From assembly GCA_015272515.1 (NCBI GenBank), contig JACYLN010000002.1:1-64000 (forward strand): a stretch of 64,000 nt of DNA. Reading direction: 5' to 3'. The translations under genes and the position numbers were made by a program. Under the pieces are notes generated by a model. The model ran no database searches. It was not told the origin of the DNA and worked only from the letters and a program-made list of their open reading frames with translations. Source of the stretch: Leptolyngbyaceae cyanobacterium C42_A2020_001. GTDB taxonomy: Bacteria > Cyanobacteriota > Cyanobacteriia > Leptolyngbyales > Leptolyngbyaceae. This document shows positions 1-64,000 of the stretch, one piece after another. Numbering within the stretch: the stretch's first letter is position 1; the number at the start of each line of letters is the position of its first letter.

Positions 1-52
1 GAGCACTACGTTGACATCGTAGGGGTCACTGGTTCGAGTCCAGTTGTGTCCA
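1..52 (+). tRNA. tRNA-Val(GAC), 3' part only
   Basis: The window opens inside a tRNA gene whose 5' acceptor arm and most of the D-arm lie to the left. Visible are the anticodon stem CTACG/CGTAG enclosing the seven-base loop TTGACAT, which places anticodon GAC (Val, codons GUC/GUU), then a short variable loop, a T-arm ACTGG-TTCGAGT-CCAGT, the 3' acceptor strand TGTGTCC and discriminator A at 52. CCA is not encoded. It converges on purH with about 37 bases between. Confidence 0.9.
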
Positions 53-89
53 TTTAGATCATTAGGGTCAGCAATCAGGGTAAGCAGTG

Positions 90-1640
90 TTAGTGCAAGA
101 AGTGGCGGATTCCCGTCAACACCATGACGATACCGAGTTCGTTGGCAGCCTGGATGGATTCTTGATCGCGCAAACTGCCACCGGGTTGCACGACCGCGCC
201 AATGCCTGCGGCGGCAGCGGTGCGAACCGAGTCATCAAATGGGAAGAAGCCATCGCTGGCGAGAATAGCACCCTGGGCTTTTTCTCCAGCTTGCTCCAGT
301 GCAATTTTGACCGAGCCAACGCGATTCATCTGTCCCGCACCGACACCAAGCGTAGCGCGATCGCGAGTGATGACAATCGCATTAGATTTCACGTGCTTGC
401 AAATTTTCCAAGCAAAGAGTAATTCCTCTAGTTGGGCAGGGGTAGGCTGGTTTTCAGTGACCACCTGCCAATCGCTAGGGTTGGCAATCACGTCGTCCGC
501 TGTTTGCACCAAAAATCCGCCTGCGATCGCTTTTACCGTATGGCTGGGGCCTTCGTTTAAGGTAGGCAGCAGCAACACTCGTACTTTCGACTTTGCCGCT
601 AAAATTTCCTGAGCATCGGAGTTGCAGCCTGGAGCAACCACACATTCCAGAAACGTTTTGGTCAGTTCAGTTGCGGTTGCCGCGTCGATCTCCCGGTTTA
701 ATGCCACAATGCCGCCAAATGCCGAAACAGAATCTGCCTCAAAGGCTTTTTGGTAGGCTTCAGCGATCGTTGTTCCCAGAGCAGCACCGCAGGGGTTAGT
801 GTGTTTAAGAATGGCGGCGGCAGGCGGGCTTTGAGGGTCAGCAAATTCGGTAATGATGCGGCGGGCGGCTTCCAGATCCACCAGGTTGTTATAGCTCAAT
901 TCTTTCCCTTGCAGCTTTTCTGCCGCGGCCCAACCGCTCGCTACTGCCCCGGTTTGGTACCAGGCAGCAGGTTGGTGGGGATTTTCGCCATACCGCAGAG
1001 CTTGAAGCTGTTGCCCAGCCAGGGTGAAGGTGGCGGGTAATTCCTCACTGCCTGTTTGCTGTTCCAGATAGCGGGCGATCGCGCGATCGTAGGCTCCCGT
1101 ATGCTGAAACGCTTTCAGAGCCGCCGCTTGCCGAAATTCTAAAGAGACTTCCCCTTGATTTTGCCGCAGCGCTTGCAGGTAGCGATCGTACTGAGCCGGA
1201 TTGCACAGCACCGTTAGATGGGCAAAATTCTTGGCCGCAGCCCGTAGCATTGCCGGGCCACCAATATCGATCTGTTCAATCGCTTCTGCTAGAGTGACGT
1301 TGGGTTGGGCGATCGTTTGCTCAAACGGGTACAAGTTCACCACCACCAAATCAATCGGGCGAATCTGCTGTGCCTCTAAATCTGCCACATCTTCCACCAG
1401 ATCTCGCCGCGCCAAAATGCCGCCGTGAATGCGGGGGTGGAGAGTTTTCACTCGCCCGCCCAAAATCTCAGGCGACCCGGTGTAATCAGAAACTTTGGTC
1501 ACCCGCAGTCCGGCATCTTTGAGCGCTGCTGCTGTGCCGCCACTACTGATCAGGTCAAACTCAAACTCGTGAACCAGTTGTCGCGCAAACTCGATCAGCC
1601 CGGTTTTATCCGAAACACTCAGCAACGCCAGCCGTGCCAT
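90..1640 (-). CDS. purH: Bifunctional AICAR transformylase / IMP cyclohydrolase
   Basis: This 516-residue protein catalyses the last two steps of de novo IMP synthesis in the cytoplasm: formylation of AICAR with 10-formyl-THF, then ring closure. The N-terminal MGS-like cyclohydrolase domain (about residues 1-130) shows the SVSDKTGL opening, SSGGTA, and GGRVKTLHPRIHGGIL. The transformylase domain follows, with the KHTNPCG segment and a later KHVKSNA segment that carry the catalytic Lys-His and folate/AICAR-site residues of the family. Length is normal for PurH. The start is the ATG opening MARLALLS. It is followed after a short gap by DUF928 on the same strand, but no functional link is evident. 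Confidence 0.97.
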   Translation of the reverse strand: MARLALLSVSDKTGLIEFARQLVHEFEFDLISSGGTAAALKDAGLRVTKVSDYTGSPEILGGRVKTLHPRIHGGILARRDLVEDVADLEAQQIRPIDLVVVNLYPFEQTIAQPNVTLAEAIEQIDIGGPAMLRAAAKNFAHLTVLCNPAQYDRYLQALRQNQGEVSLEFRQAAALKAFQHTGAYDRAIARYLEQQTGSEELPATFTLAGQQLQALRYGENPHQPAAWYQTGAVASGWAAAEKLQGKELSYNNLVDLEAARRIITEFADPQSPPAAAILKHTNPCGAALGTTIAEAYQKAFEADSVSAFGGIVALNREIDAATATELTKTFLECVVAPGCNSDAQEILAAKSKVRVLLLPTLNEGPSHTVKAIAGGFLVQTADDVIANPSDWQVVTENQPTPAQLEELLFAWKICKHVKSNAIVITRDRATLGVGAGQMNRVGSVKIALEQAGEKAQGAILASDGFFPFDDSVRTAAAAGIGAVVQPGGSLRDQESIQAANELGIVMVLTGIRHFLH

Positions 1641-1667
1641 TTTTGTTCAACTCCCGTAAATCCTCAT

Positions 1668-2423
1668 TTAGTTTACAGGAGAAGGAGATGGGTCAGGGGA
1701 GGCAGGGCAGGATGGGGTCAGCGGTTCTTGAGCAAATTTTTCCAATTCAACCGATTTGAGCAAGGTGTTCCAACTGGTTCGCAGGGTGCGGTCATTGGGT
1801 TCGGCACAGCGTTGTTCGGCAAGGGTCGTGATCGCATCTTGCCAGATGCCAGCCGAGGCATACACAGAAGCGCGATCGCGGGCCGTGGTTGCCAGTGTCA
1901 GAGCATCCGTTAGCGCCGAGTTTGCCTCCACTCGTTGCACAATTCCTTCTAAAAAGGGATTTTTTGAGGGTTCGCCAGGAATGCAGTTGAGCGAAAATTG
2001 CCAGCGGTAATCCTTGCCTGGCTCCATCCGCGCCGCCACCTGAGCAGGAATTTGCAGGCTCACCACTCCAGGCACTCCATTCAATGCCACGGTCGTCGTG
2101 TAGATTTCCTGATCCGTGCTGCTGAGTAAGCGAAATTCCGCCGTTTTTGCCACCGTTGATGGAACGTACCAGAACAGCTTGGGTGTTTTGGAGGTGCTGC
2201 TCCCCACGTTATCGCTTGGGGCAAGGACAGTAAAAGGCTTTTGTCCCTGGATGCAGCGCCCATTGGGACTTCGCGTTCCAGCCCCTTCCCGCCGTCCAGG
2301 GATGCCTCGACGCGGCGGATTGTATTGCTGTGCCATTGCCATCAGGGGCGCGCCCGCGATCGCCACTCCCAGCAACAGCGCCAGCCCAGCCTGAAACGAT
2401 CGATTCCGCAGCAAACGGCTCAT
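1668..2423 (-). CDS. DUF928 domain protein, secreted
   Basis: A cyanobacterial DUF928 protein of 251 residues from the chosen start. The ATG at 2423 has an AAGGA ribosome binding site six bases upstream; an in-frame ATG at 2447 and a TTG at 2459 lack one. The N-terminus is a signal peptide with hydrophobic stretch AGLALLLGVAIAGAPLMAMA, followed by an Arg/Pro-rich linker. The DUF928 body includes the typical KTPKLFWYVP segment and a Cys pair, and ends in a helical SVYASAGIWQDAITTLAEQR stretch. Function is unknown. DUF928 genes often occur close to CHASE2 sensor genes in cyanobacteria, and here the CHASE2 cyclase is the next upstream gene on the same strand, which suggests a common envelope-sensing role. 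Confidence 0.85.
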   Translation of the reverse strand: MSRLLRNRSFQAGLALLLGVAIAGAPLMAMAQQYNPPRRGIPGRREGAGTRSPNGRCIQGQKPFTVLAPSDNVGSSTSKTPKLFWYVPSTVAKTAEFRLLSSTDQEIYTTTVALNGVPGVVSLQIPAQVAARMEPGKDYRWQFSLNCIPGEPSKNPFLEGIVQRVEANSALTDALTLATTARDRASVYASAGIWQDAITTLAEQRCAEPNDRTLRTSWNTLLKSVELEKFAQEPLTPSCPASPDPSPSPVN

Positions 2424-2504
2424 TGTAATTCCTTGATAAGTGCTCATGAATAGATTCAACGGTGATAGACAGAGTTCCTAAAGTGGCAGTGATTTTGTGA
2501 AGAG

Positions 2505-2573
2505 GGAGGAGGTAAGGGAGTGGGTGAGTGGGTGAGTGGGTGGGTTAGGTGGGTGGGTGAGTGGGTGGGTGGG
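2505..2573 (+). repeat. GGGTGAGT simple-sequence tract, possible G-quadruplex
   Basis: Imperfect tandem units of GGGTGAGT and GGGT run for about 65 bases on the plus strand, with many closely spaced GGG tracts. The layout could fold as one or more G-quadruplexes in single-stranded DNA. Any minus-strand transcript through it would be C-rich rather than G-rich. Confidence 0.6.
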
Positions 2574-2605
2574 AGAATTTTGCATTTTGGTTTTTGTGAG
2601 TTAGC

Positions 2606-2725
2606 GGTTCGCCCCTTCGGCTTGAGTTCAGGTCGAAAGCTGAGTTCATCACAGTCCGAACCGAACTTTGAATTTTGTTCTCCCCGTCGGCTGACGCTCT
2701 GGGAAGCCTGAGTCGAACCGAAGGG
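2606..2725. repeat. Dispersed inverted repeat
   Basis: Arms CCCTTCGG (2613-2620) and CCGAAGGG (2718-2725) are exact inverses. They are accompanied by GGTTCG (2606-2611) and CGAACC (2714-2719) and by related TTGAGTTCAGG / CCTGAGT stretches. The pattern resembles the intergenic palindromic repeats common in cyanobacterial genomes; that family assignment is from memory only. Confidence 0.5.
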
Positions 2726-2766
2726 AATTTCTCCCCCACCTTCCTCATCTTCCTCACCTTCCTCAC

Positions 2767-4722
2767 CTACCCATTACCCATCCCCTCTCCCCTCTCTTTC
2801 TCGCGCACCACCCGATACACATCCACTGCATGATGTCTGCCTTTCAGCATCAGCCAGCCCCAGGGTTCGACTTCAAAGCGATCGCCCAGATGCACGAGGG
2901 TTTCTTTGGCGATCAGGATGCGGCACAGGTCGGGATGGCGTTCTTTTTCGTAACTTTCTAAGCGGGCCGCGATGTTGACGCTATCGCCAATCACACCGTA
3001 CTCCAGTCGATCTTTGCCGCCTAAACTGCCTGCCACAATCGGTCCGGTGAAAATGCCGACGCGCATTTTGGTGGTTGGCAACCCGCGCTTTTGCCAATCC
3101 TGGTTGAGTCTTTCCAGCTGTTTGCCCATTGCCAAAGCACACGCCACTGCCAGTTGCGCGTCTTGAGACACTTCCACGGGTGTGATCCGGTTCATGGGTA
3201 CGCCAAAAACGGCAAGCATCCCGTCACCTGTGAACTTGTTGATAATGCCTTGATTGGCAACAACTTCTTCGGTAATGGCGCTGAGATATTCATTCAGCCA
3301 TTCCAGCAGGTTTTCCGGGGGCATTTGTTCGGAAATGGTGCTGAAGTTTTGCAAATCGGTAAATAGCATGGTGGCAGTGAGGCGTTGCCCTGGCAGTTTG
3401 CCCGATTTCAGCAGGCGATCGCGGCTCCTCCACAACGCCCTGGCAATTTCAGGAGAGGTGTTTTGTCCCAGCAGTTTCATCATCATTTGTTGTTGCTGCT
3501 GTGCCTGCCGTGCCCGGTCTGCCACCATAATTCCAGCCGTGAGTAGCAAGCCCAATGCAGGGGTTGCCACGGGTACCCATCCCTGCGACAGAAAAATGGC
3601 GTAACTGCTGCCCAACAGCACTCCCACGGCAATGATGACGTATCCGCCCACTAACAGCGGATTGCGAACCAGACGCGCCAAACACGCCCCCAACAGCGCC
3701 CATCCGACAATCCAGGCGATTTCTGCCCAATCTGACCAAAACCAGAACAAGGGCTGTTGATCCAGGGTGGTGCTCAACAATTGACTGACGATTTGGGCAT
3801 GAATTTCGACTCCTGCCATTTTGGGCGTTTCTTTCTCGGTGGGGCTGAAAGGAGTGAGAAAGTCATCTTTGGCGCTGCGGGCAGTGGCCCCAATCAAAAC
3901 GATTTTGTTTTTGATCCAATTGGGGTCAAAATCGCCCGTGAGGATTTGGGTAAGGGTGAGCGATCGCGCCACATTTCGCCGCGATCGATAGTTGAGCAGC
4001 AGTTGATAGCCTGCGGCATCAATGGTTTGGTATCCGCCAGAATAACTTTCGAGGGGGATGAATTCGATTCCCTTCAGGGTGAGGTGGTCTGAGGAATTTA
4101 ATTGGGGTTTAATCCCTTGCGGTTGCAGATAAGCAACGCTGAGTTGCATGGCAAAGGAAAAGGGATAGTCGGTTTCGGCAAATAGCAGTGCCCGCCGAAT
4201 TACCCCATCCGCATCGGTGAGCACGTCGTTAAACCCTATCTGGGCTTCCGGCATTCCGGGGGGTGGGGGTGCGCCATAATCGTCGGCTTGCTTTAACCCG
4301 GTGATGGCAATGATGTTGGCAGCCTGAAGCTGTTTTCTGAGGGCTGCATTGCCTGGTTCTTGGGGCACATCCCGCAAGAGGTCTAAACCGATGACGGTGG
4401 GCTGGTGTTGCTGAAGGGTTTGCAGCAGGGTGGCAATGGTTTGATCCGATAGGGGAAAGCGTTGCTGGGTTTGAATATCTTTTTCGGTAATGGCAACAAT
4501 CAGCAGGCGCGGGTCGGGGGGATGGTCGGGGCGCGATCGCACCATCTGGTCGTAGGCAACCAGTTCTAGAGGCTGCATCCAGCCGAAGTGGCGCATTCCC
4601 AGCAATGTTCCCGATACAACCAGCGTAGTCATGCCAACCGACAGCGATACCAACGCGCCTGTAGACAAATTGGCGGTTGAACCCCAACGCTTACGCAAAC
4701 GCTGAAACAACGATGAAATCAC
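2767..4722 (-). CDS. CHASE2-domain adenylate/guanylate cyclase
   Basis: A 651-residue membrane sensor that should make cAMP. An N-terminal membrane anchor (about residues 21-45) is followed by a periplasmic CHASE2 sensory domain (about 50-330), then three hydrophobic segments (about 335-405), and a class III cyclase domain (about 450-640). The catalytic set looks complete: metal Asp in FTDLQNFS, Lys and second metal Asp in KFTGDGMLAVFG, and the transition-state Asn and Arg in GDSVNIAARLES. The Lys and Asp specificity positions favour ATP. The start is a GTG; no good ribosome binding site is seen. It lies upstream of DUF928 and downstream of the subtilase gene on the same strand. Confidence 0.93.
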   Translation of the reverse strand: MISSLFQRLRKRWGSTANLSTGALVSLSVGMTTLVVSGTLLGMRHFGWMQPLELVAYDQMVRSRPDHPPDPRLLIVAITEKDIQTQQRFPLSDQTIATLLQTLQQHQPTVIGLDLLRDVPQEPGNAALRKQLQAANIIAITGLKQADDYGAPPPPGMPEAQIGFNDVLTDADGVIRRALLFAETDYPFSFAMQLSVAYLQPQGIKPQLNSSDHLTLKGIEFIPLESYSGGYQTIDAAGYQLLLNYRSRRNVARSLTLTQILTGDFDPNWIKNKIVLIGATARSAKDDFLTPFSPTEKETPKMAGVEIHAQIVSQLLSTTLDQQPLFWFWSDWAEIAWIVGWALLGACLARLVRNPLLVGGYVIIAVGVLLGSSYAIFLSQGWVPVATPALGLLLTAGIMVADRARQAQQQQQMMMKLLGQNTSPEIARALWRSRDRLLKSGKLPGQRLTATMLFTDLQNFSTISEQMPPENLLEWLNEYLSAITEEVVANQGIINKFTGDGMLAVFGVPMNRITPVEVSQDAQLAVACALAMGKQLERLNQDWQKRGLPTTKMRVGIFTGPIVAGSLGGKDRLEYGVIGDSVNIAARLESYEKERHPDLCRILIAKETLVHLGDRFEVEPWGWLMLKGRHHAVDVYRVVREKERGEGMGNG

Positions 4723-4817
4723 AGGTGCCGAAATGGGAGAAACGCGCGATCGCAGAACAACTAATCTTTACCACCGAGTCAACAATGCACCTGGATAAAT
4801 TATCGCGTTCTCGCCAG

Positions 4818-6002
4818 TTACGCGACAATTCCAACCGGATTCGCGGTTTGGATCAAAATGGTTTCTACCTGTCCTGGTGTCAGGGTGGGGTTGGCACTCA
4901 GCATTAATGCCGCGACCCCTGCCACATGAGGCGTTGCCATCGAGGTGCCGCTATAGGCGCTGTAGGTGTTGTTGGGCACAGTTGACCAGATTCGTGTACC
5001 CGGCGCGGCAACAAAATCGAGCGGAACCGTTCCAGCCCGATTGGAGAAATTCGCCAGGCGATCGCTGCTGTCAATGGCTCCCACGGCAATCCCCCAGGTA
5101 CTCGCCAAATTTGCGGGGAAACTGGGCTGACTGCTACCCTCATTGCCCGATGCCATCACGACGACCGCTCCCTTTTCTGTGGCGTATTGCACCGCTGCCG
5201 CCACCAGATTGTTGAAATAACCGCCGCCCAAACTAAGGTTGATCACGTCTGCCCCTTGATTGGCAGCATACACAATTCCCGCTGCTACATCTGCGTAAGA
5301 ACCACCGTTGGGCCCCAGCACCTTAATGGGCATGATTTTGGCGTTGTAGGCGACTCCTGTTACTCCAAACCCATTGTTTTCAGCGGCAATAGTGCCAGCA
5401 ACGTGGGTGCCGTGGCTGTCGTCATCCATTGGGTTGTTGTCCCAGTTGACAAAATCCCAGCCCAAAACATCATCGATAAATCCGTTGCCGTCATTGTCGA
5501 TGCCGTCCCAGGTTTCCCCTGTATTCATCCAGATATTGTTATCCAAGTCGGGGTGGGTGTAGTCTACGCCAGTATCAATCACCGCCACAACCACTCCCTG
5601 CCCGGTGTAGCCTTGTGCCCACGCTTCCGGTGCCTTCACCCGATCCAATCCCCAAATTCCCCCACCCACATTGGGCACATCGGGAAAGGTTGCTCCCGCC
5701 GCGATCGCCTGAGTAACTGCCGCCGCCGCATCCACCACCCCATAGCCATAGGACAGGTTAAAGGCAGATGGATCCGAAGCCACGGCGGTTGGCTGAACGG
5801 AATTTTCTGCTAAATCTGATAAATCTGACGAAAAACTGTGGGAAATCCAGGGAGACAGGGCGCGATCGCTAAATGAAGCACTCCACTCTCCTGCACGGTG
5901 CGCCAACCAGCCAGCGGGCTGAACTGGGAATGGGGATAAATCGGTTGAATCCCCCAGGTATCCGCTGTTGCTCAGGTTCAATGCATCCAGAAAACTAGAC
6001 AT
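4818..6002 (-). CDS. S8 family serine peptidase (subtilase)
   Basis: A subtilisin-like protease of 394 residues. The catalytic Asp is in VAVIDTGVDYTHPDLD, the His in DDSHGTHVAGTIAAENN and the Ser in SGTSMATPHVAGVAALM, with the oxyanion Asn in MASGNEG. The first 60 or so residues are not a classical signal peptide, and no I9-type propeptide is recognisable. A short motif NLSYGYGVVDAAAAVTQA near residue 85 precedes the catalytic domain. The protein ends directly after the peptidase fold. ATG at 6002 is preferred over GTG at 6005 because AGGAAAGAG lies upstream. It is divergent from aspS. Export route and substrate are unknown. Confidence 0.92.
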   Translation of the reverse strand: MSSFLDALNLSNSGYLGDSTDLSPFPVQPAGWLAHRAGEWSASFSDRALSPWISHSFSSDLSDLAENSVQPTAVASDPSAFNLSYGYGVVDAAAAVTQAIAAGATFPDVPNVGGGIWGLDRVKAPEAWAQGYTGQGVVVAVIDTGVDYTHPDLDNNIWMNTGETWDGIDNDGNGFIDDVLGWDFVNWDNNPMDDDSHGTHVAGTIAAENNGFGVTGVAYNAKIMPIKVLGPNGGSYADVAAGIVYAANQGADVINLSLGGGYFNNLVAAAVQYATEKGAVVVMASGNEGSSQPSFPANLASTWGIAVGAIDSSDRLANFSNRAGTVPLDFVAAPGTRIWSTVPNNTYSAYSGTSMATPHVAGVAALMLSANPTLTPGQVETILIQTANPVGIVA

Positions 6003-6269
6003 CACTCTCTTTCCTATTGGAGATACAACGTCCTTCTCTTCATGGAAACTTTACAAATATCAGGATTACATAAAGCATTGTTGAGAGAGAAGGCTGCCGA
6101 TTTATCAGCAGAATCCAAAAGAAAAATGCAAACCGCTTGGGGTTCTCCGGATCAGGCATAATGGGGAAGTTTGCGAAAAACTGTCAGAAAACGCTGTAGA
6201 CAGGTAGAATCCTGTGTTTTCGGGCGTTAGACTAAACCCATCATTGCGAAGTTGAGTAAGTTAAGAGCC

Positions 6270-8060
6270 ATGCGAACCCACTATTGCGGTCAACTCCGAG
6301 CGGAGCATATTGGAGAGACGGTTACCCTGTGTGGATGGGTGGATCGTCGCCGTGATCATGGAGGGGTGATTTTTATCGATTTGCGCGATCGCGCCGGAAT
6401 TGTTCAAATCGTCAGCGATCCGATTCGCACGCCGCAGTCTTACAAAGATGCAGAAGGCTTGCGAAATGAGTATGTGGTTAAAATTTCGGGGCGAGTCAGC
6501 CAGCGTCCAGAAGAATCGCGCAATCCCAAGCTAGGAACGGGCGACGTGGAAATCTACGCGGATCAGATCGAAGTGCTAAATGCCGTTCGTAAGCAGCTTC
6601 CGTTCCAGATTTCCAGCAGTGAAACGGAATCGGTGCGGGAGGAGTTGCGCTTAAAGTATCGCTATCTCGATCTGCGGCGGGAGCGAATGAGCCGCAACCT
6701 GCAACTGCGCCATCAGGTGATTAAAACTCTGCGCCGTTATCTGGAAGATGAGCAGGGTTTCATGGAAGTGGAAACTCCAGTGCTGACGCGATCGACCCCG
6801 GAAGGTGCCAGAGATTATTTAGTGCCTTCCCGCGCCAATCCGGGAGAATGGTTTGCCCTACCCCAGTCACCCCAGTTGTTTAAACAGATCCTGATGGTTG
6901 CCGGGTGCGATCGCTATTATCAAGTTGCCCATTGCTTCCGCGACGAAGATCTGCGGGCAGACCGTCAGCCAGAGTTCACCCAGCTCGACATGGAAATGAG
7001 TTTCATGTCTCAAGACGAACTGCTGGACTTAAACGAGCGCATGATTTGCCATCTGCTTAAAGTGGTCAAAGGCATCGACCTGCCACGCCCCTTTCCCCGC
7101 CTCACCTATGCCGAAGCCATGAACCGTTACGGGTCAGACAAACCTGATACCCGCTATGAGCTGGAACTGGTTGATGTATCCGATGTGGTACAGGGATCTG
7201 GCTTCAAGGTCTTTGCCGACGCAGTGACAAAAGGCGGCATCGTCAAAATTCTGCCTATCCCCGGTGGCAATGATGCCATCTCCAATGTACGCATCAAGCC
7301 CGGTGGCGACTTATTTAAGGAAGCAGAATTGTGTGGTGCTCGTGGACTTGCCTACATTCGGGTACGCAACGGCGAAATCGATACCATCGGCGCAATTAAA
7401 GACAACCTCACCGATGAGCAAAAACAGGAAATTTTGACCCGTTGTAACGCCACCGATGGGCATTTGCTGCTATTCGGGGCTGGAGATACGGCTATGGTCA
7501 ACAAAACCCTCGATCGCTTGCGTCAGGTGGTTGCCCGCGAACAGGGACTCATCGCTTCCGACAAAATCAATCTGCTCTGGGTTACCCACTTCCCCATGTT
7601 TGAGTGGAATGCTGATGAGAAGAGGCTAGAAGCCCTACACCATCCGTTTACAGCTCCTTACCCAGAAGAGTTGCACGATCTCAAAACCGCTCATGCCCAA
7701 GCTTATGACCTCGTGTTCAATGGCTTTGAAGTGGGCGGCGGTAGTTTGCGGATTTACCAGCCCGATGTGCAGCGGCAGGTGTTTGAAACGATTGGGTTAT
7801 CTCCCGAAGAAGCCTACGCCAAATTTGGTTTTTTGCTGGATGCGTTTGAGTTTGGTGCGCCGCCCCACGGCGGGATCGCTTACGGCATTGATCGCCTAGT
7901 GATGCTGCTTGCTGGAGAGGAATCAATCCGTGATGTCATCGGCTTCCCCAAAACGCAGCAGGCTCGTTGCCTCATGACCAGCGCTCCTTCAGGAGTAGAC
8001 GACAAGCAACTCAAGGAACTGCACGTCGCGTCTACCTATAAACCGAAGAAAGAAGGTTAA
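6270..8060 (+). CDS. aspS: Aspartyl-tRNA synthetase
   Basis: This class IIb aminoacyl-tRNA synthetase charges tRNA-Asp. From the ATG at 6270 it is 596 residues, the usual bacterial length; an in-frame TTG at 6252 would add six residues but is less likely, since family members start at MRTHYCG-like sequences. The N-terminal OB-fold anticodon domain contains [20 protein letters not shown]. The catalytic core shows motif 2 ([19 protein letters not shown]) and motif 3 ([14 protein letters not shown]), separated by the bacterial GAD insertion. Whether it is discriminating or non-discriminating cannot be told from sequence alone. Confidence 0.97.
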
Positions 8061-8064
8061 GACA

Positions 8065-8085
8065 GGGCACAGCAGTGCTGTGCCC
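8065..8085 (+). terminator. GC-rich hairpin downstream of aspS
   Basis: GGGCACAGCA (8065-8074) and TGCTGTGCCC (8076-8085) are perfect inverted arms beginning four bases after the aspS stop. There is no T-tract, so it is not a canonical intrinsic terminator. It lies between convergent genes and could end both transcripts, or be a copy of a dispersed palindrome. Confidence 0.45.
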
Positions 8086-8125
8086 CACCGGATGCCGCGA
8101 TCGCCGCGATCTCAGAGATTTCACC

Positions 8126-10144
8126 TTAATTCACCCGAACTCGGAACCGGATAAATCCAAAGTTGCTTCCAGGGGTATTGGGGACTGTACCCAAATCGGT
8201 AATCAATGCCCCATTCGGATTCGTTTGAATCGTACAGGAGTTATTGTCTGGCAGTGGAGCCAGTGGCGTAAAGAAGTTGCCGCCCGCCGTAGGAGAATTG
8301 CTACCCAACTGTACCTGGGAACTATTCAGCACAAATGTCGTACCGCCAGGGATCAAATCGCAAATGCTAGTGTCGATCGCTGGAGTCGAGCCATTTGCCA
8401 GGAAATACACCGTGTAGGTTACCTCATCCCCACTCCGCACCGGATTCGCATCGGTTAAGGCCAAAATCCCCGCTAACGGGATTTGTGCCCAACCCGGATC
8501 GTTATCGTTGGTTGAACCGGGATCATCAATCACAGCACCAAAGTTCACCCCTGGCAAAATATTGCCATTGCGGGTCACATTGGTGATCCGCTTCACCAGG
8601 ATGAAGTTTGCTGTGGTTCCAGCAGGAGCCGCATCAATCAACGTCCGCTTCAGCACAGTTTGACGCGTAGGAACAGGGTCAGCCCCCGGAAACCCAGAGG
8701 CAACTGCCTGTTGGCGAATCCGTTGATCCATAAACGAGGTACCCACAATTTGGGTATTATCCTGCGGGGGGGCACCGGGTTGGGGCGTGACACATAGCGT
8801 AAAAGTGCCCGTGCCATTGAACGCCGCCAAAATTCCCGTATCTACGGCTCCATCGCCATCGGTGTCAGTTAAAGCGTTGGTACCAGAAGCATCCCGGAAC
8901 TGTACCGTGTAATTGGGATCAGTGCCCTCCGTAGTTAGATTGATAATGTCAGTTGTGAAAAACAGGTTAATCACCTGAAATTCGTGACACACGGTTTGCC
9001 CAATCTGGGTGCGGCGCTCCGTAGGCGGAGTGATCACAAAGTTACCCGCCCGCCGGGGAGGCGTATCAAAAATCGGTAAGCGCTGGTTGGGATCGGGGAT
9101 AGTTCCCGTATTAGCTTCCAGCAGAGATTGGTTGGTAAAGGTTGCCCCATAGTTGTTCAACTGAATTTGCCAGCGCCCTGCGTTGGGTAACCCATTCACC
9201 GTAACCGAGTCTCCACCTGTGTTTAGGTTGCCGCCATTGTTCCAGGTAGCGTTACCTGAAATGGGTCCCGATGGCGCTGTGCCTGTGGGGCTGAGATAGC
9301 CGATACTGCCATCTCCGTCAAAGTCAAAATTACGTAAGAAGAGGTTAGTTGTTCCAGGACCAACCAACAAGAAAAAGTTGAAGTTTTGCCCTGGTGCAAT
9401 TACAGAGTTTTGAAATGTCCCTTGAAACTGACCGATCAACAAGTCAGGAACACCCGTGACAATAATCCGAAACCCGTTGTCATCATTGTTTTGCACCAGA
9501 TTAAACGGTCCGGTAAAGCCGTTGATGGCATATTCACCTGTCTCGCTGGTAACCGCATAAACTCCAGGCTGAGTAATGGGTGGAAATTGCACCGCTCGAC
9601 CGACATCCCCAGGAATTACGGCGGGGGTAAGAGTTTGAGTAGCGATGACGTTGCCGCTGGGATCCAGTAGACGAAAGCGAGTTGGATCGTAATCGATTGT
9701 TGCGGGAACTCCAGGAGGCTGCACCCCATCCACTTCGTCGAGTGGTCCTCCGGTTCCAGCATCTTCAACTTGAATCGTGACAGCTCCGCCGGATGCTGCC
9801 AGGTCTGCGGCCGTGACACTAATGAAGAATCGGTGGAATCGGTTGCTGGCGGGGTTTGTTGTTTGGTTTCCGGGTGGATCAGTTGGAAGACACAGCGTTG
9901 CGGCCGTATCCTGTTCCGAGTTTCCGGGCGTTGCTCTGGCGTTGCCATTGGTGGTGTACCAATCTCCTACGTTGGCACATCGAGCCGGACCACTGGTTTG
10001 GAAGGTCAGGTTTGGACTGCTGGGTAGAGTTGTAATCTGAGCGTAACCAGGCTCAGACGCAATAGCCAGGGTAGAAATGACAGCCCCGCTGAGCACCCTA
10101 AGGTTGGTTCGCGCCCACGTCTTGAACGGGCGTAAATATTTCAC
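8126..10144 (-). CDS. Secreted protein with C-terminal DUF11-like repeat
   Basis: A 672-residue exported protein of unknown function. It begins with a GTG preceded by GAGGAG at good spacing. The N-terminus is a signal peptide (VLSGAVISTLAIASEPGYA). The body is rich in Asn, Thr, Pro and Gly, is almost free of charged helices, and contains acidic calcium-site-like segments such as FDFDGDGSIGYL and TDTDGDGAVDTG. Near the C-terminus DEVTYTVYFLANGSTPA resembles the conserved-repeat (DUF11) domain of bacterial surface proteins. No LPXTG or PEP-CTERM anchor is visible, so release or outer-membrane association is likely. It converges with aspS. Confidence 0.75.
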   Translation of the reverse strand: MKYLRPFKTWARTNLRVLSGAVISTLAIASEPGYAQITTLPSSPNLTFQTSGPARCANVGDWYTTNGNARATPGNSEQDTAATLCLPTDPPGNQTTNPASNRFHRFFISVTAADLAASGGAVTIQVEDAGTGGPLDEVDGVQPPGVPATIDYDPTRFRLLDPSGNVIATQTLTPAVIPGDVGRAVQFPPITQPGVYAVTSETGEYAINGFTGPFNLVQNNDDNGFRIIVTGVPDLLIGQFQGTFQNSVIAPGQNFNFFLLVGPGTTNLFLRNFDFDGDGSIGYLSPTGTAPSGPISGNATWNNGGNLNTGGDSVTVNGLPNAGRWQIQLNNYGATFTNQSLLEANTGTIPDPNQRLPIFDTPPRRAGNFVITPPTERRTQIGQTVCHEFQVINLFFTTDIINLTTEGTDPNYTVQFRDASGTNALTDTDGDGAVDTGILAAFNGTGTFTLCVTPQPGAPPQDNTQIVGTSFMDQRIRQQAVASGFPGADPVPTRQTVLKRTLIDAAPAGTTANFILVKRITNVTRNGNILPGVNFGAVIDDPGSTNDNDPGWAQIPLAGILALTDANPVRSGDEVTYTVYFLANGSTPAIDTSICDLIPGGTTFVLNSSQVQLGSNSPTAGGNFFTPLAPLPDNNSCTIQTNPNGALITDLGTVPNTPGSNFGFIRFRVRVN

Positions 10145-10283
10145 AGGTCGATCTCCTCACACACCACTAGCTGCCCAGAGATCTGAACAGCCTTTGATGA
10201 AATAAATTAGCAGGATTTGAGGAGCGATCGCGAACTATTGGTCAATACTATCGACGAATCTGCCATTGGAGTCAACCAGTTGT

Positions 10284-13043
10284 TTATGCTTCCCGGTGGA
10301 TCACGATGATATTTTCGGTGATTTTCTCGAAGGTGTCGTCATGGCTGATGACGAAGAGTTGGCGGAAGGTTTTGATATTGGCGATCGCGTCTGCCAGTTG
10401 CTCTCGTCGCAGCCGATCCATGTTGGTGGTAGGTTCATCAAAAAAGGCAACATCCAAATCGGCAAGTACCTTCAGCAGTGCCAGACGAACGGCAAGTGCG
10501 GCACACATTTGCTCCCCACCGGATAAATTGACAAAGCGACGCGAGTGGGCAGCCTCTTGCACTACAATTTCGTAGTCCCGCGTCCATTGCAAACTCACGT
10601 TCGGGCGGTTGAGCAATTCGCGGAATAGCTTATCTGCCTCACGGGAAATACTTTGGATGTATCGCTCTGTGATGCGAGGACCGGCTTCTTTGTAGGCTTT
10701 GCGAGCAAATTTGATAAAGCGATCGGTTTTCTTCTTTTGCTCCAGTTGGGCTTCGGCTTCAGTTTGTTTCGCTTGTAATGCCTCCAATCGAGTTAAGCGC
10801 TCATCCAGTTCCTTTAAAGCTTTCAAGCGTTCTGGCAATCGCGTATTCAACATCGTCTGCTGGTCTCTGGCGGCTTGATAAGCCGTTTGAACTGAGCGAA
10901 AGTGCTCTGGGTCAAAGATTTGGCGGAGGCGATCGCGCTCTTGCGTTAGGGTTGCCTGCCTCTGCTCAAGCGCTTGCAACTCAGCGGTGGTGCTCTCTAC
11001 CAGATGCAGTCGTTGTTTGCGGGAGTTTGCCATCTCCCGGTTGGCGGTGTAGATCTCGTATGCCTGACGATGGTTATCACGAATCGTCTGCTGGGTCTGC
11101 ATATCTTGCGCCAGCGTGGCAAAGGCAGTCAGTTGCTCGTTGAGCTGAGCGATCGCCGTCTCGCTGTCGCGCACCGAGGCATTGACCACCTCCAGTTTGG
11201 TCAAGAGAGTCGTTTCGTGCTTCAACTCCTCTCGCCACAACTGAATACGGGCAATGGGGTTTTCTAGCTCTGCCAACATTTGAGCAAGTTGCGTGTATTT
11301 TGCTTGCAGCGTGGATTCTTCGGCTAATTGCGCCTGCAACGCTGCCAGGTGGGTTTGCAAATCTTTGGCATCGGCTTCCAGATGAGCATAATCAGCCAGC
11401 AGGCGTTCCAGGTTGGCAAATCGGGTCTGGTTGCGGCGGGCGGTGTGCAGTTGGGTTTGAATGGTCTGGAGGTGTTGGTCTAATTTTTCCAGCGATGTTT
11501 GCTCCGCCACGTCATCCAAAATGGTTGCCAGTGCCGTGACCAGTTCTTGCTGCAAGTTTGCACCATTTTTGAGCGTCGTTAAGATTTCGTCTAGGGCTTC
11601 GTTCCAGAGCGGCATCGTCTGCTGCAACTCTGCCAGGGTAGCGGCGGCTTCTAGCACCTGCTCTTGAAATGTCTGGTTGCTGTTTTGAGACGTGTGGAGA
11701 ATGTGACGCAACTCGGCTTCAAAGTGGGCAGTGGCAGCAACTCGGCTAATTTGCTGCTGGAGGCGTTGCTGCTGCTGTTCAAGGGTGGGGATTGCTTGAA
11801 CCGCGATCGCCAGCGTTTGAATGTCGGCAATTTCCTGGGTGAGATCAGCCTGGCGAGTCTGAATCTGCTTCAGGCGTTTCTCCTGTTCGTGGATGGATTG
11901 CCGCACACTATGACAGGTCTGAATTTGTTGGCTGATAGTTTGCTGGGTGCGTTCCAGTTCCTGCTGTTGCTGGGCGAGCGGTTCAAGCTGGGCGATCGCG
12001 TGTCGGGCTTCAGTGAGGCGATCGAGTTGCAGGGTGAGTTTGGCGAGTTCGGTTTGGCGATCGCTGAGTTGCTTCTCCTGCCGTTGTTTTTTTTGCTGGA
12101 GAATTTGTTCCCTACAGCGGTGTTGCTCTAGTTCACGCAGAGTAGCTTCCGCTTGCTGAAATGCCTGAAACGCCTCCCGATTGGCAGTACAAATGGCAAC
12201 TGCCGTTTCTGCTTCTTTCAGGTCTTGCTGGAGTCGCTCCAGGGTGCGGGTCTGGGTTTGAATTTGCGGCATAACCTGGGCAAGTTCCAGCTCAATCTGC
12301 TGCGATCGCGCCGCCAATGTCTGCAAGTCCTCCACCTGGCTTTGGAGTGCTGCTACTTGTGCCTGGGTTTGTTGCAACTCTGCCTGAAGTTGGTCAACGT
12401 CTTGCTGCTGCTGCTGTCGCCTGACTTGGAGAGTATGCAGTTCTTGCAGATCTTCCTCCAAGCGAGCAAGTTCCCGTTCCAGGTCTTCAACCTGAAGTTT
12501 GGCGTATTTTTCCAGGTCTGCCAATTTTTTCCAGGTTTGCTGATATTCCTCGACCTTCAAAATCTTGTCAAAAACAGGTTTGCGCCGCTCTTTGGTAAGC
12601 AAAAAATCAGCCGTGAAGGTACCTTGCGGTACGCCAATGGTGCTGGAAAATAGCTGCCCCAAGTCGGTTCCTGGTGCTACTCCAAATTGTTGCCGAATCC
12701 AGGGCAGTACTTCTTCTCGAACACGACTGTAGGGTAGCCGCTCATTCAGTTGGGGGTCATAGATTGTGTAGCTTTTGGTAGTGCAGCGCTGCACTTCGTA
12801 GGTGCGACCGTCTCGTGGAGACACAAACGCAATCCGCACCTGAGCGCTGCTGGCTCCATTCCGAATCAAATCCTCTTTGGTGTAGTCGCCTGTGTAATCA
12901 AACAACGTCCACGCGATCGCCTCTAGAATGCTGGTTTTGCCTGCGCCATTTTCGCCGCAAATCGCGTTAGTTCCAGGTTGGAAAATGAAACAGCGATCGC
13001 TGTGGGATTTGAAGTTTTTAAGCGTGATGGAGAGAATTTGCAT
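10284..13043 (-). CDS. Rad50/SbcC-like SMC-family ATPase
   Basis: A 919-residue SMC-type ATPase probably involved in DNA end processing or repair. The N-terminal ABC half has Walker A GENGAGKTS at residues 30-38. A Gln-rich coiled coil of about 600 residues follows. The C-terminal half carries the signature NLSGGEQMCAALAVRLAL, Walker B VAFFDEPTTNMD and the switch His in VISHDD. Known SbcC/Rad50 proteins carry a CxxC zinc hook at the coiled-coil apex; no CxxC pair is present here. No sbcD (Mre11) gene is adjacent. It could therefore be an SbcC-like protein with a hookless apex or a related SMC-like ATPase, and no gene symbol is assigned. Confidence 0.85.
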   Translation of the reverse strand: MQILSITLKNFKSHSDRCFIFQPGTNAICGENGAGKTSILEAIAWTLFDYTGDYTKEDLIRNGASSAQVRIAFVSPRDGRTYEVQRCTTKSYTIYDPQLNERLPYSRVREEVLPWIRQQFGVAPGTDLGQLFSSTIGVPQGTFTADFLLTKERRKPVFDKILKVEEYQQTWKKLADLEKYAKLQVEDLERELARLEEDLQELHTLQVRRQQQQQDVDQLQAELQQTQAQVAALQSQVEDLQTLAARSQQIELELAQVMPQIQTQTRTLERLQQDLKEAETAVAICTANREAFQAFQQAEATLRELEQHRCREQILQQKKQRQEKQLSDRQTELAKLTLQLDRLTEARHAIAQLEPLAQQQQELERTQQTISQQIQTCHSVRQSIHEQEKRLKQIQTRQADLTQEIADIQTLAIAVQAIPTLEQQQQRLQQQISRVAATAHFEAELRHILHTSQNSNQTFQEQVLEAAATLAELQQTMPLWNEALDEILTTLKNGANLQQELVTALATILDDVAEQTSLEKLDQHLQTIQTQLHTARRNQTRFANLERLLADYAHLEADAKDLQTHLAALQAQLAEESTLQAKYTQLAQMLAELENPIARIQLWREELKHETTLLTKLEVVNASVRDSETAIAQLNEQLTAFATLAQDMQTQQTIRDNHRQAYEIYTANREMANSRKQRLHLVESTTAELQALEQRQATLTQERDRLRQIFDPEHFRSVQTAYQAARDQQTMLNTRLPERLKALKELDERLTRLEALQAKQTEAEAQLEQKKKTDRFIKFARKAYKEAGPRITERYIQSISREADKLFRELLNRPNVSLQWTRDYEIVVQEAAHSRRFVNLSGGEQMCAALAVRLALLKVLADLDVAFFDEPTTNMDRLRREQLADAIANIKTFRQLFVISHDDTFEKITENIIVIHREA

Positions 13044-13540
13044 GAGAAGGCGAAAGCCAAAAGGCGAAGGGCGATAGTGGAAATAGTACAGGAGAACTGA
13101 GTAAGGGGGTAGGCGATCGCAACTTTTTCCATCGACCCATAGCCGTTACTATCTTTGATAGGACAATAGCTGTCAGAAGCCTCCCCCGATCAATGCTTGA
13201 GATGGCAGTGAGTGTCCTAAGGAATGAAAATTAGTTAGAAATGAAAAGTTAAAAATTGCAAAAGCCTGACTGGCAAGCATTTTGAATTTTACATTCTGAA
13301 TTATTCATTGTCCTAAGCTGACTGACCATCGTTATATCTGAAAGATTCTGGTCAATGGATTTACTGAAGCAAATTAGATACTTTTGTACTTAGAAGCGAG
13401 AATTAAATAAAATCGAGTTTTGCAGAGTGTGTTAAGCGATCGCCGTAACGCATCAATTCTTTGAACCGCATGGGTGACGCTGCGCTAACCTATCCTACGC
13501 AAGACTTCGGAGTTATTAGATCCATGATCCTTAGAACCGT
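13044..13540. other. Gene-free region between divergent genes
   Basis: About 500 bases between the divergently transcribed SMC-like ATPase and the L,D-transpeptidase. It is AT-rich in the middle and must hold both promoters, but no clear promoter boxes, RNA gene, or small coding sequence with a ribosome binding site could be recognised. Confidence 0.4.
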
Positions 13541-14182
13541 GTGGTAGCTGGAATGCCATCAAAAGTTAATGATCAAATTCCTAGAAGTGTCATGTTGATA
13601 TGTCTGGGAACCGCTGTTGGACTGGTTCTTAGTCAGTGGGGCGGAGTGAGTGAGCGTTTAGCATCCAAGCCGATGGGGATTGTTAGAGCAAATCGCAAGT
13701 TGGCGCTGCCAGCGGCAAAACCCAAACCAGAAGCAGCGTTGTCTAAGGTGTCAAACGCTCAGCAGCCTGTATCGGCTACGGTAGCGCCCAAAACCGATAC
13801 CAAACTGGTGGTGAGCTTAAGCGATCGCCGCGTTTATCTCTACAAAGCTGCCAAAGCCCAAACCAGCTACCCGCTTGCTGTCGCTCAGGCTGGATGGGAA
13901 ACCCCCACTGGCACCTTCCAGATCTTGGCGATGGAGCAAAACCCAACCTGGGTACATCCAATCACAGGTGTTTCGGTTCCCCCCGGTGAGGATAATCCGC
14001 TTGGAGTTGCCTGGATTGGCTTCTGGACGGATGGTGAAACCGAGATTGGGTTCCACGGCACCAACCAGGAAGAACTGATCGGAGAAGCAGTGTCGCACGG
14101 ATGCTTACGGATGCGAAATGCAGACATTCAGGCACTCTACGCCCAAGTATCCGCAGGTACTCCCGTCGTAGTTGAACCTTGA
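13541..14182 (+). CDS. L,D-transpeptidase (YkuD family)
   Basis: A periplasmic peptidoglycan cross-linking enzyme candidate of 213 residues. An N-terminal hydrophobic segment (SVMLICLGTAVGLVL) acts as signal or anchor, followed by an Ala/Pro/Lys linker. The catalytic YkuD domain (about residues 85-213) starts at KLVVSLSDRRVYLYK and contains the family signature: FHGTN followed by SHGCLRMRN with the nucleophilic Cys. The start could be the GTG at 13541 or the in-frame ATG at 13553; neither has a strong ribosome binding site. Known family members form 3-3 cross-links or attach proteins to murein; the exact role here is not shown. Confidence 0.92.
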   Translation: MVAGMPSKVNDQIPRSVMLICLGTAVGLVLSQWGGVSERLASKPMGIVRANRKLALPAAKPKPEAALSKVSNAQQPVSATVAPKTDTKLVVSLSDRRVYLYKAAKAQTSYPLAVAQAGWETPTGTFQILAMEQNPTWVHPITGVSVPPGEDNPLGVAWIGFWTDGETEIGFHGTNQEELIGEAVSHGCLRMRNADIQALYAQVSAGTPVVVEP

Positions 14183-14213
14183 TAGGTCGATACCACCCGA
14201 TCCCCGATCCCCA

Positions 14214-14759
14214 TTATTTTGGCGATTCTTGCTCAAAACTGGGTGCATACGCCTGGAGCAAAGAGCTAACCTGAGTCAGAATTTCATCGCCGGAACTCTT
14301 GCCAATCACCTGCCGTTCGGGGAAGAATTCGGGGCGATCCAGGTTGCGAGCGATCGCTTCTCCCACTTGCTGAGCAATCAATGCTTGTAGTTCCTCCTTA
14401 GCTCGTTGGCGCTGATAGGTCGCGCCTTCTTCCGTTGTGGCATAGAGCGGCGGCAGACGGTTCAAGGCATAAGCAGCAATATCACCCAAATCTAGCGTGC
14501 GATCGCTAGTGGCTTCGATTTCTGCAACCCGCGCGATCGCCTCCGTCAATACTAATTCTTCCATCACGTTGATGAACTGCTTCCGGGGTACTGCAACCAC
14601 TTCACCTGTCAGCAAAGCACCCATCAGGCGATCGAGTGCCATATATTCCTCAATCGACAGTTCCGAGGCAGTATCACAAATGCGCCCGACCTCCGCCTCC
14701 ATTGCTGGTGTCAGGTATCCATCTTGTAGAGCCTGTTCCACGATCTTTTCGATGCTCAT
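14214..14759 (-). CDS. ComFB-domain protein, putative cyclic-dinucleotide receptor
   Basis: A 181-residue soluble protein with a ComFB-like domain in the middle (about residues 62-140): FINVMEELVLTEAIARV followed by LGDIAAYALNRLPPLYATT, the most conserved stretch of the family. The CxxC pair seen before DIAAYALN in some family members is not present here. ComFB proteins of cyanobacteria have been reported to bind cyclic dinucleotides and affect cell size or competence; that role is inferred. Flanking helical segments at both ends are unassigned. The ATG at 14759 is the only reasonable start. Its neighbours are cell-wall enzymes on both sides, which would fit cell-size control, but operon structure is not shown. 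Confidence 0.75.
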   Translation of the reverse strand: MSIEKIVEQALQDGYLTPAMEAEVGRICDTASELSIEEYMALDRLMGALLTGEVVAVPRKQFINVMEELVLTEAIARVAEIEATSDRTLDLGDIAAYALNRLPPLYATTEEGATYQRQRAKEELQALIAQQVGEAIARNLDRPEFFPERQVIGKSSGDEILTQVSSLLQAYAPSFEQESPK

Positions 14760-14877
14760 AGAGCCTCCGCTACCTCGTCCCCGTCGTTCCGGTAATAGTG
14801 TATCTGAATTGTCTTGAATAATGGTGCCCTAGTTTCGGCTCCCTGCATCACCTTAATTTAGAAGCTTAAGGAAAATA

Positions 14878-15795
14878 TTAATCAAATCCGCGATCGCGCC
14901 AGGGCACTGGATCAACCGACAACCCGTTCACATACAGCCCCCAATGCAAGTGAGGACCAGTGGATGCGCCCGTTGATCCCACCGCTCCAATCACCTGCCC
15001 AGCCTGGACAAAATCCCCTTCTTTGACGTTGATGCGGCTGAGGTGAAGATAGATACTTGTCACTCCCTGCCCGTGGTCAATTCCAATCGTGTTGCCGTGG
15101 AGTTTGAACCCTTGCGCCACCCGACCCACCAGGGCAACTCGTCCGGCAGCAGGCGCAACCACAGGCGACCCGTGCGCTCCAGCGTAATCTAAGCCGCGAT
15201 GGAAGTAATCTTTGGCAAACACGCCGTTATAGTAGCGACGAATGCCATAGCCAGAGGTAATCGGTCCCTGATTGGGACGACGAAATTTTCCCTGCCAAAA
15301 TTTTTCTGGGGTAACCAACTTTTTGAAGGCATCCACCCGATCAAATTCGTAGTCGGTACCGTCGCTGCCTTTCCCCGAAAGCCAAATGGATTGAGTAGGG
15401 AACTTGCGGTTTCCCAGTTTCACGTTGACCGTTTCTGTTTTGCCTTCCCCCATCACCTGAATCTTGAGCGTACCTGGTTTATCCAGTGGGGTGGTGGGGA
15501 GTAGGGCACGAAACTGGTTAGGAGCAATCAGAAAAGTTTGAAACGTTTGGTTGCCCAGCGTGACCTGGGGCGTGGCGCTAATGGTCAAGTCGTCGTACTG
15601 CACCACCACCGAGAGCGTATCACCCAGTTTGGGGTTGGGAGGGCTAACTTTTACCTGGAGGGCTTCTGCGGGTAAAGCGGTGGCGATCGCGGCGATGGTT
15701 CCGATCCCTACTGCCGAACAGAGCCAGGTTCCCTTGTATCTTGTTGTTTGAGAGGAAGGTAGGGTGGGGGGTGGGGGGTATGAGGTAGGGATCAT
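14878..15795 (-). CDS. M23 family metallopeptidase (LytM-type)
   Basis: A 305-residue exported peptidoglycan hydrolase or factor. The N-terminus has a Pro-rich cytoplasmic tail and a hydrophobic signal sequence ending near ALPAEA. A middle beta-rich domain (about residues 45-140) resembles the Ig-like module that often precedes M23. The catalytic domain contains the zinc-binding H-x3-D (HRGLD), the second motif STGPHLHW, and a further His in YLHLSR, so all expected ligands are present and activity is likely. It should cleave stem-peptide cross-links. A short gap separates it from the divergent cyclotransferase-like gene. Confidence 0.93.
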   Translation of the reverse strand: MIPTSYPPPPTLPSSQTTRYKGTWLCSAVGIGTIAAIATALPAEALQVKVSPPNPKLGDTLSVVVQYDDLTISATPQVTLGNQTFQTFLIAPNQFRALLPTTPLDKPGTLKIQVMGEGKTETVNVKLGNRKFPTQSIWLSGKGSDGTDYEFDRVDAFKKLVTPEKFWQGKFRRPNQGPITSGYGIRRYYNGVFAKDYFHRGLDYAGAHGSPVVAPAAGRVALVGRVAQGFKLHGNTIGIDHGQGVTSIYLHLSRINVKEGDFVQAGQVIGAVGSTGASTGPHLHWGLYVNGLSVDPVPWRDRGFD

Positions 15796-15878
15796 AGAGC
15801 AGCGATCGCGATTCAGTAAGAATTGAATTTTGTTCAGGATACTGCGCTCTCAGGTCAGCTTCAATTTCCTTAAAAATT

Positions 15879-16322
15879 ATGTCGTCGTTGATTCACCTAT
15901 TTGTTTATGGCACGTTGAAGCCTGGAGAACCAAACCATTGGGTTTGTGCTGAGTTTGTGGTGGATGCCTACCCCGCGATCGCACCCGGACGGCTTTACCA
16001 TCTGCCGTTTGGCTACCCTGCCATGACGCTTGCAGGCAGCGATTCCGTTCATGGATATGTTTTGACGTTCGCCGATCTAGCAGCCCTATCAACGTTGGAT
16101 GAGTTTGAGCAGCATTGCCCTGATACCTTTCGACGTGTTGTACCAGAAGCGATTTACGAGGAAAACCAATACAGCCGTCAGCCGATTCACGTGTTTAACC
16201 CCAAGCGATGGCAGGTGGAGGTCGCTTGGGGTTATGTGATGACGCATCAGCAAGTTTATGCGTTGAGGGGAGTGTACGTACCAACTGGAAACTGGACAGC
16301 AGCTAACGAATATTATTGTTAG
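15879..16322 (+). CDS. Gamma-glutamylcyclotransferase-like (AIG2/GGCT) protein
   Basis: A small cytoplasmic protein of 147 residues with the GGCT/AIG2 fold. The N-terminal signature FVYGTLKPGEPNHW supplies the substrate-binding loop, and the conserved acidic residue of the catalytic region is likely in LDEFEQ (about residue 74). Members cyclise gamma-glutamyl amines or peptides to 5-oxoproline; the true substrate cannot be assigned. The last 20 bases overlap the 3' end of the convergent anti-sigma gene. The start ATG opens MSSLIHLF. Confidence 0.85.
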   Translation: MSSLIHLFVYGTLKPGEPNHWVCAEFVVDAYPAIAPGRLYHLPFGYPAMTLAGSDSVHGYVLTFADLAALSTLDEFEQHCPDTFRRVVPEAIYEENQYSRQPIHVFNPKRWQVEVAWGYVMTHQQVYALRGVYVPTGNWTAANEYYC

Positions 16323-16884
16323 ACTCAACCGGAATCGAGTTGGTTTCTTCTGTGTCTGCCACGGGAGTTTTGGGGATGGAAACGAGCGGCTTATCCAACG
16401 CAACCAGTAGCGGTTCCGAGTTGGACGAGGTAGATGCTTGCTTCTCAATCCGGTCAGTATTGCGCTCTGCCGTTTGAAAGACGGGAGAATTCTCACCCAG
16501 CAAGGTACTGGTAATCGCTCCCACAGCAACGGCAGCGATCGCAATTCCACCCCAAATCACCGACCGACTTGGGCGGCGATCCACTCGCTCTAGCACAGCA
16601 TCAATCGTCTTCTGGGTTTCCTGGGCATTAGAGGCAGGCACAGGCATTGTTTGGAATGCTTGCCTTAAACCTAATAGCCGAGCATGAAGGCGTTGCACGG
16701 TGGGGTCATTTTCCAACCATTGTTCAACTTGGCGACGCTCGTCTGCCGAAACCTCACCATCAAGGTAAGCGCTCAACAACTCGAAGCGATCGCGCTGCAT
16801 CACATCAGGCAACCGAGCAGATTGGTTCTGGTTGTGTTCAGGAAATTGGTGGTCTGAATTGTAAGAGTCAAATTTAGACGGCAT
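16303..16884 (-). CDS. Membrane anti-sigma factor
   Basis: A 193-residue protein that most likely sequesters the sigma factor encoded just upstream. The N-terminal cytoplasmic anti-sigma domain (about residues 30-80) has FELLSAYLDGEVSADERRQVE and a following helix ending near LRQAFQTMP. It lacks the HxxxCxxC zinc motif, so it belongs to the non-zinc group. One membrane segment (SVIWGGIAIAAVAVGAITSTLL, about residues 104-125) is followed by a periplasmic tail rich in Ser, Thr, Asn and Glu. The start lies 137 bases behind the sigma stop; the 3' end overlaps the cyclotransferase-like gene by 20 bases. Confidence 0.87.
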   Translation of the reverse strand: MPSKFDSYNSDHQFPEHNQNQSARLPDVMQRDRFELLSAYLDGEVSADERRQVEQWLENDPTVQRLHARLLGLRQAFQTMPVPASNAQETQKTIDAVLERVDRRPSRSVIWGGIAIAAVAVGAITSTLLGENSPVFQTAERNTDRIEKQASTSSNSEPLLVALDKPLVSIPKTPVADTEETNSIPVESNNNIR

Positions 16885-17021
16885 TTCAACATCACTCTAT
16901 GTGTATGGAGTACACCCAACTCTCGTTTAAGAAGGATAGACAATTTGCCACGGAATTACAAATCCTATGGGGATAGACTGGCAACCAAGACTTTAGAAAG
17001 AGATTCTGCACAGGGTGAGAG

Positions 17022-17681
17022 TTAAACCCCATCCAGATAATTTTGAAGCTGGGACTGCAACCGCAACCGAGCACGAGCGATCCTAGATTTCACAGTCCCT
17101 AAAGAAACTCCGGTTAGCTCGGCGATCTCTTCATACGCCATACCTTGAATCTCGCGCAACACAATGGTTGTGCGGAAGGCTTCTGGTAGATCGGCGATCG
17201 CGTCTCGAAGCTGGTCATAAAATTCGCGTGTGGTCAAGTCTTCATCAGGACCAGGGGACTCGGAGGCAATTTCCCAATCCATTTCGCCATCATCCATCGT
17301 TAGTGGAGCATCTAACGAAAGGGGGCTAGTATGACGCTTCCGTTTTCGCAATTCATCGTAGAATAAATTAGTAGCGATTCGGCTCAGCCATCCTCGGAAC
17401 TTTCCAGGCTCGTTCAGGCGTTTGATATTTCGATAGACTCGAATCCAAACTTCCTGTGCCAAATCGGCTCGGTCTTGCCAATCGGGGGCAAGATGGTAAA
17501 GCACCTTTTCCACATGAGACTGATACCGCCGCATCAGTTCCCCGAAGGCAGCCTTATCTGGGCGATGTCCGGATTGACATTGCAGAATTAAGTCGTAGTT
17601 GGAGAGTTTTTCTGGTTGAACTGGCACTTGGGTCGCCGCCGCTTCCACAGATGTCCAGGATAGCCGAAGAGAGTGAGTCAT
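17022..17681 (-). CDS. sigG: Group 3/ECF RNA polymerase sigma factor, SigG type
   Basis: A 219-residue alternative sigma factor. Region 2 contains FGELMRRYQSHVEKVLYHL and DLAQEVWIRVYRNIKRL with FRGWLSRIATNLFYDELRKRK for -10 recognition. An acidic linker follows, then region 4 with LPEAFRTTIVLREIQG and the helix-turn-helix AYEEIAELTGVSLGTVKSRIARARLRL. Residue pattern and length match cyanobacterial SigG, as I recall it. The anti-sigma gene lies directly downstream on the same strand, the usual arrangement for stress-released ECF factors. The inducing signal is probably envelope stress, by analogy. Confidence 0.9.
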   Translation of the reverse strand: MTHSLRLSWTSVEAAATQVPVQPEKLSNYDLILQCQSGHRPDKAAFGELMRRYQSHVEKVLYHLAPDWQDRADLAQEVWIRVYRNIKRLNEPGKFRGWLSRIATNLFYDELRKRKRHTSPLSLDAPLTMDDGEMDWEIASESPGPDEDLTTREFYDQLRDAIADLPEAFRTTIVLREIQGMAYEEIAELTGVSLGTVKSRIARARLRLQSQLQNYLDGV

Positions 17682-17820
17682 GGGCGGAATTTTGCTCTAA
17701 AACATTCCACCTTTTACGACGCGGACTCTCCCAGGTTGTTCCCGATTATTTTTTTGACCTTCCCTCAATCCCTCGCTTCAAGAATATGACTTTACGCAAT
17801 CTGCGACTTTCCTAAAAGGT

Positions 17821-17910
17821 CGATGAGCTTTGGACTGCTCTCCTTTCCCCAAACCTTTTATCCAGATTGGAGAAAGGAGGGTTGGGGAGGGGAGGGCAAG
17901 ATAGTTGCAG
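17821..17910. repeat. Imperfect inverted repeat between sigG and cpdA
   Basis: A pyrimidine-rich arm around 17838-17858 (CTCTCCTTTCCCCAAACC) faces a purine-rich arm around 17879-17897 (GGTTGGGGAGGGGAGG). Matches are imperfect. It resembles the CCCC-TCC-type intergenic repeats frequent in cyanobacteria and could also help end transcription downstream of cpdA or act in the sigG leader. Confidence 0.35.
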
Positions 17911-17920
17911 ATCGCGTAAA

Positions 17921-18715
17921 TTAATATCCTGCTGCCGTCAGGTCTGGTTCACAAACATAAAGAGTACGCTGCACCGCCGATTCCCAGCTTCCATCCGGGA
18001 ATAAGTTCACCAGGCGGAGTCCGGGTTGTTCTTCATCTAGTGAAAAACTACTGCTGTTGGGCTTGAACTGAATGCAGGTTGAGGGAGTACCCAGGTAATG
18101 CACCCCGTTGCGCTGACGATAGAACTCTTGATGGATATGCCCAAACAGTACCACTTTGATTTGGGGATGGCGATCGCATATCGCAAATAGCTCATTTGCA
18201 TTCTGCAAACCAATATCATTCATCCAGTCACACCCGACCAAAAAGGGAGGATGGTGAAACGTAATCAGAGTTGGTTCATCCCGAAACTGACTCAGTTCCG
18301 CATCCAGCCATTCCAGGCTAGCCGATGAAATCGAGCCATAGACACATCCAGGGACGCAGCTATCCAATAAGAGAAAGCGCCATCCCCCAGCCCGAAACGA
18401 TTTCTGGTCTGAAACGGGCGATCGCTTCAATACCTGCGCCATGACTGCTGGGTCATCGTGGTTTCCGGGCACCCAGTAAGTGGGAATCCCCAACGGCTGC
18501 ACCATTGCTTGCAAGGTTTGGTACGATTCTGCCGACCCATCCTGCGACAAATCTCCCGTCAGCAGCAATAGGTTAGGTTGCCGTTCCAGGTCTTTCACCT
18601 GGTACAGCACTGTTTGAAACGACTCCAACGTTTGCAGTCCCAATAAACGCTTGTCGGACTCGGCAAACAGGTGAATGTCAGTAATTTGGGCAACCAAAAG
18701 GGAAGGTTCACGCAT
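17921..18715 (-). CDS. cpdA: Metallophosphoesterase, CpdA-like cyclic-nucleotide phosphodiesterase
   Basis: A 264-residue calcineurin-like phosphoesterase of the class III cAMP phosphodiesterase group. Metal-binding motifs are in the expected order: QITDIH, LTGDLSQDG, VPGNHDD, TFHHPP and FGHIHQE. The ATG at 18715 is chosen over a TTG at 18730. The family hydrolyses 3',5'-cAMP to AMP but many members have other phosphodiester substrates, so the specificity is inferred. In the same window are two cyclase-domain genes, one of which lies about 1.1 kb away, making a cyclic-nucleotide turnover role plausible. Confidence 0.8.
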   Translation of the reverse strand: MREPSLLVAQITDIHLFAESDKRLLGLQTLESFQTVLYQVKDLERQPNLLLLTGDLSQDGSAESYQTLQAMVQPLGIPTYWVPGNHDDPAVMAQVLKRSPVSDQKSFRAGGWRFLLLDSCVPGCVYGSISSASLEWLDAELSQFRDEPTLITFHHPPFLVGCDWMNDIGLQNANELFAICDRHPQIKVVLFGHIHQEFYRQRNGVHYLGTPSTCIQFKPNSSSFSLDEEQPGLRLVNLFPDGSWESAVQRTLYVCEPDLTAAGY

Positions 18716-18951
18716 CGCGATAGCACTCAAGATGATTTTGATCTGCGTAGAGGTTCACAGTGAAATATCCAGACTCAATAAGCCCTGCGAGTCGCTGCTA
18801 CGACAAACCTTGTAGACTGACGACTAAGACACAGTAGGCTAGAAACGGGTAGACTTCTCCATAAATAACTACATTAATTTTTCTCAATGCCCGGAAGCTG
18901 CGATCTGGTTCAGCTCCGTTGATGATCTTGATCACACCCAAATCTCTCTCC

Positions 18952-19653
18952 ATGTCGCAACAACCCATCATTGCCATCAACAAAGTCAATCACTACTATG
19001 GCTCCGGCCGCCTGCGGAAGCAAATCTTGTTTGAGGTTACAAACGATATTCAACCTGGCGAAATTGTGATCATGATGGGTCCATCGGGGTCTGGTAAAAC
19101 AACGTTGTTAACGCTGATTGGGGCGTTGCGATCGACCCAGGAAGGCAGCATGAAAGTCTTGGGGGAAGAGTTACGGGGTGCTTCCAATGCTCATCTGGTA
19201 AAGCTACGGCGCAATATTGGCTACATTTTCCAGGCACACAATTTACTGAATTCTCTGACTGCTCAACAAAACGTGCAAATGTCGCTGGAACTGCATGACG
19301 ACCAGTTGACACAACGTGAACGGCAACATCGAGCTTTGGAGATGTTGGAGTCAGTGGGTTTGAGGGATTGGGCAGATTATTATCCCCATGATTTATCTGG
19401 GGGGCAGAAGCAACGAGTGGCGATCGCCCGCGCCCTTGCCAGCCATCCTAAGATTGTGCTGGCAGACGAACCTACGTCTGCGCTGGATAAACAGTCTGGA
19501 CGAGACGTGGTAGAGATCATGCAGCGCCTTGCCAAACAGCAAGGGTCAGCAATTTTGTTGGTGACGCACGATAACCGTATTCTCGACGTGGCGGATCGCA
19601 TCCTTTATATGGAAGATGGACGGTTGTCTAACCTGGAAACGGCTCCTGTTTAA
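18952..19653 (+). CDS. DevA-family ABC transporter ATP-binding protein
   Basis: A 233-residue ATPase of the MacB/LolD-like DevA group, which powers ABC exporters of lipids or peptides together with a DevC permease and DevB adaptor. Walker A is GPSGSGKTT, the signature is LSGGQKQRVAIARAL, Walker B is IVLADEPTSALD and the switch His is in LLVTHD. YYGSGRLRKQILFEV is typical of DevA proteins. The ATG at 18952 is chosen because the sequence upstream to a TTG at 18919 is not conserved in the family. No devB or devC gene is adjacent, so partners must be elsewhere or the locus has been rearranged. Confidence 0.88.
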   Translation: MSQQPIIAINKVNHYYGSGRLRKQILFEVTNDIQPGEIVIMMGPSGSGKTTLLTLIGALRSTQEGSMKVLGEELRGASNAHLVKLRRNIGYIFQAHNLLNSLTAQQNVQMSLELHDDQLTQRERQHRALEMLESVGLRDWADYYPHDLSGGQKQRVAIARALASHPKIVLADEPTSALDKQSGRDVVEIMQRLAKQQGSAILLVTHDNRILDVADRILYMEDGRLSNLETAPV

Positions 19654-19814
19654 CGGTGCAAGTTTTTGAATTTAGCTTGGCAAACAGGAGCAATTTTCCT
19701 CAGGATGCATCGGAACGGAATCAGCCAGTTGTGAACCACCGAGAGGATTCGTTATCTGACAATGTTTCGACAACAGGCTGGGGCTAGTTGTTTGGAGAAC
19801 CTTACAATTTTTCT

Positions 19815-20417
19815 ATGCAAAATACTCGACTGGAATTGCATCGTTTATTGCAAGAGCGCATTCAGCATCCTGAAAAAACTGCCGAAATCGATCGCCAAAT
19901 TCATCAGATTTTTGATCAAGACTGCGCCATCTTGGTGCTGGATCTGTCTGGTTTCTCGCGGTTAACCATTCGCCACGGCATCGTGCACTTTTTGACGATG
20001 GTGCATCGCATGACGGCGATCGCCACACCTATTGTGCATCAGCACCAGGGACGGGTTGTAAAGCAGGAAGCTGACAACCTGTTTGCCGTGTTTACAGAAG
20101 TAAAGCCAGCCGTAGAAACTGCCCTTGCGATCTTTGAGGCATTTACGACGGTGAATATTGATCTACCGAATGATCAAGATCTTTATGCCGCGATCGGGAT
20201 TGGCTATGGCACCACCCTTGTCGTTGGCGATGACGATCTGTTTGGCAATGAGATGAACCTGGCAAGCAAAATGGGTGAAGACCTTGCCCGCCAGGGCGAA
20301 ATTCTGCTAACAGAAGCCGCCTATCACCAACTTCAACCTCCTACTGATTTGTGGGAGCCGCTGCCGCTTGTAATCTCTGGGCTGGAAGTCATGGCGTATA
20401 AATGGCTGGGCAGGTAG
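19815..20417 (+). CDS. Soluble class III nucleotide cyclase-like protein
   Basis: A 200-residue cytoplasmic protein made almost only of a class III cyclase domain, preceded by a short helical N-terminus. The first metal site is LVLDLSGFSRL and the second is VVKQEADNLFAVF, retaining a Lys and an Asp. In the segment normally reading N-x2-A-R, it has NLASKMGED: the Asn is kept but the transition-state Arg is replaced by Lys. Activity may therefore be low or absent. ATG at 19815 (start MQNTRLEL) is preferred over a TTG at 19788. It follows the DevA gene by 161 bases on the same strand. Confidence 0.8.
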   Translation: MQNTRLELHRLLQERIQHPEKTAEIDRQIHQIFDQDCAILVLDLSGFSRLTIRHGIVHFLTMVHRMTAIATPIVHQHQGRVVKQEADNLFAVFTEVKPAVETALAIFEAFTTVNIDLPNDQDLYAAIGIGYGTTLVVGDDDLFGNEMNLASKMGEDLARQGEILLTEAAYHQLQPPTDLWEPLPLVISGLEVMAYKWLGR

Positions 20418-20459
20418 CGGGAGGTTGATGCAGTTTATGGAGGAGCAGAAGACTCTTTT

Positions 20460-20478
20460 GTAGGGAGGCATCCCCTAC
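20460..20478. repeat. Short palindrome GTAGGG/CCCTAC
   Basis: GTAGGG at 20460-20465 and CCCTAC at 20473-20478 form a six-base stem between the cyclase-like gene and DUF760. The motif is like dispersed cyanobacterial palindromes; it has no T-tract. Confidence 0.4.
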
Positions 20479-20572
20479 GGATAGGTTCGGTTCTGCCCAC
20501 TGTAGTCAGCCCTTGCTGATTGCTACAGTTAATTCAAGAACCAATTCAACCGTAGTGATTGAGGTTTCAACC

Positions 20573-20908
20573 GTGAACAACCAGGAACAATTGCCAGAAT
20601 TTATAACAGGCGGAGCCGAGCACGGCAACTCGTTGTTCCAGTACGTACAGTCTCTTAGTCCTGAAACGATCGCTCAATTGTCTAAGCCGACTTCAACCGA
20701 AGTATTCCAAGTGATGGAGCGGAACATTGTTGGATTGCTCGGTGCGTTGCCATCCGAAGGGTTTAACATCACCGTAACAACAAGCCGTGAAGATTTGGGT
20801 CGGTTACTGGCATCCGCTATGATGAGCGGTTATTTTCTCCGCAACGCCGAACAACGGATGGCGTTTGAAAAGTCTTTTGCGATTGCAGAATCCGACGCTG
20901 CTGAATAA
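20573..20908 (+). CDS. DUF760 family protein
   Basis: A conserved protein of 111 residues found in cyanobacteria and plastids, function unknown. The core reads LFQYVQSLSPETIAQLSKP, EVFQVMERNIVGLLGALPSE and EDLGRLLASAMMSGYFLRN, which is the full DUF760 consensus. It is mostly helical with no membrane segment. The GTG at 20573 is chosen because GAGG lies eight bases upstream and the conserved part starts soon after; a longer reading from 20513 adds a non-conserved N-terminus. It converges with the TPR-CHAT gene. Confidence 0.85.
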   Translation: MNNQEQLPEFITGGAEHGNSLFQYVQSLSPETIAQLSKPTSTEVFQVMERNIVGLLGALPSEGFNITVTTSREDLGRLLASAMMSGYFLRNAEQRMAFEKSFAIAESDAAE

Positions 20909-21015
20909 CACCGAGGTTTTGGGTTCCCCTCTCCCAATCTTGTCTAATTCGTCTTGTCTCCTTGAAGTTGCTGACTCTCCTCTCTTGCCTTACCTATTAG
21001 GGCGGGGGAGATTTT

Positions 21016-24000
21016 TTATGGAACGAGTTTACCGAACTCTGCCTTGCCAATCAACGTAAAAGCTGCCCAATCGCGGGGACTGGGGTATCGTTGCAAGGTG
21101 GTGAGCATCGCCCGTCGCAGAGCATTTGCTTTGTCGGGTTGCTGCTGCAGATTCTGATAAAACTCTGCCATTAGAAACATGGTGGAGTCATCGGGTACTG
21201 CCCAGAGCGAGACAACCAGGCTGGGAACTCCTGCCGAGATGAACGATCGCGAAAGACCAATCACCCCATCGCCTGTGATCCGTCCTTGAGCCGTGTCGCA
21301 AGCGCTGAGAACTACCAGTTCTGCATTGAGTTTAAGGTCTAGAATTTCGTCGGCAGTGAGAATACCGTTTGCCGTAGTACGGTTTGCCTGGGCATTGACT
21401 GGATCGGGGGCAAGGGCGATCGCGCCAGGGACTCCCATGCCTTTAAAGTCGTCAATCAGCCCGTGGGTTGCCAGGTGAATTAAACGGGCAGCGGGCATTT
21501 TTTGCAGAACCGCTGTTTTAGAAGCGCGATCGCCCGTGATTGCTTCCGTTTTCAGCAGCGACGCAATGACTTTGGCTTCTTCTTCTGTCCACGGCAGGTC
21601 GGAGAGTTGCTGGGGAGGTTCTCCTGGCACTAAGGGAATTTTGGGCATGGTGGGATTGCCCACAATCAGAGCAGGGGCGTTTGTAGCAGTGGTGGAGCGG
21701 GATGCCTGGGTTTGGCGTGTTAAGTTCAACACCTGAATCGAGGGAGCCGTGAGAATGGTGTGTTTTTGAATTAAGTAGATGCCAGACGCATCTTGTAATG
21801 CCGCAAATGGTACAAGGAACAGCGACCCTTGAGGCATAAACACCACACGCGCGTCGGGGTTGGTGGGTAGCAAATCGGCAATCGGCTGAATCAGTAGTTG
21901 GTGTAGCTGTTGTAAAGGAGCGATCGCACGGGAACGAGGCGCAGTTGCTCCACGAGTATTGGCTTGCCCCAAAATTAAGCTTTGCTGTCGCCCAATCGCC
22001 TCACGGGTTTGAGCCAGCAACGCTTCCAGGGAAGGAAGTTTGGGTTGCCCAGGGCGCAAGTCTGTCTGTCGCATCGTGATAGAACCATCTGGCTTGATGA
22101 CCCAAATCAACAGGGTTGTTTCTTGAGTCTTCTGCGGCTGAAATGGGGTGAGGTCTTCTTGCAAGATGGAGTATTCCACCAGTGTGGCGTTTTCGTCTTT
22201 TGCCAACTGGCGAATTTGCTGAATCGTCAGTGGGGGTTCGCCAGTTAACCGCTCCTGAGTTTGCAACCGTCCTGCCAGAAGGTCTACGAAAGCCCGCGCC
22301 CGTCCGCGCTCTGCGGCTTCCAGAGCGGCTTCCGGCTTGTTTTGGGCAACTCGTGCAGCTTGCAACAGGCGATAGGCACGGGCGTATTCTTCAAAGAGTG
22401 AAACTTTATTGGCATCGTTATTGCCCAAATCAGCTCGAATCGTTTCCCATACAGTGATGGCTTTGAGAATACTGGGTTCTGCTGCTGCTGGTTGTTTGGA
22501 GGCAAGTAAGGCGCGGGCAAGCGAGAGGTGAATGTAGCCTTCCAACCGACGATCGCCTAAGGGTTGAGCCAGCGCTAATGCTTGCTGAAATTGCTGAACC
22601 GCATTGGCGTAGCTTTTTTGCAGGTGAGAAACTTGCCCCAAACAGGCGAGGGCAAAGGCATGTTGGGCGCGATCGCCAATTTTTTCAGCAATTTGCCGCA
22701 TACTGGCAAAAATCCGCTGTGCTTGGACGTAATCACCCGCTGTCGCATATTCCTGTCCTAAATTGCCTAAAATAACAGCTTCTCGTTGCGGGTCGCTTAG
22801 TTCCCGCACCAGCGTCAGTGCTTGATTGTAGGACTCGATCGCTTTGCGGCTGTCGTCATAGGAGTAAATCCAACCGATGTTAGCAATAGTGACCGATTGC
22901 TGCGCGCGATCGCTGGTATCTTTCACCAACGCCAGAGCCTGATTGAAGTATTTTAAGGCTTTTGGGCGTTGCCCCAGATAACCGTATACCGTCCCGATGT
23001 TATTTAAGGTTGTGGCTTGATCAAACGGTTGCTTAATAGCTTGAAACAGCGCCAGTGCCTGCTCGTATTGCTCTAACGCTCGTTGATAAAGCCCCAGGTT
23101 CGCGTAGGTTAAGCCAATGTTGTTGAGCGTTTTGCCGATTGCCGAGCGATCGCCCGCTGCCGTAGACGAAGCCAATCCCTGGTTGAAATAATCCAGCCCT
23201 TTTTGATACTCACTGAGATCGATATAGACCTTGCCAATGTTATTGAGTAGCGTTCCTTCCGCAGATTTGTCATCTAATGGTTTTTGCAGTCGCAGCGCCT
23301 CATCATAAAATGTCAGCGCCTTTCGTTTATCTCCCAGATCTGAATGAATTCTGCCCAACGCTAAAAGAATTGCGACCTCAAACTTAGGGGGAGACCCATC
23401 CAGCGATCGCACCATTTGCAGAGCCTGGGTGAGATGGGTGATTGCTTGCTGCCGTTGCCCCAGGCGAGAAGTGGTAACGCCTAAACCCAGCAAAGTGATA
23501 GATTCCAGGGTGCGATTGTTGCTTTTGCGGGCAAGCGTCAGAGCGGTTTCATAATGCTTCACCGCTTCTTGTAACGCCTGAGTTGTGCCACGCTCATCCA
23601 ACTGTTGCGCCTGCTTTACCAATTGCATAATTTGCTCTTGAGGGTTGGAGTTTGGCGTTCCCTGACCCGATTGAGCCAGTAATGCCTCCCGTTGCTGTTG
23701 ATAGCCTCGCGCTTTCGCGTCATCCCCCAGCGTTATATAAACATCACTCAACCCTTCCAGCGTCTTCACTTCTCGATATTGGTCAGAAGTTGCTTTCGCC
23801 AGTTTCAAACTTTGCTGATAGTAATTGAGGGCTTGCGTTGTATCGCCGGACAGCAGTGCCGTTTGCCCAAGCCCATTGAGCGCATCTACTTGTTTGGCGC
23901 GATCGCTCATTTGCTCAGCCAGCTTTAAACTTTGGTTGTGATAGTCATTTGCTTTCACAAAATTTCGGTTGCTGGAGTACATCACACCTAAGAAGTGCAG

Positions 24001-24261
24001 TGCAAACCATTGACCAGGTTGATTATTGAGTCGCTGGTAAATTTTTAATGCTTGCAAAAAGGTTTCTTCCGCCAGCGCAAATTGACTAGCACCATATTGT
24101 TGAACCCCTGTTTCCAGTAGTTTTTGAGCTGCGTCTAATTGCTCTTTATTTGTTTGTGTCCATGCAGGTGGTGCAGTTAGTGCAATGGTGTAAAGCGGTG
24201 TGGTGGAGGCAAATACCACCGTGACAAGTGTCAGGAACAGCGATCGCAAAGAACGTTTCAT
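21016..24261 (-). CDS. TPR-CHAT protein (caspase-fold protease candidate)
   Basis: A 1081-residue protein with a signal-like N-terminus (LRSLFLTLVTVVFASTTPLY), about 13 or more tetratricopeptide repeats (roughly residues 40-600), a linker, and a C-terminal CHAT domain (about 760-1080). The CHAT catalytic dyad is visible: His in HLATHGLID (about residue 933) and Cys in VLSACDTAQG (about 988), followed by GDGVIGLSRSFISAGVPSLV. CHAT domains are caspase/separase-related peptidases. TPRs probably recruit substrate or regulator. ATG at 24261 is preferred over a TTG two codons upstream. It is the fourth gene in line with the kinase, FeS membrane protein and FHA-reductase, separated by 158 bases. Confidence 0.92.
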   Translation of the reverse strand: MKRSLRSLFLTLVTVVFASTTPLYTIALTAPPAWTQTNKEQLDAAQKLLETGVQQYGASQFALAEETFLQALKIYQRLNNQPGQWFALHFLGVMYSSNRNFVKANDYHNQSLKLAEQMSDRAKQVDALNGLGQTALLSGDTTQALNYYQQSLKLAKATSDQYREVKTLEGLSDVYITLGDDAKARGYQQQREALLAQSGQGTPNSNPQEQIMQLVKQAQQLDERGTTQALQEAVKHYETALTLARKSNNRTLESITLLGLGVTTSRLGQRQQAITHLTQALQMVRSLDGSPPKFEVAILLALGRIHSDLGDKRKALTFYDEALRLQKPLDDKSAEGTLLNNIGKVYIDLSEYQKGLDYFNQGLASSTAAGDRSAIGKTLNNIGLTYANLGLYQRALEQYEQALALFQAIKQPFDQATTLNNIGTVYGYLGQRPKALKYFNQALALVKDTSDRAQQSVTIANIGWIYSYDDSRKAIESYNQALTLVRELSDPQREAVILGNLGQEYATAGDYVQAQRIFASMRQIAEKIGDRAQHAFALACLGQVSHLQKSYANAVQQFQQALALAQPLGDRRLEGYIHLSLARALLASKQPAAAEPSILKAITVWETIRADLGNNDANKVSLFEEYARAYRLLQAARVAQNKPEAALEAAERGRARAFVDLLAGRLQTQERLTGEPPLTIQQIRQLAKDENATLVEYSILQEDLTPFQPQKTQETTLLIWVIKPDGSITMRQTDLRPGQPKLPSLEALLAQTREAIGRQQSLILGQANTRGATAPRSRAIAPLQQLHQLLIQPIADLLPTNPDARVVFMPQGSLFLVPFAALQDASGIYLIQKHTILTAPSIQVLNLTRQTQASRSTTATNAPALIVGNPTMPKIPLVPGEPPQQLSDLPWTEEEAKVIASLLKTEAITGDRASKTAVLQKMPAARLIHLATHGLIDDFKGMGVPGAIALAPDPVNAQANRTTANGILTADEILDLKLNAELVVLSACDTAQGRITGDGVIGLSRSFISAGVPSLVVSLWAVPDDSTMFLMAEFYQNLQQQPDKANALRRAMLTTLQRYPSPRDWAAFTLIGKAEFGKLVP

Positions 24262-24317
24262 ACACAAGAATCAGGCTACAAAGCTGAACCCAGATGTTCC
24301 ATACTATAGCGATTCTT

Positions 24318-24412
24318 GAGTAACGTGCCATTCCGCAAAGAATGGAAAAAAGAAGTACAGGCGGGTTTTTCAACCTTTGGGCTATCCATACTTGCCCTCC
24401 GATAAACCCGCC
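24318..24412 (-). other. Spacer hairpins between FHA-reductase and TPR-CHAT genes
   Basis: Two structures lie in this 158-base spacer. CCATTC/GAATGG is a six-base stem at about 24329-24346. A wider pair, GGCGGGTTT (about 24361-24369) and AAACCCGCC (about 24404-24412), is a perfect nine-base inverted repeat, the right arm of which begins about eight bases after the reductase stop in the direction of transcription. It could be an attenuator or partial terminator that separates CHAT expression from the three-gene unit. No U-tract follows the larger stem. Confidence 0.4.
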
Positions 24413-24419
24413 CTTGGGC

Positions 24420-25925
24420 TTAAGCCTCGATCGCCACCTCATTTACCGGATAAGCAACACACGCCAATGCATAACCTGCTTTTTCATCCATATCGCTGAG
24501 GGCTTTGGGCGAGGCATCATACCGAACTTTGCCATGATGCAAGCGAATCTTGCACGCACCACACGCCCCCACCCGGCAGGCATGACGGATGGAAATTCCT
24601 TCTTGCTCCGCCACCTCTAAAATAGAGGCGGTACCGTCGGCTGGTACACGCTGCTCCGATTTGATGAAATGGATAGCGGGCGCTGCCGTTTCCATCATAG
24701 AAACTTGCCCCGTAAACGTATCGCGCTCTGAGACAGGTTGCAAAGCCTCAACTGGAATTGAATGCATTGGTGTGGAGGGGCTACTACCAAAGCTTTCTTC
24801 CTTGTAGTTTTGCATAGAAAATTGCAGCGTTTTTAAGAGCGATCGCACACTCTGCATGAAGCTGTCCGGGCCACATACAAAAACGGCGCGATCGTGTAAA
24901 TCGGGCACTGCAAGCTGTAAAAGCACTTCGGAAATGCGTCCTGTGAAGCCCATCCAGGCTCGTCCTCGTGGCTGCTGAGTTAAGGTTACAGCTAGATGAA
25001 AGTTGGGCATTTGAGCCGACATTATTTCTAACTCTGATTGAAAAATGATGTCGTCTATGTGACGGGCGCTGTGCAAAAACACCACATCACAATCCACTAG
25101 CGTGTCTTGTATCCAACGCGACATCGACATCATCGGCGTAATACCGCTTCCGGCTGAAATTAGCAGCAATTTTGGCGGCAGATCGGGCAAGCAAGTAAAG
25201 TCACCACAGGAACCGCCTAGCAACGTGACGCGATCGCCCACTTTGAGATGATCATGCAACCAGTTAGAAACCAGACCCGTAGGCACTCCTGGCTGAGCGG
25301 GCGGACTGGCAACTCGCTTAACTGTAATGCTGAGGTAGTGAGGGCGTGTGGGCGATGAAGAAATTGAGTAAGGACGAATCACTGATTGCCCATTAATTTC
25401 AACCTGCAAATTAACAAACTGCCCGGGTGCATAGTGAAACAGTTTTTGCGGTTCTGCTACAAAATAAAATGTCTTGACATCCGAGGTTTCATTCACAATT
25501 CGGCAGCATCGACACTGCAAATCTTCGTTGTTCCACGGTTGGTTTGCCGCTGGAACCGACAAAACTGGCTCTATTGCGGACGGGGATGTGGATGCAGGTG
25601 CAACAGGAGGTGCTAAGTCTTCAACATACAGAAACGTCTCTCCCAATTGCAGCAAATCACCCAGATGCAGCAAATACTTTTGATGAGCAGGAACCGCTTC
25701 CCCGTTGATCAAGGAGCCAGAGGTGCTGCCAACATCGATGAAGTAATACATCTCATCCGCATACACTATTCGCGCATGGACCCGACTCACTTCTGGGTTA
25801 GATAAAACCAGGTGACAGGTGGTACTCCGCCCAATCATCCACTCGGTTTGGGCTGGATGGGTAGGCGCTAGTTGATGATGCTGAAAGTGTTGCTGCTCAA
25901 AATTGACTGACTTGAGGACTAACAT
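24420..25925 (-). CDS. FHA domain - ferredoxin reductase - [2Fe-2S] ferredoxin fusion
   Basis: A 501-residue cytoplasmic redox protein with three modules. The FHA domain (about residues 25-105) retains the phospho-threonine pocket: GRSTTCHLVL, EVSRVHARI and DVGSTSGSLING. After a Pro/Ala-rich linker comes a ferredoxin-reductase-type flavoprotein (about 133-365) with RPYSISSSP for FAD and ISAGSGITPMMSM plus VFVCGPDSFM for NAD(P)H. The C-terminal plant-type ferredoxin (about 410-501) has CRVGACGAC and a last Cys at residue 489, enough for one [2Fe-2S] cluster. The reductase-ferredoxin part resembles HCP reductase or vanillate-type reductases. ATG with GGAG upstream. It follows the FeS membrane gene by 48 bases. 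Electron acceptor is unknown. Confidence 0.93.
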   Translation of the reverse strand: MLVLKSVNFEQQHFQHHQLAPTHPAQTEWMIGRSTTCHLVLSNPEVSRVHARIVYADEMYYFIDVGSTSGSLINGEAVPAHQKYLLHLGDLLQLGETFLYVEDLAPPVAPASTSPSAIEPVLSVPAANQPWNNEDLQCRCCRIVNETSDVKTFYFVAEPQKLFHYAPGQFVNLQVEINGQSVIRPYSISSSPTRPHYLSITVKRVASPPAQPGVPTGLVSNWLHDHLKVGDRVTLLGGSCGDFTCLPDLPPKLLLISAGSGITPMMSMSRWIQDTLVDCDVVFLHSARHIDDIIFQSELEIMSAQMPNFHLAVTLTQQPRGRAWMGFTGRISEVLLQLAVPDLHDRAVFVCGPDSFMQSVRSLLKTLQFSMQNYKEESFGSSPSTPMHSIPVEALQPVSERDTFTGQVSMMETAAPAIHFIKSEQRVPADGTASILEVAEQEGISIRHACRVGACGACKIRLHHGKVRYDASPKALSDMDEKAGYALACVAYPVNEVAIEA

Positions 25926-25973
25926 AACGTTTAATCTCCAGATTGCAAGGAACGAAAAGAGCGAGGGAAGAAA

Positions 25974-27674
25974 TTACAGAGGAGATTTTTTGGCGGGTTT
26001 GGCAATGGTGGTTGCGAGAGTCACGGCATCATGAAGTTGAGCAGACGATGGACGATTCGTGAGCGATCGCAGCACTTGAGGGTGAGTTGCTCCAATTGCC
26101 TGAATTGTGGTGAAGTGATCAGAATCAGTGAGTTGCAAATCTTGCCGCAGTCGTTTAAAGAATTCAAAACTACCAGGGGCATCAACAGCTTGTTGAGTCA
26201 GCAAATCTAGCACAATTCCCTGATAAGTTTGCTGCCGCAATTGCTGAGAAAATCCTTGCAGTACTTTCACCAGCGTGTGAACTTCGTCGGCACTCAATTC
26301 TTCAATCGATCGCCCTCCCAACAAAGACGCATCAATTTCGAGTTTGCGGAGTTGTTTGCGGAGACTGTTTGCCATGTTCTCGCGTTCATACTGATCACGG
26401 GTGCGGCGCAAGGTGCGATACAGCCATACGGAACCAACTAAAACAATCAGAGCATTGAATCCCAGCAAGGGGTAGTAGGGTAAGCGATTGAGAGAAGGGC
26501 GGGCACCGTAGGAGAAGAACGTCCAAAATGACGCTGCGGTAAACAGGGTAAAGGTGATGTGCTGTGCCTGTTCTACTGATACAATGTTGCCGCGACGCGA
26601 CAAATATTGCCGACAAAGTTTTTCCAGAATTAAACCGAGTGCAAAGGTGATGGCAATTAAAACGCCAAAGGTGATGAATACCGCGATCGCTTTGGGAATT
26701 GGAATCGGGTGACCGTATAGATAAAAACCCGTGTCCCAAGCTCGTGCAACTTGATCTTCTTCGTGAGTCCAGGCACCTGTGAAGTAATAATCCCAATTAC
26801 CAGCATAGAGGAAATAGTACAGATAAAAGGCAATTACCATCCCTAAATAGCCATACTGCACCAGTCTTCGTCCTGGTCTTCGCAGTTCTGCCCAGTAATT
26901 TTTCTCGGCATCAATATCAAAACAGGGAGCTTTACAACTCACACAAGCGCTTTGTTCTTGCCCGGTTTTGGCATCCACAGTGCGACACATAGATTGAGTA
27001 ATTGCAGGCTGTTGAGCATGATGATTTTGGCTACCGAGGAGCGATCGCGGTCCGGTGTACACCAGTTGCACGGGTGCCATTGGGCAAAAATAATGACACC
27101 AGCTTTTCCCTGCGTACAGGTAGCCCACCATTACAGCACACAGAATTGTGCCAATTAAAAAAATACCAAGTGAGATGCGATCGGAGTTAATAAATAAAAT
27201 GCGAATGCCTAACCCCAGCACAAACAACCCAAATTGAAAATATAGATGATTGCGCCCCAGCCAAGAATTCTCACCAATTACAACCAACTCCCAACGCATC
27301 TCACCTGTAACAGGATCAATGGTTTTACGTCGGCGTTGAATTCCGAGGGCGCGGGGAATTTGGGACAGGAACGAAAGGGGACAAATCCGCCGCCAAAACT
27401 CATGTCCTAAAACCAACAGAATAAAGATTCCGGCAGGAACAATCATTGCCCACCACATCAAGGCACTCATTGAGAAGGGAGTTTGCGGTAAACAATACTC
27501 TCGAATTTTGATGCAACGCTCTGGGTCGATGCGGAAGGGGCTAGTTGGGTGGTCTGGTTGGGTAAACAGGGGAGTAATGGGATCGTAGAAGAGTGAGGCA
27601 ATCAGAATTAGCCAACCGATTACCAACAGCCAACGTACACGGTGCATAGTTTTCTCTGAAACATTATTCAGCAT
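25974..27674 (-). CDS. NapH/CcoG-like membrane [4Fe-4S] protein
   Basis: A 566-residue polytopic membrane protein with features of the NapH/RdxA-CcoG polyferredoxin group. Membrane segments alternate with Cys motifs RRICPLSFLSQ and WCHYFCPMAPVQ, the repeated CP signature of this group. A later loop contains one ferredoxin-like cluster, SMCRTV followed by ACVSCKAPCFDID, which can ligate a single [4Fe-4S]. Further membrane segments follow (about residues 265-420). A soluble helical C-terminal domain (about 430-566) is unassigned. ATG with GAGGA seven bases upstream. It is placed between the kinase (43 bases) and the FHA-reductase (48 bases), which suggests it passes electrons across or within the membrane. 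Confidence 0.87.
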   Translation of the reverse strand: MLNNVSEKTMHRVRWLLVIGWLILIASLFYDPITPLFTQPDHPTSPFRIDPERCIKIREYCLPQTPFSMSALMWWAMIVPAGIFILLVLGHEFWRRICPLSFLSQIPRALGIQRRRKTIDPVTGEMRWELVVIGENSWLGRNHLYFQFGLFVLGLGIRILFINSDRISLGIFLIGTILCAVMVGYLYAGKSWCHYFCPMAPVQLVYTGPRSLLGSQNHHAQQPAITQSMCRTVDAKTGQEQSACVSCKAPCFDIDAEKNYWAELRRPGRRLVQYGYLGMVIAFYLYYFLYAGNWDYYFTGAWTHEEDQVARAWDTGFYLYGHPIPIPKAIAVFITFGVLIAITFALGLILEKLCRQYLSRRGNIVSVEQAQHITFTLFTAASFWTFFSYGARPSLNRLPYYPLLGFNALIVLVGSVWLYRTLRRTRDQYERENMANSLRKQLRKLEIDASLLGGRSIEELSADEVHTLVKVLQGFSQQLRQQTYQGIVLDLLTQQAVDAPGSFEFFKRLRQDLQLTDSDHFTTIQAIGATHPQVLRSLTNRPSSAQLHDAVTLATTIAKPAKKSPL

Positions 27675-27717
27675 TGGTGCATCCTCGTTTGTTGCAATAT
27701 ATTTTCAGGTGATGTTT

Positions 27718-29601
27718 CTACAGTTTGGTCGTGCTTACCTGCCAAAGATGTAACCGTCGATCAGTATCCCAACTTGCCAGATAGCGATGGTCAGGACTGA
27801 GTGCTGCATTTCTATTTCGGTGTGAGCCGTTGTTATTTTTTGCTACCAGTTTTCCGGTGTCACGAGTCCAGATCCGAATGCTGCCATTTTCGTGAACGGT
27901 AATGATGTAGCGATCGCTAAATGAAGTCGCGATTGGATTTGCTGAGTCTTTTGGCAACATTTCCATCAATTCTTCTCGTTTAAGATCCCACATCAATCCG
28001 CGATCTTTGCCAAAGCTAATGAGCCGCTGTTGGTTGGTTACCTGTAAACCCACGATTGCATCGGTATGCCCGGCAAAGGTGCGGTGAAGTGCTCCAGTCC
28101 GTAAATCCCAAACCTGGAGTTGGCGATCGCTAGTAGCACTAATCAGGCTATTGGGGATTGAGCCGTAACTCACTGCGGTAATTTCTGTTTTTGGCAGTTG
28201 GAGGGTTTGCAGCAATACTCCAGTTTTCAGATCCCATCGCCGCAGCATTCCACCTTTACAGCCTGTAATCAATGTTTGGCCGTCGGGATGGATCGCGATC
28301 GAGGTTACGGGCTTCTGGTGTCCTCTAAACACCTGTAGAAACTGACCTGACGAAGTATCCCAAAGTCGCACAACGCCATCTGCCCCACCGCTCACTAACA
28401 GTTTGCTATCTTGACTAATTGCAAGGCTGGTAACGGAGGTGTGCCCAGATATTGACCTGAGCATAGAGCCAGTAGCGAGTGACCATAACCGCAGTACATG
28501 GTCATTCCCCGCTGTAATCAACATTTGGTTGTTAGGCGTGATCAGCATTTGTTCAACATCAGCCTGAATTGGCATATCACGTAGTTTTTTGAGATGCACA
28601 TCCGACTGCTGAAATAAGTGTTCAATCTGACTCAGGACATGGGGGGATTGGCGATTGCGCGCATACACATATTGCCCGCCAACCATGCCAAGCACCAGTA
28701 AAGCGGTGACTGGTGCAACCATCTTTTTAACTGATCGCTGCCAACAGATTGCAGGTTGACGAAAATGCCCGACTCCGGGAATTGCTTGAATGTCTGCTAA
28801 TGCCTCAGCCGGATGTTGATAGCGATCGCTGCACTTAATTCGCACTAGCCGATCTAGCACCTCTACCAATCTGGGATCAACACAGTGTTCTGGCAAAAAA
28901 CTATGCCAATCTAATTCGCCTGAAATCACGTCAGGCTTAAACTGCTTGGGATGAACTTTCGTGAGGAGATGAATCACTAAAATTCCCAGGGCATACAAGT
29001 CACTATTGAGGCGAGACATGCCCAAATGCTGCTCATCGGGCATATACCCAGGGGTGCCAATTGCCAACGATGCGGTAGTGGGTAAAGCACTTGGCTCAGG
29101 ATTAGAGACCAGGCACGCTGCCCCAAAATCAATTAAGACAAACTTGCCATCTCGTCGCCGAATCAGGTTACTGGGTTTAATATCACGGTGAATAATCCCG
29201 TAGGAATGAATATGCTCCAAAATAGTCAAGACATCTTTTAGAAGCGCGATCGCCACTTTATAAGACAAGCGTTGATCTGTTTGTAACCAACGACTTAAAC
29301 TTTCCCCTTCAACATACTCTTGCACGAGATAGATTTCGTCATGCTCATGGCAGTATGCGTACAACGTAGGAATTTGAGAGTGATGTCGCCCAACCTGCTC
29401 TAGTAGACGAGCTTCATTATCAAACAATTGCTGAGCCGTCTCCAACGAAATCTTATTTCTTGAAGACAGCTTCAGGTATTTCACAACACACAACGGATGG
29501 TGAGGAAGATATTTGTCGCGAGCCAGATAGGTTTTGCTAAACCCACCTGCTCCCAACTCTTCCAAGATGAGATAGCGTCCAGTTAATAGTTTCCCAATCA
29601 T
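27718..29601 (-). CDS. Ser/Thr protein kinase with C-terminal WD40 propeller
   Basis: A 627-residue Hanks-type kinase. The glycine loop GAGGFSKTYLA, ATP Lys41 in CVVKYL, the catalytic loop HRDIKPSN, the DFG in LIDFGAA and the GTPGYMPDEQ activation segment are present, so it should be active. A single membrane span (about residues 295-315, VAPVTALLVLGMVGGQYVYA) separates the cytosolic kinase from a WD40 domain with seven recognisable repeats (for example LRLWSLATG, VRLWDTSSG, LQVWDLRTG), enough for one closed propeller. The ATG at 29601 gives the typical N-terminus MIGKLLTGRY; a GTG at 29658 has no ribosome binding site. It is the first gene of the unit with the FeS membrane protein and FHA-reductase. 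Confidence 0.94.
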   Translation of the reverse strand: MIGKLLTGRYLILEELGAGGFSKTYLARDKYLPHHPLCVVKYLKLSSRNKISLETAQQLFDNEARLLEQVGRHHSQIPTLYAYCHEHDEIYLVQEYVEGESLSRWLQTDQRLSYKVAIALLKDVLTILEHIHSYGIIHRDIKPSNLIRRRDGKFVLIDFGAACLVSNPEPSALPTTASLAIGTPGYMPDEQHLGMSRLNSDLYALGILVIHLLTKVHPKQFKPDVISGELDWHSFLPEHCVDPRLVEVLDRLVRIKCSDRYQHPAEALADIQAIPGVGHFRQPAICWQRSVKKMVAPVTALLVLGMVGGQYVYARNRQSPHVLSQIEHLFQQSDVHLKKLRDMPIQADVEQMLITPNNQMLITAGNDHVLRLWSLATGSMLRSISGHTSVTSLAISQDSKLLVSGGADGVVRLWDTSSGQFLQVFRGHQKPVTSIAIHPDGQTLITGCKGGMLRRWDLKTGVLLQTLQLPKTEITAVSYGSIPNSLISATSDRQLQVWDLRTGALHRTFAGHTDAIVGLQVTNQQRLISFGKDRGLMWDLKREELMEMLPKDSANPIATSFSDRYIITVHENGSIRIWTRDTGKLVAKNNNGSHRNRNAALSPDHRYLASWDTDRRLHLWQVSTTKL

Positions 29602-30017
29602 TCCAATCCAACCTTCTGCACAGCGATAATTCGGTTCATTCACACTGAGGATGAACACTCTGATGATGCTGAGTGTTCAGTTCCTCTAAAGCTTGATGAT
29701 GAGTGCAGATGAATCTATACCAGCAACTACCAATGGCACAGTGTTGCTTAAATAAGACTCATCCTTATACAAAACAGTCGCAATGTTGCGAAACTCCTCC
29801 ACCTGGGGCAGCACTTCTGCAATTCATATCCAAGCACTGCTAAGGCATTAAACTGAAGCGGTAGATGAACGATGCCTAATTCTAATGCGATCAAAGAACA
29901 ATTCAACAGGAAGCCAACAGTAGGAATGATCGCACGTTCTTGTAAGATTATAGTTGCCAGGTTGGTTGCTGCCCACCCTTTATGACAGAAATAGCAGAAA
30001 TTCGCCAATCAAGTTTT

Positions 30018-30050
30018 AACTAGAACCTATTTGAGAGGCAAGTTCTAATT
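30018..30050 (+). promoter_or_regulatory. TAGAAC-N15-GTTCTA palindrome, copy A
   Basis: Half-sites TAGAAC at 30021-30026 and GTTCTA at 30042-30047, with flanks extending the arms to 8 of 9 matches (AACTAGAAC / GTTCTAATT). Start-to-start distance is 21 bases. It lies about 180-200 bases upstream of the PAS gene. Related copies occur at 34028-34059 and 39910-39941. Confidence 0.5.
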
Positions 30051-30081
30051 GTTTTTGAAGTGAATATTGAGCAACATCGAC

Positions 30082-30106
30082 TGTCACACGAGAATCCCCT
30101 GTGACA
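30082..30106. promoter_or_regulatory. Everted CRP-like palindrome TGTCACA-N11-TGTGACA
   Basis: Perfect seven-base arms at 30082-30088 and 30100-30106 upstream of the PAS gene. The half-sites look like those of CRP/SYCRP1 sites but point outward (consensus is TGTGA-N6-TCACA), so CRP binding is doubtful. It could also be a hairpin. Confidence 0.3.
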
Positions 30107-30230
30107 ATCTACAAACAATCATACGTCAAGATGATAGTCCGCTCAGTCTGCATGACGATTAGATCGCGTCAGGGAGCTATATCCGACTATCGGAGATGGG
30201 TGTAACTATCATCAAGTTCAGCAGAACATC

Positions 30231-31553
30231 GTGGCATCGCTTGCTTTAGTTCTGCAATACTCAACGCCATCTGCAATGACGGATCCACTGGAAATGAATT
30301 CAATATTCTGGAATGTTTCTGAAGGTCAATCTAGCTCACTACTCAGTTTTCTGGAGCAATCGCTCAAACCATTAGTAGTTTATGATGCTCAAGGCAAAAC
30401 GATATATGCTAGCCAGAGTTTGTTAGAGCTATTGCAAACAGAGCTTCAATCCATTCATTTTTTTGATTATTTTTCCGGCAACTCCATGCCTGTAAATGTT
30501 TTAAGAGCATACTGGAATCGTGCTTTACAGGGAGAACGTCTTCAGTTTCTTACAACTATCAAAGGTGATTTAGGGGAAATTGAGTGTTCTCTGGAGTTTG
30601 AGCCAGATGTCAATTTGATGTTTGTATTAGTTACTAAAATTGCTGCCGAGCAGCCTGTTCAAGCCTTGATCAGTGCCCATGAACGAGCGATCGCAGCTTT
30701 AATTAAAACAGAGGAGAGATGGAAAACCTTTGTTTCTAATAGTCCTTATTTATTCATTCAAACCAGCAGCACCGGGCAGATTGTTTACACAAACGCGATC
30801 GCACGACAAATTCTCGGTTACCGGGAAGAAGAATTAATGGGTCGCCACATTACTGAGTTAGTCCATCCCAAACAATTTAGTGACTTTGAGCTAATTTTTC
30901 AGCGGTGGAGCAGTACATTTCAAACCCAACCGCTAGGAATTGAATGCTGGTGGAGAGCAAAGTCTGGACAGTGGCTCGCACTCTACGCGAAAGGGCAGCA
31001 TTTCCCAACCGCTCTAGACCTGGATGGAGTTGCAATTAGTGGCTACAACATCACAGAGCGCAAACGTCTGGAATACAAACTTAGAACCAGTGAGGAGCGA
31101 TTTCAATCCTTGCTGATGACAATCCCTGGTGCAGTATTTTATTGCGATTTATTTTACACAATGAAATTTGCCAGCGATGGCATGGAGGCAATTACCGGAT
31201 ATAACCCATCCGTGTTCATCAATAATCACCTTCGATCCTATCTCAGCATTATTCATCAAGATGATATTCCACTCATTCGAGACTCACTGACTCAATCCGT
31301 CTCCGGACATGCTCATTCAATGGAGTACCGCATCATTCATGCGGATGGACAAATTCGATGGGTATCAGAACGGAAGCAAGGAGTGTTTGATCGGAATGGA
31401 AATTTGCTCTGGCTCTGCGGCATTTTAATGGATATTAGTAACCTCAAGCACAGTGAAGTTGAACACAAGCTAACCGCAGAAAAATTACGGCTCAGTGAAG
31501 CAATTAATCGTAAAATCATCAAAATCCGTTCCGATCTGATGCAATTACGATAA
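30231..31553 (+). CDS. Triple-PAS sensor protein without output domain
   Basis: A 440-residue signalling protein with three PAS-type segments: a degenerate first one (about residues 38-125), a second beginning near ERWKTFVSNSPYLFIQ (about 160-285, with YREEELMGRHITELVHP) and a third from SEERFQSLLMTIPGAVFY (about 290-410, PAC end WVSERKQGVFDRNGNLLWLCGILMDIS). A short coiled coil follows and the protein ends with no histidine kinase, GGDEF or other effector. Start choice is open: GTG at 30231 or ATG at 30276; neither has a clear ribosome binding site. It is divergent from the kinase. It may act through a partner or be a shortened histidine kinase. Confidence 0.82.
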   Translation: MASLALVLQYSTPSAMTDPLEMNSIFWNVSEGQSSSLLSFLEQSLKPLVVYDAQGKTIYASQSLLELLQTELQSIHFFDYFSGNSMPVNVLRAYWNRALQGERLQFLTTIKGDLGEIECSLEFEPDVNLMFVLVTKIAAEQPVQALISAHERAIAALIKTEERWKTFVSNSPYLFIQTSSTGQIVYTNAIARQILGYREEELMGRHITELVHPKQFSDFELIFQRWSSTFQTQPLGIECWWRAKSGQWLALYAKGQHFPTALDLDGVAISGYNITERKRLEYKLRTSEERFQSLLMTIPGAVFYCDLFYTMKFASDGMEAITGYNPSVFINNHLRSYLSIIHQDDIPLIRDSLTQSVSGHAHSMEYRIIHADGQIRWVSERKQGVFDRNGNLLWLCGILMDISNLKHSEVEHKLTAEKLRLSEAINRKIIKIRSDLMQLR

Positions 31554-31632
31554 ATGCTTAAGATAAATCACTGAGCTGAATGAGTCGAGGATAGGTAGGG
31601 TGAACCGCTACTGACTAATGTGCAATTTCGAG

Positions 31633-32160
31633 TCACTGAATAATGACGGTTCCATTGCCAACAAAAACGGGAATAGGATATTGGGTATCTGGATAAGCTG
31701 CAATCCCGTATTCATGAGTTCCTCTAGAGGACGACACTTGAGGTTGAAAAACAACCGTGAGGGTTGTTTTCGGCGGGAGGGCAGGGGCAAATTCTAGCCA
31801 CATGGTGCCCGTTTCATCTACCCAGGTATCGGTAATTTGCACAGCCCGCCCCCTTGTCGTGGGGGTTCCTAAAAACGCCTGTGCGGTTGGCAGATGGAAC
31901 TGAAGCAACGACGCGCCTTTGCCAACATTCTGCTCTGACAAAGAAAGTTTGGCAAAGCGGTTGCCTTCTGGTAAGGTCATGGTGAAGTAGTAAGCGCGAT
32001 CGCTAGCAGTGGGTGCTTTGCTATTCGTCACAACAACCTTTGCCAGGGTTACAGTTTCGCCAGCAGTCAGAAAAGGGGTCATTGATCCAGTTGAAAGCGC
32101 CCAGAAGTTGAGCAAGAGAGCAGTCACCAGAGAAACCAGAACATATTGAAAAAACTGCAT
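31633..32160 (-). CDS. DUF2808 domain protein, secreted
   Basis: A 175-residue exported protein of unknown function. The signal peptide covers VLVSLVTALLLNFWALS. The DUF2808 body shows YYFTMTLPEGNRFAKLSLSE, TAQAFLGTPTTRG and the terminal FQPQVSSSRGTHEYGIAAYP pattern with conserved beta-strand spacing of the family. DUF2808 is found mostly in cyanobacteria and is predicted to be periplasmic. ATG at 32160 has GGAG upstream. It is convergent with the PAS gene and lies downstream of the CHRD gene with a strong hairpin between. Confidence 0.83.
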   Translation of the reverse strand: MQFFQYVLVSLVTALLLNFWALSTGSMTPFLTAGETVTLAKVVVTNSKAPTASDRAYYFTMTLPEGNRFAKLSLSEQNVGKGASLLQFHLPTAQAFLGTPTTRGRAVQITDTWVDETGTMWLEFAPALPPKTTLTVVFQPQVSSSRGTHEYGIAAYPDTQYPIPVFVGNGTVIIQ

Positions 32161-32239
32161 AACAACACTCCAACGATTAATGTAAGATTCACGCTATCAG
32201 CGATGAAGGTGAAACATGGGTAGAAGATTGATTGCAGCT

Positions 32240-32288
32240 TGTAGAAGCAAGTTTATTGGGTAATGTTTCCCAGAAACTTGCTTCTACA
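32240..32288. terminator. Long hairpin downstream of the CHRD gene
   Basis: A perfect 15-base inverted repeat: TGTAGAAGCAAGTTT (32240-32254) and AAACTTGCTTCTACA (32274-32288), with a further TGGG/CCCA pairing inside the loop. It starts about 13 bases past the CHRD stop. There is no U-tract on the minus strand, so it may stabilise the 3' end or block readthrough rather than act as a classic intrinsic terminator. Confidence 0.6.
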
Positions 32289-32300
32289 GAGCTATTGCGC

Positions 32301-33689
32301 TTATGCGATCTTCACAACATCTCGATTGAAGTTAAGGCGGTTTTCACCCGTTGGGAAACCAGCTCTACCGTCTTTATCACCATCAATGTTGGAGTGAATG
32401 TTAACGTACATCGTTCCTCCAAGTAGGGCTGCCTGCTCTTCTGGTGTGAGTTCAAATTGACCCCGAATTGTGCCAGATTTTGCATCAGTTGGTGTATTTT
32501 CAAAGTAACGAATCACAGTCGCATCGGCGAAGTTGCCGCGACTATCACCTGCTGGGCTGAAATGCAGGTGGGTTCCCGAGATGAGATTGCCTTCCACATC
32601 CTTTGGAACTTTCAAGAAACCATCTACCAAGGCCTGAGGATTGGCACCATTGAGAATCTTGGCATTGGGATCGATTGCTTTCTCACCTTGACTAAACAGC
32701 GGGAAGCCATCGAAGTCTTTGTAGCTACCATTCACAGTCAACACGCCATTTTTCAATTGAGCGTTGAGTTCGGAAGTACCGGGGCTGTCGGTAGCAAAGG
32801 GAAATTCAGTACCACCTCCACCTTTTGCAGTGTTAAAGCGAATGCTGTCATCCCCAACATAAAGAAAGTCGTTTCCAGTACCGCCAATGATGCGATCGTG
32901 TCCTTGAGTGCCAGCCAAATTGCCATCACCTCGCTTATTCTTGAAACCAAGTTCCTTGAGGTTATTCAGGCTTTGGTTTGCCTCTTTGGTATTGCTGACA
33001 AAGTGCCGTTCATTCAGGTCAGAGGCTTTTACAAATGGTAAAGCCGCGAGAATATGCCCTGTTTTTTTGTCAATGACTAGTGCATTGTTTACAGAGTCTA
33101 AGGGTTGGCTCAATGCTCCTTTACCAGGGTTTTGCCCTTGAGCAATTACGATGTTTTTAGGATTAATTCCTGAAAGCACAAAGCGATCGCTGGCAGGATC
33201 AAAATCAAACACTCGGTTAGTTGTTTCCTTACCCAGAATAATAGAATCTCGCCCTCCTCCCGTGGTGATAGTGTTAAAGCCCCGTCCCGTTCCGCGAATC
33301 ACATCTGAATCACCCGAACCGATGACAACATTTGTTCCACCTCTAGGGTTGAGATAATCTCCTTTAGAACCCAGATTGTCTCTAAATGAGGTTTCACGAC
33401 CTACTTTAGTGGCATCTAAAGTTTTTGCTGAAGCCACTTTGTCTAGCGAAATATGCAGTTCAAAACTGTTAGCAGTTACGGGAGCGTGGTTGTGATCATC
33501 AGGCACCGATTGAACTGTCTCGCGTTCATCAGATGCTAAAGCCTGGTTTAATGATTGCTCAAGCTCAGCTTCTTGAACCGAGGCACCTTTTGATGCGGTA
33601 GACGAAGTAGCAGAGTTTGTTGTGTTGAGACTTGGATCGGCTGCGCCAGTTGTGTGGTTTGAGTGATTTTGAGTATCAAATCCTTCCAT
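32301..33689 (-). CDS. Beta-roll plus CHRD domain secreted protein
   Basis: A 462-residue acidic protein, probably exported by the adjacent type I system. It has no signal peptide. The N-terminal 100 residues are low in complexity. Two glycine/aspartate-rich beta-roll-like segments follow: GSGDSDVIRGTGRGFNTITT (about 125-145) and HDRIIGGTGNDFLYVGDD (about 265-282). The C-terminal part (about 300-455) is a CHRD domain with LNAQLKNGVLTVNGSYKDF, LISGTHLHFSP and LLGGTMYVNIHSNIDGDKDG. CHRD domains occur in chordin and in many microbial surface proteins. Function is unknown. ATG with GGAG upstream. It is the first gene downstream of hlyD and the small peptide gene on the same strand. Confidence 0.83.
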   Translation of the reverse strand: MEGFDTQNHSNHTTGAADPSLNTTNSATSSTASKGASVQEAELEQSLNQALASDERETVQSVPDDHNHAPVTANSFELHISLDKVASAKTLDATKVGRETSFRDNLGSKGDYLNPRGGTNVVIGSGDSDVIRGTGRGFNTITTGGGRDSIILGKETTNRVFDFDPASDRFVLSGINPKNIVIAQGQNPGKGALSQPLDSVNNALVIDKKTGHILAALPFVKASDLNERHFVSNTKEANQSLNNLKELGFKNKRGDGNLAGTQGHDRIIGGTGNDFLYVGDDSIRFNTAKGGGGTEFPFATDSPGTSELNAQLKNGVLTVNGSYKDFDGFPLFSQGEKAIDPNAKILNGANPQALVDGFLKVPKDVEGNLISGTHLHFSPAGDSRGNFADATVIRYFENTPTDAKSGTIRGQFELTPEEQAALLGGTMYVNIHSNIDGDKDGRAGFPTGENRLNFNRDVVKIA

Positions 33690-34061
33690 GATGATCTCCT
33701 TTAGAACAAAATGAAGCGTGTTTGAGTTTACAAAAAGTCGATGGGTGACAAGTGATCAAAAGCAACTCTACGGCATTGCTCAAATGTGTAGATGCAGAGA
33801 GCGATGCAGCAAATGCTTTTGAGTTTTAGAAAATTCTGAACGATTCAGGGCAGCATTCATTCTGCGCTTCAAGGCTAACCACTGAATTGATGAAATACTT
33901 GAGCAAAACACTTTGGAGAGTTGGGATTTTGATTGTTGTCTTGCCCTGCACCAACTATAACAAGCTTAAATCAAGAGTGCTTTGCTTTCCCAAATCTTCA
34001 CAAACATCGGCGAGGTATAGCCAGATTAATTAGAACTCTTGAAATAGGCGGTTCTAGTTAG
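33690..34061. other. Gene-free leader region upstream of the CHRD gene
   Basis: About 370 bases between the small peptide gene and the CHRD gene. It contains the palindrome copy B at its right end and is AT-rich; no coding sequence is supported. It probably holds the CHRD promoter and a 5' leader. Confidence 0.45.
34028..34059 (-). promoter_or_regulatory. TAGAAC-N14-GTTCTA palindrome, copy B
   Basis: TAGAAC at 34031-34036 and GTTCTA at 34051-34056; extended arms AATTAGAAC / GTTCTAGTT match at 8 of 9. Start-to-start distance is 20 bases. On the minus strand it reads AACTAGAACC...AGTTCTAATT, the same order as copy A on the plus strand. It begins two bases past the stop of the small peptide gene, so it could also be a 3' hairpin of that transcript. 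Confidence 0.5.
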
Positions 34062-34214
34062 CTAGTAATTGTTCGATTGGGGTTGACTCTGCTCGCCTTG
34101 CACAGGGGGGGAGATGTGGCTAGAAGTGGGAGCGATCGCGAGCGAATAGAACAGCAATCCAGTAAATAGAGCACTACAAACGAACAACCCCAGGTCGAGA
34201 AGTTTATTACGCAT
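34062..34214 (-). CDS. Small single-span membrane or exported peptide (50 aa)
   Basis: A short reading frame between hlyD and the CHRD gene encodes 50 residues starting MRNKLLDLGLFV and ending EQSQPQSNNY. ATG at 34214 is preceded by GGAGG with five bases between; a tandem ATG at 34217 would have only two. The first 28 residues are a positively charged start plus one hydrophobic helix (LGLFVCSALFTGLLFYSLAIA), followed by a Ser/Pro/Gln/Asn-rich tail. It could be a signal peptide with a 22-residue mature peptide or a single-span protein with a polar tail. There is no double-glycine leader. It follows the hlyD stop by 53 bases, suggesting co-transcription with the secretion genes. Confidence 0.65.
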   Translation of the reverse strand: MRNKLLDLGLFVCSALFTGLLFYSLAIAPTSSHISPPVQGEQSQPQSNNY

Positions 34215-34267
34215 CATTGCCTCCATGTGCAATTGATTGTTTGACTAATTCATGAATTAACAGGAAC

Positions 34268-35740
34268 TCAACGCACTGACTTGATTCCGTCAAATGCTTT
34301 GGTGATTTCTTCCGTTACATAGCTAATAGGCGCTCTCTGGCGGACCTTAATCATCGCAACCAAACTCATTCCAGGCGTAATCGGTAAGCGTTCAGTTCGC
34401 CGCTCTAAAAATTGGCGCTCAAGCCGAACCTCAACCGGGAAAACCGTTGGACCGGGGGTTTGACCATTTGGCTTAATCGCTTCACTCCCCACCTTAGAAA
34501 CAACTCCTTTCACCGCTCCATACTCTGTGAAAGGGTAAGCATCAATCCGAACATCTACCGGTAGTCCAACCCGAATGTTTGCCATATCTGCATTGGCAAC
34601 CTGTACTTTTGCCGTCAAAGTTTCGTTGGGAACCACTTGTAATAACGCTTGTCCAGGCTGGGTTACGCCACCAGGTATCTTTGGTTCCAGATTAAACACA
34701 ACTCCATCAATGGGTGCTCGCAGGTCTTGATTTTTTAAATCCAACTTAATCTGATTCAGTTTTGAGTTGACTTCAATCAATTGACGCTGGTTTTCTTTGA
34801 TGATGGTGTTAAATTCAGAGTCTAGTGCTGCCAACTGCTGTTGAATCTCTCGCTGAGTTTCAGTCATCAGTTTTTCTTCTTCCGCTCGTGCCTGAATTTG
34901 CCCAATTTGTAGTTGGCGCTTCTGTAAGCTATTCTGCGTGATCTGCTTTTGTAAATCGCTGACGTTTACTCTGCGTTGCAGTAGGGTTGTTTGCGGAATG
35001 GCACCTTCTTCTACTAATGGTTTGATGCGGGCTAACAGTTCTTGCTCGGTTTGTAGCTGAAATCCTGTTTGCCCAATTTGGGCTTCTGTTTCAGCAATTT
35101 GAGTTTGAATGTTGGACTGTTGGAGGCGGGTGATCGTTCGGCGATCGCGCAATTGCTGCAAGAAGAGATTAAACCGTTGGCGTTGTTCTGGATCTAAACT
35201 GCTAGAGTCTCCCGTCAGTTGGGCCACCAATAAAAGGCGAGTTTGCACCCGATTCATTAATTCAGGAGAAATGGTGGTTTTACTTTGGTTGAGAGTGTTA
35301 AGAGGTTTTCCTTGCTGAGCAATCCGTAGCACGGCAATTTCTTCAACCAGGCGATTGCGCTGCATTAATAACCCCTGTAATTGGGTATAAAGCGGAGTTT
35401 TATCAAGTTGCAACAGCAGTTGTCCCTGATTTACTGCATCTCCTTCTTGAACGAGTACTGCTGTAATAACACCTCCTGCTCTAGATTGAATCACCTGTGA
35501 TTGCGAGAGCGGTTCTAATTTGCCACTCGCATTAATAACGACATCAATTCGCGCCAATACAGACCAACCCACCCCTGCAACCACACCTACTAAAATTACT
35601 TGAGTGAGTCGCCTTGTCCAGGGTGCAATGGGAGGCAAACTGACGGCTTTATTTTCCAGGTCTTGCTCAAATCGTTTGATTGTGCGTTGATAACTCTTCT
35701 TTAACGCATCAAATGGGTTAAAAAACTGTTGGAGGCGCAT
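34268..35740 (-). CDS. HlyD-family type I secretion adaptor
   Basis: A 490-residue periplasmic adaptor that would bridge the ABC transporter to a TolC-like channel. One N-terminal membrane span (VILVGVVAGVGWSVLARIDVV) is followed by the lipoyl half (GVITAVLVQEGDAVNQGQLLL), a long coiled coil rich in Gln and Glu (about residues 110-330), the second lipoyl half (LRAPIDGVVFNLEPKIPGG) and a beta-barrel C-terminus. The ATG at 35740 is chosen because GAAGGAG lies six bases upstream; an ATG at 35797 would overlap the upstream gene. It lies 31 bases behind the ABC transporter gene. No outer-membrane channel gene is in the window. Confidence 0.92.
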   Translation of the reverse strand: MRLQQFFNPFDALKKSYQRTIKRFEQDLENKAVSLPPIAPWTRRLTQVILVGVVAGVGWSVLARIDVVINASGKLEPLSQSQVIQSRAGGVITAVLVQEGDAVNQGQLLLQLDKTPLYTQLQGLLMQRNRLVEEIAVLRIAQQGKPLNTLNQSKTTISPELMNRVQTRLLLVAQLTGDSSSLDPEQRQRFNLFLQQLRDRRTITRLQQSNIQTQIAETEAQIGQTGFQLQTEQELLARIKPLVEEGAIPQTTLLQRRVNVSDLQKQITQNSLQKRQLQIGQIQARAEEEKLMTETQREIQQQLAALDSEFNTIIKENQRQLIEVNSKLNQIKLDLKNQDLRAPIDGVVFNLEPKIPGGVTQPGQALLQVVPNETLTAKVQVANADMANIRVGLPVDVRIDAYPFTEYGAVKGVVSKVGSEAIKPNGQTPGPTVFPVEVRLERQFLERRTERLPITPGMSLVAMIKVRQRAPISYVTEEITKAFDGIKSVR

Positions 35741-35771
35741 TTTTTCTCCTTCAATTGATTGACGGTTGGTG

Positions 35772-38700
35772 TTAAGCTTCTCGTGATTGTTGAGCATACA
35801 GGCAGTAATAAAGCTGACGACGAGCCATCAACTCCTGATGAGTGCCTTGCTCTACCAGGCACCCTGCTTGCATGAATAGAATGCGATCGGCGCGGGCGAT
35901 CGTGTTCAGCCGGTGGGTAATGAAAAAGCAGGTACAATCATGAAACTTTTGCATCAGGTTATGACAAACTTTTCGCTCTGTATCAGAATCGAGGGCACTG
36001 GTTGCTTCATCAAAAATCAGCAATCGAGGATTCCGCATCACCACACGGGCGATCGCGATTCGCTGCCGTTGCCCACCCGATAAACTGGTGCCTCGTTCGC
36101 CAACTTGCGTGTTGTATCCTTCGGGTAATTCCATGATGAAATCATGAGCATCCGCAATCTGGGCGGCAGCAATAATTTCCTCATCCGTCTGTTCCTGAAA
36201 TAGGGCAATATTGTCGCGAATGGTACCCTGAAATAACACGGCATCTTGCGACACAATCCCAATTTGCGATCGCAAAGAACTTAGATCCACTTTACTGATG
36301 TCGTAACCATCAATGGCAATGCTGCCACTTTGCGGTGTATACAACCGGGGAAGCAATTTCATCAATGTGCTTTTTCCAGAACCACTCTGCCCCACAATGC
36401 CGACAAACGTACCAGGCGGAATCTCCAAATCCACATTAGAGAGTTGCAGTTGCCCCGGTTTAAATGCAAAGTTGACATTCTGGTATTGAACGTGTCCAGC
36501 GATCGCTGGTAGCTGTAAAGCGGTCTGTACCGGGGAAAGTTCTTCCTCAACAGGTGAATCGGCAATATCTGCTAACAAATCCATTGAAAGCGATGTTTCC
36601 TGGAATCGTTGCCACAACCTTGCCAGGCGCAATAATGGTCCAGTAACGTATCCAGTCAAAATCCGAAAAGCAATCAAGCCACCAAGACTCAATTCACCCT
36701 TGAGTACCACTTCGGCACCCATCCACAACACCAGCAAACTGCTGAGTGTATTGAGAAATTGACTGTAGGAGTAGAAGATAGTGTTGATGGTTGAAGTTGT
36801 GAATCCGCTTGTAAGATACTGCACGTAGCGATCGCGCCAGGTGGCTTCAACTAAGGATTCCATGTGTTGAGATTTAACCGAGGAAATTCCACCCAACACT
36901 TCAACTAAGTAAGACTGAACTTTTGATCCTTGCTCCGCCTTAACCCGAATCAGTTTTTGCTGAATAGTAGACATAATCAGCATCGAAACGATCACAAGGG
37001 GAACCGTCGCCAACACGCAAAAGGTGAGTTTGGCGCTGTAAAGAAACATCACTCCAATGTAAAACACCGAAAAAACAACATCCATTACAGTTGTGATCGC
37101 CGTATCTGTCATAAACTGGCGGATATTTTCTAGTTCCAGCAGGCGCGATGATAATTCACCAACAGGTCGCTTTTCAAAAAAGCTGAGCGGCAAATGCAAC
37201 AGATGACGAATAATTTCCACTCCTAAGTGCAAATCCATGCGGTTTGTGGTGTTAATTAGCAAATAGGTGCGGAGAATTGTTAGCACTCCTTCTAGCAATG
37301 CAAACAGCACCATTAAAATGCCAAACATTGACATTGCTCCAGCATTGGCACTGACAATCACATTGTCAATCACTTGCTGTACTAATAATGGATTCGCTAA
37401 TCCCAGGAGTTGAATCACAACGGAGGCGAGTAAAACTTGCACTAAAATTCCACTTTGTTTGAATACCATTGGTAAGAACCAATGAAATCCAAAGCGTTTT
37501 GTGGGAGTGGTAGGAAATCGTTCTAAAACAATTGCTTGACAAGAAGAAGTGGCGCGATCGCCGTTCACCGATGCATCTATAGAAGTCAGCCGATTTGCGA
37601 GTTCTGCCGCCGAAAGACGCAATTGCCCCGTTCGAGGTGACCCCAAGACAACCGTTGTGGCAGTAATTTCATGAATGACAGTGGGAATATCGCGATATTG
37701 AATCAGGGCTGGAGTTGTGAGTCGGTTGATTCCGCCTACAGTTGGTGTAAAGCGAATAATTTGGGCATTTAACCCAATTGCTTGAGCAATGCGCGTATAT
37801 AAATCAAATGGTTCAAATTTATTGATTGGTTGCTGTGCCAATGTGCGGCGCAATGAATCGGGACGGTAGGGAATTTGCAAGCGATCGCAGATCATGCCAA
37901 AACATGCGATGACATCTTCCACAGCATCGGGTGCCGTTGATTTCCATACTGGAAATTTCTTGGGAGGGGGAATGATCGATGTTTGATCGTTTTCTTCATT
38001 CCAGCGAGAATCAGCCGCGATCGCCGCTTGAGATTCCAGCGCCAGTGGCATCGGAGACAGTACATCCGATGATTTCAGGGGTGCTTTACCCAAAAACGTG
38101 GAGGCTAAAGAAGTCCGATCAATTCCTACCAGGCGTACCGGAAACCGGGAAGTTTTAATGGCTTGCAATTGGGTCAGTTCGTTAATGGGCAGTCCAATCG
38201 GGAGATTGGGCGCATCTCCACCACTAACAAGCCAAACCCGGTCAGACGAGAGTTGCAAAAACCGTTCATTCCGCTTCGATGAAGCATGGGAATACCAATG
38301 CTGAGCCACCGCAAGTTGCTCTTGAGCGATATAGTGAACAACTTTCGTGAGATTAATTCCTGCCGAGCGATCTGGCATTTTAGATAAACTTTTAGACAGC
38401 GTATCAAACAATTCAGTCAGGCTAACTCGTTCAGACAACACATCCATCAAATGTTCTAGCGCGATCGCCTCAAATTCATCCGCAGGCAGGGCAACGGTGA
38501 CAATTTCCTGGTGTGACGTTTGAGTAGATCGCAACAAATCTGCTCTCGAAATATTGGCAGCTCGCACCGTCCCCATTGCCACTCGCCGAATTAAACTATC
38601 CCAGCCAATTACTGCACCTTTTCCCAAAATCTCTAGCGTTGGGCTTTGATAAGAGGTTGAACCAAGAACTCTGACCCTTCCCTGGGCAATATAGTGAACC

Positions 38701-38867
38701 GCAGAGGGCAGTTCGCGTGATGGAAAAATTACTTCCCCAGGTTGAAAAGAACACAACCGTAATTTGGGTGCAAGGATATTTTGTATACGAACTGGAAGAT
38801 GGTTGAAGGGATAGGCAGAGAAGAATTCTGAGAAGTGTGAGTTGATTTCTGCATCGACGTGCATCAT
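35772..38867 (-). CDS. HetC/HlyB-type ABC exporter with cNMP-like and C39-like domains
   Basis: A 1031-residue type I secretion ATPase. Order: a cyclic-nucleotide-binding-like domain (about residues 20-150), a middle domain (about 160-300), a C39-peptidase-like domain (about 315-435), six membrane helices (about 470-740) and the ABC domain (about 785-1020) with GQSGSGKST, LSGGQRQRIAIARV and LLIFDEATSALD. The cNMP cassette lacks the usual GExA...R-T/S-A, so cAMP binding is doubtful. In the C39 part, the His of the HFVVL motif is replaced (ATTVVLG), as in the non-proteolytic domain of HlyB. The whole architecture matches cyanobacterial HetC-like proteins. It follows the isomerase gene on the same strand. 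Confidence 0.9.
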   Translation of the reverse strand: MMHVDAEINSHFSEFFSAYPFNHLPVRIQNILAPKLRLCSFQPGEVIFPSRELPSAVHYIAQGRVRVLGSTSYQSPTLEILGKGAVIGWDSLIRRVAMGTVRAANISRADLLRSTQTSHQEIVTVALPADEFEAIALEHLMDVLSERVSLTELFDTLSKSLSKMPDRSAGINLTKVVHYIAQEQLAVAQHWYSHASSKRNERFLQLSSDRVWLVSGGDAPNLPIGLPINELTQLQAIKTSRFPVRLVGIDRTSLASTFLGKAPLKSSDVLSPMPLALESQAAIAADSRWNEENDQTSIIPPPKKFPVWKSTAPDAVEDVIACFGMICDRLQIPYRPDSLRRTLAQQPINKFEPFDLYTRIAQAIGLNAQIIRFTPTVGGINRLTTPALIQYRDIPTVIHEITATTVVLGSPRTGQLRLSAAELANRLTSIDASVNGDRATSSCQAIVLERFPTTPTKRFGFHWFLPMVFKQSGILVQVLLASVVIQLLGLANPLLVQQVIDNVIVSANAGAMSMFGILMVLFALLEGVLTILRTYLLINTTNRMDLHLGVEIIRHLLHLPLSFFEKRPVGELSSRLLELENIRQFMTDTAITTVMDVVFSVFYIGVMFLYSAKLTFCVLATVPLVIVSMLIMSTIQQKLIRVKAEQGSKVQSYLVEVLGGISSVKSQHMESLVEATWRDRYVQYLTSGFTTSTINTIFYSYSQFLNTLSSLLVLWMGAEVVLKGELSLGGLIAFRILTGYVTGPLLRLARLWQRFQETSLSMDLLADIADSPVEEELSPVQTALQLPAIAGHVQYQNVNFAFKPGQLQLSNVDLEIPPGTFVGIVGQSGSGKSTLMKLLPRLYTPQSGSIAIDGYDISKVDLSSLRSQIGIVSQDAVLFQGTIRDNIALFQEQTDEEIIAAAQIADAHDFIMELPEGYNTQVGERGTSLSGGQRQRIAIARVVMRNPRLLIFDEATSALDSDTERKVCHNLMQKFHDCTCFFITHRLNTIARADRILFMQAGCLVEQGTHQELMARRQLYYCLYAQQSREA

Positions 38868-38932
38868 CGCTGCAACTCCTTAACTAGGTTGCCAAAAATA
38901 ACTTGAGACTCTAAATCAGAGATTACACAAAC

Positions 38933-39718
38933 TTACATTTGTTTTTCAGAAGTAAGCTCTAGTTTGGTTGATGCAGGCATTACCGCGATCGCGCCTGGCG
39001 TATCAGTTGCGGTTCTAATTTGAGTTTGTAACCATTGAGAATATAGACGTTGAATCAATTGAGTGCGTGTTGCCTCGGTTAATCGAGCAGCAGTAAACCG
39101 TTCTAAACGCACAATCCAAAAGCTGTCAGCAACAGGGATAGGACCATAAACTGTCCCAATCTGCTCAACACGAAATAAAGACGCAACCTCAATCGGCAGC
39201 GTAGATAACCCTACTGGACCGAGCCATCCTCCTGTTTCGCGTTCGCGTCCTAAGGAATAGTGTTGAGCTAGTTCCGCAAAACTCTCCTCATCATCTCGAA
39301 TCTGAAAATATAGCTCCTGGGCGAGAGTTAAGTCTGTGACCTGAATCAACGAATATTCGACCTGATCCAGATCAGACTTAATCCGAAGAAACTCTGATTC
39401 TACCTGTTCACTAAATTGAAGTTGCTTAAACTTCTCTAACTGCAATTCTCGCAGCATCACTGCTTTGAAATACTCTAAGGTGACTCCTTTGTAATGGCAC
39501 CATTGATTAACAAACCCTTCAAAATCATCGGGCAGCGGCGCATCCGCCCCTCCAGCTAAGATGCGGAATAGTTCCTCCTTTGATAGAGGGAATTCCTGAA
39601 TTACATCATCTAGCAAGAACTGCCCAACTAGCGGCTCCAAAAGCTTATAGCGAACTAAAGCGGAGATAATTTGATCGCCATCTAACCAGCGATGACCAAT
39701 TTTTAAACAGTTGCTCAT
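38933..39718 (-). CDS. Parvulin-type peptidyl-prolyl isomerase
   Basis: A 261-residue protein with an N-terminal SurA-like helical region (about residues 10-110) and a parvulin PpiC domain (about 115-215): VEYSLIQVTDLTLAQELYFQ, FAELAQHYSLGRERETGGWLGPVGLSTLP and GTVYGPIPVADSFWIVRLE. It has no signal peptide, so it would act in the cytoplasm, as do similar isomerases coded beside cyanobacterial type I secretion genes, where they may keep substrates export-competent. ATG at 39718 is chosen over a TTG at 39778; neither has a strong ribosome binding site. The ABC gene follows after 65 bases. Confidence 0.87.
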   Translation of the reverse strand: MSNCLKIGHRWLDGDQIISALVRYKLLEPLVGQFLLDDVIQEFPLSKEELFRILAGGADAPLPDDFEGFVNQWCHYKGVTLEYFKAVMLRELQLEKFKQLQFSEQVESEFLRIKSDLDQVEYSLIQVTDLTLAQELYFQIRDDEESFAELAQHYSLGRERETGGWLGPVGLSTLPIEVASLFRVEQIGTVYGPIPVADSFWIVRLERFTAARLTEATRTQLIQRLYSQWLQTQIRTATDTPGAIAVMPASTKLELTSEKQM

Positions 39719-39909
39719 GGCGGTGTGTCTAAGCTCTAAACTAGTGGAGTTTTGCGATACACCCCTGTGTCTTGGCAAACACTCCCTATTACCGCTCCCT
39801 GATTCATGCCTCAGGCTATACGATTACAAATCAAATGTCCACTTAATTAGAACCAGTTCTGGAACTGCTCTATTTCCTTTGCTGATTCAATTTAAGGAAA
39901 AGGCATTTT

Positions 39910-39941
39910 ATTAGAACCCTAAAGTGAGCGAGTTCTAATTA
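39910..39941 (+). promoter_or_regulatory. TAGAAC-N14-GTTCTA palindrome, copy C
   Basis: TAGAAC at 39912-39917 and GTTCTA at 39932-39937, spaced 20 bases start to start, with flanks TTAT.../...ATTA. It lies about 190 bases upstream of the isomerase start on the minus strand and about 550 upstream of the RTX gene. A related close-set pair (AGAAC-CA-GTTCT) sits about 60 bases to the left. Confidence 0.5.
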
Positions 39942-40214
39942 GCATTTTTGCCAGTTTTGGTTAAAAAACGTACATAGATACAGATTTAACTACTGACGTG
40001 GAAAACATCAATATAACCATCGAACTACTCATACTCAAGGCTTTTCTTCTTGTTTGTCGGCTTATTACAGACGTACAGAGTTACGTATAGAAGTTGTTTC
40101 AACCCTTGAAAAAGTTCTGAGATTCTCAGGTTGGCTAAACCTTTTTCATTCTTTACCGTGGTATACAGTGATCTGCGCTTCATCTAAATCACGGGTGTCT
40201 ATATACCAAACAGT

Positions 40215-40414
40215 CAAACGCGCAAGCTCTCATCCGCCTTGACCCATGCGGCTGTATCCCTGGCTGTTTCTGCAAGCGCGTTTGGCTAGGATTCAGTCAA
40301 TCTACTCATTGCTAAGAAGTTGCACACTTAAACCTGTCCGAAAACTAAAATTACTGTTGCTTCGATCAAGTAGCTTGGGCATTGCCCGCACTATGTAAGA
40401 AGTTTTCGGATAGG
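40215..40414 (+). repeat. Two long inverted repeats in the RTX 5' region
   Basis: First, CAAACGCGC (40215-40223) pairs with GCGCGTTTG (40276-40284), with an inner CCGC/GCGG. Second, CCTGTCCGAAAACT (40333-40346) pairs with AGTTTTCGGATAGG (40401-40414), 13 of 14 as Watson-Crick and one G-U, enclosing GGGC-ATT-GCCC. The second ends about 75 bases before the RTX start codon. They may be a structured leader RNA or small transposon-like repeats. Confidence 0.5.
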
Positions 40415-40489
40415 CACTTAGCAAACTTCATGTTTACTCGCTGCGACATAACTTTGATTTGCAGCGAATTTATTCAAAGGAGAATTTCC

Positions 40490-41389
40490 ATGGGCATTAG
40501 CGCTCAAACAGAACTCAGTGCTGTTCTTGCATTGCTGCAAGATATTGATGATGTGGCTTTTGCTAGAAGTGAACGAATTTTTCGAGGAAGCAGTACAGAA
40601 AACGACTTGTTTGTTGGTGACGTAGCAGGCGATATCGCAGACGGTGGTCGAGGTGATGACCTTCTACGTGGAAACGATGGAGACGACCAACTGTTTGGCG
40701 GCAGCGGAAACGATGGATTGCTGGGCGGGCTTGGTCTTGATGATCTGTTTGGTGGTCGCGGGCAGGACTTTCTGTTTGGCGATGTTGGTAGCGATCGCTT
40801 GTTTGGCGGGAGAGGCAACGATTTTCTGGCAGGTGGGGCGGACAATGATCTGCTGGCTGGAGGTCGCGACGACGACCAAATTATTGGCGGCGATGGAGTT
40901 GATACTCTTACCGGAGGTTCAGGAAAAGATCAATTTGTGTATGAGGGTGACGTGTTTGCCAATGGTCCCGTTGCGCCTGCTGGACAAACTGGCATCAACA
41001 TTTTGAATAAGCCAGATATTGTCAATGACTTTGAGATTGGCACCGATCAGTTTGTATTTAATAAAACTGATTTAGGAATTGAAAACCTGGTGTTCCAGAG
41101 CGGACGCTCGTCTGAAATTGCTGCCGACGGTAATTTGATTGTGTTACAAGATCCCTTTGTTTCTGCTGGAGCCGCAGCAAAGGCGATCGCGAACAACAAT
41201 AACATCACGGCGGATGAAGGGATTTTTGTCTACTTCAACTCAACGCTAGGATTAACACGCATGGCATATTCTCGAGACCTGAGTGATGGTGGCGACTTTA
41301 GCGTGTTGGCAAATTTGAATAATCAACGAGGAGATGCTGGACTCGCCAACGTTGCGAATTTCTCAGCCTCCGATTTCACTCTCGTCTAA
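40490..41389 (+). CDS. RTX repeat protein, type I secretion substrate
   Basis: A 299-residue calcium-binding protein with no signal peptide. About 11 consecutive RTX nonapeptides of the GGxGxDxLx type run from about residue 47 to 145 (for example GGSGNDGLL, GGRGNDFLA, GGSGKDQFV), predicting a calcium-dependent beta-roll. The remaining C-terminal 150 residues (starting FVYEGDVFANGP and ending NFSASDFTLV) resemble the secretion region found in many cyanobacterial RTX proteins. ATG at 40490 has AGGAG at good spacing. The isomerase-ABC-HlyD genes lie divergently upstream, so this is a likely cargo. Biological role is unknown; S-layer or sheath material is possible. Confidence 0.88.
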   Translation: MGISAQTELSAVLALLQDIDDVAFARSERIFRGSSTENDLFVGDVAGDIADGGRGDDLLRGNDGDDQLFGGSGNDGLLGGLGLDDLFGGRGQDFLFGDVGSDRLFGGRGNDFLAGGADNDLLAGGRDDDQIIGGDGVDTLTGGSGKDQFVYEGDVFANGPVAPAGQTGINILNKPDIVNDFEIGTDQFVFNKTDLGIENLVFQSGRSSEIAADGNLIVLQDPFVSAGAAAKAIANNNNITADEGIFVYFNSTLGLTRMAYSRDLSDGGDFSVLANLNNQRGDAGLANVANFSASDFTLV

Positions 41390-41405
41390 TTGACAATGCA
41401 CAACA

Positions 41406-41475
41406 ATCATTTGCAGTTCAAGGCTTGACAGTCAGGGTGTATCATTTGCAGTTCAAGGCTTGTCGGTCAGGGTGT
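41406..41475. repeat. 35-base tandem direct repeat, two copies
   Basis: Two adjacent 35-base units at 41406-41440 and 41441-41475 differ at only two positions. They sit between the RTX stop and the next gene and may be an iteron-like regulatory array or a recent slippage duplication. Confidence 0.8.
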
Positions 41476-41539
41476 ATCTCTTTCTTATGACAATCACATG
41501 CATCAAATTTGCTGTTGTCTCATCCAGGGCTATATTGCT

Positions 41540-42331
41540 ATGAATCGTCGGATTTTAGAATGTGGGGCGTTGGCTTGTTCCGCCATTATGATCTATGGTT
41601 GGTCAAATGCTTCCGCTCCCAAAAACAACTCATCAAACTGTGGCGATCGCGCTGAATCAACGCGACCGAATCCTAGAAAGCATCATACTAAGTTAGCCAA
41701 GCAGTGTTTACAGACAGCATCTTTGGCTTCAATTTATGAGATTCCCAGACAGTTATTTAATATTCAGTGGGGAAGTTCTGAATCAACAACATTACCTAAA
41801 AAGACAGATGCAATTTATGACGATCTATTGGTGAAAGCACAAACACTGGCAAGCCAGGACCAATTCGCAGATGCTATCAAGTTGTTGGAGGGCGTTCCTA
41901 GAAATAGTCGGCATTATAAAACAATTCAGCAACTTGAAGAAGACTGGTCACGGGAGTTATTTCGGCAGGCAAATGCAGACTGTCAGCAAGGTCAAATGGC
42001 AGGGGCGATCGCGCGGTTGGATGCCATTCCAGCCAGGAGCCAACTGCGCCATCGGGCGATTGAATTACGGCAACGCTGGAGCAAACACGATACATTGGTT
42101 AAACAGGCGATCGCGGCAAACAAGGTAGGAGCCTGGCAAGAGGCGATCGATGCAATTCAGGCATTAGAGGGGACACCTGTTTACTACAGTCTGCCAGTTC
42201 AAACCCTGTTGCAGCAAGCAATGACAAACCTCTATGAGCCAGATACAACGTTTCTCAATATTGCAACCACAGGCTTACCAGAGGTAAAAGCCTCGATTGC
42301 TCCACCCGAAACTCTCCCCGTAGGCAACTAA
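41540..42331 (+). CDS. Hypothetical exported TPR-like protein
   Basis: Not assigned to a named family. From the ATG at 41540 the product is 263 residues. It begins with a signal-like hydrophobic stretch (LECGALACSAIMIYGWSNA), then a basic linker, and from about residue 105 a helical region with tetratricopeptide-like pairs: LVKAQTLASQDQFADAIKLL, LFRQANADCQQGQMAGAIAR and LVKQAIAANKVGAWQEAIDA. Such helical hairpins usually bind peptides. An alternative ATG at 41498 would add 14 Cys-rich residues. It lies downstream of the RTX gene and converges with the next gene, 12 bases apart. Confidence 0.65.
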   Translation: MNRRILECGALACSAIMIYGWSNASAPKNNSSNCGDRAESTRPNPRKHHTKLAKQCLQTASLASIYEIPRQLFNIQWGSSESTTLPKKTDAIYDDLLVKAQTLASQDQFADAIKLLEGVPRNSRHYKTIQQLEEDWSRELFRQANADCQQGQMAGAIARLDAIPARSQLRHRAIELRQRWSKHDTLVKQAIAANKVGAWQEAIDAIQALEGTPVYYSLPVQTLLQQAMTNLYEPDTTFLNIATTGLPEVKASIAPPETLPVGN

Positions 42332-42343
42332 ATAATCACAGAG

Positions 42344-43624
42344 TTACTGAACCTGACAAAATTCAACTCCAAACAATTGCTTGAGAAATAACACAGGATC
42401 TGTTTGCGGCAGACTTGTATCTACAAATAAGTTTCGAGCCAGCTTCAGTTGTGCTGTGCTGTACTGGCGCTGATTTTGAGCTTGAGACACAGCTAAACCC
42501 AAATCATGAAACCATTTTGTTAGCACAGGAAGGGAATTTTCGAGGGTAATCGAAGCTGAATTCGTAGAAAACTTGAGTATTTGTCGCTTAAACGTGGCAT
42601 TTATCAACAAATACGTTTCATTATTTTGAACCATTTCCCAGCGAGATTGAGGCATCGCCTTTTCACTCCACGAAACCCAGAGGCGCATTCGCTTCAAAAC
42701 CAATTCCATCTCAGCTTGGTTTGCTAAATAAACAACAATTGGTTTGAGCTTGGGTGAATTTAAGACTCGACGTGCAGGTTGATTAACAATAGTGGAAGCC
42801 GTTATAAACGATTCTGAAAGCGTTTGATGTTTGGGTGCTGAAGAGAGAACAACCGATGGTTCTGGGGAAGATGCGATCGTTGAAACTTCCCAGCGATAAC
42901 GATCAAGCCTTCCCCCTTCATACATACAACTGGGAAAGGCATAGGCTTGTTTGGCAATGGGTTGATGGGTTTGAGGATCAAGATATTCCAGGTGGAGTTG
43001 AATATCTGGAGTATCGTTTTGCTGTTTGGCGAAGGTGTATTCTGGCGGCGGCGGTGTTACACACAGCAAGCGAACAACTTGAACAATGGCTCGATTTTTA
43101 GCATCCTGTAGTTGAAATACATTATGAGGCGGGTTGAAAATAATTCGCCCCTCTGGATCGAGAAAATAGGAGAGGGTACATCCTTGAGGAAGGTAAAACA
43201 AAGCACCGATATATCGATCCAGTTTGGGTTTGCGCCGCCTCAAATAAACGTAGTACTGAGTGGGTTCGCTGAGTCCACGTTCTTGATAGCTGTAATCTTT
43301 TTTTAGGAGTAATCGTGTATTAGGAGTAATGGATGTAGCATTACCGTGCCGATGGCGATCGCTAATTTCTTGTAAGCCAAATTCCAATACTGCTTGAATC
43401 TGCTCGACATCTAGTTGAGTGATTAATTTCCGAATGAGTGCAACTTTTGTCCTGACCGTCAGTTGACTAGCTTGCAGAATGATTGTGTGATGAGGCGCAA
43501 GGGTTTCTGCCAAGTCCTCTTCCGAAACCTCTACCGAGGGCGATTCAGGGGTTGCCTCAGCATGGTGTGAACAGGGCGTTTGAACTAGCCGAGCATCAAC
43601 CTTAGAAGAAGGAACACGATTCAT
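42344..43624 (-). CDS. Hypothetical protein, 426 aa
   Basis: Function and family not recognised. There is no signal peptide or membrane span. An acidic N-terminal region (about residues 20-50) precedes a helical part (VALIRKLITQLDVEQIQAVLEFG), then a beta-rich segment with YYVYLRRRKPKLDRYIGALF and LPQGCTLSYFLDPEGRIIFN, and a C-terminal half with KWFHDLGLAVSQAQNQRQYS. The Pro-rich bridge CVTPPPPEYTFAKQ lies near residue 205. It is the last gene of the minus-strand run, separated from the glycosyltransferase gene by about 110 bases, but membership of the polysaccharide operon is not supported by content. Confidence 0.6.
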   Translation of the reverse strand: MNRVPSSKVDARLVQTPCSHHAEATPESPSVEVSEEDLAETLAPHHTIILQASQLTVRTKVALIRKLITQLDVEQIQAVLEFGLQEISDRHRHGNATSITPNTRLLLKKDYSYQERGLSEPTQYYVYLRRRKPKLDRYIGALFYLPQGCTLSYFLDPEGRIIFNPPHNVFQLQDAKNRAIVQVVRLLCVTPPPPEYTFAKQQNDTPDIQLHLEYLDPQTHQPIAKQAYAFPSCMYEGGRLDRYRWEVSTIASSPEPSVVLSSAPKHQTLSESFITASTIVNQPARRVLNSPKLKPIVVYLANQAEMELVLKRMRLWVSWSEKAMPQSRWEMVQNNETYLLINATFKRQILKFSTNSASITLENSLPVLTKWFHDLGLAVSQAQNQRQYSTAQLKLARNLFVDTSLPQTDPVLFLKQLFGVEFCQVQ

Positions 43625-43738
43625 ATCAAGAACAGAACAGGGATTATAAGAATCTACCCAACTAAACAGGTAAATTCAGGACACTTGCAGCGATCTTGAT
43701 GGAATCATTGTCTATTACAGGTTTTTCAATTCAAGAAT

Positions 43739-44818
43739 TTAACCTGGCAATCCCTGCGGCACACCAACCACTTCTCGATAAACGCCTAAGGTTTCTCGGC
43801 TCATTCGGTTTACTGATAGCCAATCCAAGTTTCGCTGTGCCTGCTGTTGCCAGTGGCATAATTCCTGTGGCTGTTCTAATAAGGTTTGCAACGCTGTGGC
43901 GATCGCCCTCTGATCCAGGGGAGGAACCAAGATACCAGCTTCACCCTGATCCAGTGCTTCGGGAATGCCATCAACGTTGCTAGCCACGATCGCGCATCCT
44001 ACCTCGCGCGCCTCTGCCAGCACCAACCCAAACGGTTCTCGCCGCGATGCTAGCACAAACACATCTGTTGAGTGCAGGTAGCGCACCGGGTTAGGTTGAA
44101 ACCCTTCAAAATGAATGCGATCGCCCACCACACTAGCCTGCGCTTGCTGCCGAAATTTAGCCATGTCAAACCCATCCCCAACCAGATACAGATGCGCCAT
44201 TGGGAATCTGGGAGCAATTTGGATAAAGGCAGCAATTAGGTCAGCAATTCCTTTGCGCTCGGTCATTCCGGCAACAGTTGTAATGGCAGGGCGATGAAGG
44301 GCTGGAATATCTGTTGTGTGAAAGCGGCGCAGACGAGGGGAACCAATGGTGCCATTATGGACAACACGAAGTTTATTCTGAGGAACTCCTCGTTTTGCCA
44401 TTGAGCTGGCAACTGCATGACTCACGGCAATCACGCGATCGGCAATTCCCATCAAAATCGAACTTGCTTGAAATTCATTATGAACCGTAGACACAAGGAT
44501 GTAAGAACAGTTGAGCCGAAACAAGCGAGCCAGCACCACACCCGTCATCATATGAGCGTGAACGATATCCGGTTGCACTGTTTGGATAATTTGCCGATAG
44601 CGGTGTGCTGCTTGCCATAGCTGCATCGGGCGACGCTGCTGATCCAGATAAAAATGCTTCACCCCATACTTTGCCAGCAACGCTTCATACTCGCCGCCTG
44701 CCGATGCTACACTCACTTCGTAGCCCTGCTCCGCCTGGGAACAGGCAAGATCTACCGCAACATTGATAATGCCATTGCCCAGTTCACGAATATCGTTGAG
44801 GATGTGCAAAATTCGCAT
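43739..44818 (-). CDS. GT4-family glycosyltransferase
   Basis: A 359-residue GT-B glycosyltransferase. The N-terminal lobe shows ELGNGIINVAVDLACSQAEQGYEV and HAHMMTGVVLARL; the C-terminal nucleotide-sugar lobe has VAGMTERKGIADLIAAF, LYLVGDGFD, and the E-x7-E motif in REPFGLVLAEAREVG. These enzymes transfer a sugar with retention to growing glycans. ATG at 44818 has GGAG eight bases upstream. It lies 24 bases behind another GT4 gene and is the last recognisable gene of the exopolysaccharide run. Donor and linkage are unknown. Confidence 0.9.
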   Translation of the reverse strand: MRILHILNDIRELGNGIINVAVDLACSQAEQGYEVSVASAGGEYEALLAKYGVKHFYLDQQRRPMQLWQAAHRYRQIIQTVQPDIVHAHMMTGVVLARLFRLNCSYILVSTVHNEFQASSILMGIADRVIAVSHAVASSMAKRGVPQNKLRVVHNGTIGSPRLRRFHTTDIPALHRPAITTVAGMTERKGIADLIAAFIQIAPRFPMAHLYLVGDGFDMAKFRQQAQASVVGDRIHFEGFQPNPVRYLHSTDVFVLASRREPFGLVLAEAREVGCAIVASNVDGIPEALDQGEAGILVPPLDQRAIATALQTLLEQPQELCHWQQQAQRNLDWLSVNRMSRETLGVYREVVGVPQGLPG

Positions 44819-44842
44819 GGTAAACGCTCCTGATTGGCTTTG

Positions 44843-45988
44843 TTAACTTGCCTGCGATCGCGCTGGGCTAACGACCCGAGATAACACTTGCAAATACTGC
44901 TCAGTCACAGTTTGCACAGAAAAAGCTGCGGCTCGTTGTTGGAGCATTGCAGAGTTACGCGGTTGATTTAGGGTGGTCGCGATCGCCTCAGCTAAAGCAA
45001 TCTCATCTTGCACAGGCACCAATTTGCCATACTTGCCATTAGCTAAAATTTCCGCCGGACCGCTTTCACAATCGGTTGAAACAACGGGAACGCCTGCTGC
45101 CATCGCCTCTGCCACCACATTCCCAAAGCCCTCAAAAATCGAAGATAAGGTAAAAACAGCAGCCTTTGCCATATAAGCGTAGGGATTTTCCACAAATCCA
45201 GGCAGCGCTACGTCTCCAACTAATCCCAACTCCTGAATCAACGCTTGCAGTTTGGGACGTTGATCGCCCTCCCCCAGAATCATTAAACGCGCACAGCAGT
45301 TTTGCCGTAGTCGTGCAAATGCCCGAACTAAAGTTGGAAAATCTTTTTGAGTTACCAATCGCCCCACCCCCAAAATCACGGGAGGTTCTCCAGGTGCAAA
45401 CCAGGGATGATGAACATCTGCCTGCATTTTTGCCTGCATTTCTGGCGTAACAACCGGATTGTGAATCACCTGGATCGACTCTGGTGGAAGCTGGGTGATG
45501 TTGGCAACATCCAACGCCACACCACGGGAAGCCGCCACAATCTCATCTGCCCAGGGATAAAACCAGCGCACAAGTTGAGGTCGAATTCTGCCACCAGTCA
45601 AGGGTTGATGGTCTTGAAACTGTTGAGACAGATTCGTTTGCACACACATCACCACCCGCGTAGGCACCCGCGATAGTTGCCGTGCCCAAGTAGCAGAACT
45701 CGCAATATCCAGGGCTGAAAGCAAGACATCGGGCTGCGCCTTTTGCAGATAGCGTCTTAGTGCCAGAGTTTTAGAAATCACTACTGGAGTTTTTGCCTGA
45801 AGATTGACTAGGCGTACTCCAGGCGGAAGCATCGTTAGGTATGCTCCTTCTGCTTCTGCCACGACCAGATCAGTTTTAATCCCCTGCTGAACAAAACCTT
45901 GTGCCAGATGCAACATAGCTCGTTCTGCACCTCCACCTTCCAGTGCTGGAAGAAAGACGCTGATGAATGATGGTTTGGTCAGATGCAC
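44843..45988 (-). CDS. GT4-family glycosyltransferase
   Basis: A 381-residue retaining GT-B transferase. The start is GTG with AGGAGG ten bases upstream. The opening FLPALEGGGAERAMLHLAQGF is the GG-loop that holds the donor phosphate. The C-terminal lobe has GVGRLVTQKDFPTLVRAF, RLMILGEGDQRPKLQAL and the EGFGNVVAEAMAAGVPVVST nucleotide-sugar site. It is similar in layout to lipopolysaccharide and capsule transferases. It sits between the glycoside hydrolase-like gene and a further GT4 gene. Substrates are unknown. Confidence 0.91.
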   Translation of the reverse strand: MHLTKPSFISVFLPALEGGGAERAMLHLAQGFVQQGIKTDLVVAEAEGAYLTMLPPGVRLVNLQAKTPVVISKTLALRRYLQKAQPDVLLSALDIASSATWARQLSRVPTRVVMCVQTNLSQQFQDHQPLTGGRIRPQLVRWFYPWADEIVAASRGVALDVANITQLPPESIQVIHNPVVTPEMQAKMQADVHHPWFAPGEPPVILGVGRLVTQKDFPTLVRAFARLRQNCCARLMILGEGDQRPKLQALIQELGLVGDVALPGFVENPYAYMAKAAVFTLSSIFEGFGNVVAEAMAAGVPVVSTDCESGPAEILANGKYGKLVPVQDEIALAEAIATTLNQPRNSAMLQQRAAAFSVQTVTEQYLQVLSRVVSPARSQAS

Positions 45989-46029
45989 AATACTTAAACC
46001 TCCTAATTAGTAGACGCTATTATTTTTTT

Positions 46030-46057
46030 CCTGCTTAAGTATCTATCTTTAAGCAGG
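46030..46057. terminator. Hairpin overlapping the hydrolase stop codon
   Basis: CCTGCTTAA (46030-46038) and TTAAGCAGG (46049-46057) are perfect nine-base arms with a ten-base loop. The right arm contains the stop codon of the minus-strand hydrolase gene. On that strand the hairpin is followed by an A-run, not a U-run. On the plus strand T-residues precede it. It is probably an mRNA processing or stabilising structure rather than an intrinsic terminator. Confidence 0.4.
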
Positions 46058-47356
46058 TGTTAATTCAATCACCAGTGGATGATCGGGAACTGCAAGTTGC
46101 AGTTGATTGACATTAGATTGTTGCCAGACAGGAGTAGTTGAATTGATGGGTTGATAGGCTTTTACAGATTTGAATGTGTTTGAAAAGGACAACGTGACCG
46201 ATTGTTCCGGCACCGTTAAGTTTGTTTTGGTTTGCGGATCAAAGCTAGGAACCTCCTGCCAGAGAACGATATAAAATCGGCGATCGCGCTTTTGCAAAAC
46301 CGTGTGATGCACGCTTGCCACATTGCCAGTTAATTGATAAGACAAGCTTTGCGGTTGAAACTCAACACCAGGATCTTTAAGCAGCGCAATCAGATTTTTC
46401 AATGCAGTAAACGCTGGTTTTGGAGTACCATCAACCCGCAATAAGCCAAAATTATTTTCCTGATTGGGGGCAGGTCGCTCATCGATCAATTCATACACAA
46501 AGGCACGACGCACATTGCGATTGAAATATTCCAAAAACAAGCGTGGAATATATTTGGCAGAAACTTGCTCGGAAACGGCTGGTTGGGGTGGAGCCGGATC
46601 AGCGATCGCGTTATGCCAGCCAGCTTCGGTAGCTACAATAGGCTTGTTGCTGCCTGAAACAATTTGCGTCAGTGGAATCCACTTTGTATCAAGATCCTGG
46701 CTGGGTAGATTTCCTCCTGCATAGCTGTGCATATTTCCAGCATCAAGTTCGTTGATATATCCCAACTGAGATGCATTAAACGGAATTGCCAACGACGGCA
46801 TGAGCACCCATAAGTTTGCCGTAGCAGGATTCTGCTTAATGGCATTGTATAGGTCAATCTGATAGCTGCGGATTCCTGTGGGAAACGTTTGCCCTTGATA
46901 ATTGAGTTGAGGGTGAACATCCCACTCATTGGGACCTTCAACAGCTTCAACGGCTGATAGTGTTGGATTTAACACTTCTCCTACCACATTGACTGGAAAA
47001 ATTCCATCCCGTGGATCCATCACCAGCGTTGACTTAATTCCAATCCTGGCTAAGTCATTCATTTTCTGAAACATGCCTGGATCTTTGCCACCATCCCGAA
47101 TGTGACGCACTCCCAACTCTCGCAATCGGGGTTTAATTACCTCCTCATAGCGACCGTAAGCCGTATCTAGGTAGCGCAGATGGGTGGCAACACCGATCGC
47201 ATCTACAAAGGAATCTGCCGTTTTGGTTGGAATCGAAGATGCCTGAACCTGGGTCATTACCTGCGACAGTAAGCCAATCAGCAGGGCAGTCAGAAGTGCG
47301 GCGATCGCATAGCCCTTCTGACGAAAAGGTTGGATGTTTAAGATGAGTCGATTCAT
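46049..47356 (-). CDS. Exported glycoside hydrolase-like protein (TIM barrel)
   Basis: A 435-residue exported protein. A signal peptide (IAALLTALLIGLLSQVMTQVQA) precedes a clan GH-A-like barrel. The likely acid/base Glu is in VEGPNEWD and the nucleophile in PIVATEAGW, the normal placement at strands 4 and 7, with GVATHLRYLDTAYGRY near the start of the barrel. A beta-rich C-terminal part (about residues 320-435) follows. The exact GH family cannot be named. In the middle of a polysaccharide cluster it could trim or release the polymer. ATG at 47356 is assumed; a TTG at 47365 is possible. Confidence 0.75.
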   Translation of the reverse strand: MNRLILNIQPFRQKGYAIAALLTALLIGLLSQVMTQVQASSIPTKTADSFVDAIGVATHLRYLDTAYGRYEEVIKPRLRELGVRHIRDGGKDPGMFQKMNDLARIGIKSTLVMDPRDGIFPVNVVGEVLNPTLSAVEAVEGPNEWDVHPQLNYQGQTFPTGIRSYQIDLYNAIKQNPATANLWVLMPSLAIPFNASQLGYINELDAGNMHSYAGGNLPSQDLDTKWIPLTQIVSGSNKPIVATEAGWHNAIADPAPPQPAVSEQVSAKYIPRLFLEYFNRNVRRAFVYELIDERPAPNQENNFGLLRVDGTPKPAFTALKNLIALLKDPGVEFQPQSLSYQLTGNVASVHHTVLQKRDRRFYIVLWQEVPSFDPQTKTNLTVPEQSVTLSFSNTFKSVKAYQPINSTTPVWQQSNVNQLQLAVPDHPLVIELTPA

Positions 47357-47413
47357 CTTCCTCAAAGAGTTTTAATACGTCTAAAGTGTTGTTCAAGAAG
47401 TAATTCAGTCAAT

Positions 47414-48712
47414 CTACCGAGGATTCTCTAGAATCCGTCCATCATGCTGCCAACGTTGATTAAACTCGTTTGTCATCCGTCGCTGATAAATAGAACGCCA
47501 GCGGTAGTCCCGCAACAAAATTCCTTCTCTTATACCAGGGCGAATATGGGCACCATCTGAATGAATTGTTTGATTCACGTCACCCGTCTGATAGGTTTCC
47601 AGAACATCAAAATTAACCAGTCCATGAATGGCTTGAAGCACCACAATCAGACTCAGGCAAACAACAGATTTACGAGCATCAGGCAGGTGAGCAATAAAAT
47701 ACATCACACAGAACAGAACTGGAATTAAATATTGGTATTGATGGGGCAGTTTTGCAAATAACAACTGATTGAAGAGAAAACAGGTAAGAACTGCATAAAA
47801 AACTAATTTAGCGGCCGTTGTGTTGCGAAAAGGAACTTTACGAATTTGCTCCCAATAATATTGTCTTTGGCGAAAGAAGAAGAACAATAACACAAGAAAT
47901 GTTGGCAATCCCCACAGGTAGATGTTTTTGTAGATGAATCGAGCGATCTCGCCAAATGTGCCACCAGCAGCATCATCGGCATAACTCAAAAACGAGAGCG
48001 TCATCCCAGAAGCAAAAAACACTGGCAAATACAGCACTACGGATGCCAGCAGAAATAGGACAATTCCTTGAAAAAATCGTTGAGTCAATTGACGCTGGTG
48101 GCGCAGGTAGGGAAAATAGAAAGCAAACGCGATCGCGCCCATTGGTCCATAGGTAAGACGAGAGGAAACGGCAAGTGCAAACAACAATCCTGCCCAGCGA
48201 AAGCGTTCATTTAACAGAAGCAGTAAGCCAGCTAAAAAGAAGAACGCTGGATAAATATAGTCTGTGGAGGTTGTTGCCGCAATAATCCAAAAAGGATTGG
48301 CACCAACGGCAAATGCAGCAAGGGCAGCGACTAGTGGCAGAACCATTTTTGCTAGCAAACGGTAGAAAATAAATAAACTAGCGATCGCCAGTGCAGCCGA
48401 TACTAGATTTGAGAGATAAAAATCTCCCAGTTGAGACGATAACCCAATGACAATTTCGGGCACGAGGTAACCCTGAAACCGAGAGGGCACATACCGCTGC
48501 TCACTCACCAACGTTCGCCAGGTGCCAATCATGCGATAAATATCATCATGGTTGCCGTAGCCATTCAACGTCAGCAAACCATAGACAATGCAAAGTAATC
48601 CCAGAAACAGATAAATCCAATAGGGGCTAGCAATACGAAGTTGTACGTTGGCAAACGTATTGGAAGACTTAGATTGTTGAGTGAGTTGTAGCTGAGTTTT
48701 CGTTTGGCTCAT
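47414..48712 (-). CDS. Polytopic membrane protein, GT-C-like
   Basis: A 432-residue integral membrane protein with about ten or more hydrophobic segments. The first external loop contains the acidic pair GNHDDIYRMIGTWRTL, like the catalytic acidic loop of lipid-linked-sugar-dependent GT-C transferases. No closer family can be named, and it may instead be a polysaccharide flippase or polymerase part. ATG at 48712 has GAGGA eight bases upstream; a GTG lies directly before it. It is placed between the O-antigen ligase gene and the glycoside hydrolase-like gene. Confidence 0.65.
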   Translation of the reverse strand: MSQTKTQLQLTQQSKSSNTFANVQLRIASPYWIYLFLGLLCIVYGLLTLNGYGNHDDIYRMIGTWRTLVSEQRYVPSRFQGYLVPEIVIGLSSQLGDFYLSNLVSAALAIASLFIFYRLLAKMVLPLVAALAAFAVGANPFWIIAATTSTDYIYPAFFFLAGLLLLLNERFRWAGLLFALAVSSRLTYGPMGAIAFAFYFPYLRHQRQLTQRFFQGIVLFLLASVVLYLPVFFASGMTLSFLSYADDAAGGTFGEIARFIYKNIYLWGLPTFLVLLFFFFRQRQYYWEQIRKVPFRNTTAAKLVFYAVLTCFLFNQLLFAKLPHQYQYLIPVLFCVMYFIAHLPDARKSVVCLSLIVVLQAIHGLVNFDVLETYQTGDVNQTIHSDGAHIRPGIREGILLRDYRWRSIYQRRMTNEFNQRWQHDGRILENPR

Positions 48713-48751
48713 CACTTTTTCCTCTCTGCATCACGGCTTAATACATTGCAT

Positions 48752-50200
48752 TTAATAATTGGCGACTGAAAGGGTTTCGTGAAGCTCCTCAATTGAATCT
48801 GATTGTGTTTGTCGCTGATACCAGTAATAACGTTGAGCTGCCAAAGCAATTCCTAAGAAGCCCCATAACACCATGCCAAACACCCCCAGCATGGACTCGT
48901 TCAAGCCGATTTGGGCAAATGTTCCCAGGGCGATCGCACGCGATGCAGCAGCAAACGGATCATCGCCCCCTTCAATTTTGCGAGTAAGGCTTAACAGCAA
49001 CACCAACAAACCACCCAAATAAGGTAGGGTACCAAACCATCCCAGCAAAAACAATAGACTGAGAATGCCACTATCGTTTGGACCTAAAGATTCACTGATA
49101 ATGACTCCTCCCAAACCCTGACCAACCACTTCATTTAGCGCCAATCCCAGTGCTTGATTGTATCCAACCGAACGTGCATTAAAACTCACATCATTGCCGA
49201 TATCGAACAAACTTTGGAGGCGAGAATTAATCACGTCTGCAAACGGATCAATCGCTGTCAGCGGTAATACCAGAATTGTCATCACAAATACTGTGAGCAC
49301 TAAACGAATTTGTAATCGCTGCTTGAGTGAAGGAATAAAGAATGCCAGGGAAACTACCCATCCCAGCCAGGAAGAACGCGCTAGAGTCAGCAAAAACGAC
49401 AGATATCCCACCCCAGCCGCTAAAAACCGGGCACCACCGCGATCGCTAAACAGCAACACTAATCCCGCTGCCATCACACAGGCAAATGGCTGAGTTGAAT
49501 TCATCGTACTGAATACCCGAATTCCCAACGGTTCTGGAATGCCGAACACTTGGGTTTCCTGGTTCATTAACCAGAACCGATCCCAGGCAGGGGCAAACAA
49601 GTATTGCACAATCCCATAAAAACCCATCACTGCCACCCCCCAGAGAAACACCCGCTGGGTAACGCGACGATACAGGGGGTACTGTCGCCAGTGAACAAAT
49701 AAATGAAAGCCAAACAGAATGGGTGTAAGCCAGTTTAGCAGCGGTACGAGTGGTTGAATTAGTGACCAATTACTAATGCCCACAAGCAAGCCATAGATCA
49801 CCGCAACGATCGCCATCAAAAACGGCAATCCACCCCGGTGGTAGGCTTTTGGGAAGTATTGAACAAACGTCACCAGCGTAATTAGCGCGGTTAGAAACGG
49901 AGTCAGCATGATCGGGTTGGGATCAAGCCACCCCCCCTGAAGATCGCCCACCCGCCGGACAAAGGGGGTGAGAAACCAGACCCACCAGTTAAACCCCAAA
50001 TACAGAATTGGATAACGAAAATAAAGCCAGACCGCAGTCATGAAGCAGGCAACAGGGTAGGCAATCCGCAATATTACAACCGCCTTTGCCACAAAACACA
50101 GAAGCGTCAGCAAAATCACCGTGAAAATGGGTATCCAAGCCAGAACGGGCTTGAACATCAACGCAAACGATTTCAGGGCAGGAAGACGGGATGCAGGCAT
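48752..50200 (-). CDS. O-antigen ligase/polymerase family membrane protein
   Basis: A 482-residue membrane protein of the Wzy_C (O-antigen ligase) superfamily. About 12 hydrophobic segments are seen. The characteristic large periplasmic loop lies between about residues 300 and 400 (INSRLQSLFDIGNDVSFNAR followed by QALGLALNEVVGQGLGG), and an Arg in LTLARSSWLGW precedes it as in the family. Such proteins polymerise lipid-linked repeat units or ligate glycans to an acceptor. With the ABC exporter in the same cluster it is likely the polymerase. ATG at 50200 is preferred over a TTG at 50206. Confidence 0.87.
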   Translation of the reverse strand: MPASRLPALKSFALMFKPVLAWIPIFTVILLTLLCFVAKAVVILRIAYPVACFMTAVWLYFRYPILYLGFNWWVWFLTPFVRRVGDLQGGWLDPNPIMLTPFLTALITLVTFVQYFPKAYHRGGLPFLMAIVAVIYGLLVGISNWSLIQPLVPLLNWLTPILFGFHLFVHWRQYPLYRRVTQRVFLWGVAVMGFYGIVQYLFAPAWDRFWLMNQETQVFGIPEPLGIRVFSTMNSTQPFACVMAAGLVLLFSDRGGARFLAAGVGYLSFLLTLARSSWLGWVVSLAFFIPSLKQRLQIRLVLTVFVMTILVLPLTAIDPFADVINSRLQSLFDIGNDVSFNARSVGYNQALGLALNEVVGQGLGGVIISESLGPNDSGILSLLFLLGWFGTLPYLGGLLVLLLSLTRKIEGGDDPFAAASRAIALGTFAQIGLNESMLGVFGMVLWGFLGIALAAQRYYWYQRQTQSDSIEELHETLSVANY

Positions 50201-50208
50201 AAGCAAAG

Positions 50209-51216
50209 TTATCGCGCTCTAGATAAAAGACCAGGATCGCGGAGGTGAATAATTGGGCAAACAAGGGATTGCGGAAGATAACTCAGCATCAGCGCAAACA
50301 AGGTGCGAAGGTTCAGCGGATGGCGACTGAGCGATCGCAGCAGATAAGGACGAGCAGTAGCATATTGGCGATCGCGCATCAGTCCAATTGCCAAAGTTGT
50401 ATTGGCGTGGGCCCACTCCCGCTCAAAATACTTTTGGATCCAAGGGTCTGGCGCATCCGCAGCAAATCGTTCGTAACAGTAGATGCCAGCCCTACCTTTG
50501 CGAATTTTTGCCTGAGTATCTCGGCTACCGCTTAACATATTTTCGGACTGGAGATGCCTGCGATACTGAGCTAACCGCTCTGAGCAGTAGTAGGCTCCCT
50601 GCCCAGAACGACACGCCTGATAGGCAAGGTAGTAGTCCCAAAAAACGCCTGCACTGGGCAATTCATCCAGGGCGATCACGTCTCTACGAATCACAGCAGC
50701 ACAGGAGACGAACACCGCTTGATCCACTAAGCCAATTTTGTAGAACGGATGATAAATTCCCGTTTGCAGGCGATCGCGCCCTTCTTGAATACTTTGCTGG
50801 ACAGAAAGTGCTTGACTGATCGTACCTTCTGCATCCATTACAGAGTAATCACAAAACGCCAACACTAAGTCTGAGTGAGTTTCTAATGAAGTCACTAATT
50901 TCTCTAAGAACTGTGCTGTCCATTGATCATCGTCATTCAAACTGGCAATGTATTTGCCCCGTGCTGCTCGTATGGCATAGGTTGCATTCCAGGCAATTCC
51001 TACATTTGTCGCATTGCGGCGGAAATGAATACGCGGATCATGAAATGACTCCACGAGCAACTGACAGCTTTCTCGACTGCCATCATCCGAAACAATAATC
51101 TCAAAATCCTGAAATGTTTGATTCAAAACACTCGCGATCGCTGCTTGCAAATAAACCGGACGATTGTAAGTTGGAATAATTACGCTGACTAGTGGCTTTG
51201 AGTCAGAAATTGTCAT
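50209..51216 (-). CDS. GT2-family glycosyltransferase
   Basis: A 335-residue GT-A transferase. The opening SVIIPTYNRPVYLQAAIASV, the DDGS at the donor site, and the metal-binding NDDDQW (about residues 95-100) are all present. The C-terminal half carries Arg-rich helices without membrane spans. It inverts the anomeric configuration when adding a sugar from UDP- or GDP-donors. The start overlaps the stop of the acyltransferase gene by four bases (ATGA), showing translational coupling. Confidence 0.92.
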   Translation of the reverse strand: MTISDSKPLVSVIIPTYNRPVYLQAAIASVLNQTFQDFEIIVSDDGSRESCQLLVESFHDPRIHFRRNATNVGIAWNATYAIRAARGKYIASLNDDDQWTAQFLEKLVTSLETHSDLVLAFCDYSVMDAEGTISQALSVQQSIQEGRDRLQTGIYHPFYKIGLVDQAVFVSCAAVIRRDVIALDELPSAGVFWDYYLAYQACRSGQGAYYCSERLAQYRRHLQSENMLSGSRDTQAKIRKGRAGIYCYERFAADAPDPWIQKYFEREWAHANTTLAIGLMRDRQYATARPYLLRSLSRHPLNLRTLFALMLSYLPQSLVCPIIHLRDPGLLSRAR

Positions 51217-52271
51217 TGAACTCTTGCCTCCTTCACATAATCAGTAGACGCAGGTAACTCATAGGTTTTGTGTTGTGGCATGGAAGCAGGCTGCTTTTGC
51301 GTTGCCACAATCGAGATTAAAAAGTGAATCATCAACAGCATTAATAGCGTGATGCCAATCGAGATGGGTAGCGATAAATTCGCGGGATCATAAGCACCTC
51401 GAAATGTAAAGATAATCAAATTACTCATTAAAAGGTAGAACAATACATTCTTGCCCCAGGCGCTGAGTAACGTTGATAAAATTCGCTGCTTTGACAAATA
51501 TCTAGCGGACAAATAATAGAAATAAACTAAGAAAAGTGATGCCGTAATCCATAAAAAAGAAGGCGGAAAACGACTAGGGAGTTGGCGTGTATATAAATAG
51601 AACACAATAAAGCCAGCAAAGCCAATCGTTGAGATTCCTAAAACTCGTTTATTCGTGATAATTCGATGCCTGGCAAAATACACACCTGCCAGATAAATTG
51701 AAAAGTATTGCAAAACCGGATAGGTGGGGAATCGATCAGTTCCAACAATGAGACCCAACTGGCTAATGTTTATCCATGAGTAAGGGATAAATGTTGTCAG
51801 TAATAGCAATGAAAACGCCAGCCAAAAGCTTTTGTAGTTTGCAGTAACTTTTTGAATTTGAGAGAACAGTAAGAGCGATACCAGAATGATCAGGGAGAAT
51901 GACACTAAAAATTCTGAGAAGGGAGGAATATCTCTCAAAATCAGGATTTTTAGAACCCCCTTGAAATCCAAATTCTTGTCAACAAATGCTCGCCAGTAGA
52001 TACCAGAAATGTAGAACGCAATCAGCGGCTTCAGCGCTGTCATCAACATACGTTGATAAGAAGACTGAAAATCTTTACCAAAGTAAGCAAGTTGACAAGC
52101 ATAGCCAAAACTAAAAACGAATCCTGAAAAAGTCACTAATCCAGTTAGCAACCAAACGTGCTTTATCGGAAAATCTGCATTGCTGCTGATCAAACCTGCG
52201 ACATGGGAGAGAACCATGCCAAACACCAGCATTCCTTTCAAAACATCAATTGTTTGATCTCGTTGCTTCAT
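51213..52271 (-). CDS. Membrane acyltransferase (AT3 family)
   Basis: A 352-residue membrane protein with about ten hydrophobic segments, typical of acyltransferase family 3 (OafA/NodX/WecH-like), which add acetyl or related groups to glycans. The N-terminal TIDVLKGMLVFGMVLSHV fits the conserved first helix with its His (about residue 23), the presumed catalytic residue. GGAG lies upstream of the ATG. It is coupled to the following GT2 gene by a four-base overlap. It is preceded by the GlfT2-like gene after 21 bases. O-acetylation of the exopolysaccharide is likely. Confidence 0.85.
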   Translation of the reverse strand: MKQRDQTIDVLKGMLVFGMVLSHVAGLISSNADFPIKHVWLLTGLVTFSGFVFSFGYACQLAYFGKDFQSSYQRMLMTALKPLIAFYISGIYWRAFVDKNLDFKGVLKILILRDIPPFSEFLVSFSLIILVSLLLFSQIQKVTANYKSFWLAFSLLLLTTFIPYSWINISQLGLIVGTDRFPTYPVLQYFSIYLAGVYFARHRIITNKRVLGISTIGFAGFIVFYLYTRQLPSRFPPSFLWITASLFLVYFYYLSARYLSKQRILSTLLSAWGKNVLFYLLMSNLIIFTFRGAYDPANLSLPISIGITLLMLLMIHFLISIVATQKQPASMPQHKTYELPASTDYVKEARVQ

Positions 52272-52292
52272 CGTTCTCTCCCCAGATTAAAT

Positions 52293-54113
52293 CTACGATT
52301 GAGATGGAATTTGCAGATATTTCTGCCAAAAAGGAACGGAAACTAATTCCTGAGCTGATTGCTTCCAGGAATGATTAATTGCTGACCAACGAGGACGGCT
52401 AGTCAACACGAGTTTAAACCAATCAAACAAAATCTTTAATCCAGTTTTTCGATTCATTTCATATCGGTACAGGCAAGCTGCTTTCTCTTTGAAAATCAAG
52501 ACTTCCTTTCTGGCAAGTGCTCGCGATCGCTGCCCTGGATAACCCGGCCCGTACCAGATAAATGTAGGCTGTTTGCTAATTAAGAAATCTGGCAATAAAT
52601 GACCATTGAGTGTTAGTAGACTCATGAGCTTTCTGAATACTCCGGCTTCCGAAATTTCAGGTTTCTCTTGAGGGATAAAGCTAGAATCAACACTCTGATT
52701 CTGGTGAACTCTGCTGAGTTTCACAATGTCAGAATGATAGGTTTCAGGATCATGATTTTTAATGAACTCTGGACCTTGAATGTAGTCCTCAAATGCTTTA
52801 ATCAGCATTCCAGCAGAGTTGTAATCAAAGAAGAGTAAGGTATAGATCAACCGAACTGTAATGTCTTTCACGGCTTTGATATAACTCAAAGATCCATGAA
52901 TTGCATGGGTGATCAAAACATTGCGGAAATAATAGTAACTATCCCAAACTGGAAATTTGGCGTAGAACGGCTCATGCCACACGGCGATCGCCGGAAACGC
53001 CACAATTTTTTCCTTTAATTGGCGACTGATGCGTAACCCAAATTCAATATCATCGCCTTTGATGAAAAAAGGAAGCGGTAAGCCGCTCGCTTCTACAAAT
53101 GCTCTGGGAAAGGCAAAGAACCAAAATGCCCCATAATCTACAGGTTCTTCAACTAGCAGAGAGTTGAGAGAAGTGGATTCTCGTAAGTCCAGATCGGTTT
53201 TGAGGGGAGCAATTTCAAATGGTTCAAATCCGTCTCGGAACTGACTTTTAGCATAATGAGCACCGGCTTCAAACAACAAATACTTTTTGTGTAGATCCAG
53301 CATTCCGCCTGCGATCGCCACCTCAGACTTGGCATATTCATACAGTGAAAACAATTTGTAGATTACTTCACTGTCCAATGCCACATCATCATCCATAAAT
53401 AGAAAATGCGTGTAGGATTCATCTTGCAATGCTTCTACTAATCCGCGCGTAAATCCACCGCTACCTCCCACATTTCGGTTGGGAATTAGTTGAACTCGCG
53501 CATCTACAAACGTGGTTTCCTTCAACGTTCGACCATTATCTACCACAAAAATTTTGAGCGATTTATCTCGCAACAACGGATCTTCTAAGATCGTATTAAC
53601 TGTGTTCTGGATATAATTCTCTTTCTTGTAGGTGCAACTAATAATGCCCAAGCGCACCGATTGATTGGCAGGTTGATCGGTGACAATTAACCCTTCTTTA
53701 AATACGCCGCGATCGCTCAAACATTCTAGTTCAAAATAAATGCGTCCCGGTTGCGGATCTTGAGCAAATCCAGGGATTTTAATCTGCACCGGATTTGATA
53801 ACTGACAATCTGCATGAACCTGGCGATAAATAGCTTTGCGATCGCTGTTTTCTTCAGTTTCTCGGTAAATCGAAATCGCAAAATCACCTTCCAAATGTAG
53901 CCAGTAGTATACCGATAAAAGGTTGGTATACCGAGCATAAAACACCTCATAAAGCGAGTTGAAGTAAGTATTAGAAGATAAACTTTCCCCACGGTTTAGT
54001 GTGAGTGTTCGCTCAGTTGGATCATACTGACAGATTGAGTCTTCACTGGGCTGAATATAAAGAGCAGCCGTCTCTTCTGAGTGTTGTAATCGAACTCTAC
54101 TGATGATAGTCAT
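52293..54113 (-). CDS. GlfT2-like galactofuranosyltransferase
   Basis: A 606-residue GT2-family transferase resembling the mycobacterial polymerising galactofuranosyltransferase GlfT2. The N-terminal beta-rich domain (about residues 1-150) precedes a GT-A core: VVDNGRTLKE, NVGGSGGFTRGLVEAL, the metal triad FMDDDVALD, the acidic pair in FIKGDDIEFGLR and the His in VWHEPFYAKF, in the same order as in GlfT2. A helical C-terminal part follows (about 400-606). ATG at 54113 is chosen over a TTG at 54143. The UDP-galactopyranose mutase gene lies directly upstream, 41 bases away, which supports a UDP-Galf donor. Confidence 0.82.
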   Translation of the reverse strand: MTIISRVRLQHSEETAALYIQPSEDSICQYDPTERTLTLNRGESLSSNTYFNSLYEVFYARYTNLLSVYYWLHLEGDFAISIYRETEENSDRKAIYRQVHADCQLSNPVQIKIPGFAQDPQPGRIYFELECLSDRGVFKEGLIVTDQPANQSVRLGIISCTYKKENYIQNTVNTILEDPLLRDKSLKIFVVDNGRTLKETTFVDARVQLIPNRNVGGSGGFTRGLVEALQDESYTHFLFMDDDVALDSEVIYKLFSLYEYAKSEVAIAGGMLDLHKKYLLFEAGAHYAKSQFRDGFEPFEIAPLKTDLDLRESTSLNSLLVEEPVDYGAFWFFAFPRAFVEASGLPLPFFIKGDDIEFGLRISRQLKEKIVAFPAIAVWHEPFYAKFPVWDSYYYFRNVLITHAIHGSLSYIKAVKDITVRLIYTLLFFDYNSAGMLIKAFEDYIQGPEFIKNHDPETYHSDIVKLSRVHQNQSVDSSFIPQEKPEISEAGVFRKLMSLLTLNGHLLPDFLISKQPTFIWYGPGYPGQRSRALARKEVLIFKEKAACLYRYEMNRKTGLKILFDWFKLVLTSRPRWSAINHSWKQSAQELVSVPFWQKYLQIPSQS

Positions 54114-54154
54114 AGCAGTCTCACCCCATCTTCTTAAGCTCAAATTTTTCTTGA

Positions 54155-55303
54155 TTAATTGCTTTCAGCGGTCACCAATTGACGGTCTGGTGCAAATCGA
54201 GCAGCTTGTGCTTCTTGTTCTTGCAACGCGTTAAATACCGTTAAAGCCTGAGCTACCACTTGATCCATGTTGTAGTACTTATAAGTAGCTAGACGACCGA
54301 CGAAATGTACATTGGGCAAAGCATCGGCTAAAGCTTTGTATTGTTTATAAAGTTCTGCATTTTCTGGGCGCGGTACTGGATAGTAAGGGTCACCCTCCGC
54401 CTGGGGATATTCGTACACCACGCTGGTTTTCGGATGTTCTTGCCCAGTGAGGTATTTGAACTCGGTGATGCGTGTATAAAGATGTTCGTTGGGATAATTC
54501 ACCACGGGTGCGGATTGATGCACAGGCTTATTCAGCGTCTCATGCTTAAACTCCAGCGATCGGTAGGGCAATTTGCCGTAGCAATAATTGAAAAACAAAT
54601 CAATCGGTCCGGTATAAATCATTTCGTTGTACGGAATCAGATTAATCACATCCCGATAATCAGTGTTGAGCATGATTTTGATGTTGGGGTGGGATAACAT
54701 CCGCTCAAACATTCGCGTGTAGCCGTGCAGCGGCATCGCCTGATAGGTATCTGTAAAGTAGCGATCGTCCCGGTTAGTTCGAGTGGGCACACGGGCCGTG
54801 ACCGATCGGTCTAGTTCTGAAGGGTCCATGCCCCACTGCTTGCGGGTGTAATTGCGAAAGAATTTTTCATACAGTTCGCGCCCAACTTTACTTACCACCA
54901 CATCTTCGGAGGTACGGATTTGCTCTTTGGGTTCGGCAACGCTGGCAAAAAATTGATCGACTTCAAAGGCGGTTAGGTTGAGGCTGTAGAGTTTATTGAT
55001 CGTGTCGAGGTTGATGGGAATTGGCACCAGTTGTCCATCCACACTGGCTAACACACGATGCTCGTAAGGTCGCCACTCTGTAAACTGAGACAAATATTCA
55101 AACACAGGGCGAGAGTTAGTATGAAAAATATGGGGACCATATTTATGCACCAAAATTCCTTCTTCGTTGTAGTGATCATAGGCATTGCCGCCGATGTGGT
55201 TGCGAATGTCCACAATCAACACTTTTTTTCCTGCCTGGCTGGCAAGCCGCTCAGCCAGAACACTTCCGGCAAATCCTGCACCAACAATCAGGTAGTCAAA
55301 CAT
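54155..55303 (-). CDS. glf: UDP-galactopyranose mutase
   Basis: A 382-residue flavoenzyme that converts UDP-galactopyranose to UDP-galactofuranose. The Rossmann FAD motif VGAGFAGSVLAERL, the IGGNAYD segment, HIFHTNSRPVFEYL, and the substrate-binding stretch LVPIPINLDTINKLY are family hallmarks; IYTGPIDLFFNYCYG and VGRLATYKYYNMDQ complete the active site. Length is normal. ATG with AAGGAA eight bases upstream. It sits between a GT2 gene and the GlfT2-like gene, forming a galactofuranose block. The last residues are variable. Confidence 0.96.
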   Translation of the reverse strand: MFDYLIVGAGFAGSVLAERLASQAGKKVLIVDIRNHIGGNAYDHYNEEGILVHKYGPHIFHTNSRPVFEYLSQFTEWRPYEHRVLASVDGQLVPIPINLDTINKLYSLNLTAFEVDQFFASVAEPKEQIRTSEDVVVSKVGRELYEKFFRNYTRKQWGMDPSELDRSVTARVPTRTNRDDRYFTDTYQAMPLHGYTRMFERMLSHPNIKIMLNTDYRDVINLIPYNEMIYTGPIDLFFNYCYGKLPYRSLEFKHETLNKPVHQSAPVVNYPNEHLYTRITEFKYLTGQEHPKTSVVYEYPQAEGDPYYPVPRPENAELYKQYKALADALPNVHFVGRLATYKYYNMDQVVAQALTVFNALQEQEAQAARFAPDRQLVTAESN

Positions 55304-55360
55304 GGGGACATTCCTTTGTTTCTACGGGTGAACAGTTTGGAGAAAGGGAACTTTAAGAAG

Positions 55361-56395
55361 TTATGGTTGGAGCGCGGTTGAGGGTTTGAACCAGGTAGAC
55401 AGCAGTTTGCTGCCCCGCTGGAAAGAAGCCCTCGTCGCAAAGTGAACCATCTTGGTAAGCGTTTTGGGAGAATGGCTGCACTTCAACGCTTCTCGAAATT
55501 GGGCGATCGCAGCAGTGGGATTGCGCCGAATCAACTGCCAGCAAGCTGTTTCAAACGCATACATGGCATAAAATTCGTTTGCCTGATGGGTTAGATCTGC
55601 ACGAATCGATGCCGGTAAATAAGCTTCCGAAATTTTAATAGCGCGACGGGTGTTGGCAATATTGGCAGCAGTACGCACCAGACTGGAGGTATGAGACGAT
55701 GAATGGGTGCGATAGCAGGCTAAGGGCTGCGGTTCGTACCAGACTGGATAGTAACTCGCCACCCGTTTCCACATTTCCCAATCGCCCGCATGAAACAAAT
55801 CGGGATGGAACCCACCGATCGCTTCGTAGACGCTACGCCGAACCGCGATTGAGGGCGTTTGAATCATACACACCACACCCAACCGTTGCAGCAAATGGGG
55901 CATAATTCCGGCTTCTGGTTGTTCCAGAGTGTAGATAAACCGCTGGCGATCGACCTCATCAATGTAAATGGGGCGGCAAAAGGCAGCGCCAATGTCCGGT
56001 GCTGTTTGAAATGCCTGTTCCATCGCGCTATAAAATCCCGGCAACACTTTGTCGTCACCGTGCAAAATGTGGAGCAAATGCCCAGTGCTGCGCTGAATGC
56101 AGGTATTGAAATTGTGAATGGCTCCACCGTTTTGGGGTTGGCGGTAGAAACTAACTCGCCCCTGCCCTACAGTTTGCACCACTGCCTCCGGGTCATCCTG
56201 AGTGGAGCAATCATCTACCACTTCAATCTGCATCACATCCGGGTCGGGAGCCTGGGACAGCACGCTTTCCAGCGTTTGCTTCAAGTACTCAGCGCAGTTA
56301 TAGGTTGGGATCATCACCGACCAGCGGGGACGGTGAACCCCTTTAGGAACGGGAGCAATAGACGGAAATTGGGGAGGTGCATTCATGGTAGACAT
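55361..56395 (-). CDS. GT2-family glycosyltransferase
   Basis: A 344-residue GT-A enzyme with MIPTYNCAEYLKQTLESVL at the start, EVVDDCSTQDDP for the donor and ILHGDDKVLPGF for metal binding. No membrane spans are seen. The C-terminal part is helical. Several starts are possible within four codons; ATG at 56395 is used. It follows the ABC exporter gene and precedes glf on the same strand. Confidence 0.9.
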   Translation of the reverse strand: MSTMNAPPQFPSIAPVPKGVHRPRWSVMIPTYNCAEYLKQTLESVLSQAPDPDVMQIEVVDDCSTQDDPEAVVQTVGQGRVSFYRQPQNGGAIHNFNTCIQRSTGHLLHILHGDDKVLPGFYSAMEQAFQTAPDIGAAFCRPIYIDEVDRQRFIYTLEQPEAGIMPHLLQRLGVVCMIQTPSIAVRRSVYEAIGGFHPDLFHAGDWEMWKRVASYYPVWYEPQPLACYRTHSSSHTSSLVRTAANIANTRRAIKISEAYLPASIRADLTHQANEFYAMYAFETACWQLIRRNPTAAIAQFREALKCSHSPKTLTKMVHFATRASFQRGSKLLSTWFKPSTALQP

Positions 56396-56431
56396 CAACG
56401 ATTACTCAATTGGTTCAAATTGTGAAATGGG

Positions 56432-58279
56432 TTAGCTAACATTACTGAGTTCGTGCTGCATTCGGTGATAATTCCAGAGTTTGCCGCGCTGTTTGAGCAA
56501 GTCTTGATAAGTACCCTGCTCCACAATCCGCCCCTGCTCCAGTACCACTACTTGGTCAGCCCGGACAATGGTGGAAAGACGATGGGCGATCGCAATTACG
56601 GTGCGCCCACGGGAAAGCCGTTCAATTGACTCTTGAATCAACCGTTCCGAGACAGAATCAAGCGCACTGGTGGCTTCATCCAAAATCAAAATATCGGGAT
56701 CACGCAGGAGGGCGCGGGCGATCGCGATCCGCTGTCGCTGCCCACCCGAAAGCCGAATCCCACGATCGCCTAAGCGAGTTTCAAAACCTTCTGGGAGTGT
56801 TTGAATAAATTCCAATGCATTGGCTGCTTTAGCGGCATGATAAATCGCAGCAGCATCAATCTGGTCGCTACCGTAGGCAATATTTTGAGCCACCGTAGCA
56901 TTAAAGATGAACGTATCCTGGCTGACTACTGCCATTTTGCGGCGCACCGAATGAATATCAAATCTGGACAAATTCACGCCATCCAGTTGAACCTGACCAT
57001 GCAGTGGATCGTAAAAGCGGGGAATCAAATCTACGAGAGTGGTTTTGCCTGCCCCAGACGCTCCCACCAGCGCCGTCATTTTTCCCTGCTCAATCGTTAG
57101 GTTGATATCGTGCAGCACAGGATTGTCTGGCTCGTAGCCAAAGTCTACCGAGACAAACGCGATCGCATCTTTCAAGCCTGCAAATTGAAGCGTGCCGTTG
57201 GGTAGGTAAGGCTTATTGTCCGTTCGCAGCAGTTCTTTAATGTTCTCGATTGAGCCTTGAAAGCCACTCAAGGCAACGCGACAACCATTAATCTCATGAA
57301 TTGCGGGAACCAAGCGAAACAGGATAAACAGAAAGGTCAGCAGAGAGGCAGCTTGTAACGCACCATTGGTGACAAATACAGCAAATCCCAACACGATGAT
57401 CCCAATCAAAATCGTGGTTGCCAGACCTTCCGCCAGAGGACGCACGATCGCAAAACTGCGGGTGGCTTTGGTGGATGCGGCAACAATGCCAGAACTAGCC
57501 GCATAAAATCGTTGGCGTTCGTATGCTTGAGCACCAAAAGCCTGCACAGTACGGATACCATTGATCAACTCAATTGCAGTAGAAACAAAACGTCCACTGG
57601 CTTCAGAGACTGCAAAACTAGACTCCCGCACCCACTTATTGATGGTATTTAAACTCACTGCCAGTAAACTAAATAACGCGATCGCCAGCAAGGAAAGTTG
57701 CCAGGAAATTTGGAACAGCAAAATGGTATAGATGGCGATTGTCAATCCTTTAATAATCAAAAACGACCCCATACCAAATGCTTGTTGCAATCGCCCAATC
57801 TCACTCGTAATCGTATTGATTAATTCGCCAGAGTGAGTTTTAGTGAAGTAACTCAGGTTTAGCGCTTGAAGTTGCTCAAAGATACGCTTCCGTAAGCGAT
57901 CGACAAAATAGAGCTGAGTCAGATCAATGTAAATATGGGTCAGATAATTGAACAACGCCCGCAGCCAAGTTGCCACCAAAATTAAGCCAGAAGCACGCAG
58001 CAAGCGATTTAAGGATGGCTCCTGAATCCCTAAAACCCAGTAATCAAACCAATCTACTCCGGTTTGAAACGGTTCTGCCTCTGGACCAACTAAATTTTGC
58101 AGAAATGCCATCAAAAAACCCAAGCCAAATCCTTCCAGGACAGCGGCTAGCAGGGAAAACAGTAGCGCCAGTAACACAATCCCCGGAAAGTATTGAAATT
58201 CTCGCAGTAACAGTGAATTCTCTCGCCAAAAACGAGTCGTTTTTAGATGGTGACGAAGGAACTTGAAAGTTTGAGGCAT
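56432..58279 (-). CDS. ABC exporter, HepA/MsbA-like
   Basis: A 615-residue half-transporter with N-terminal membrane domain (about residues 25-340, six spans) and ABC domain (about 365-605): GASGAGKTT, LSGGQRQRIAIARAL, ILILDEATSALD and the switch His in AIAHRLST. It belongs to the MsbA/HepA-like exporters; in Anabaena HepA is needed for the heterocyst envelope polysaccharide and lies beside hepC. Here the HepC-like gene lies directly upstream, 21 bases away. It likely translocates a lipid-linked glycan. Family members are numerous, so orthology is not proven. Confidence 0.9.
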   Translation of the reverse strand: MPQTFKFLRHHLKTTRFWRENSLLLREFQYFPGIVLLALLFSLLAAVLEGFGLGFLMAFLQNLVGPEAEPFQTGVDWFDYWVLGIQEPSLNRLLRASGLILVATWLRALFNYLTHIYIDLTQLYFVDRLRKRIFEQLQALNLSYFTKTHSGELINTITSEIGRLQQAFGMGSFLIIKGLTIAIYTILLFQISWQLSLLAIALFSLLAVSLNTINKWVRESSFAVSEASGRFVSTAIELINGIRTVQAFGAQAYERQRFYAASSGIVAASTKATRSFAIVRPLAEGLATTILIGIIVLGFAVFVTNGALQAASLLTFLFILFRLVPAIHEINGCRVALSGFQGSIENIKELLRTDNKPYLPNGTLQFAGLKDAIAFVSVDFGYEPDNPVLHDINLTIEQGKMTALVGASGAGKTTLVDLIPRFYDPLHGQVQLDGVNLSRFDIHSVRRKMAVVSQDTFIFNATVAQNIAYGSDQIDAAAIYHAAKAANALEFIQTLPEGFETRLGDRGIRLSGGQRQRIAIARALLRDPDILILDEATSALDSVSERLIQESIERLSRGRTVIAIAHRLSTIVRADQVVVLEQGRIVEQGTYQDLLKQRGKLWNYHRMQHELSNVS

Positions 58280-58300
58280 GGGTTATCAAAAAGTCGTGAA

Positions 58301-59215
58301 CTAGTACGCACCGAATCCGGAAAGCACTTTGGGAATAGTAAGCAACAGAATTTTTAAGTCTTGGAGTGGTGACCAGTTGCGTAAGTAGTCCAAGTCACAC
58401 CGGTTGACCGCATCAATGTCGCGCAGGTGAGATCGCATTTCAACCTGCCACATTCCAGTCATTCCTGGCAGGGCATTGAGACGATGCTGCATGGTGGGAT
58501 GTACTCGCACTGCATCGTAGATTGCCCAGGGACGCGGACCCACCAGGCTCATATCACCACGCAGGACGTTGAATAACTGGGGCAATTCATCCAGGCTATA
58601 TTTTCGCAGCCAGCAACCAATGGGAGTAAGGCGGGGATCATGCTCCAATTTGTGCAATCCGGGCTGATTTTGCATCACCTGATGATGTAACCGCTCTGCA
58701 CCATCAATCATGGTGCGAAATTTGAGAATCTGAAATAGCTTACCCCGCTTGCCGATCCGCCATTGGCGAAAGAAAACCGGACCGGGCGAAGTCGTGACAA
58801 TTAGCAGTGCCAATCCTGCCAGAATAGGGCTGAGCAACAGCAATAATAACGCCGATGCCACGCGATCAAATAAACACTTTAGTCGCCAGGTGAGTTTGGC
58901 ACGTTTGTGAGGTAATTCTGAAGTGCCAGGCAGTCGCAAAAATGCTGTTTTTCCTGCCTGCTGACAGGCGTTTGCCCATAGCATGAGAGATGGTTCGCCC
59001 AACGCCGGATCAAGCTTGACAAAGGTGATGGGCGATCGCTGAAGACACGCCGCCATACGTTGGGGATTTTGCAGCGATCCAAGATGTTGGTTGAGTTGGC
59101 TAACTTTGCTCACCACCAGCATATTCTGCCGCCAGGCAAGCACACACCGGAGTGTTTCTAAGTTGGGTTGTACGGGTAACAACCGTTGGTTAGGTTCAAT
59201 GGAAATCATACGCAT
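58301..59215 (-). CDS. HepC-like initiating sugar transferase
   Basis: A 304-residue bacterial sugar transferase of the WcaJ/HepC group that links the first sugar-phosphate to undecaprenyl phosphate. The reentrant membrane helix (VASALLLLLLSPILAGLALL) is followed by GPVFFRQWRIGKRGKLFQIL, the KFRTM motif, DELPQLFNVLRGDMSLVGPR and LPGMTGMWQVEMRS. It lacks the multi-span N-terminal part of WcaJ and instead has a soluble N-terminal region of about 110 residues, as in HepC. ATG at 59215 is assumed among several choices within a few codons. Confidence 0.9.
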   Translation of the reverse strand: MRMISIEPNQRLLPVQPNLETLRCVLAWRQNMLVVSKVSQLNQHLGSLQNPQRMAACLQRSPITFVKLDPALGEPSLMLWANACQQAGKTAFLRLPGTSELPHKRAKLTWRLKCLFDRVASALLLLLLSPILAGLALLIVTTSPGPVFFRQWRIGKRGKLFQILKFRTMIDGAERLHHQVMQNQPGLHKLEHDPRLTPIGCWLRKYSLDELPQLFNVLRGDMSLVGPRPWAIYDAVRVHPTMQHRLNALPGMTGMWQVEMRSHLRDIDAVNRCDLDYLRNWSPLQDLKILLLTIPKVLSGFGAY

Positions 59216-59296
59216 ACTCGATTGCAAAACCGAAATGACGAAACTGCGATCGCAGTTTCAGGAACAATCACGAACCGAAAGAAAATGTGGAAGAAA

Positions 59297-61465
59297 TTAG
59301 GGAACGGCTAACTTGTTGCTGCGTTTTTCGTAGGAGGAATACGAAATAACCGAATCACTGGAGCCATTGGCAATTACGCCAATCACGTTCAACTTGCTCA
59401 AGGTTGTGGTTGCCTGAGTTAACTCTGTCCGAGTCACCCGCCCAATACGCCCAACCAACAACACTCCGCCACAAAACGAAGCAGTCAAAATGGTGTCAAC
59501 AATGCCAAGCACTGGCGGCGCATCCAGTAGAACGAGATCGTAGGTTTGTTCAAACGCAGTCATCAGTTCTCCCATGCGGCGAGAACTTAATAGCTTTGCG
59601 GGATCGGTAGGAGTAGGACCTGCCGTCAAAATGGAAATATTGTTGTAAGTCGCAGAAAGGGGAATATCATCCGCGTCTTCAATGGGCGTATCACTGGCTA
59701 ACAGGGTAGACAATCCCCGCTCGTTAGGCAAATTTAGTTGACGATGCAAATTGGGGCGGCGCAAATCGGCATCAATCAGCAACACCCGCTGGTGTAAGCG
59801 GGCAGCACTCATTGCCAAACCTACTGCCAGGGTTGATTTTCCCTCTCCTGCCAGGGCAGAAGTCAGCACTAGCGATCGCAACGGAAAATCTGGATTCAGC
59901 AGTTGCAGGTTTTTGTAAATCAGATCCATTGCTTCCCGGAAAGGTTGCCACTGAACCACCTGAGCGGTTTCTGGCAACCGCGGTTGGGCTTTGTTCATGG
60001 CAATTTCGGGAACCGCAGGAGTCATCCCCAGCAGCGGTAACGACACTTGTTTTTTCAATTCATCGGATGAGTGAACCGCATCATCAAAGGCTTCCCGCGC
60101 AAACGCGGCGAAACAGCCCAGCACCAACCCCCCGAATACTCCCAATAACAAATTTTTCTTCCAGCTAGGACTCACCTGAGCACCTAACTTTGGCTCTTCA
60201 ACGACTTGCCAATCAAACCCGCCACGGGCGGTTTCCAGAGCTAATTCCTGCCGAGCCTTGAGCAGTTGCTGGAGTGTTTCTCGATCAACTTGCACTTTAG
60301 GCTGTAGGCGACCGTATTCCGCCAGCAAGCGAGGAAAGCGCCGTTGTTCCGCACTCAAAGCTTGTTCCGATCGCTGCAAACTTTGCTGACGTGCCTGGAG
60401 GGCTTGCAGAGCCACTCGCGCTTCTACCAATTGAGTCGTTAATGCTTGATCGGTGTCGCCCAATTGCCCTTCTTTTTGCAAGCGCCCAGTCGCCAGTTGG
60501 GGCGACACACTGCCTAAAACTCGCTCGGCTTCCTGCTTTAGCATTGCCCGCTGGTCGTTTAGCCGTTCGATGATTTTTTTAACAACGGGTGACTCGTCGG
60601 TATAACGGGTGCGGGTTTGGGTTAGAAATAACTCTGTTTTTTGGATTTCGTTGAGCAGGGTTTGATACCGCGCCGATTGACTCAAGCGATTGGTTGTTAT
60701 AGCGTTGGCAGGCGATCGCGCCAGTTGTTGCTGCAATTCTGCATAACGAGCCGCCGCCTCCCGAATTTGAGCATCATTTTTGCGCTGTTCATCCCGTACC
60801 AGACTCAACGCATCAATCAACGCTTTTGCCTGGAGTTCCGGGTCAACCAGGTTCTGCGATTTACGGAAGCGCTCTAAATTGGACTCCGATTGAGCAACCT
60901 GCTTTTGCACCTGGGGTAGTTGCTCATCCACAAAGGCTAACCCCTTGCTCAAGCGTTGCTTTTGTTGCTCACGGTTGTAGTCCTGGTAGACCTTCTGAAT
61001 TGCCTGAAGCACCCGTTGTGTTTTTTCGCTATCGTCACTCCGATAAACGACCTGAAACACCTTTGTCTTCACTTTGGCATCTTCCACCTGGAGCAATAGC
61101 AGATTCTTTTGCACCTCCGCCACTTCCAGGTCAGGATACTCATTTTTCAAGGAGTTGAGTGCTTTCTCTAGCAACTGCGAACTCCGCATCAGTGTTAACT
61201 GCGTAGAATAATCGACTTCCACGTTAGAATCGGCAAACGATAAATCGTTCTGGGTCTGCCCCCGCTTGCCTTGATAGTTTGGCTCTACAAGAAGCTGCAT
61301 ATAGCTCTGGTAGGCGGGCTTCATCAGCAATGTGGCAACCGCCGCCGCCGACACAACGCTAACAAACGTTCCTATTAACCAGTTTCTTCGCCGCAGCAGA
61401 ACGGAAAATAGTTGCCCGTAACCGGGTTCTGTTTCAATTGTTTGAGGCTGGTAACCTACACCCAT
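59297..61465 (-). CDS. Wzc-like polysaccharide co-polymerase / tyrosine autokinase
   Basis: A 722-residue membrane protein that controls polymer length and export. The Wzz domain (about residues 10-460) starts with a membrane span (LIGTFVSVVSAAAVATLLM), has a long periplasmic coiled coil with many Gln, and ends with a second span (LLLGVFGGLVLGCFAAFA). The cytoplasmic BY-kinase (about 515-710) has Walker A AGEGKSTLA, Walker A' LLIDADLRRP and Walker B VLLDAPPVL. The C-terminal tail has only two tyrosines (ISYSSYEKR) rather than the usual cluster, so autophosphorylation may be limited. ATG with GAGG seven bases upstream. Confidence 0.93.
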   Translation of the reverse strand: MGVGYQPQTIETEPGYGQLFSVLLRRRNWLIGTFVSVVSAAAVATLLMKPAYQSYMQLLVEPNYQGKRGQTQNDLSFADSNVEVDYSTQLTLMRSSQLLEKALNSLKNEYPDLEVAEVQKNLLLLQVEDAKVKTKVFQVVYRSDDSEKTQRVLQAIQKVYQDYNREQQKQRLSKGLAFVDEQLPQVQKQVAQSESNLERFRKSQNLVDPELQAKALIDALSLVRDEQRKNDAQIREAAARYAELQQQLARSPANAITTNRLSQSARYQTLLNEIQKTELFLTQTRTRYTDESPVVKKIIERLNDQRAMLKQEAERVLGSVSPQLATGRLQKEGQLGDTDQALTTQLVEARVALQALQARQQSLQRSEQALSAEQRRFPRLLAEYGRLQPKVQVDRETLQQLLKARQELALETARGGFDWQVVEEPKLGAQVSPSWKKNLLLGVFGGLVLGCFAAFAREAFDDAVHSSDELKKQVSLPLLGMTPAVPEIAMNKAQPRLPETAQVVQWQPFREAMDLIYKNLQLLNPDFPLRSLVLTSALAGEGKSTLAVGLAMSAARLHQRVLLIDADLRRPNLHRQLNLPNERGLSTLLASDTPIEDADDIPLSATYNNISILTAGPTPTDPAKLLSSRRMGELMTAFEQTYDLVLLDAPPVLGIVDTILTASFCGGVLLVGRIGRVTRTELTQATTTLSKLNVIGVIANGSSDSVISYSSYEKRSNKLAVP

Positions 61466-61516
61466 TCCGTATCCTCCGAGGCTCTAGAACTGATGCACAA
61501 AGCTGAATGTTCAACC

Positions 61517-62599
61517 TTATGCACAAGCCATTTGTATAACCTGATCAATTTTCTGGAAGAATGCCTCTTCCGAAAATTCATTTACTGCGCGATCGCGAAT
61601 CGTTTGATAGTTCCAATCTGTTTCATTTGCGGTCAACAGAGCATTTTGAATCGCTTCTGGCGTTTGGCGATTGAAGAAAACAGCAGTCTCACCCGGCACT
61701 TGAGTATCCAAAATGCCACCCGAACCGTAGCCAACAACGGGCGTTCCGCTAGCATTGGCTTCTAGAGGAACCAAGCCATAATCCTCTAGAGCTGCCACAA
61801 CCACCGCACGGGTTTTAGACATCAGGTAAGTCCGTTCCGCATCGCTCACATATCCCAAAAATTGAATGTTATCCAATGCCTGAGCCTGTAAACGATCACG
61901 CTCTGGACCATCTCCCATAATCAACAAACGCCAACCCAACCAGTTGAAAGCCTCAATGATCAAATCCACTCGCTTATAGCCCATCAACCGGGCTGAAGCC
62001 AGATAAAAATCATCTTTCTGCTCAGAGAAGCAAAACTTACGGCTATCGATTGGGTAGTTTACGACGATCGCGGGTTTGTTATAGGTTGCCTGAATTCGAC
62101 GGGCAACCACACTGGAATTGGCAATGTAGAGATCAGGTTCTTGAGCATAGGCCAGATCCAGACGACGCATCGCCCGGAAAACCTGCTCCAACAGGGGGTA
62201 AAACTTGCGGTAGGTGGGATACTCCTTCAAATAATTGTGCGTATCCCACAAAAACCGTGTGACATTATGACAAAAACAGATGTGAACAGCATTTGCCCGC
62301 TTTTTCACTGCTTTTGCAAAACTGGTGCTACTGCTAATAATCAAATCGTAGTCTCGCAGATCTAATGAGCGGAACGCCGGGTAGTAAAAGGGAGCCATCA
62401 ATCGGAAATGCTTTTTCGCTCCCGGAATTTGCTGCAATAGAGTGGTGTGAACTTCGCGATCGCCCAAATCAATTGTATTCTGGGGGTCATAAAGCGAGGT
62501 AAACACATCCGCGTCAAGGTATCGCTTGCAAAGCAGTTCAAATACTCGCTCTGCTCCACCTTTCTGCGTCAAATAGTCATGGACAAGCGCAATCTTCAT
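61517..62599 (-). CDS. GT4-family glycosyltransferase
   Basis: A 360-residue GT-B transferase. N-terminal features include VHDYLTQKGGAERVFELLCK, the donor-phosphate GG-loop, and YDLIISSSTSFAKAVKKR. The C-terminal lobe has LASARLMGYKRVDLIIEAF, LLIMGDGPERDRLQ and EDYGLVPLEANASGTPVVGYG, the nucleotide-sugar pocket. It is similar in these features to WbaZ-like mannosyltransferases, though substrate is not certain. It is the first large gene of the exopolysaccharide run, 51 bases before the Wzc-like gene. Confidence 0.92.
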   Translation of the reverse strand: MKIALVHDYLTQKGGAERVFELLCKRYLDADVFTSLYDPQNTIDLGDREVHTTLLQQIPGAKKHFRLMAPFYYPAFRSLDLRDYDLIISSSTSFAKAVKKRANAVHICFCHNVTRFLWDTHNYLKEYPTYRKFYPLLEQVFRAMRRLDLAYAQEPDLYIANSSVVARRIQATYNKPAIVVNYPIDSRKFCFSEQKDDFYLASARLMGYKRVDLIIEAFNWLGWRLLIMGDGPERDRLQAQALDNIQFLGYVSDAERTYLMSKTRAVVVAALEDYGLVPLEANASGTPVVGYGSGGILDTQVPGETAVFFNRQTPEAIQNALLTANETDWNYQTIRDRAVNEFSEEAFFQKIDQVIQMACA

Positions 62600-62656
62600 G
62601 GCTAATCGGGGCTTTAGGGGGCGACGGAATTTGCAAACAGGTCAGGAAACAAAGCC

Positions 62657-62902
62657 CTAAGCAGACTTCTTCAAGCCAGGTTCAACATCGAAACTAGAAT
62701 GAGTTGCATGGAAAGTCTGCAATTCTAACAACTTGAGCTGCATCCATTGAAAACCTTGACGGATGCAATCGGGACACACATCTCCATATTCGTGATTGTT
62801 GCTATTGCAAATGCTCACTCTTGCCTGCTTTAGCTCAAACACTTGATGACACAGCATACACCGTTGCTGAACCGCATCAGAAGAGCTGCACTCAATTCTC
62901 AA
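62657..62902 (-). CDS. Small CxxC-type zinc-ribbon-like protein
   Basis: An 81-residue protein with two Cys pairs, RCMLCHQVFEL (about residues 15-25) and DVCPDCIRQGF (about 42-52), together fit to hold one zinc ion, followed by a helix. The frame opens at TTG directly after an in-frame stop, and no ATG precedes the first Cys pair, so TTG is the likely start. Function is not known. It is the first gene of the exopolysaccharide run and precedes the GT4 gene by 57 bases; a regulatory role is possible but unproven. Confidence 0.6.
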   Translation of the reverse strand: MRIECSSSDAVQQRCMLCHQVFELKQARVSICNSNNHEYGDVCPDCIRQGFQWMQLKLLELQTFHATHSSFDVEPGLKKSA

Positions 62903-63747
62903 TTACATAACCAATCCTCGTACAGATCCTCATCTAGCACCAAAATGTGCCCGCTCTAAGTAATGAATTATGTTCTACAAGCAAGCGAAGACGTTCAGCG
63001 ATCGGTTGTCTCCGTAACAGGGAAGTTTCAAAGATTGTAATCAATAATTGAACAACACACTAACGATTTTAGAAGGAAAGAATTGTATGACTAGATACCT
63101 CCTGAATTCTCTGCTGATTCAGTGTTGATGGACGAAAAATAATCACCCATCACATTGCAAAGTCCCTCAAAAAATTAATCGATAGCTGACGCAACCTCAT
63201 CCTTCTTAAGATAGAAACGTCCAGGGTTCACATACTTGAACATAGATACTTGTTAATTTGGAAATTGTCAAGTTTAAGCCTATTTATCTACCCCTGTTGA
63301 GCCAGGCAAAGTTTTTAATTCATACAACGAAAGAGTTTCTCAGTCGAGCGTTGGGCGATCGCGACATACAAAAAAACAGCAGCACATCACCTGTAAAAGA
63401 ATTTCTTCCAAATTCTGTATAGACGTTATATTTTTTACCTGAAATTGCGTGTAGCGAGGCTATATCTTGCCACAAAGCTATTTTGTTTTCACAAATTAAA
63501 ACAGACCTTTTAATCGAATACTCTCTTGCAAATGCAACATTTGGAGAAGAGTCCATAAAACATCATAAAAGGCAATATCATAACGCACCAGAAAGACCGA
63601 TTGGTCTCTTCTGATGCGTCACTCTACACAAACAACTCTCACAACTAGGTGTTCAGATCTGGGTTCTCGAACTAGAATGGTGAGCGTAGATTACATCTGC
63701 TGTCTCCACTGATAGCATGACAAACCTTTTGCCGATCTAGAACTAAC
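62903..63747. other. Long intergenic region upstream of the polysaccharide run
   Basis: About 845 AT-rich bases without a convincing gene. It holds a strong hairpin at 63583-63619 and, at its right end, a nested palindrome at 63738-63776. A 78-residue open frame at 63320-63556 (minus) has an ATG but no ribosome binding site and no recognisable domain. The promoter of the polysaccharide genes probably lies here or immediately before 62602. Confidence 0.5.
63583..63619. terminator. Strong hairpin in the right intergenic region
   Basis: Arms 63583-63598 (ACGCACCAGAAAGACC) and 63603-63619 (GGTCTCTTCTGATGCGT) pair along their length with one bulge and one wobble, around a GATT loop. It is about 130 bases past the stop of the partial gene on the minus strand; the following minus-strand bases are moderately T-rich. 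It may end that transcript. Confidence 0.5.
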
Positions 63748-63776
63748 TTAGCGACAGGCTTGCTGTCGTAGTTCTA
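63738..63776 (-). repeat. Nested palindrome over the end of the partial gene
   Basis: Outer arms TAGAACTA (63738-63745) and TAGTTCTA (63769-63776) enclose inner arms CGACAG/CTGTCG (about 63752-63768). It spans the stop codon and last codons of the partial gene. The outer arms carry the same half-sites as palindromes A-C, but the spacing is different (31 bases or more) and coding constraint may explain it. Confidence 0.4.
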
Positions 63777-64000
63777 AATATCGATGCAGGTATTCCGTAA
63801 TAATGCCGTGTAGTAACAAATTTCTTCCAGCTTCAAAGGGACTTTCGGGCGCGAGGGGATGGCGGTTTGTAATGACATGATTCCAGTCATAATCACCTGT
63901 AATTGCACTCACGTAACAACCAAAATTCTCGTCAAATTCTAGAGATAATACAGCTCGTTCAAATTCATCCCGCGTCAACCAGAACGAATAAATGATTTTG
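63748..64000 (-). CDS. Hypothetical protein, C-terminal part only
   Basis: The reading frame stays open to the window edge, so at least 84 C-terminal residues are visible and the 5' end lies beyond 64000. A TTG at 63978 could be read as a start, but the frame upstream (KIIYSFW) remains open, so this is not likely to be the true start. The visible part contains RDEFERAVLSLEFDENFGCY and FEAGRNLLLHGIITEYLHRY, a mixed alpha/beta pattern with no recognised motif. Function is unknown. Confidence 0.55.
   Translation of the reverse strand, partial: KIIYSFWLTRDEFERAVLSLEFDENFGCYVSAITGDYDWNHVITNRHPLAPESPFEAGRNLLLHGIITEYLHRYLELRQQACR

Follow-up and report, generated by a model that had tools for sequence, protein, structure and literature searches.

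We found that three adjacent genes of a Leptolyngbyaceae cyanobacterium encode a WD40 Ser/Thr kinase (KIN), a membrane Fe-S protein of a family that curated libraries do not name (MEM) and a fusion of FHA, reductase and ferredoxin domains (FHAred), and comparison with related loci makes it probable that together they form a switchable membrane system in which phosphorylation gates electron delivery to MEM. In the mechanism that we propose, a receptor-like Ser/Thr kinase would phosphorylate a threonine in the C-terminal tail of MEM, which is flexible, and the FHA domain of FHAred would bind this phospho-Thr and so recruit the NAD(P)H-FAD-[2Fe-2S] protein to the membrane partner. From NAD(P)H, electrons would then travel by way of FAD and the [2Fe-2S] cluster to the Fe-S clusters of MEM and on to an acceptor located at the membrane or beyond it. 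If this is true, bacterial Ser/Thr phosphorylation gates the docking of a redox partner at an explicit docking site, and the MEM family gains a function. Text searches of the open-access literature returned no description of MEM or of an FHA-ferredoxin or kinase-FHA-ferredoxin system.

Architecture of the three proteins

As the original prediction had stated, the window (the whole stretch of 64,000 nucleotides that was analysed) carries three intact open reading frames on the minus strand, separated by gaps of 43 and 48 bases: KIN (27718-29601), MEM (25974-27674) and FHAred (24420-25925). A promoter and terminator scan of the locus gave signal no higher than in shuffled sequences. We also considered a defence system and dropped this reading because the PADLOC matches of the kinase were generic kinase-domain matches and MEM and FHAred had none. 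Divergent from KIN lies a gene for a PAS-domain protein (30231-31553, plus strand) whose family is retained beside the trio in six of eight relatives; the two genes may share a control region. Elsewhere in the window, positions 2767-4722 (minus strand) encode a protein with CHASE2 and adenylate/guanylate cyclase domains.

KIN was predicted to be an intact WD40 Ser/Thr kinase, and this was borne out by Pfam matches to Pkinase (E = 3e-36) and to WD40, the latter as a C-terminal propeller, and by the presence of all the catalytic motifs of a Hanks-type kinase (glycine loop, VVK lysine, HRD and DFG). We prefer the ATG at 29601 as its start over a longer frame that opens at a GTG at 29658, because the kinases of relatives start at the same MIG.LLTGRYL. 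Hydropathy predicts a transmembrane segment at about 28666-28722, barely over threshold, and the propeller may therefore be extracytoplasmic. We found no evidence that the propeller steers docking, as had been proposed.

FHAred also proved to be the fusion that had been claimed. It matched the Pfam models FHA (25641-25841), FAD_binding_6 and NAD_binding_1 (together 24783-25508) and Fer2 (24423-24695) above their cut-offs, all on the minus strand, with 64.3 bits for FHA against a cut-off of 20.7. The phospho-Thr pocket is intact: G32, R33, S47, R48, H50, S67, G70, S71 and N74 do not vary among seven divergent homologues, and the ferredoxin domain has its four cysteines. FHAred stayed below the NCBIfam cut-offs for GbcB (NF058606; 335.6 of 500 bits) and NqrF (TIGR01941; 89.3 of 295 bits); by sequence, it is a GbcB/NqrF-type NAD(P)H-FAD-[2Fe-2S] chain. 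The pocket is kept in nearly all FHAreds that adjoin a MEM gene (L155, L099 and a few more have one change each) and is clearly lost only in three that lie apart from MEM (L103:8381-10210, L157:7386-9212 and L158:8328-10208), which have long basic linkers; other unlinked FHAreds retain it. In the methanotroph Crenothrix sp. D3 (L128:4054-9098), an FHA-reductase-ferredoxin gene lies by a PNPOx-globin fusion and two further reductases. MEM was not found in this genome, which was therefore left out of the counts.

MEM is a multi-transmembrane protein by its modelled helices, and no Pfam model exceeded its cut-off on it. Fer4_5 gave 18.1 bits for the window protein and 27.1 bits for the relative L047, against a cut-off of 22. 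A search of the sequence against the PDB gave no credible match, a profile search returned only chance matches of coiled-coil type, and a fold search with a model of MEM (pLDDT 75, pTM 0.75) gave no PDB match. An alignment of 31 MEMs has seven invariant cysteines (98, 193, 197, 230, 244, 247 and 251; 26922-27383, minus strand), which would face the cytosol by our reading of the model helices. It also has two nearly invariant cysteines, C54 and C61, in a loop predicted to lie outside, and a single invariant histidine, H91. The original prediction had called MEM NapH/CcoG-like with all cluster cysteines present. Compared by profile, MEM does match E. coli NapH and YccM weakly around the CX3CP regions, but only C193/C197 is a complete motif and the first is reduced to C98. 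The likeness is thus a lead rather than a membership, and the claim of complete cysteines stands for the ferredoxin but not for the first CX3CP of MEM.

The window MEM is of the short type. Long MEMs have additional domains at the C-terminus: FHA plus cNMP-binding, cNMP-binding only, a pair of EF-hands or a ferredoxin. EF-hand fusions (L046:847-3057, L047:8149-10299 and L164:8081-10363) parallel Ca-regulated NOX5. The window genome has a second MEM (G000:C43; L039:8172-11480, plus strand), whose C-terminal part has FHA and cNMP-binding domains and whose gene diverges from that of an adenylate/guanylate cyclase bearing a Tll0287-like sensor (L039:6377-7966, minus strand); this MEM is possibly a cyclic-nucleotide-gated version. 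Directly upstream of a cNMP-type MEM, L048:6843-7979 holds genes for a ParA-like ATPase and for a protein of 115 aa that no Pfam model matches, and genes of similar size occupy the matching place in L049:9978-11116. No recurrent redox partner was found in MEM-only neighbourhoods, which hold transporters, cyclases and singletons.

Conservation of the pair and recurrence of kinases

Among 386 sampled cyanobacteria, MEM was present in 51 and FHAred in 15, and all 15 genomes with FHAred also held MEM (hypergeometric P = 9e-15, relatedness ignored). Scanning named genomes, we obtained 41 FHAred loci from cyanobacteria. The closest eight relatives of the window FHAred (L074-L081) all keep the order kinase-MEM-FHAred on one strand, mostly with 34-105 bp between kinase and MEM, although the kinase frame of L080 is split. 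The trio thus has a conserved neighbourhood rather than lying scattered. The predicted co-occurrence holds for these relatives, but most loci beyond them retain MEM-FHAred and lack the WD40 kinase; the pair, with or without a kinase, is the more widely conserved unit, and we examined 43 such loci.

Running a kinase profile over every neighbour, we found that 23 of the 43 pair loci and 0 of 25 MEM-only loci have a kinase no more than 5.7 kb away. Fisher's test, run with 22, gave P of about 5e-6, a value that overstates independence since the loci are related, and some of the kinases counted lie on the opposite strand, several kb away. Ten genomes among those with pair loci have about one kinase per 143 kb, so that roughly 8-9% of loci would be expected to have one nearby by chance. 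The kinases directly adjacent on the same strand show three architectures: WD40 (upstream in the trio clade, downstream in L086), CHASE2 (L091 and L094) and Peripla_BP_6 (L088). On architecture these are receptor-like kinases, and simple hydropathy found a suitable transmembrane segment in most, though not all, of them. In the FHAred tree, the loci with a WD40 kinase form one clade (100/100) and those with a CHASE2 kinase another (100/98), and L086 and L088 fall outside both. To judge by the tree, the WD40 kinase is the choice of one clade and other kinases substitute for it elsewhere.

These data bear on whether the kinase is a mere neighbour, with MEM and FHAred cooperating and the FHA domain answering unrelated kinases or serving a structural role. 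The confinement of the WD40 kinase to one clade, the 15 to 65 kinases in each genome examined for density and the 20 of 43 pair loci that have no close kinase are in keeping with such a reading. We nevertheless consider it unlikely, given the trio order kept in 8/8 nearest relatives and the recurrence of several kinase architectures by the pair and none at MEM-only loci.

A candidate docking site in the MEM tail

FHA recognition prefers threonine over serine. The tails of short MEMs beside FHAred change fast and carry a recurrent Thr-hydrophobic-hydrophobic-basic motif, represented in the window by TIAK (residues 556-559; 25998-26009, minus strand), a candidate phospho-Thr docking site in a low-confidence part of the model, and elsewhere by TIAR, TILR, TIIR and TVVR. 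The strict motif occurred 31 times in 20 of the 29 short-MEM tails beside FHAred, compared with a mean of 1.6 in shuffled tails. Because the motif was defined post hoc, after the tails had been inspected, the fairer tests are the contrast with serine and the set lacking FHAred. After removal of near-duplicates, 26 matches started with Thr and 0 with Ser, at similar abundance of the two residues, as FHA recognition predicts; outside the trio clade the motif gave 13 matches in 10 of 14 tails, with 0.8 expected. Eight short MEM entries without FHAred had none, although some of their tails are very short. Of the 22 non-redundant tails, 21 carried a looser pattern, T-x-hydrophobic-[RK], with 35 instances for Thr and 2 for Ser.

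Where MEM has its own FHA domain, the arrangement looks as if it were reversed: directly after its FHA domain, FHAred carries T-hydrophobic-hydrophobic-[DE] at nine of ten loci (mostly one clade, with two loci from one genome), as if docking were reciprocal. Phospho-Thr docking of FHAred to the MEM tail is, on this comparative evidence, a well supported prediction. Of the original docking proposal, the conserved neighbourhood stands, and its FHA/phospho-Thr logic is joined by an independent prediction, the threonine motifs of the MEM tail; the WD40 kinase, by contrast, belongs to one clade alone.

Proposed electron path and possible acceptors

In L168 (genome G121), MEM and a ferredoxin domain are naturally fused, which supports the view that the [2Fe-2S] domain of FHAred would be the electron donor of MEM. 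This fusion lacks the strict tail motif, as expected if fusion replaces docking. With one invariant histidine and no haem ligands, MEM offers no evident path across the membrane, which counts against the proposal. The gated electron flow proposed originally gains support for a ferredoxin-to-MEM link; as to the acceptor, which had not been named, conserved neighbours in relatives point to chemistry of oxygen and reactive oxygen species (ROS).

The evidence for this comes from the neighbours of the pair. In Nostocales, a Cu/Zn superoxide dismutase (SOD) with an apparent lipoprotein signal is encoded downstream of FHAred and is the sole Cu/Zn SOD of those genomes; overall, a Cu/Zn SOD adjoins the pair in five of eight checked genomes that have one. 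A VCPO-type vanadium haloperoxidase adjoins the pair in all six checked pair genomes that have one; these proteins have PDB relatives and, by pattern, the vanadate-site residues, and a stop interrupts the G360 copy. Another family, of bromoperoxidase type (PDB match of L175, E = 3e-93), is encoded upstream of MEM in L175 and about 120 bp upstream of it in L095 and L097. LEGE 06105 has two pair loci (L097 and L102) with a different haloperoxidase family at each. Such cases are scattered over several places on the FHAred tree. Most haloperoxidases of the phylum lie away from MEM, and the association is therefore with MEM-FHAred pairs and not with MEM generally. Export is clear only for the Cu/Zn SOD and the Moorena haloperoxidases; those of L095 and L102 have no obvious signal peptide.

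SOD and haloperoxidases act on superoxide or H2O2, and vanadium haloperoxidases need peroxide. These neighbours, together with the EF-hand MEMs, therefore suggest an output like that of NADPH oxidases (NOX): O2 would be the most likely acceptor, and the superoxide or H2O2 formed would in relatives be met by the neighbouring SOD or used by the haloperoxidases. We infer that the window version shares this output. We hold the assignment of superoxide/H2O2 as the output only tentatively, because no SOD or haloperoxidase lies beside the trio in its clade, window included, MEM has no haem ligands and export is rarely clear.

MEM might instead feed the quinone pool, so that it and FHAred would act as an NAD(P)H:plastoquinone oxidoreductase under phospho-control, a functional parallel to NQR. 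In favour are the sequence likeness of the reductase to NqrF, the cytosolic placement of the MEM Fe-S clusters in the predicted topology and the absence of haem ligands; yet no NqrB/D/E-like subunit was seen beside the pair, and the SOD and haloperoxidase neighbours would be left unaccounted for, which makes this rather doubtful. It is improbable that MEM reduces metals and that FHAred serves it as a dedicated NAD(P)H donor. Such a role would fit the weak profile similarity to NapH and YccM, the Cu/Zn SOD beside the pair in Nostocales and the precedent of the cupric reductase CcoG, which reduces Cu(II) by two [4Fe-4S] clusters and whose donor is not known (PMC7558416). However, the first CX3CP of MEM is incomplete, no recurring copper genes were seen beside the pair, and the neighbouring vanadium haloperoxidases require peroxide rather than reduced metal.

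Should the output be superoxide/H2O2, the pair would be a candidate source of regulated extracellular ROS in cyanobacteria and of peroxide for bacterial haloperoxidases. Such candidates matter because extracellular superoxide was found across surveyed phytoplankton, cyanobacteria included, and was inhibited by DPI in 14 of 16 strains (PMC12684733). In its fullest form, which is possible though the odds are against it, the system would be a haem-free Fe-S analogue of NADPH oxidases, gated by a receptor kinase, assembled through phospho-Thr and FHA, and making superoxide/H2O2 at the membrane to feed SOD and haloperoxidases. It would then be a convergent counterpart of NOX2, NOX5 and DUOX and might account for part of cyanobacterial extracellular superoxide.

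Comparison with known systems

The assembly of NOX2 is gated by phosphorylation and NOX5 is gated by EF-hands. Like these enzymes, DUOX and SpNOX, the system described here would feed a membrane protein from an NAD(P)H-FAD module; EF-hand fusions of MEM recall NOX5, and the peroxidase partner recalls DUOX. NOX/FRD membrane parts, including that of bacterial SpNOX, have four conserved histidines and two haems (PMC5676040), whereas MEM conserves H91 alone, carries Fe-S motifs instead of a two-haem ferric-reductase domain and is non-homologous; its FNR-type FAD/NAD(P)H domain is in a separate protein, FHAred, and its reduction of O2 is a prediction.

MEM resembles NapH, CcoG and YccM in its CX3CP-type Fe-S motifs after transmembrane helices and in weak profile matches, and differs from them in its single-cysteine first CX3CP, in the below-cut-off Fer4_5 score of the window protein, in having no NapG or cco genes and in bearing a C-terminal signalling tail or domains. 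FHAred, like GbcB, NqrF and BenC, joins FAD, NAD and [2Fe-2S] modules in a single chain, in the domain order of GbcB. Unlike these reductases, it has an N-terminal FHA domain, misses the GbcB cut-off and is partnered with MEM, not with a Rieske oxygenase.

PknB/PknG-GarA is a bacterial kinase-FHA switch, with a Hanks kinase and an FHA reader of phospho-Thr (PMC5448819). Our system would use the same combination, but here the reader is part of a redox enzyme, and the phospho-Thr is predicted in a membrane electron-transfer protein.
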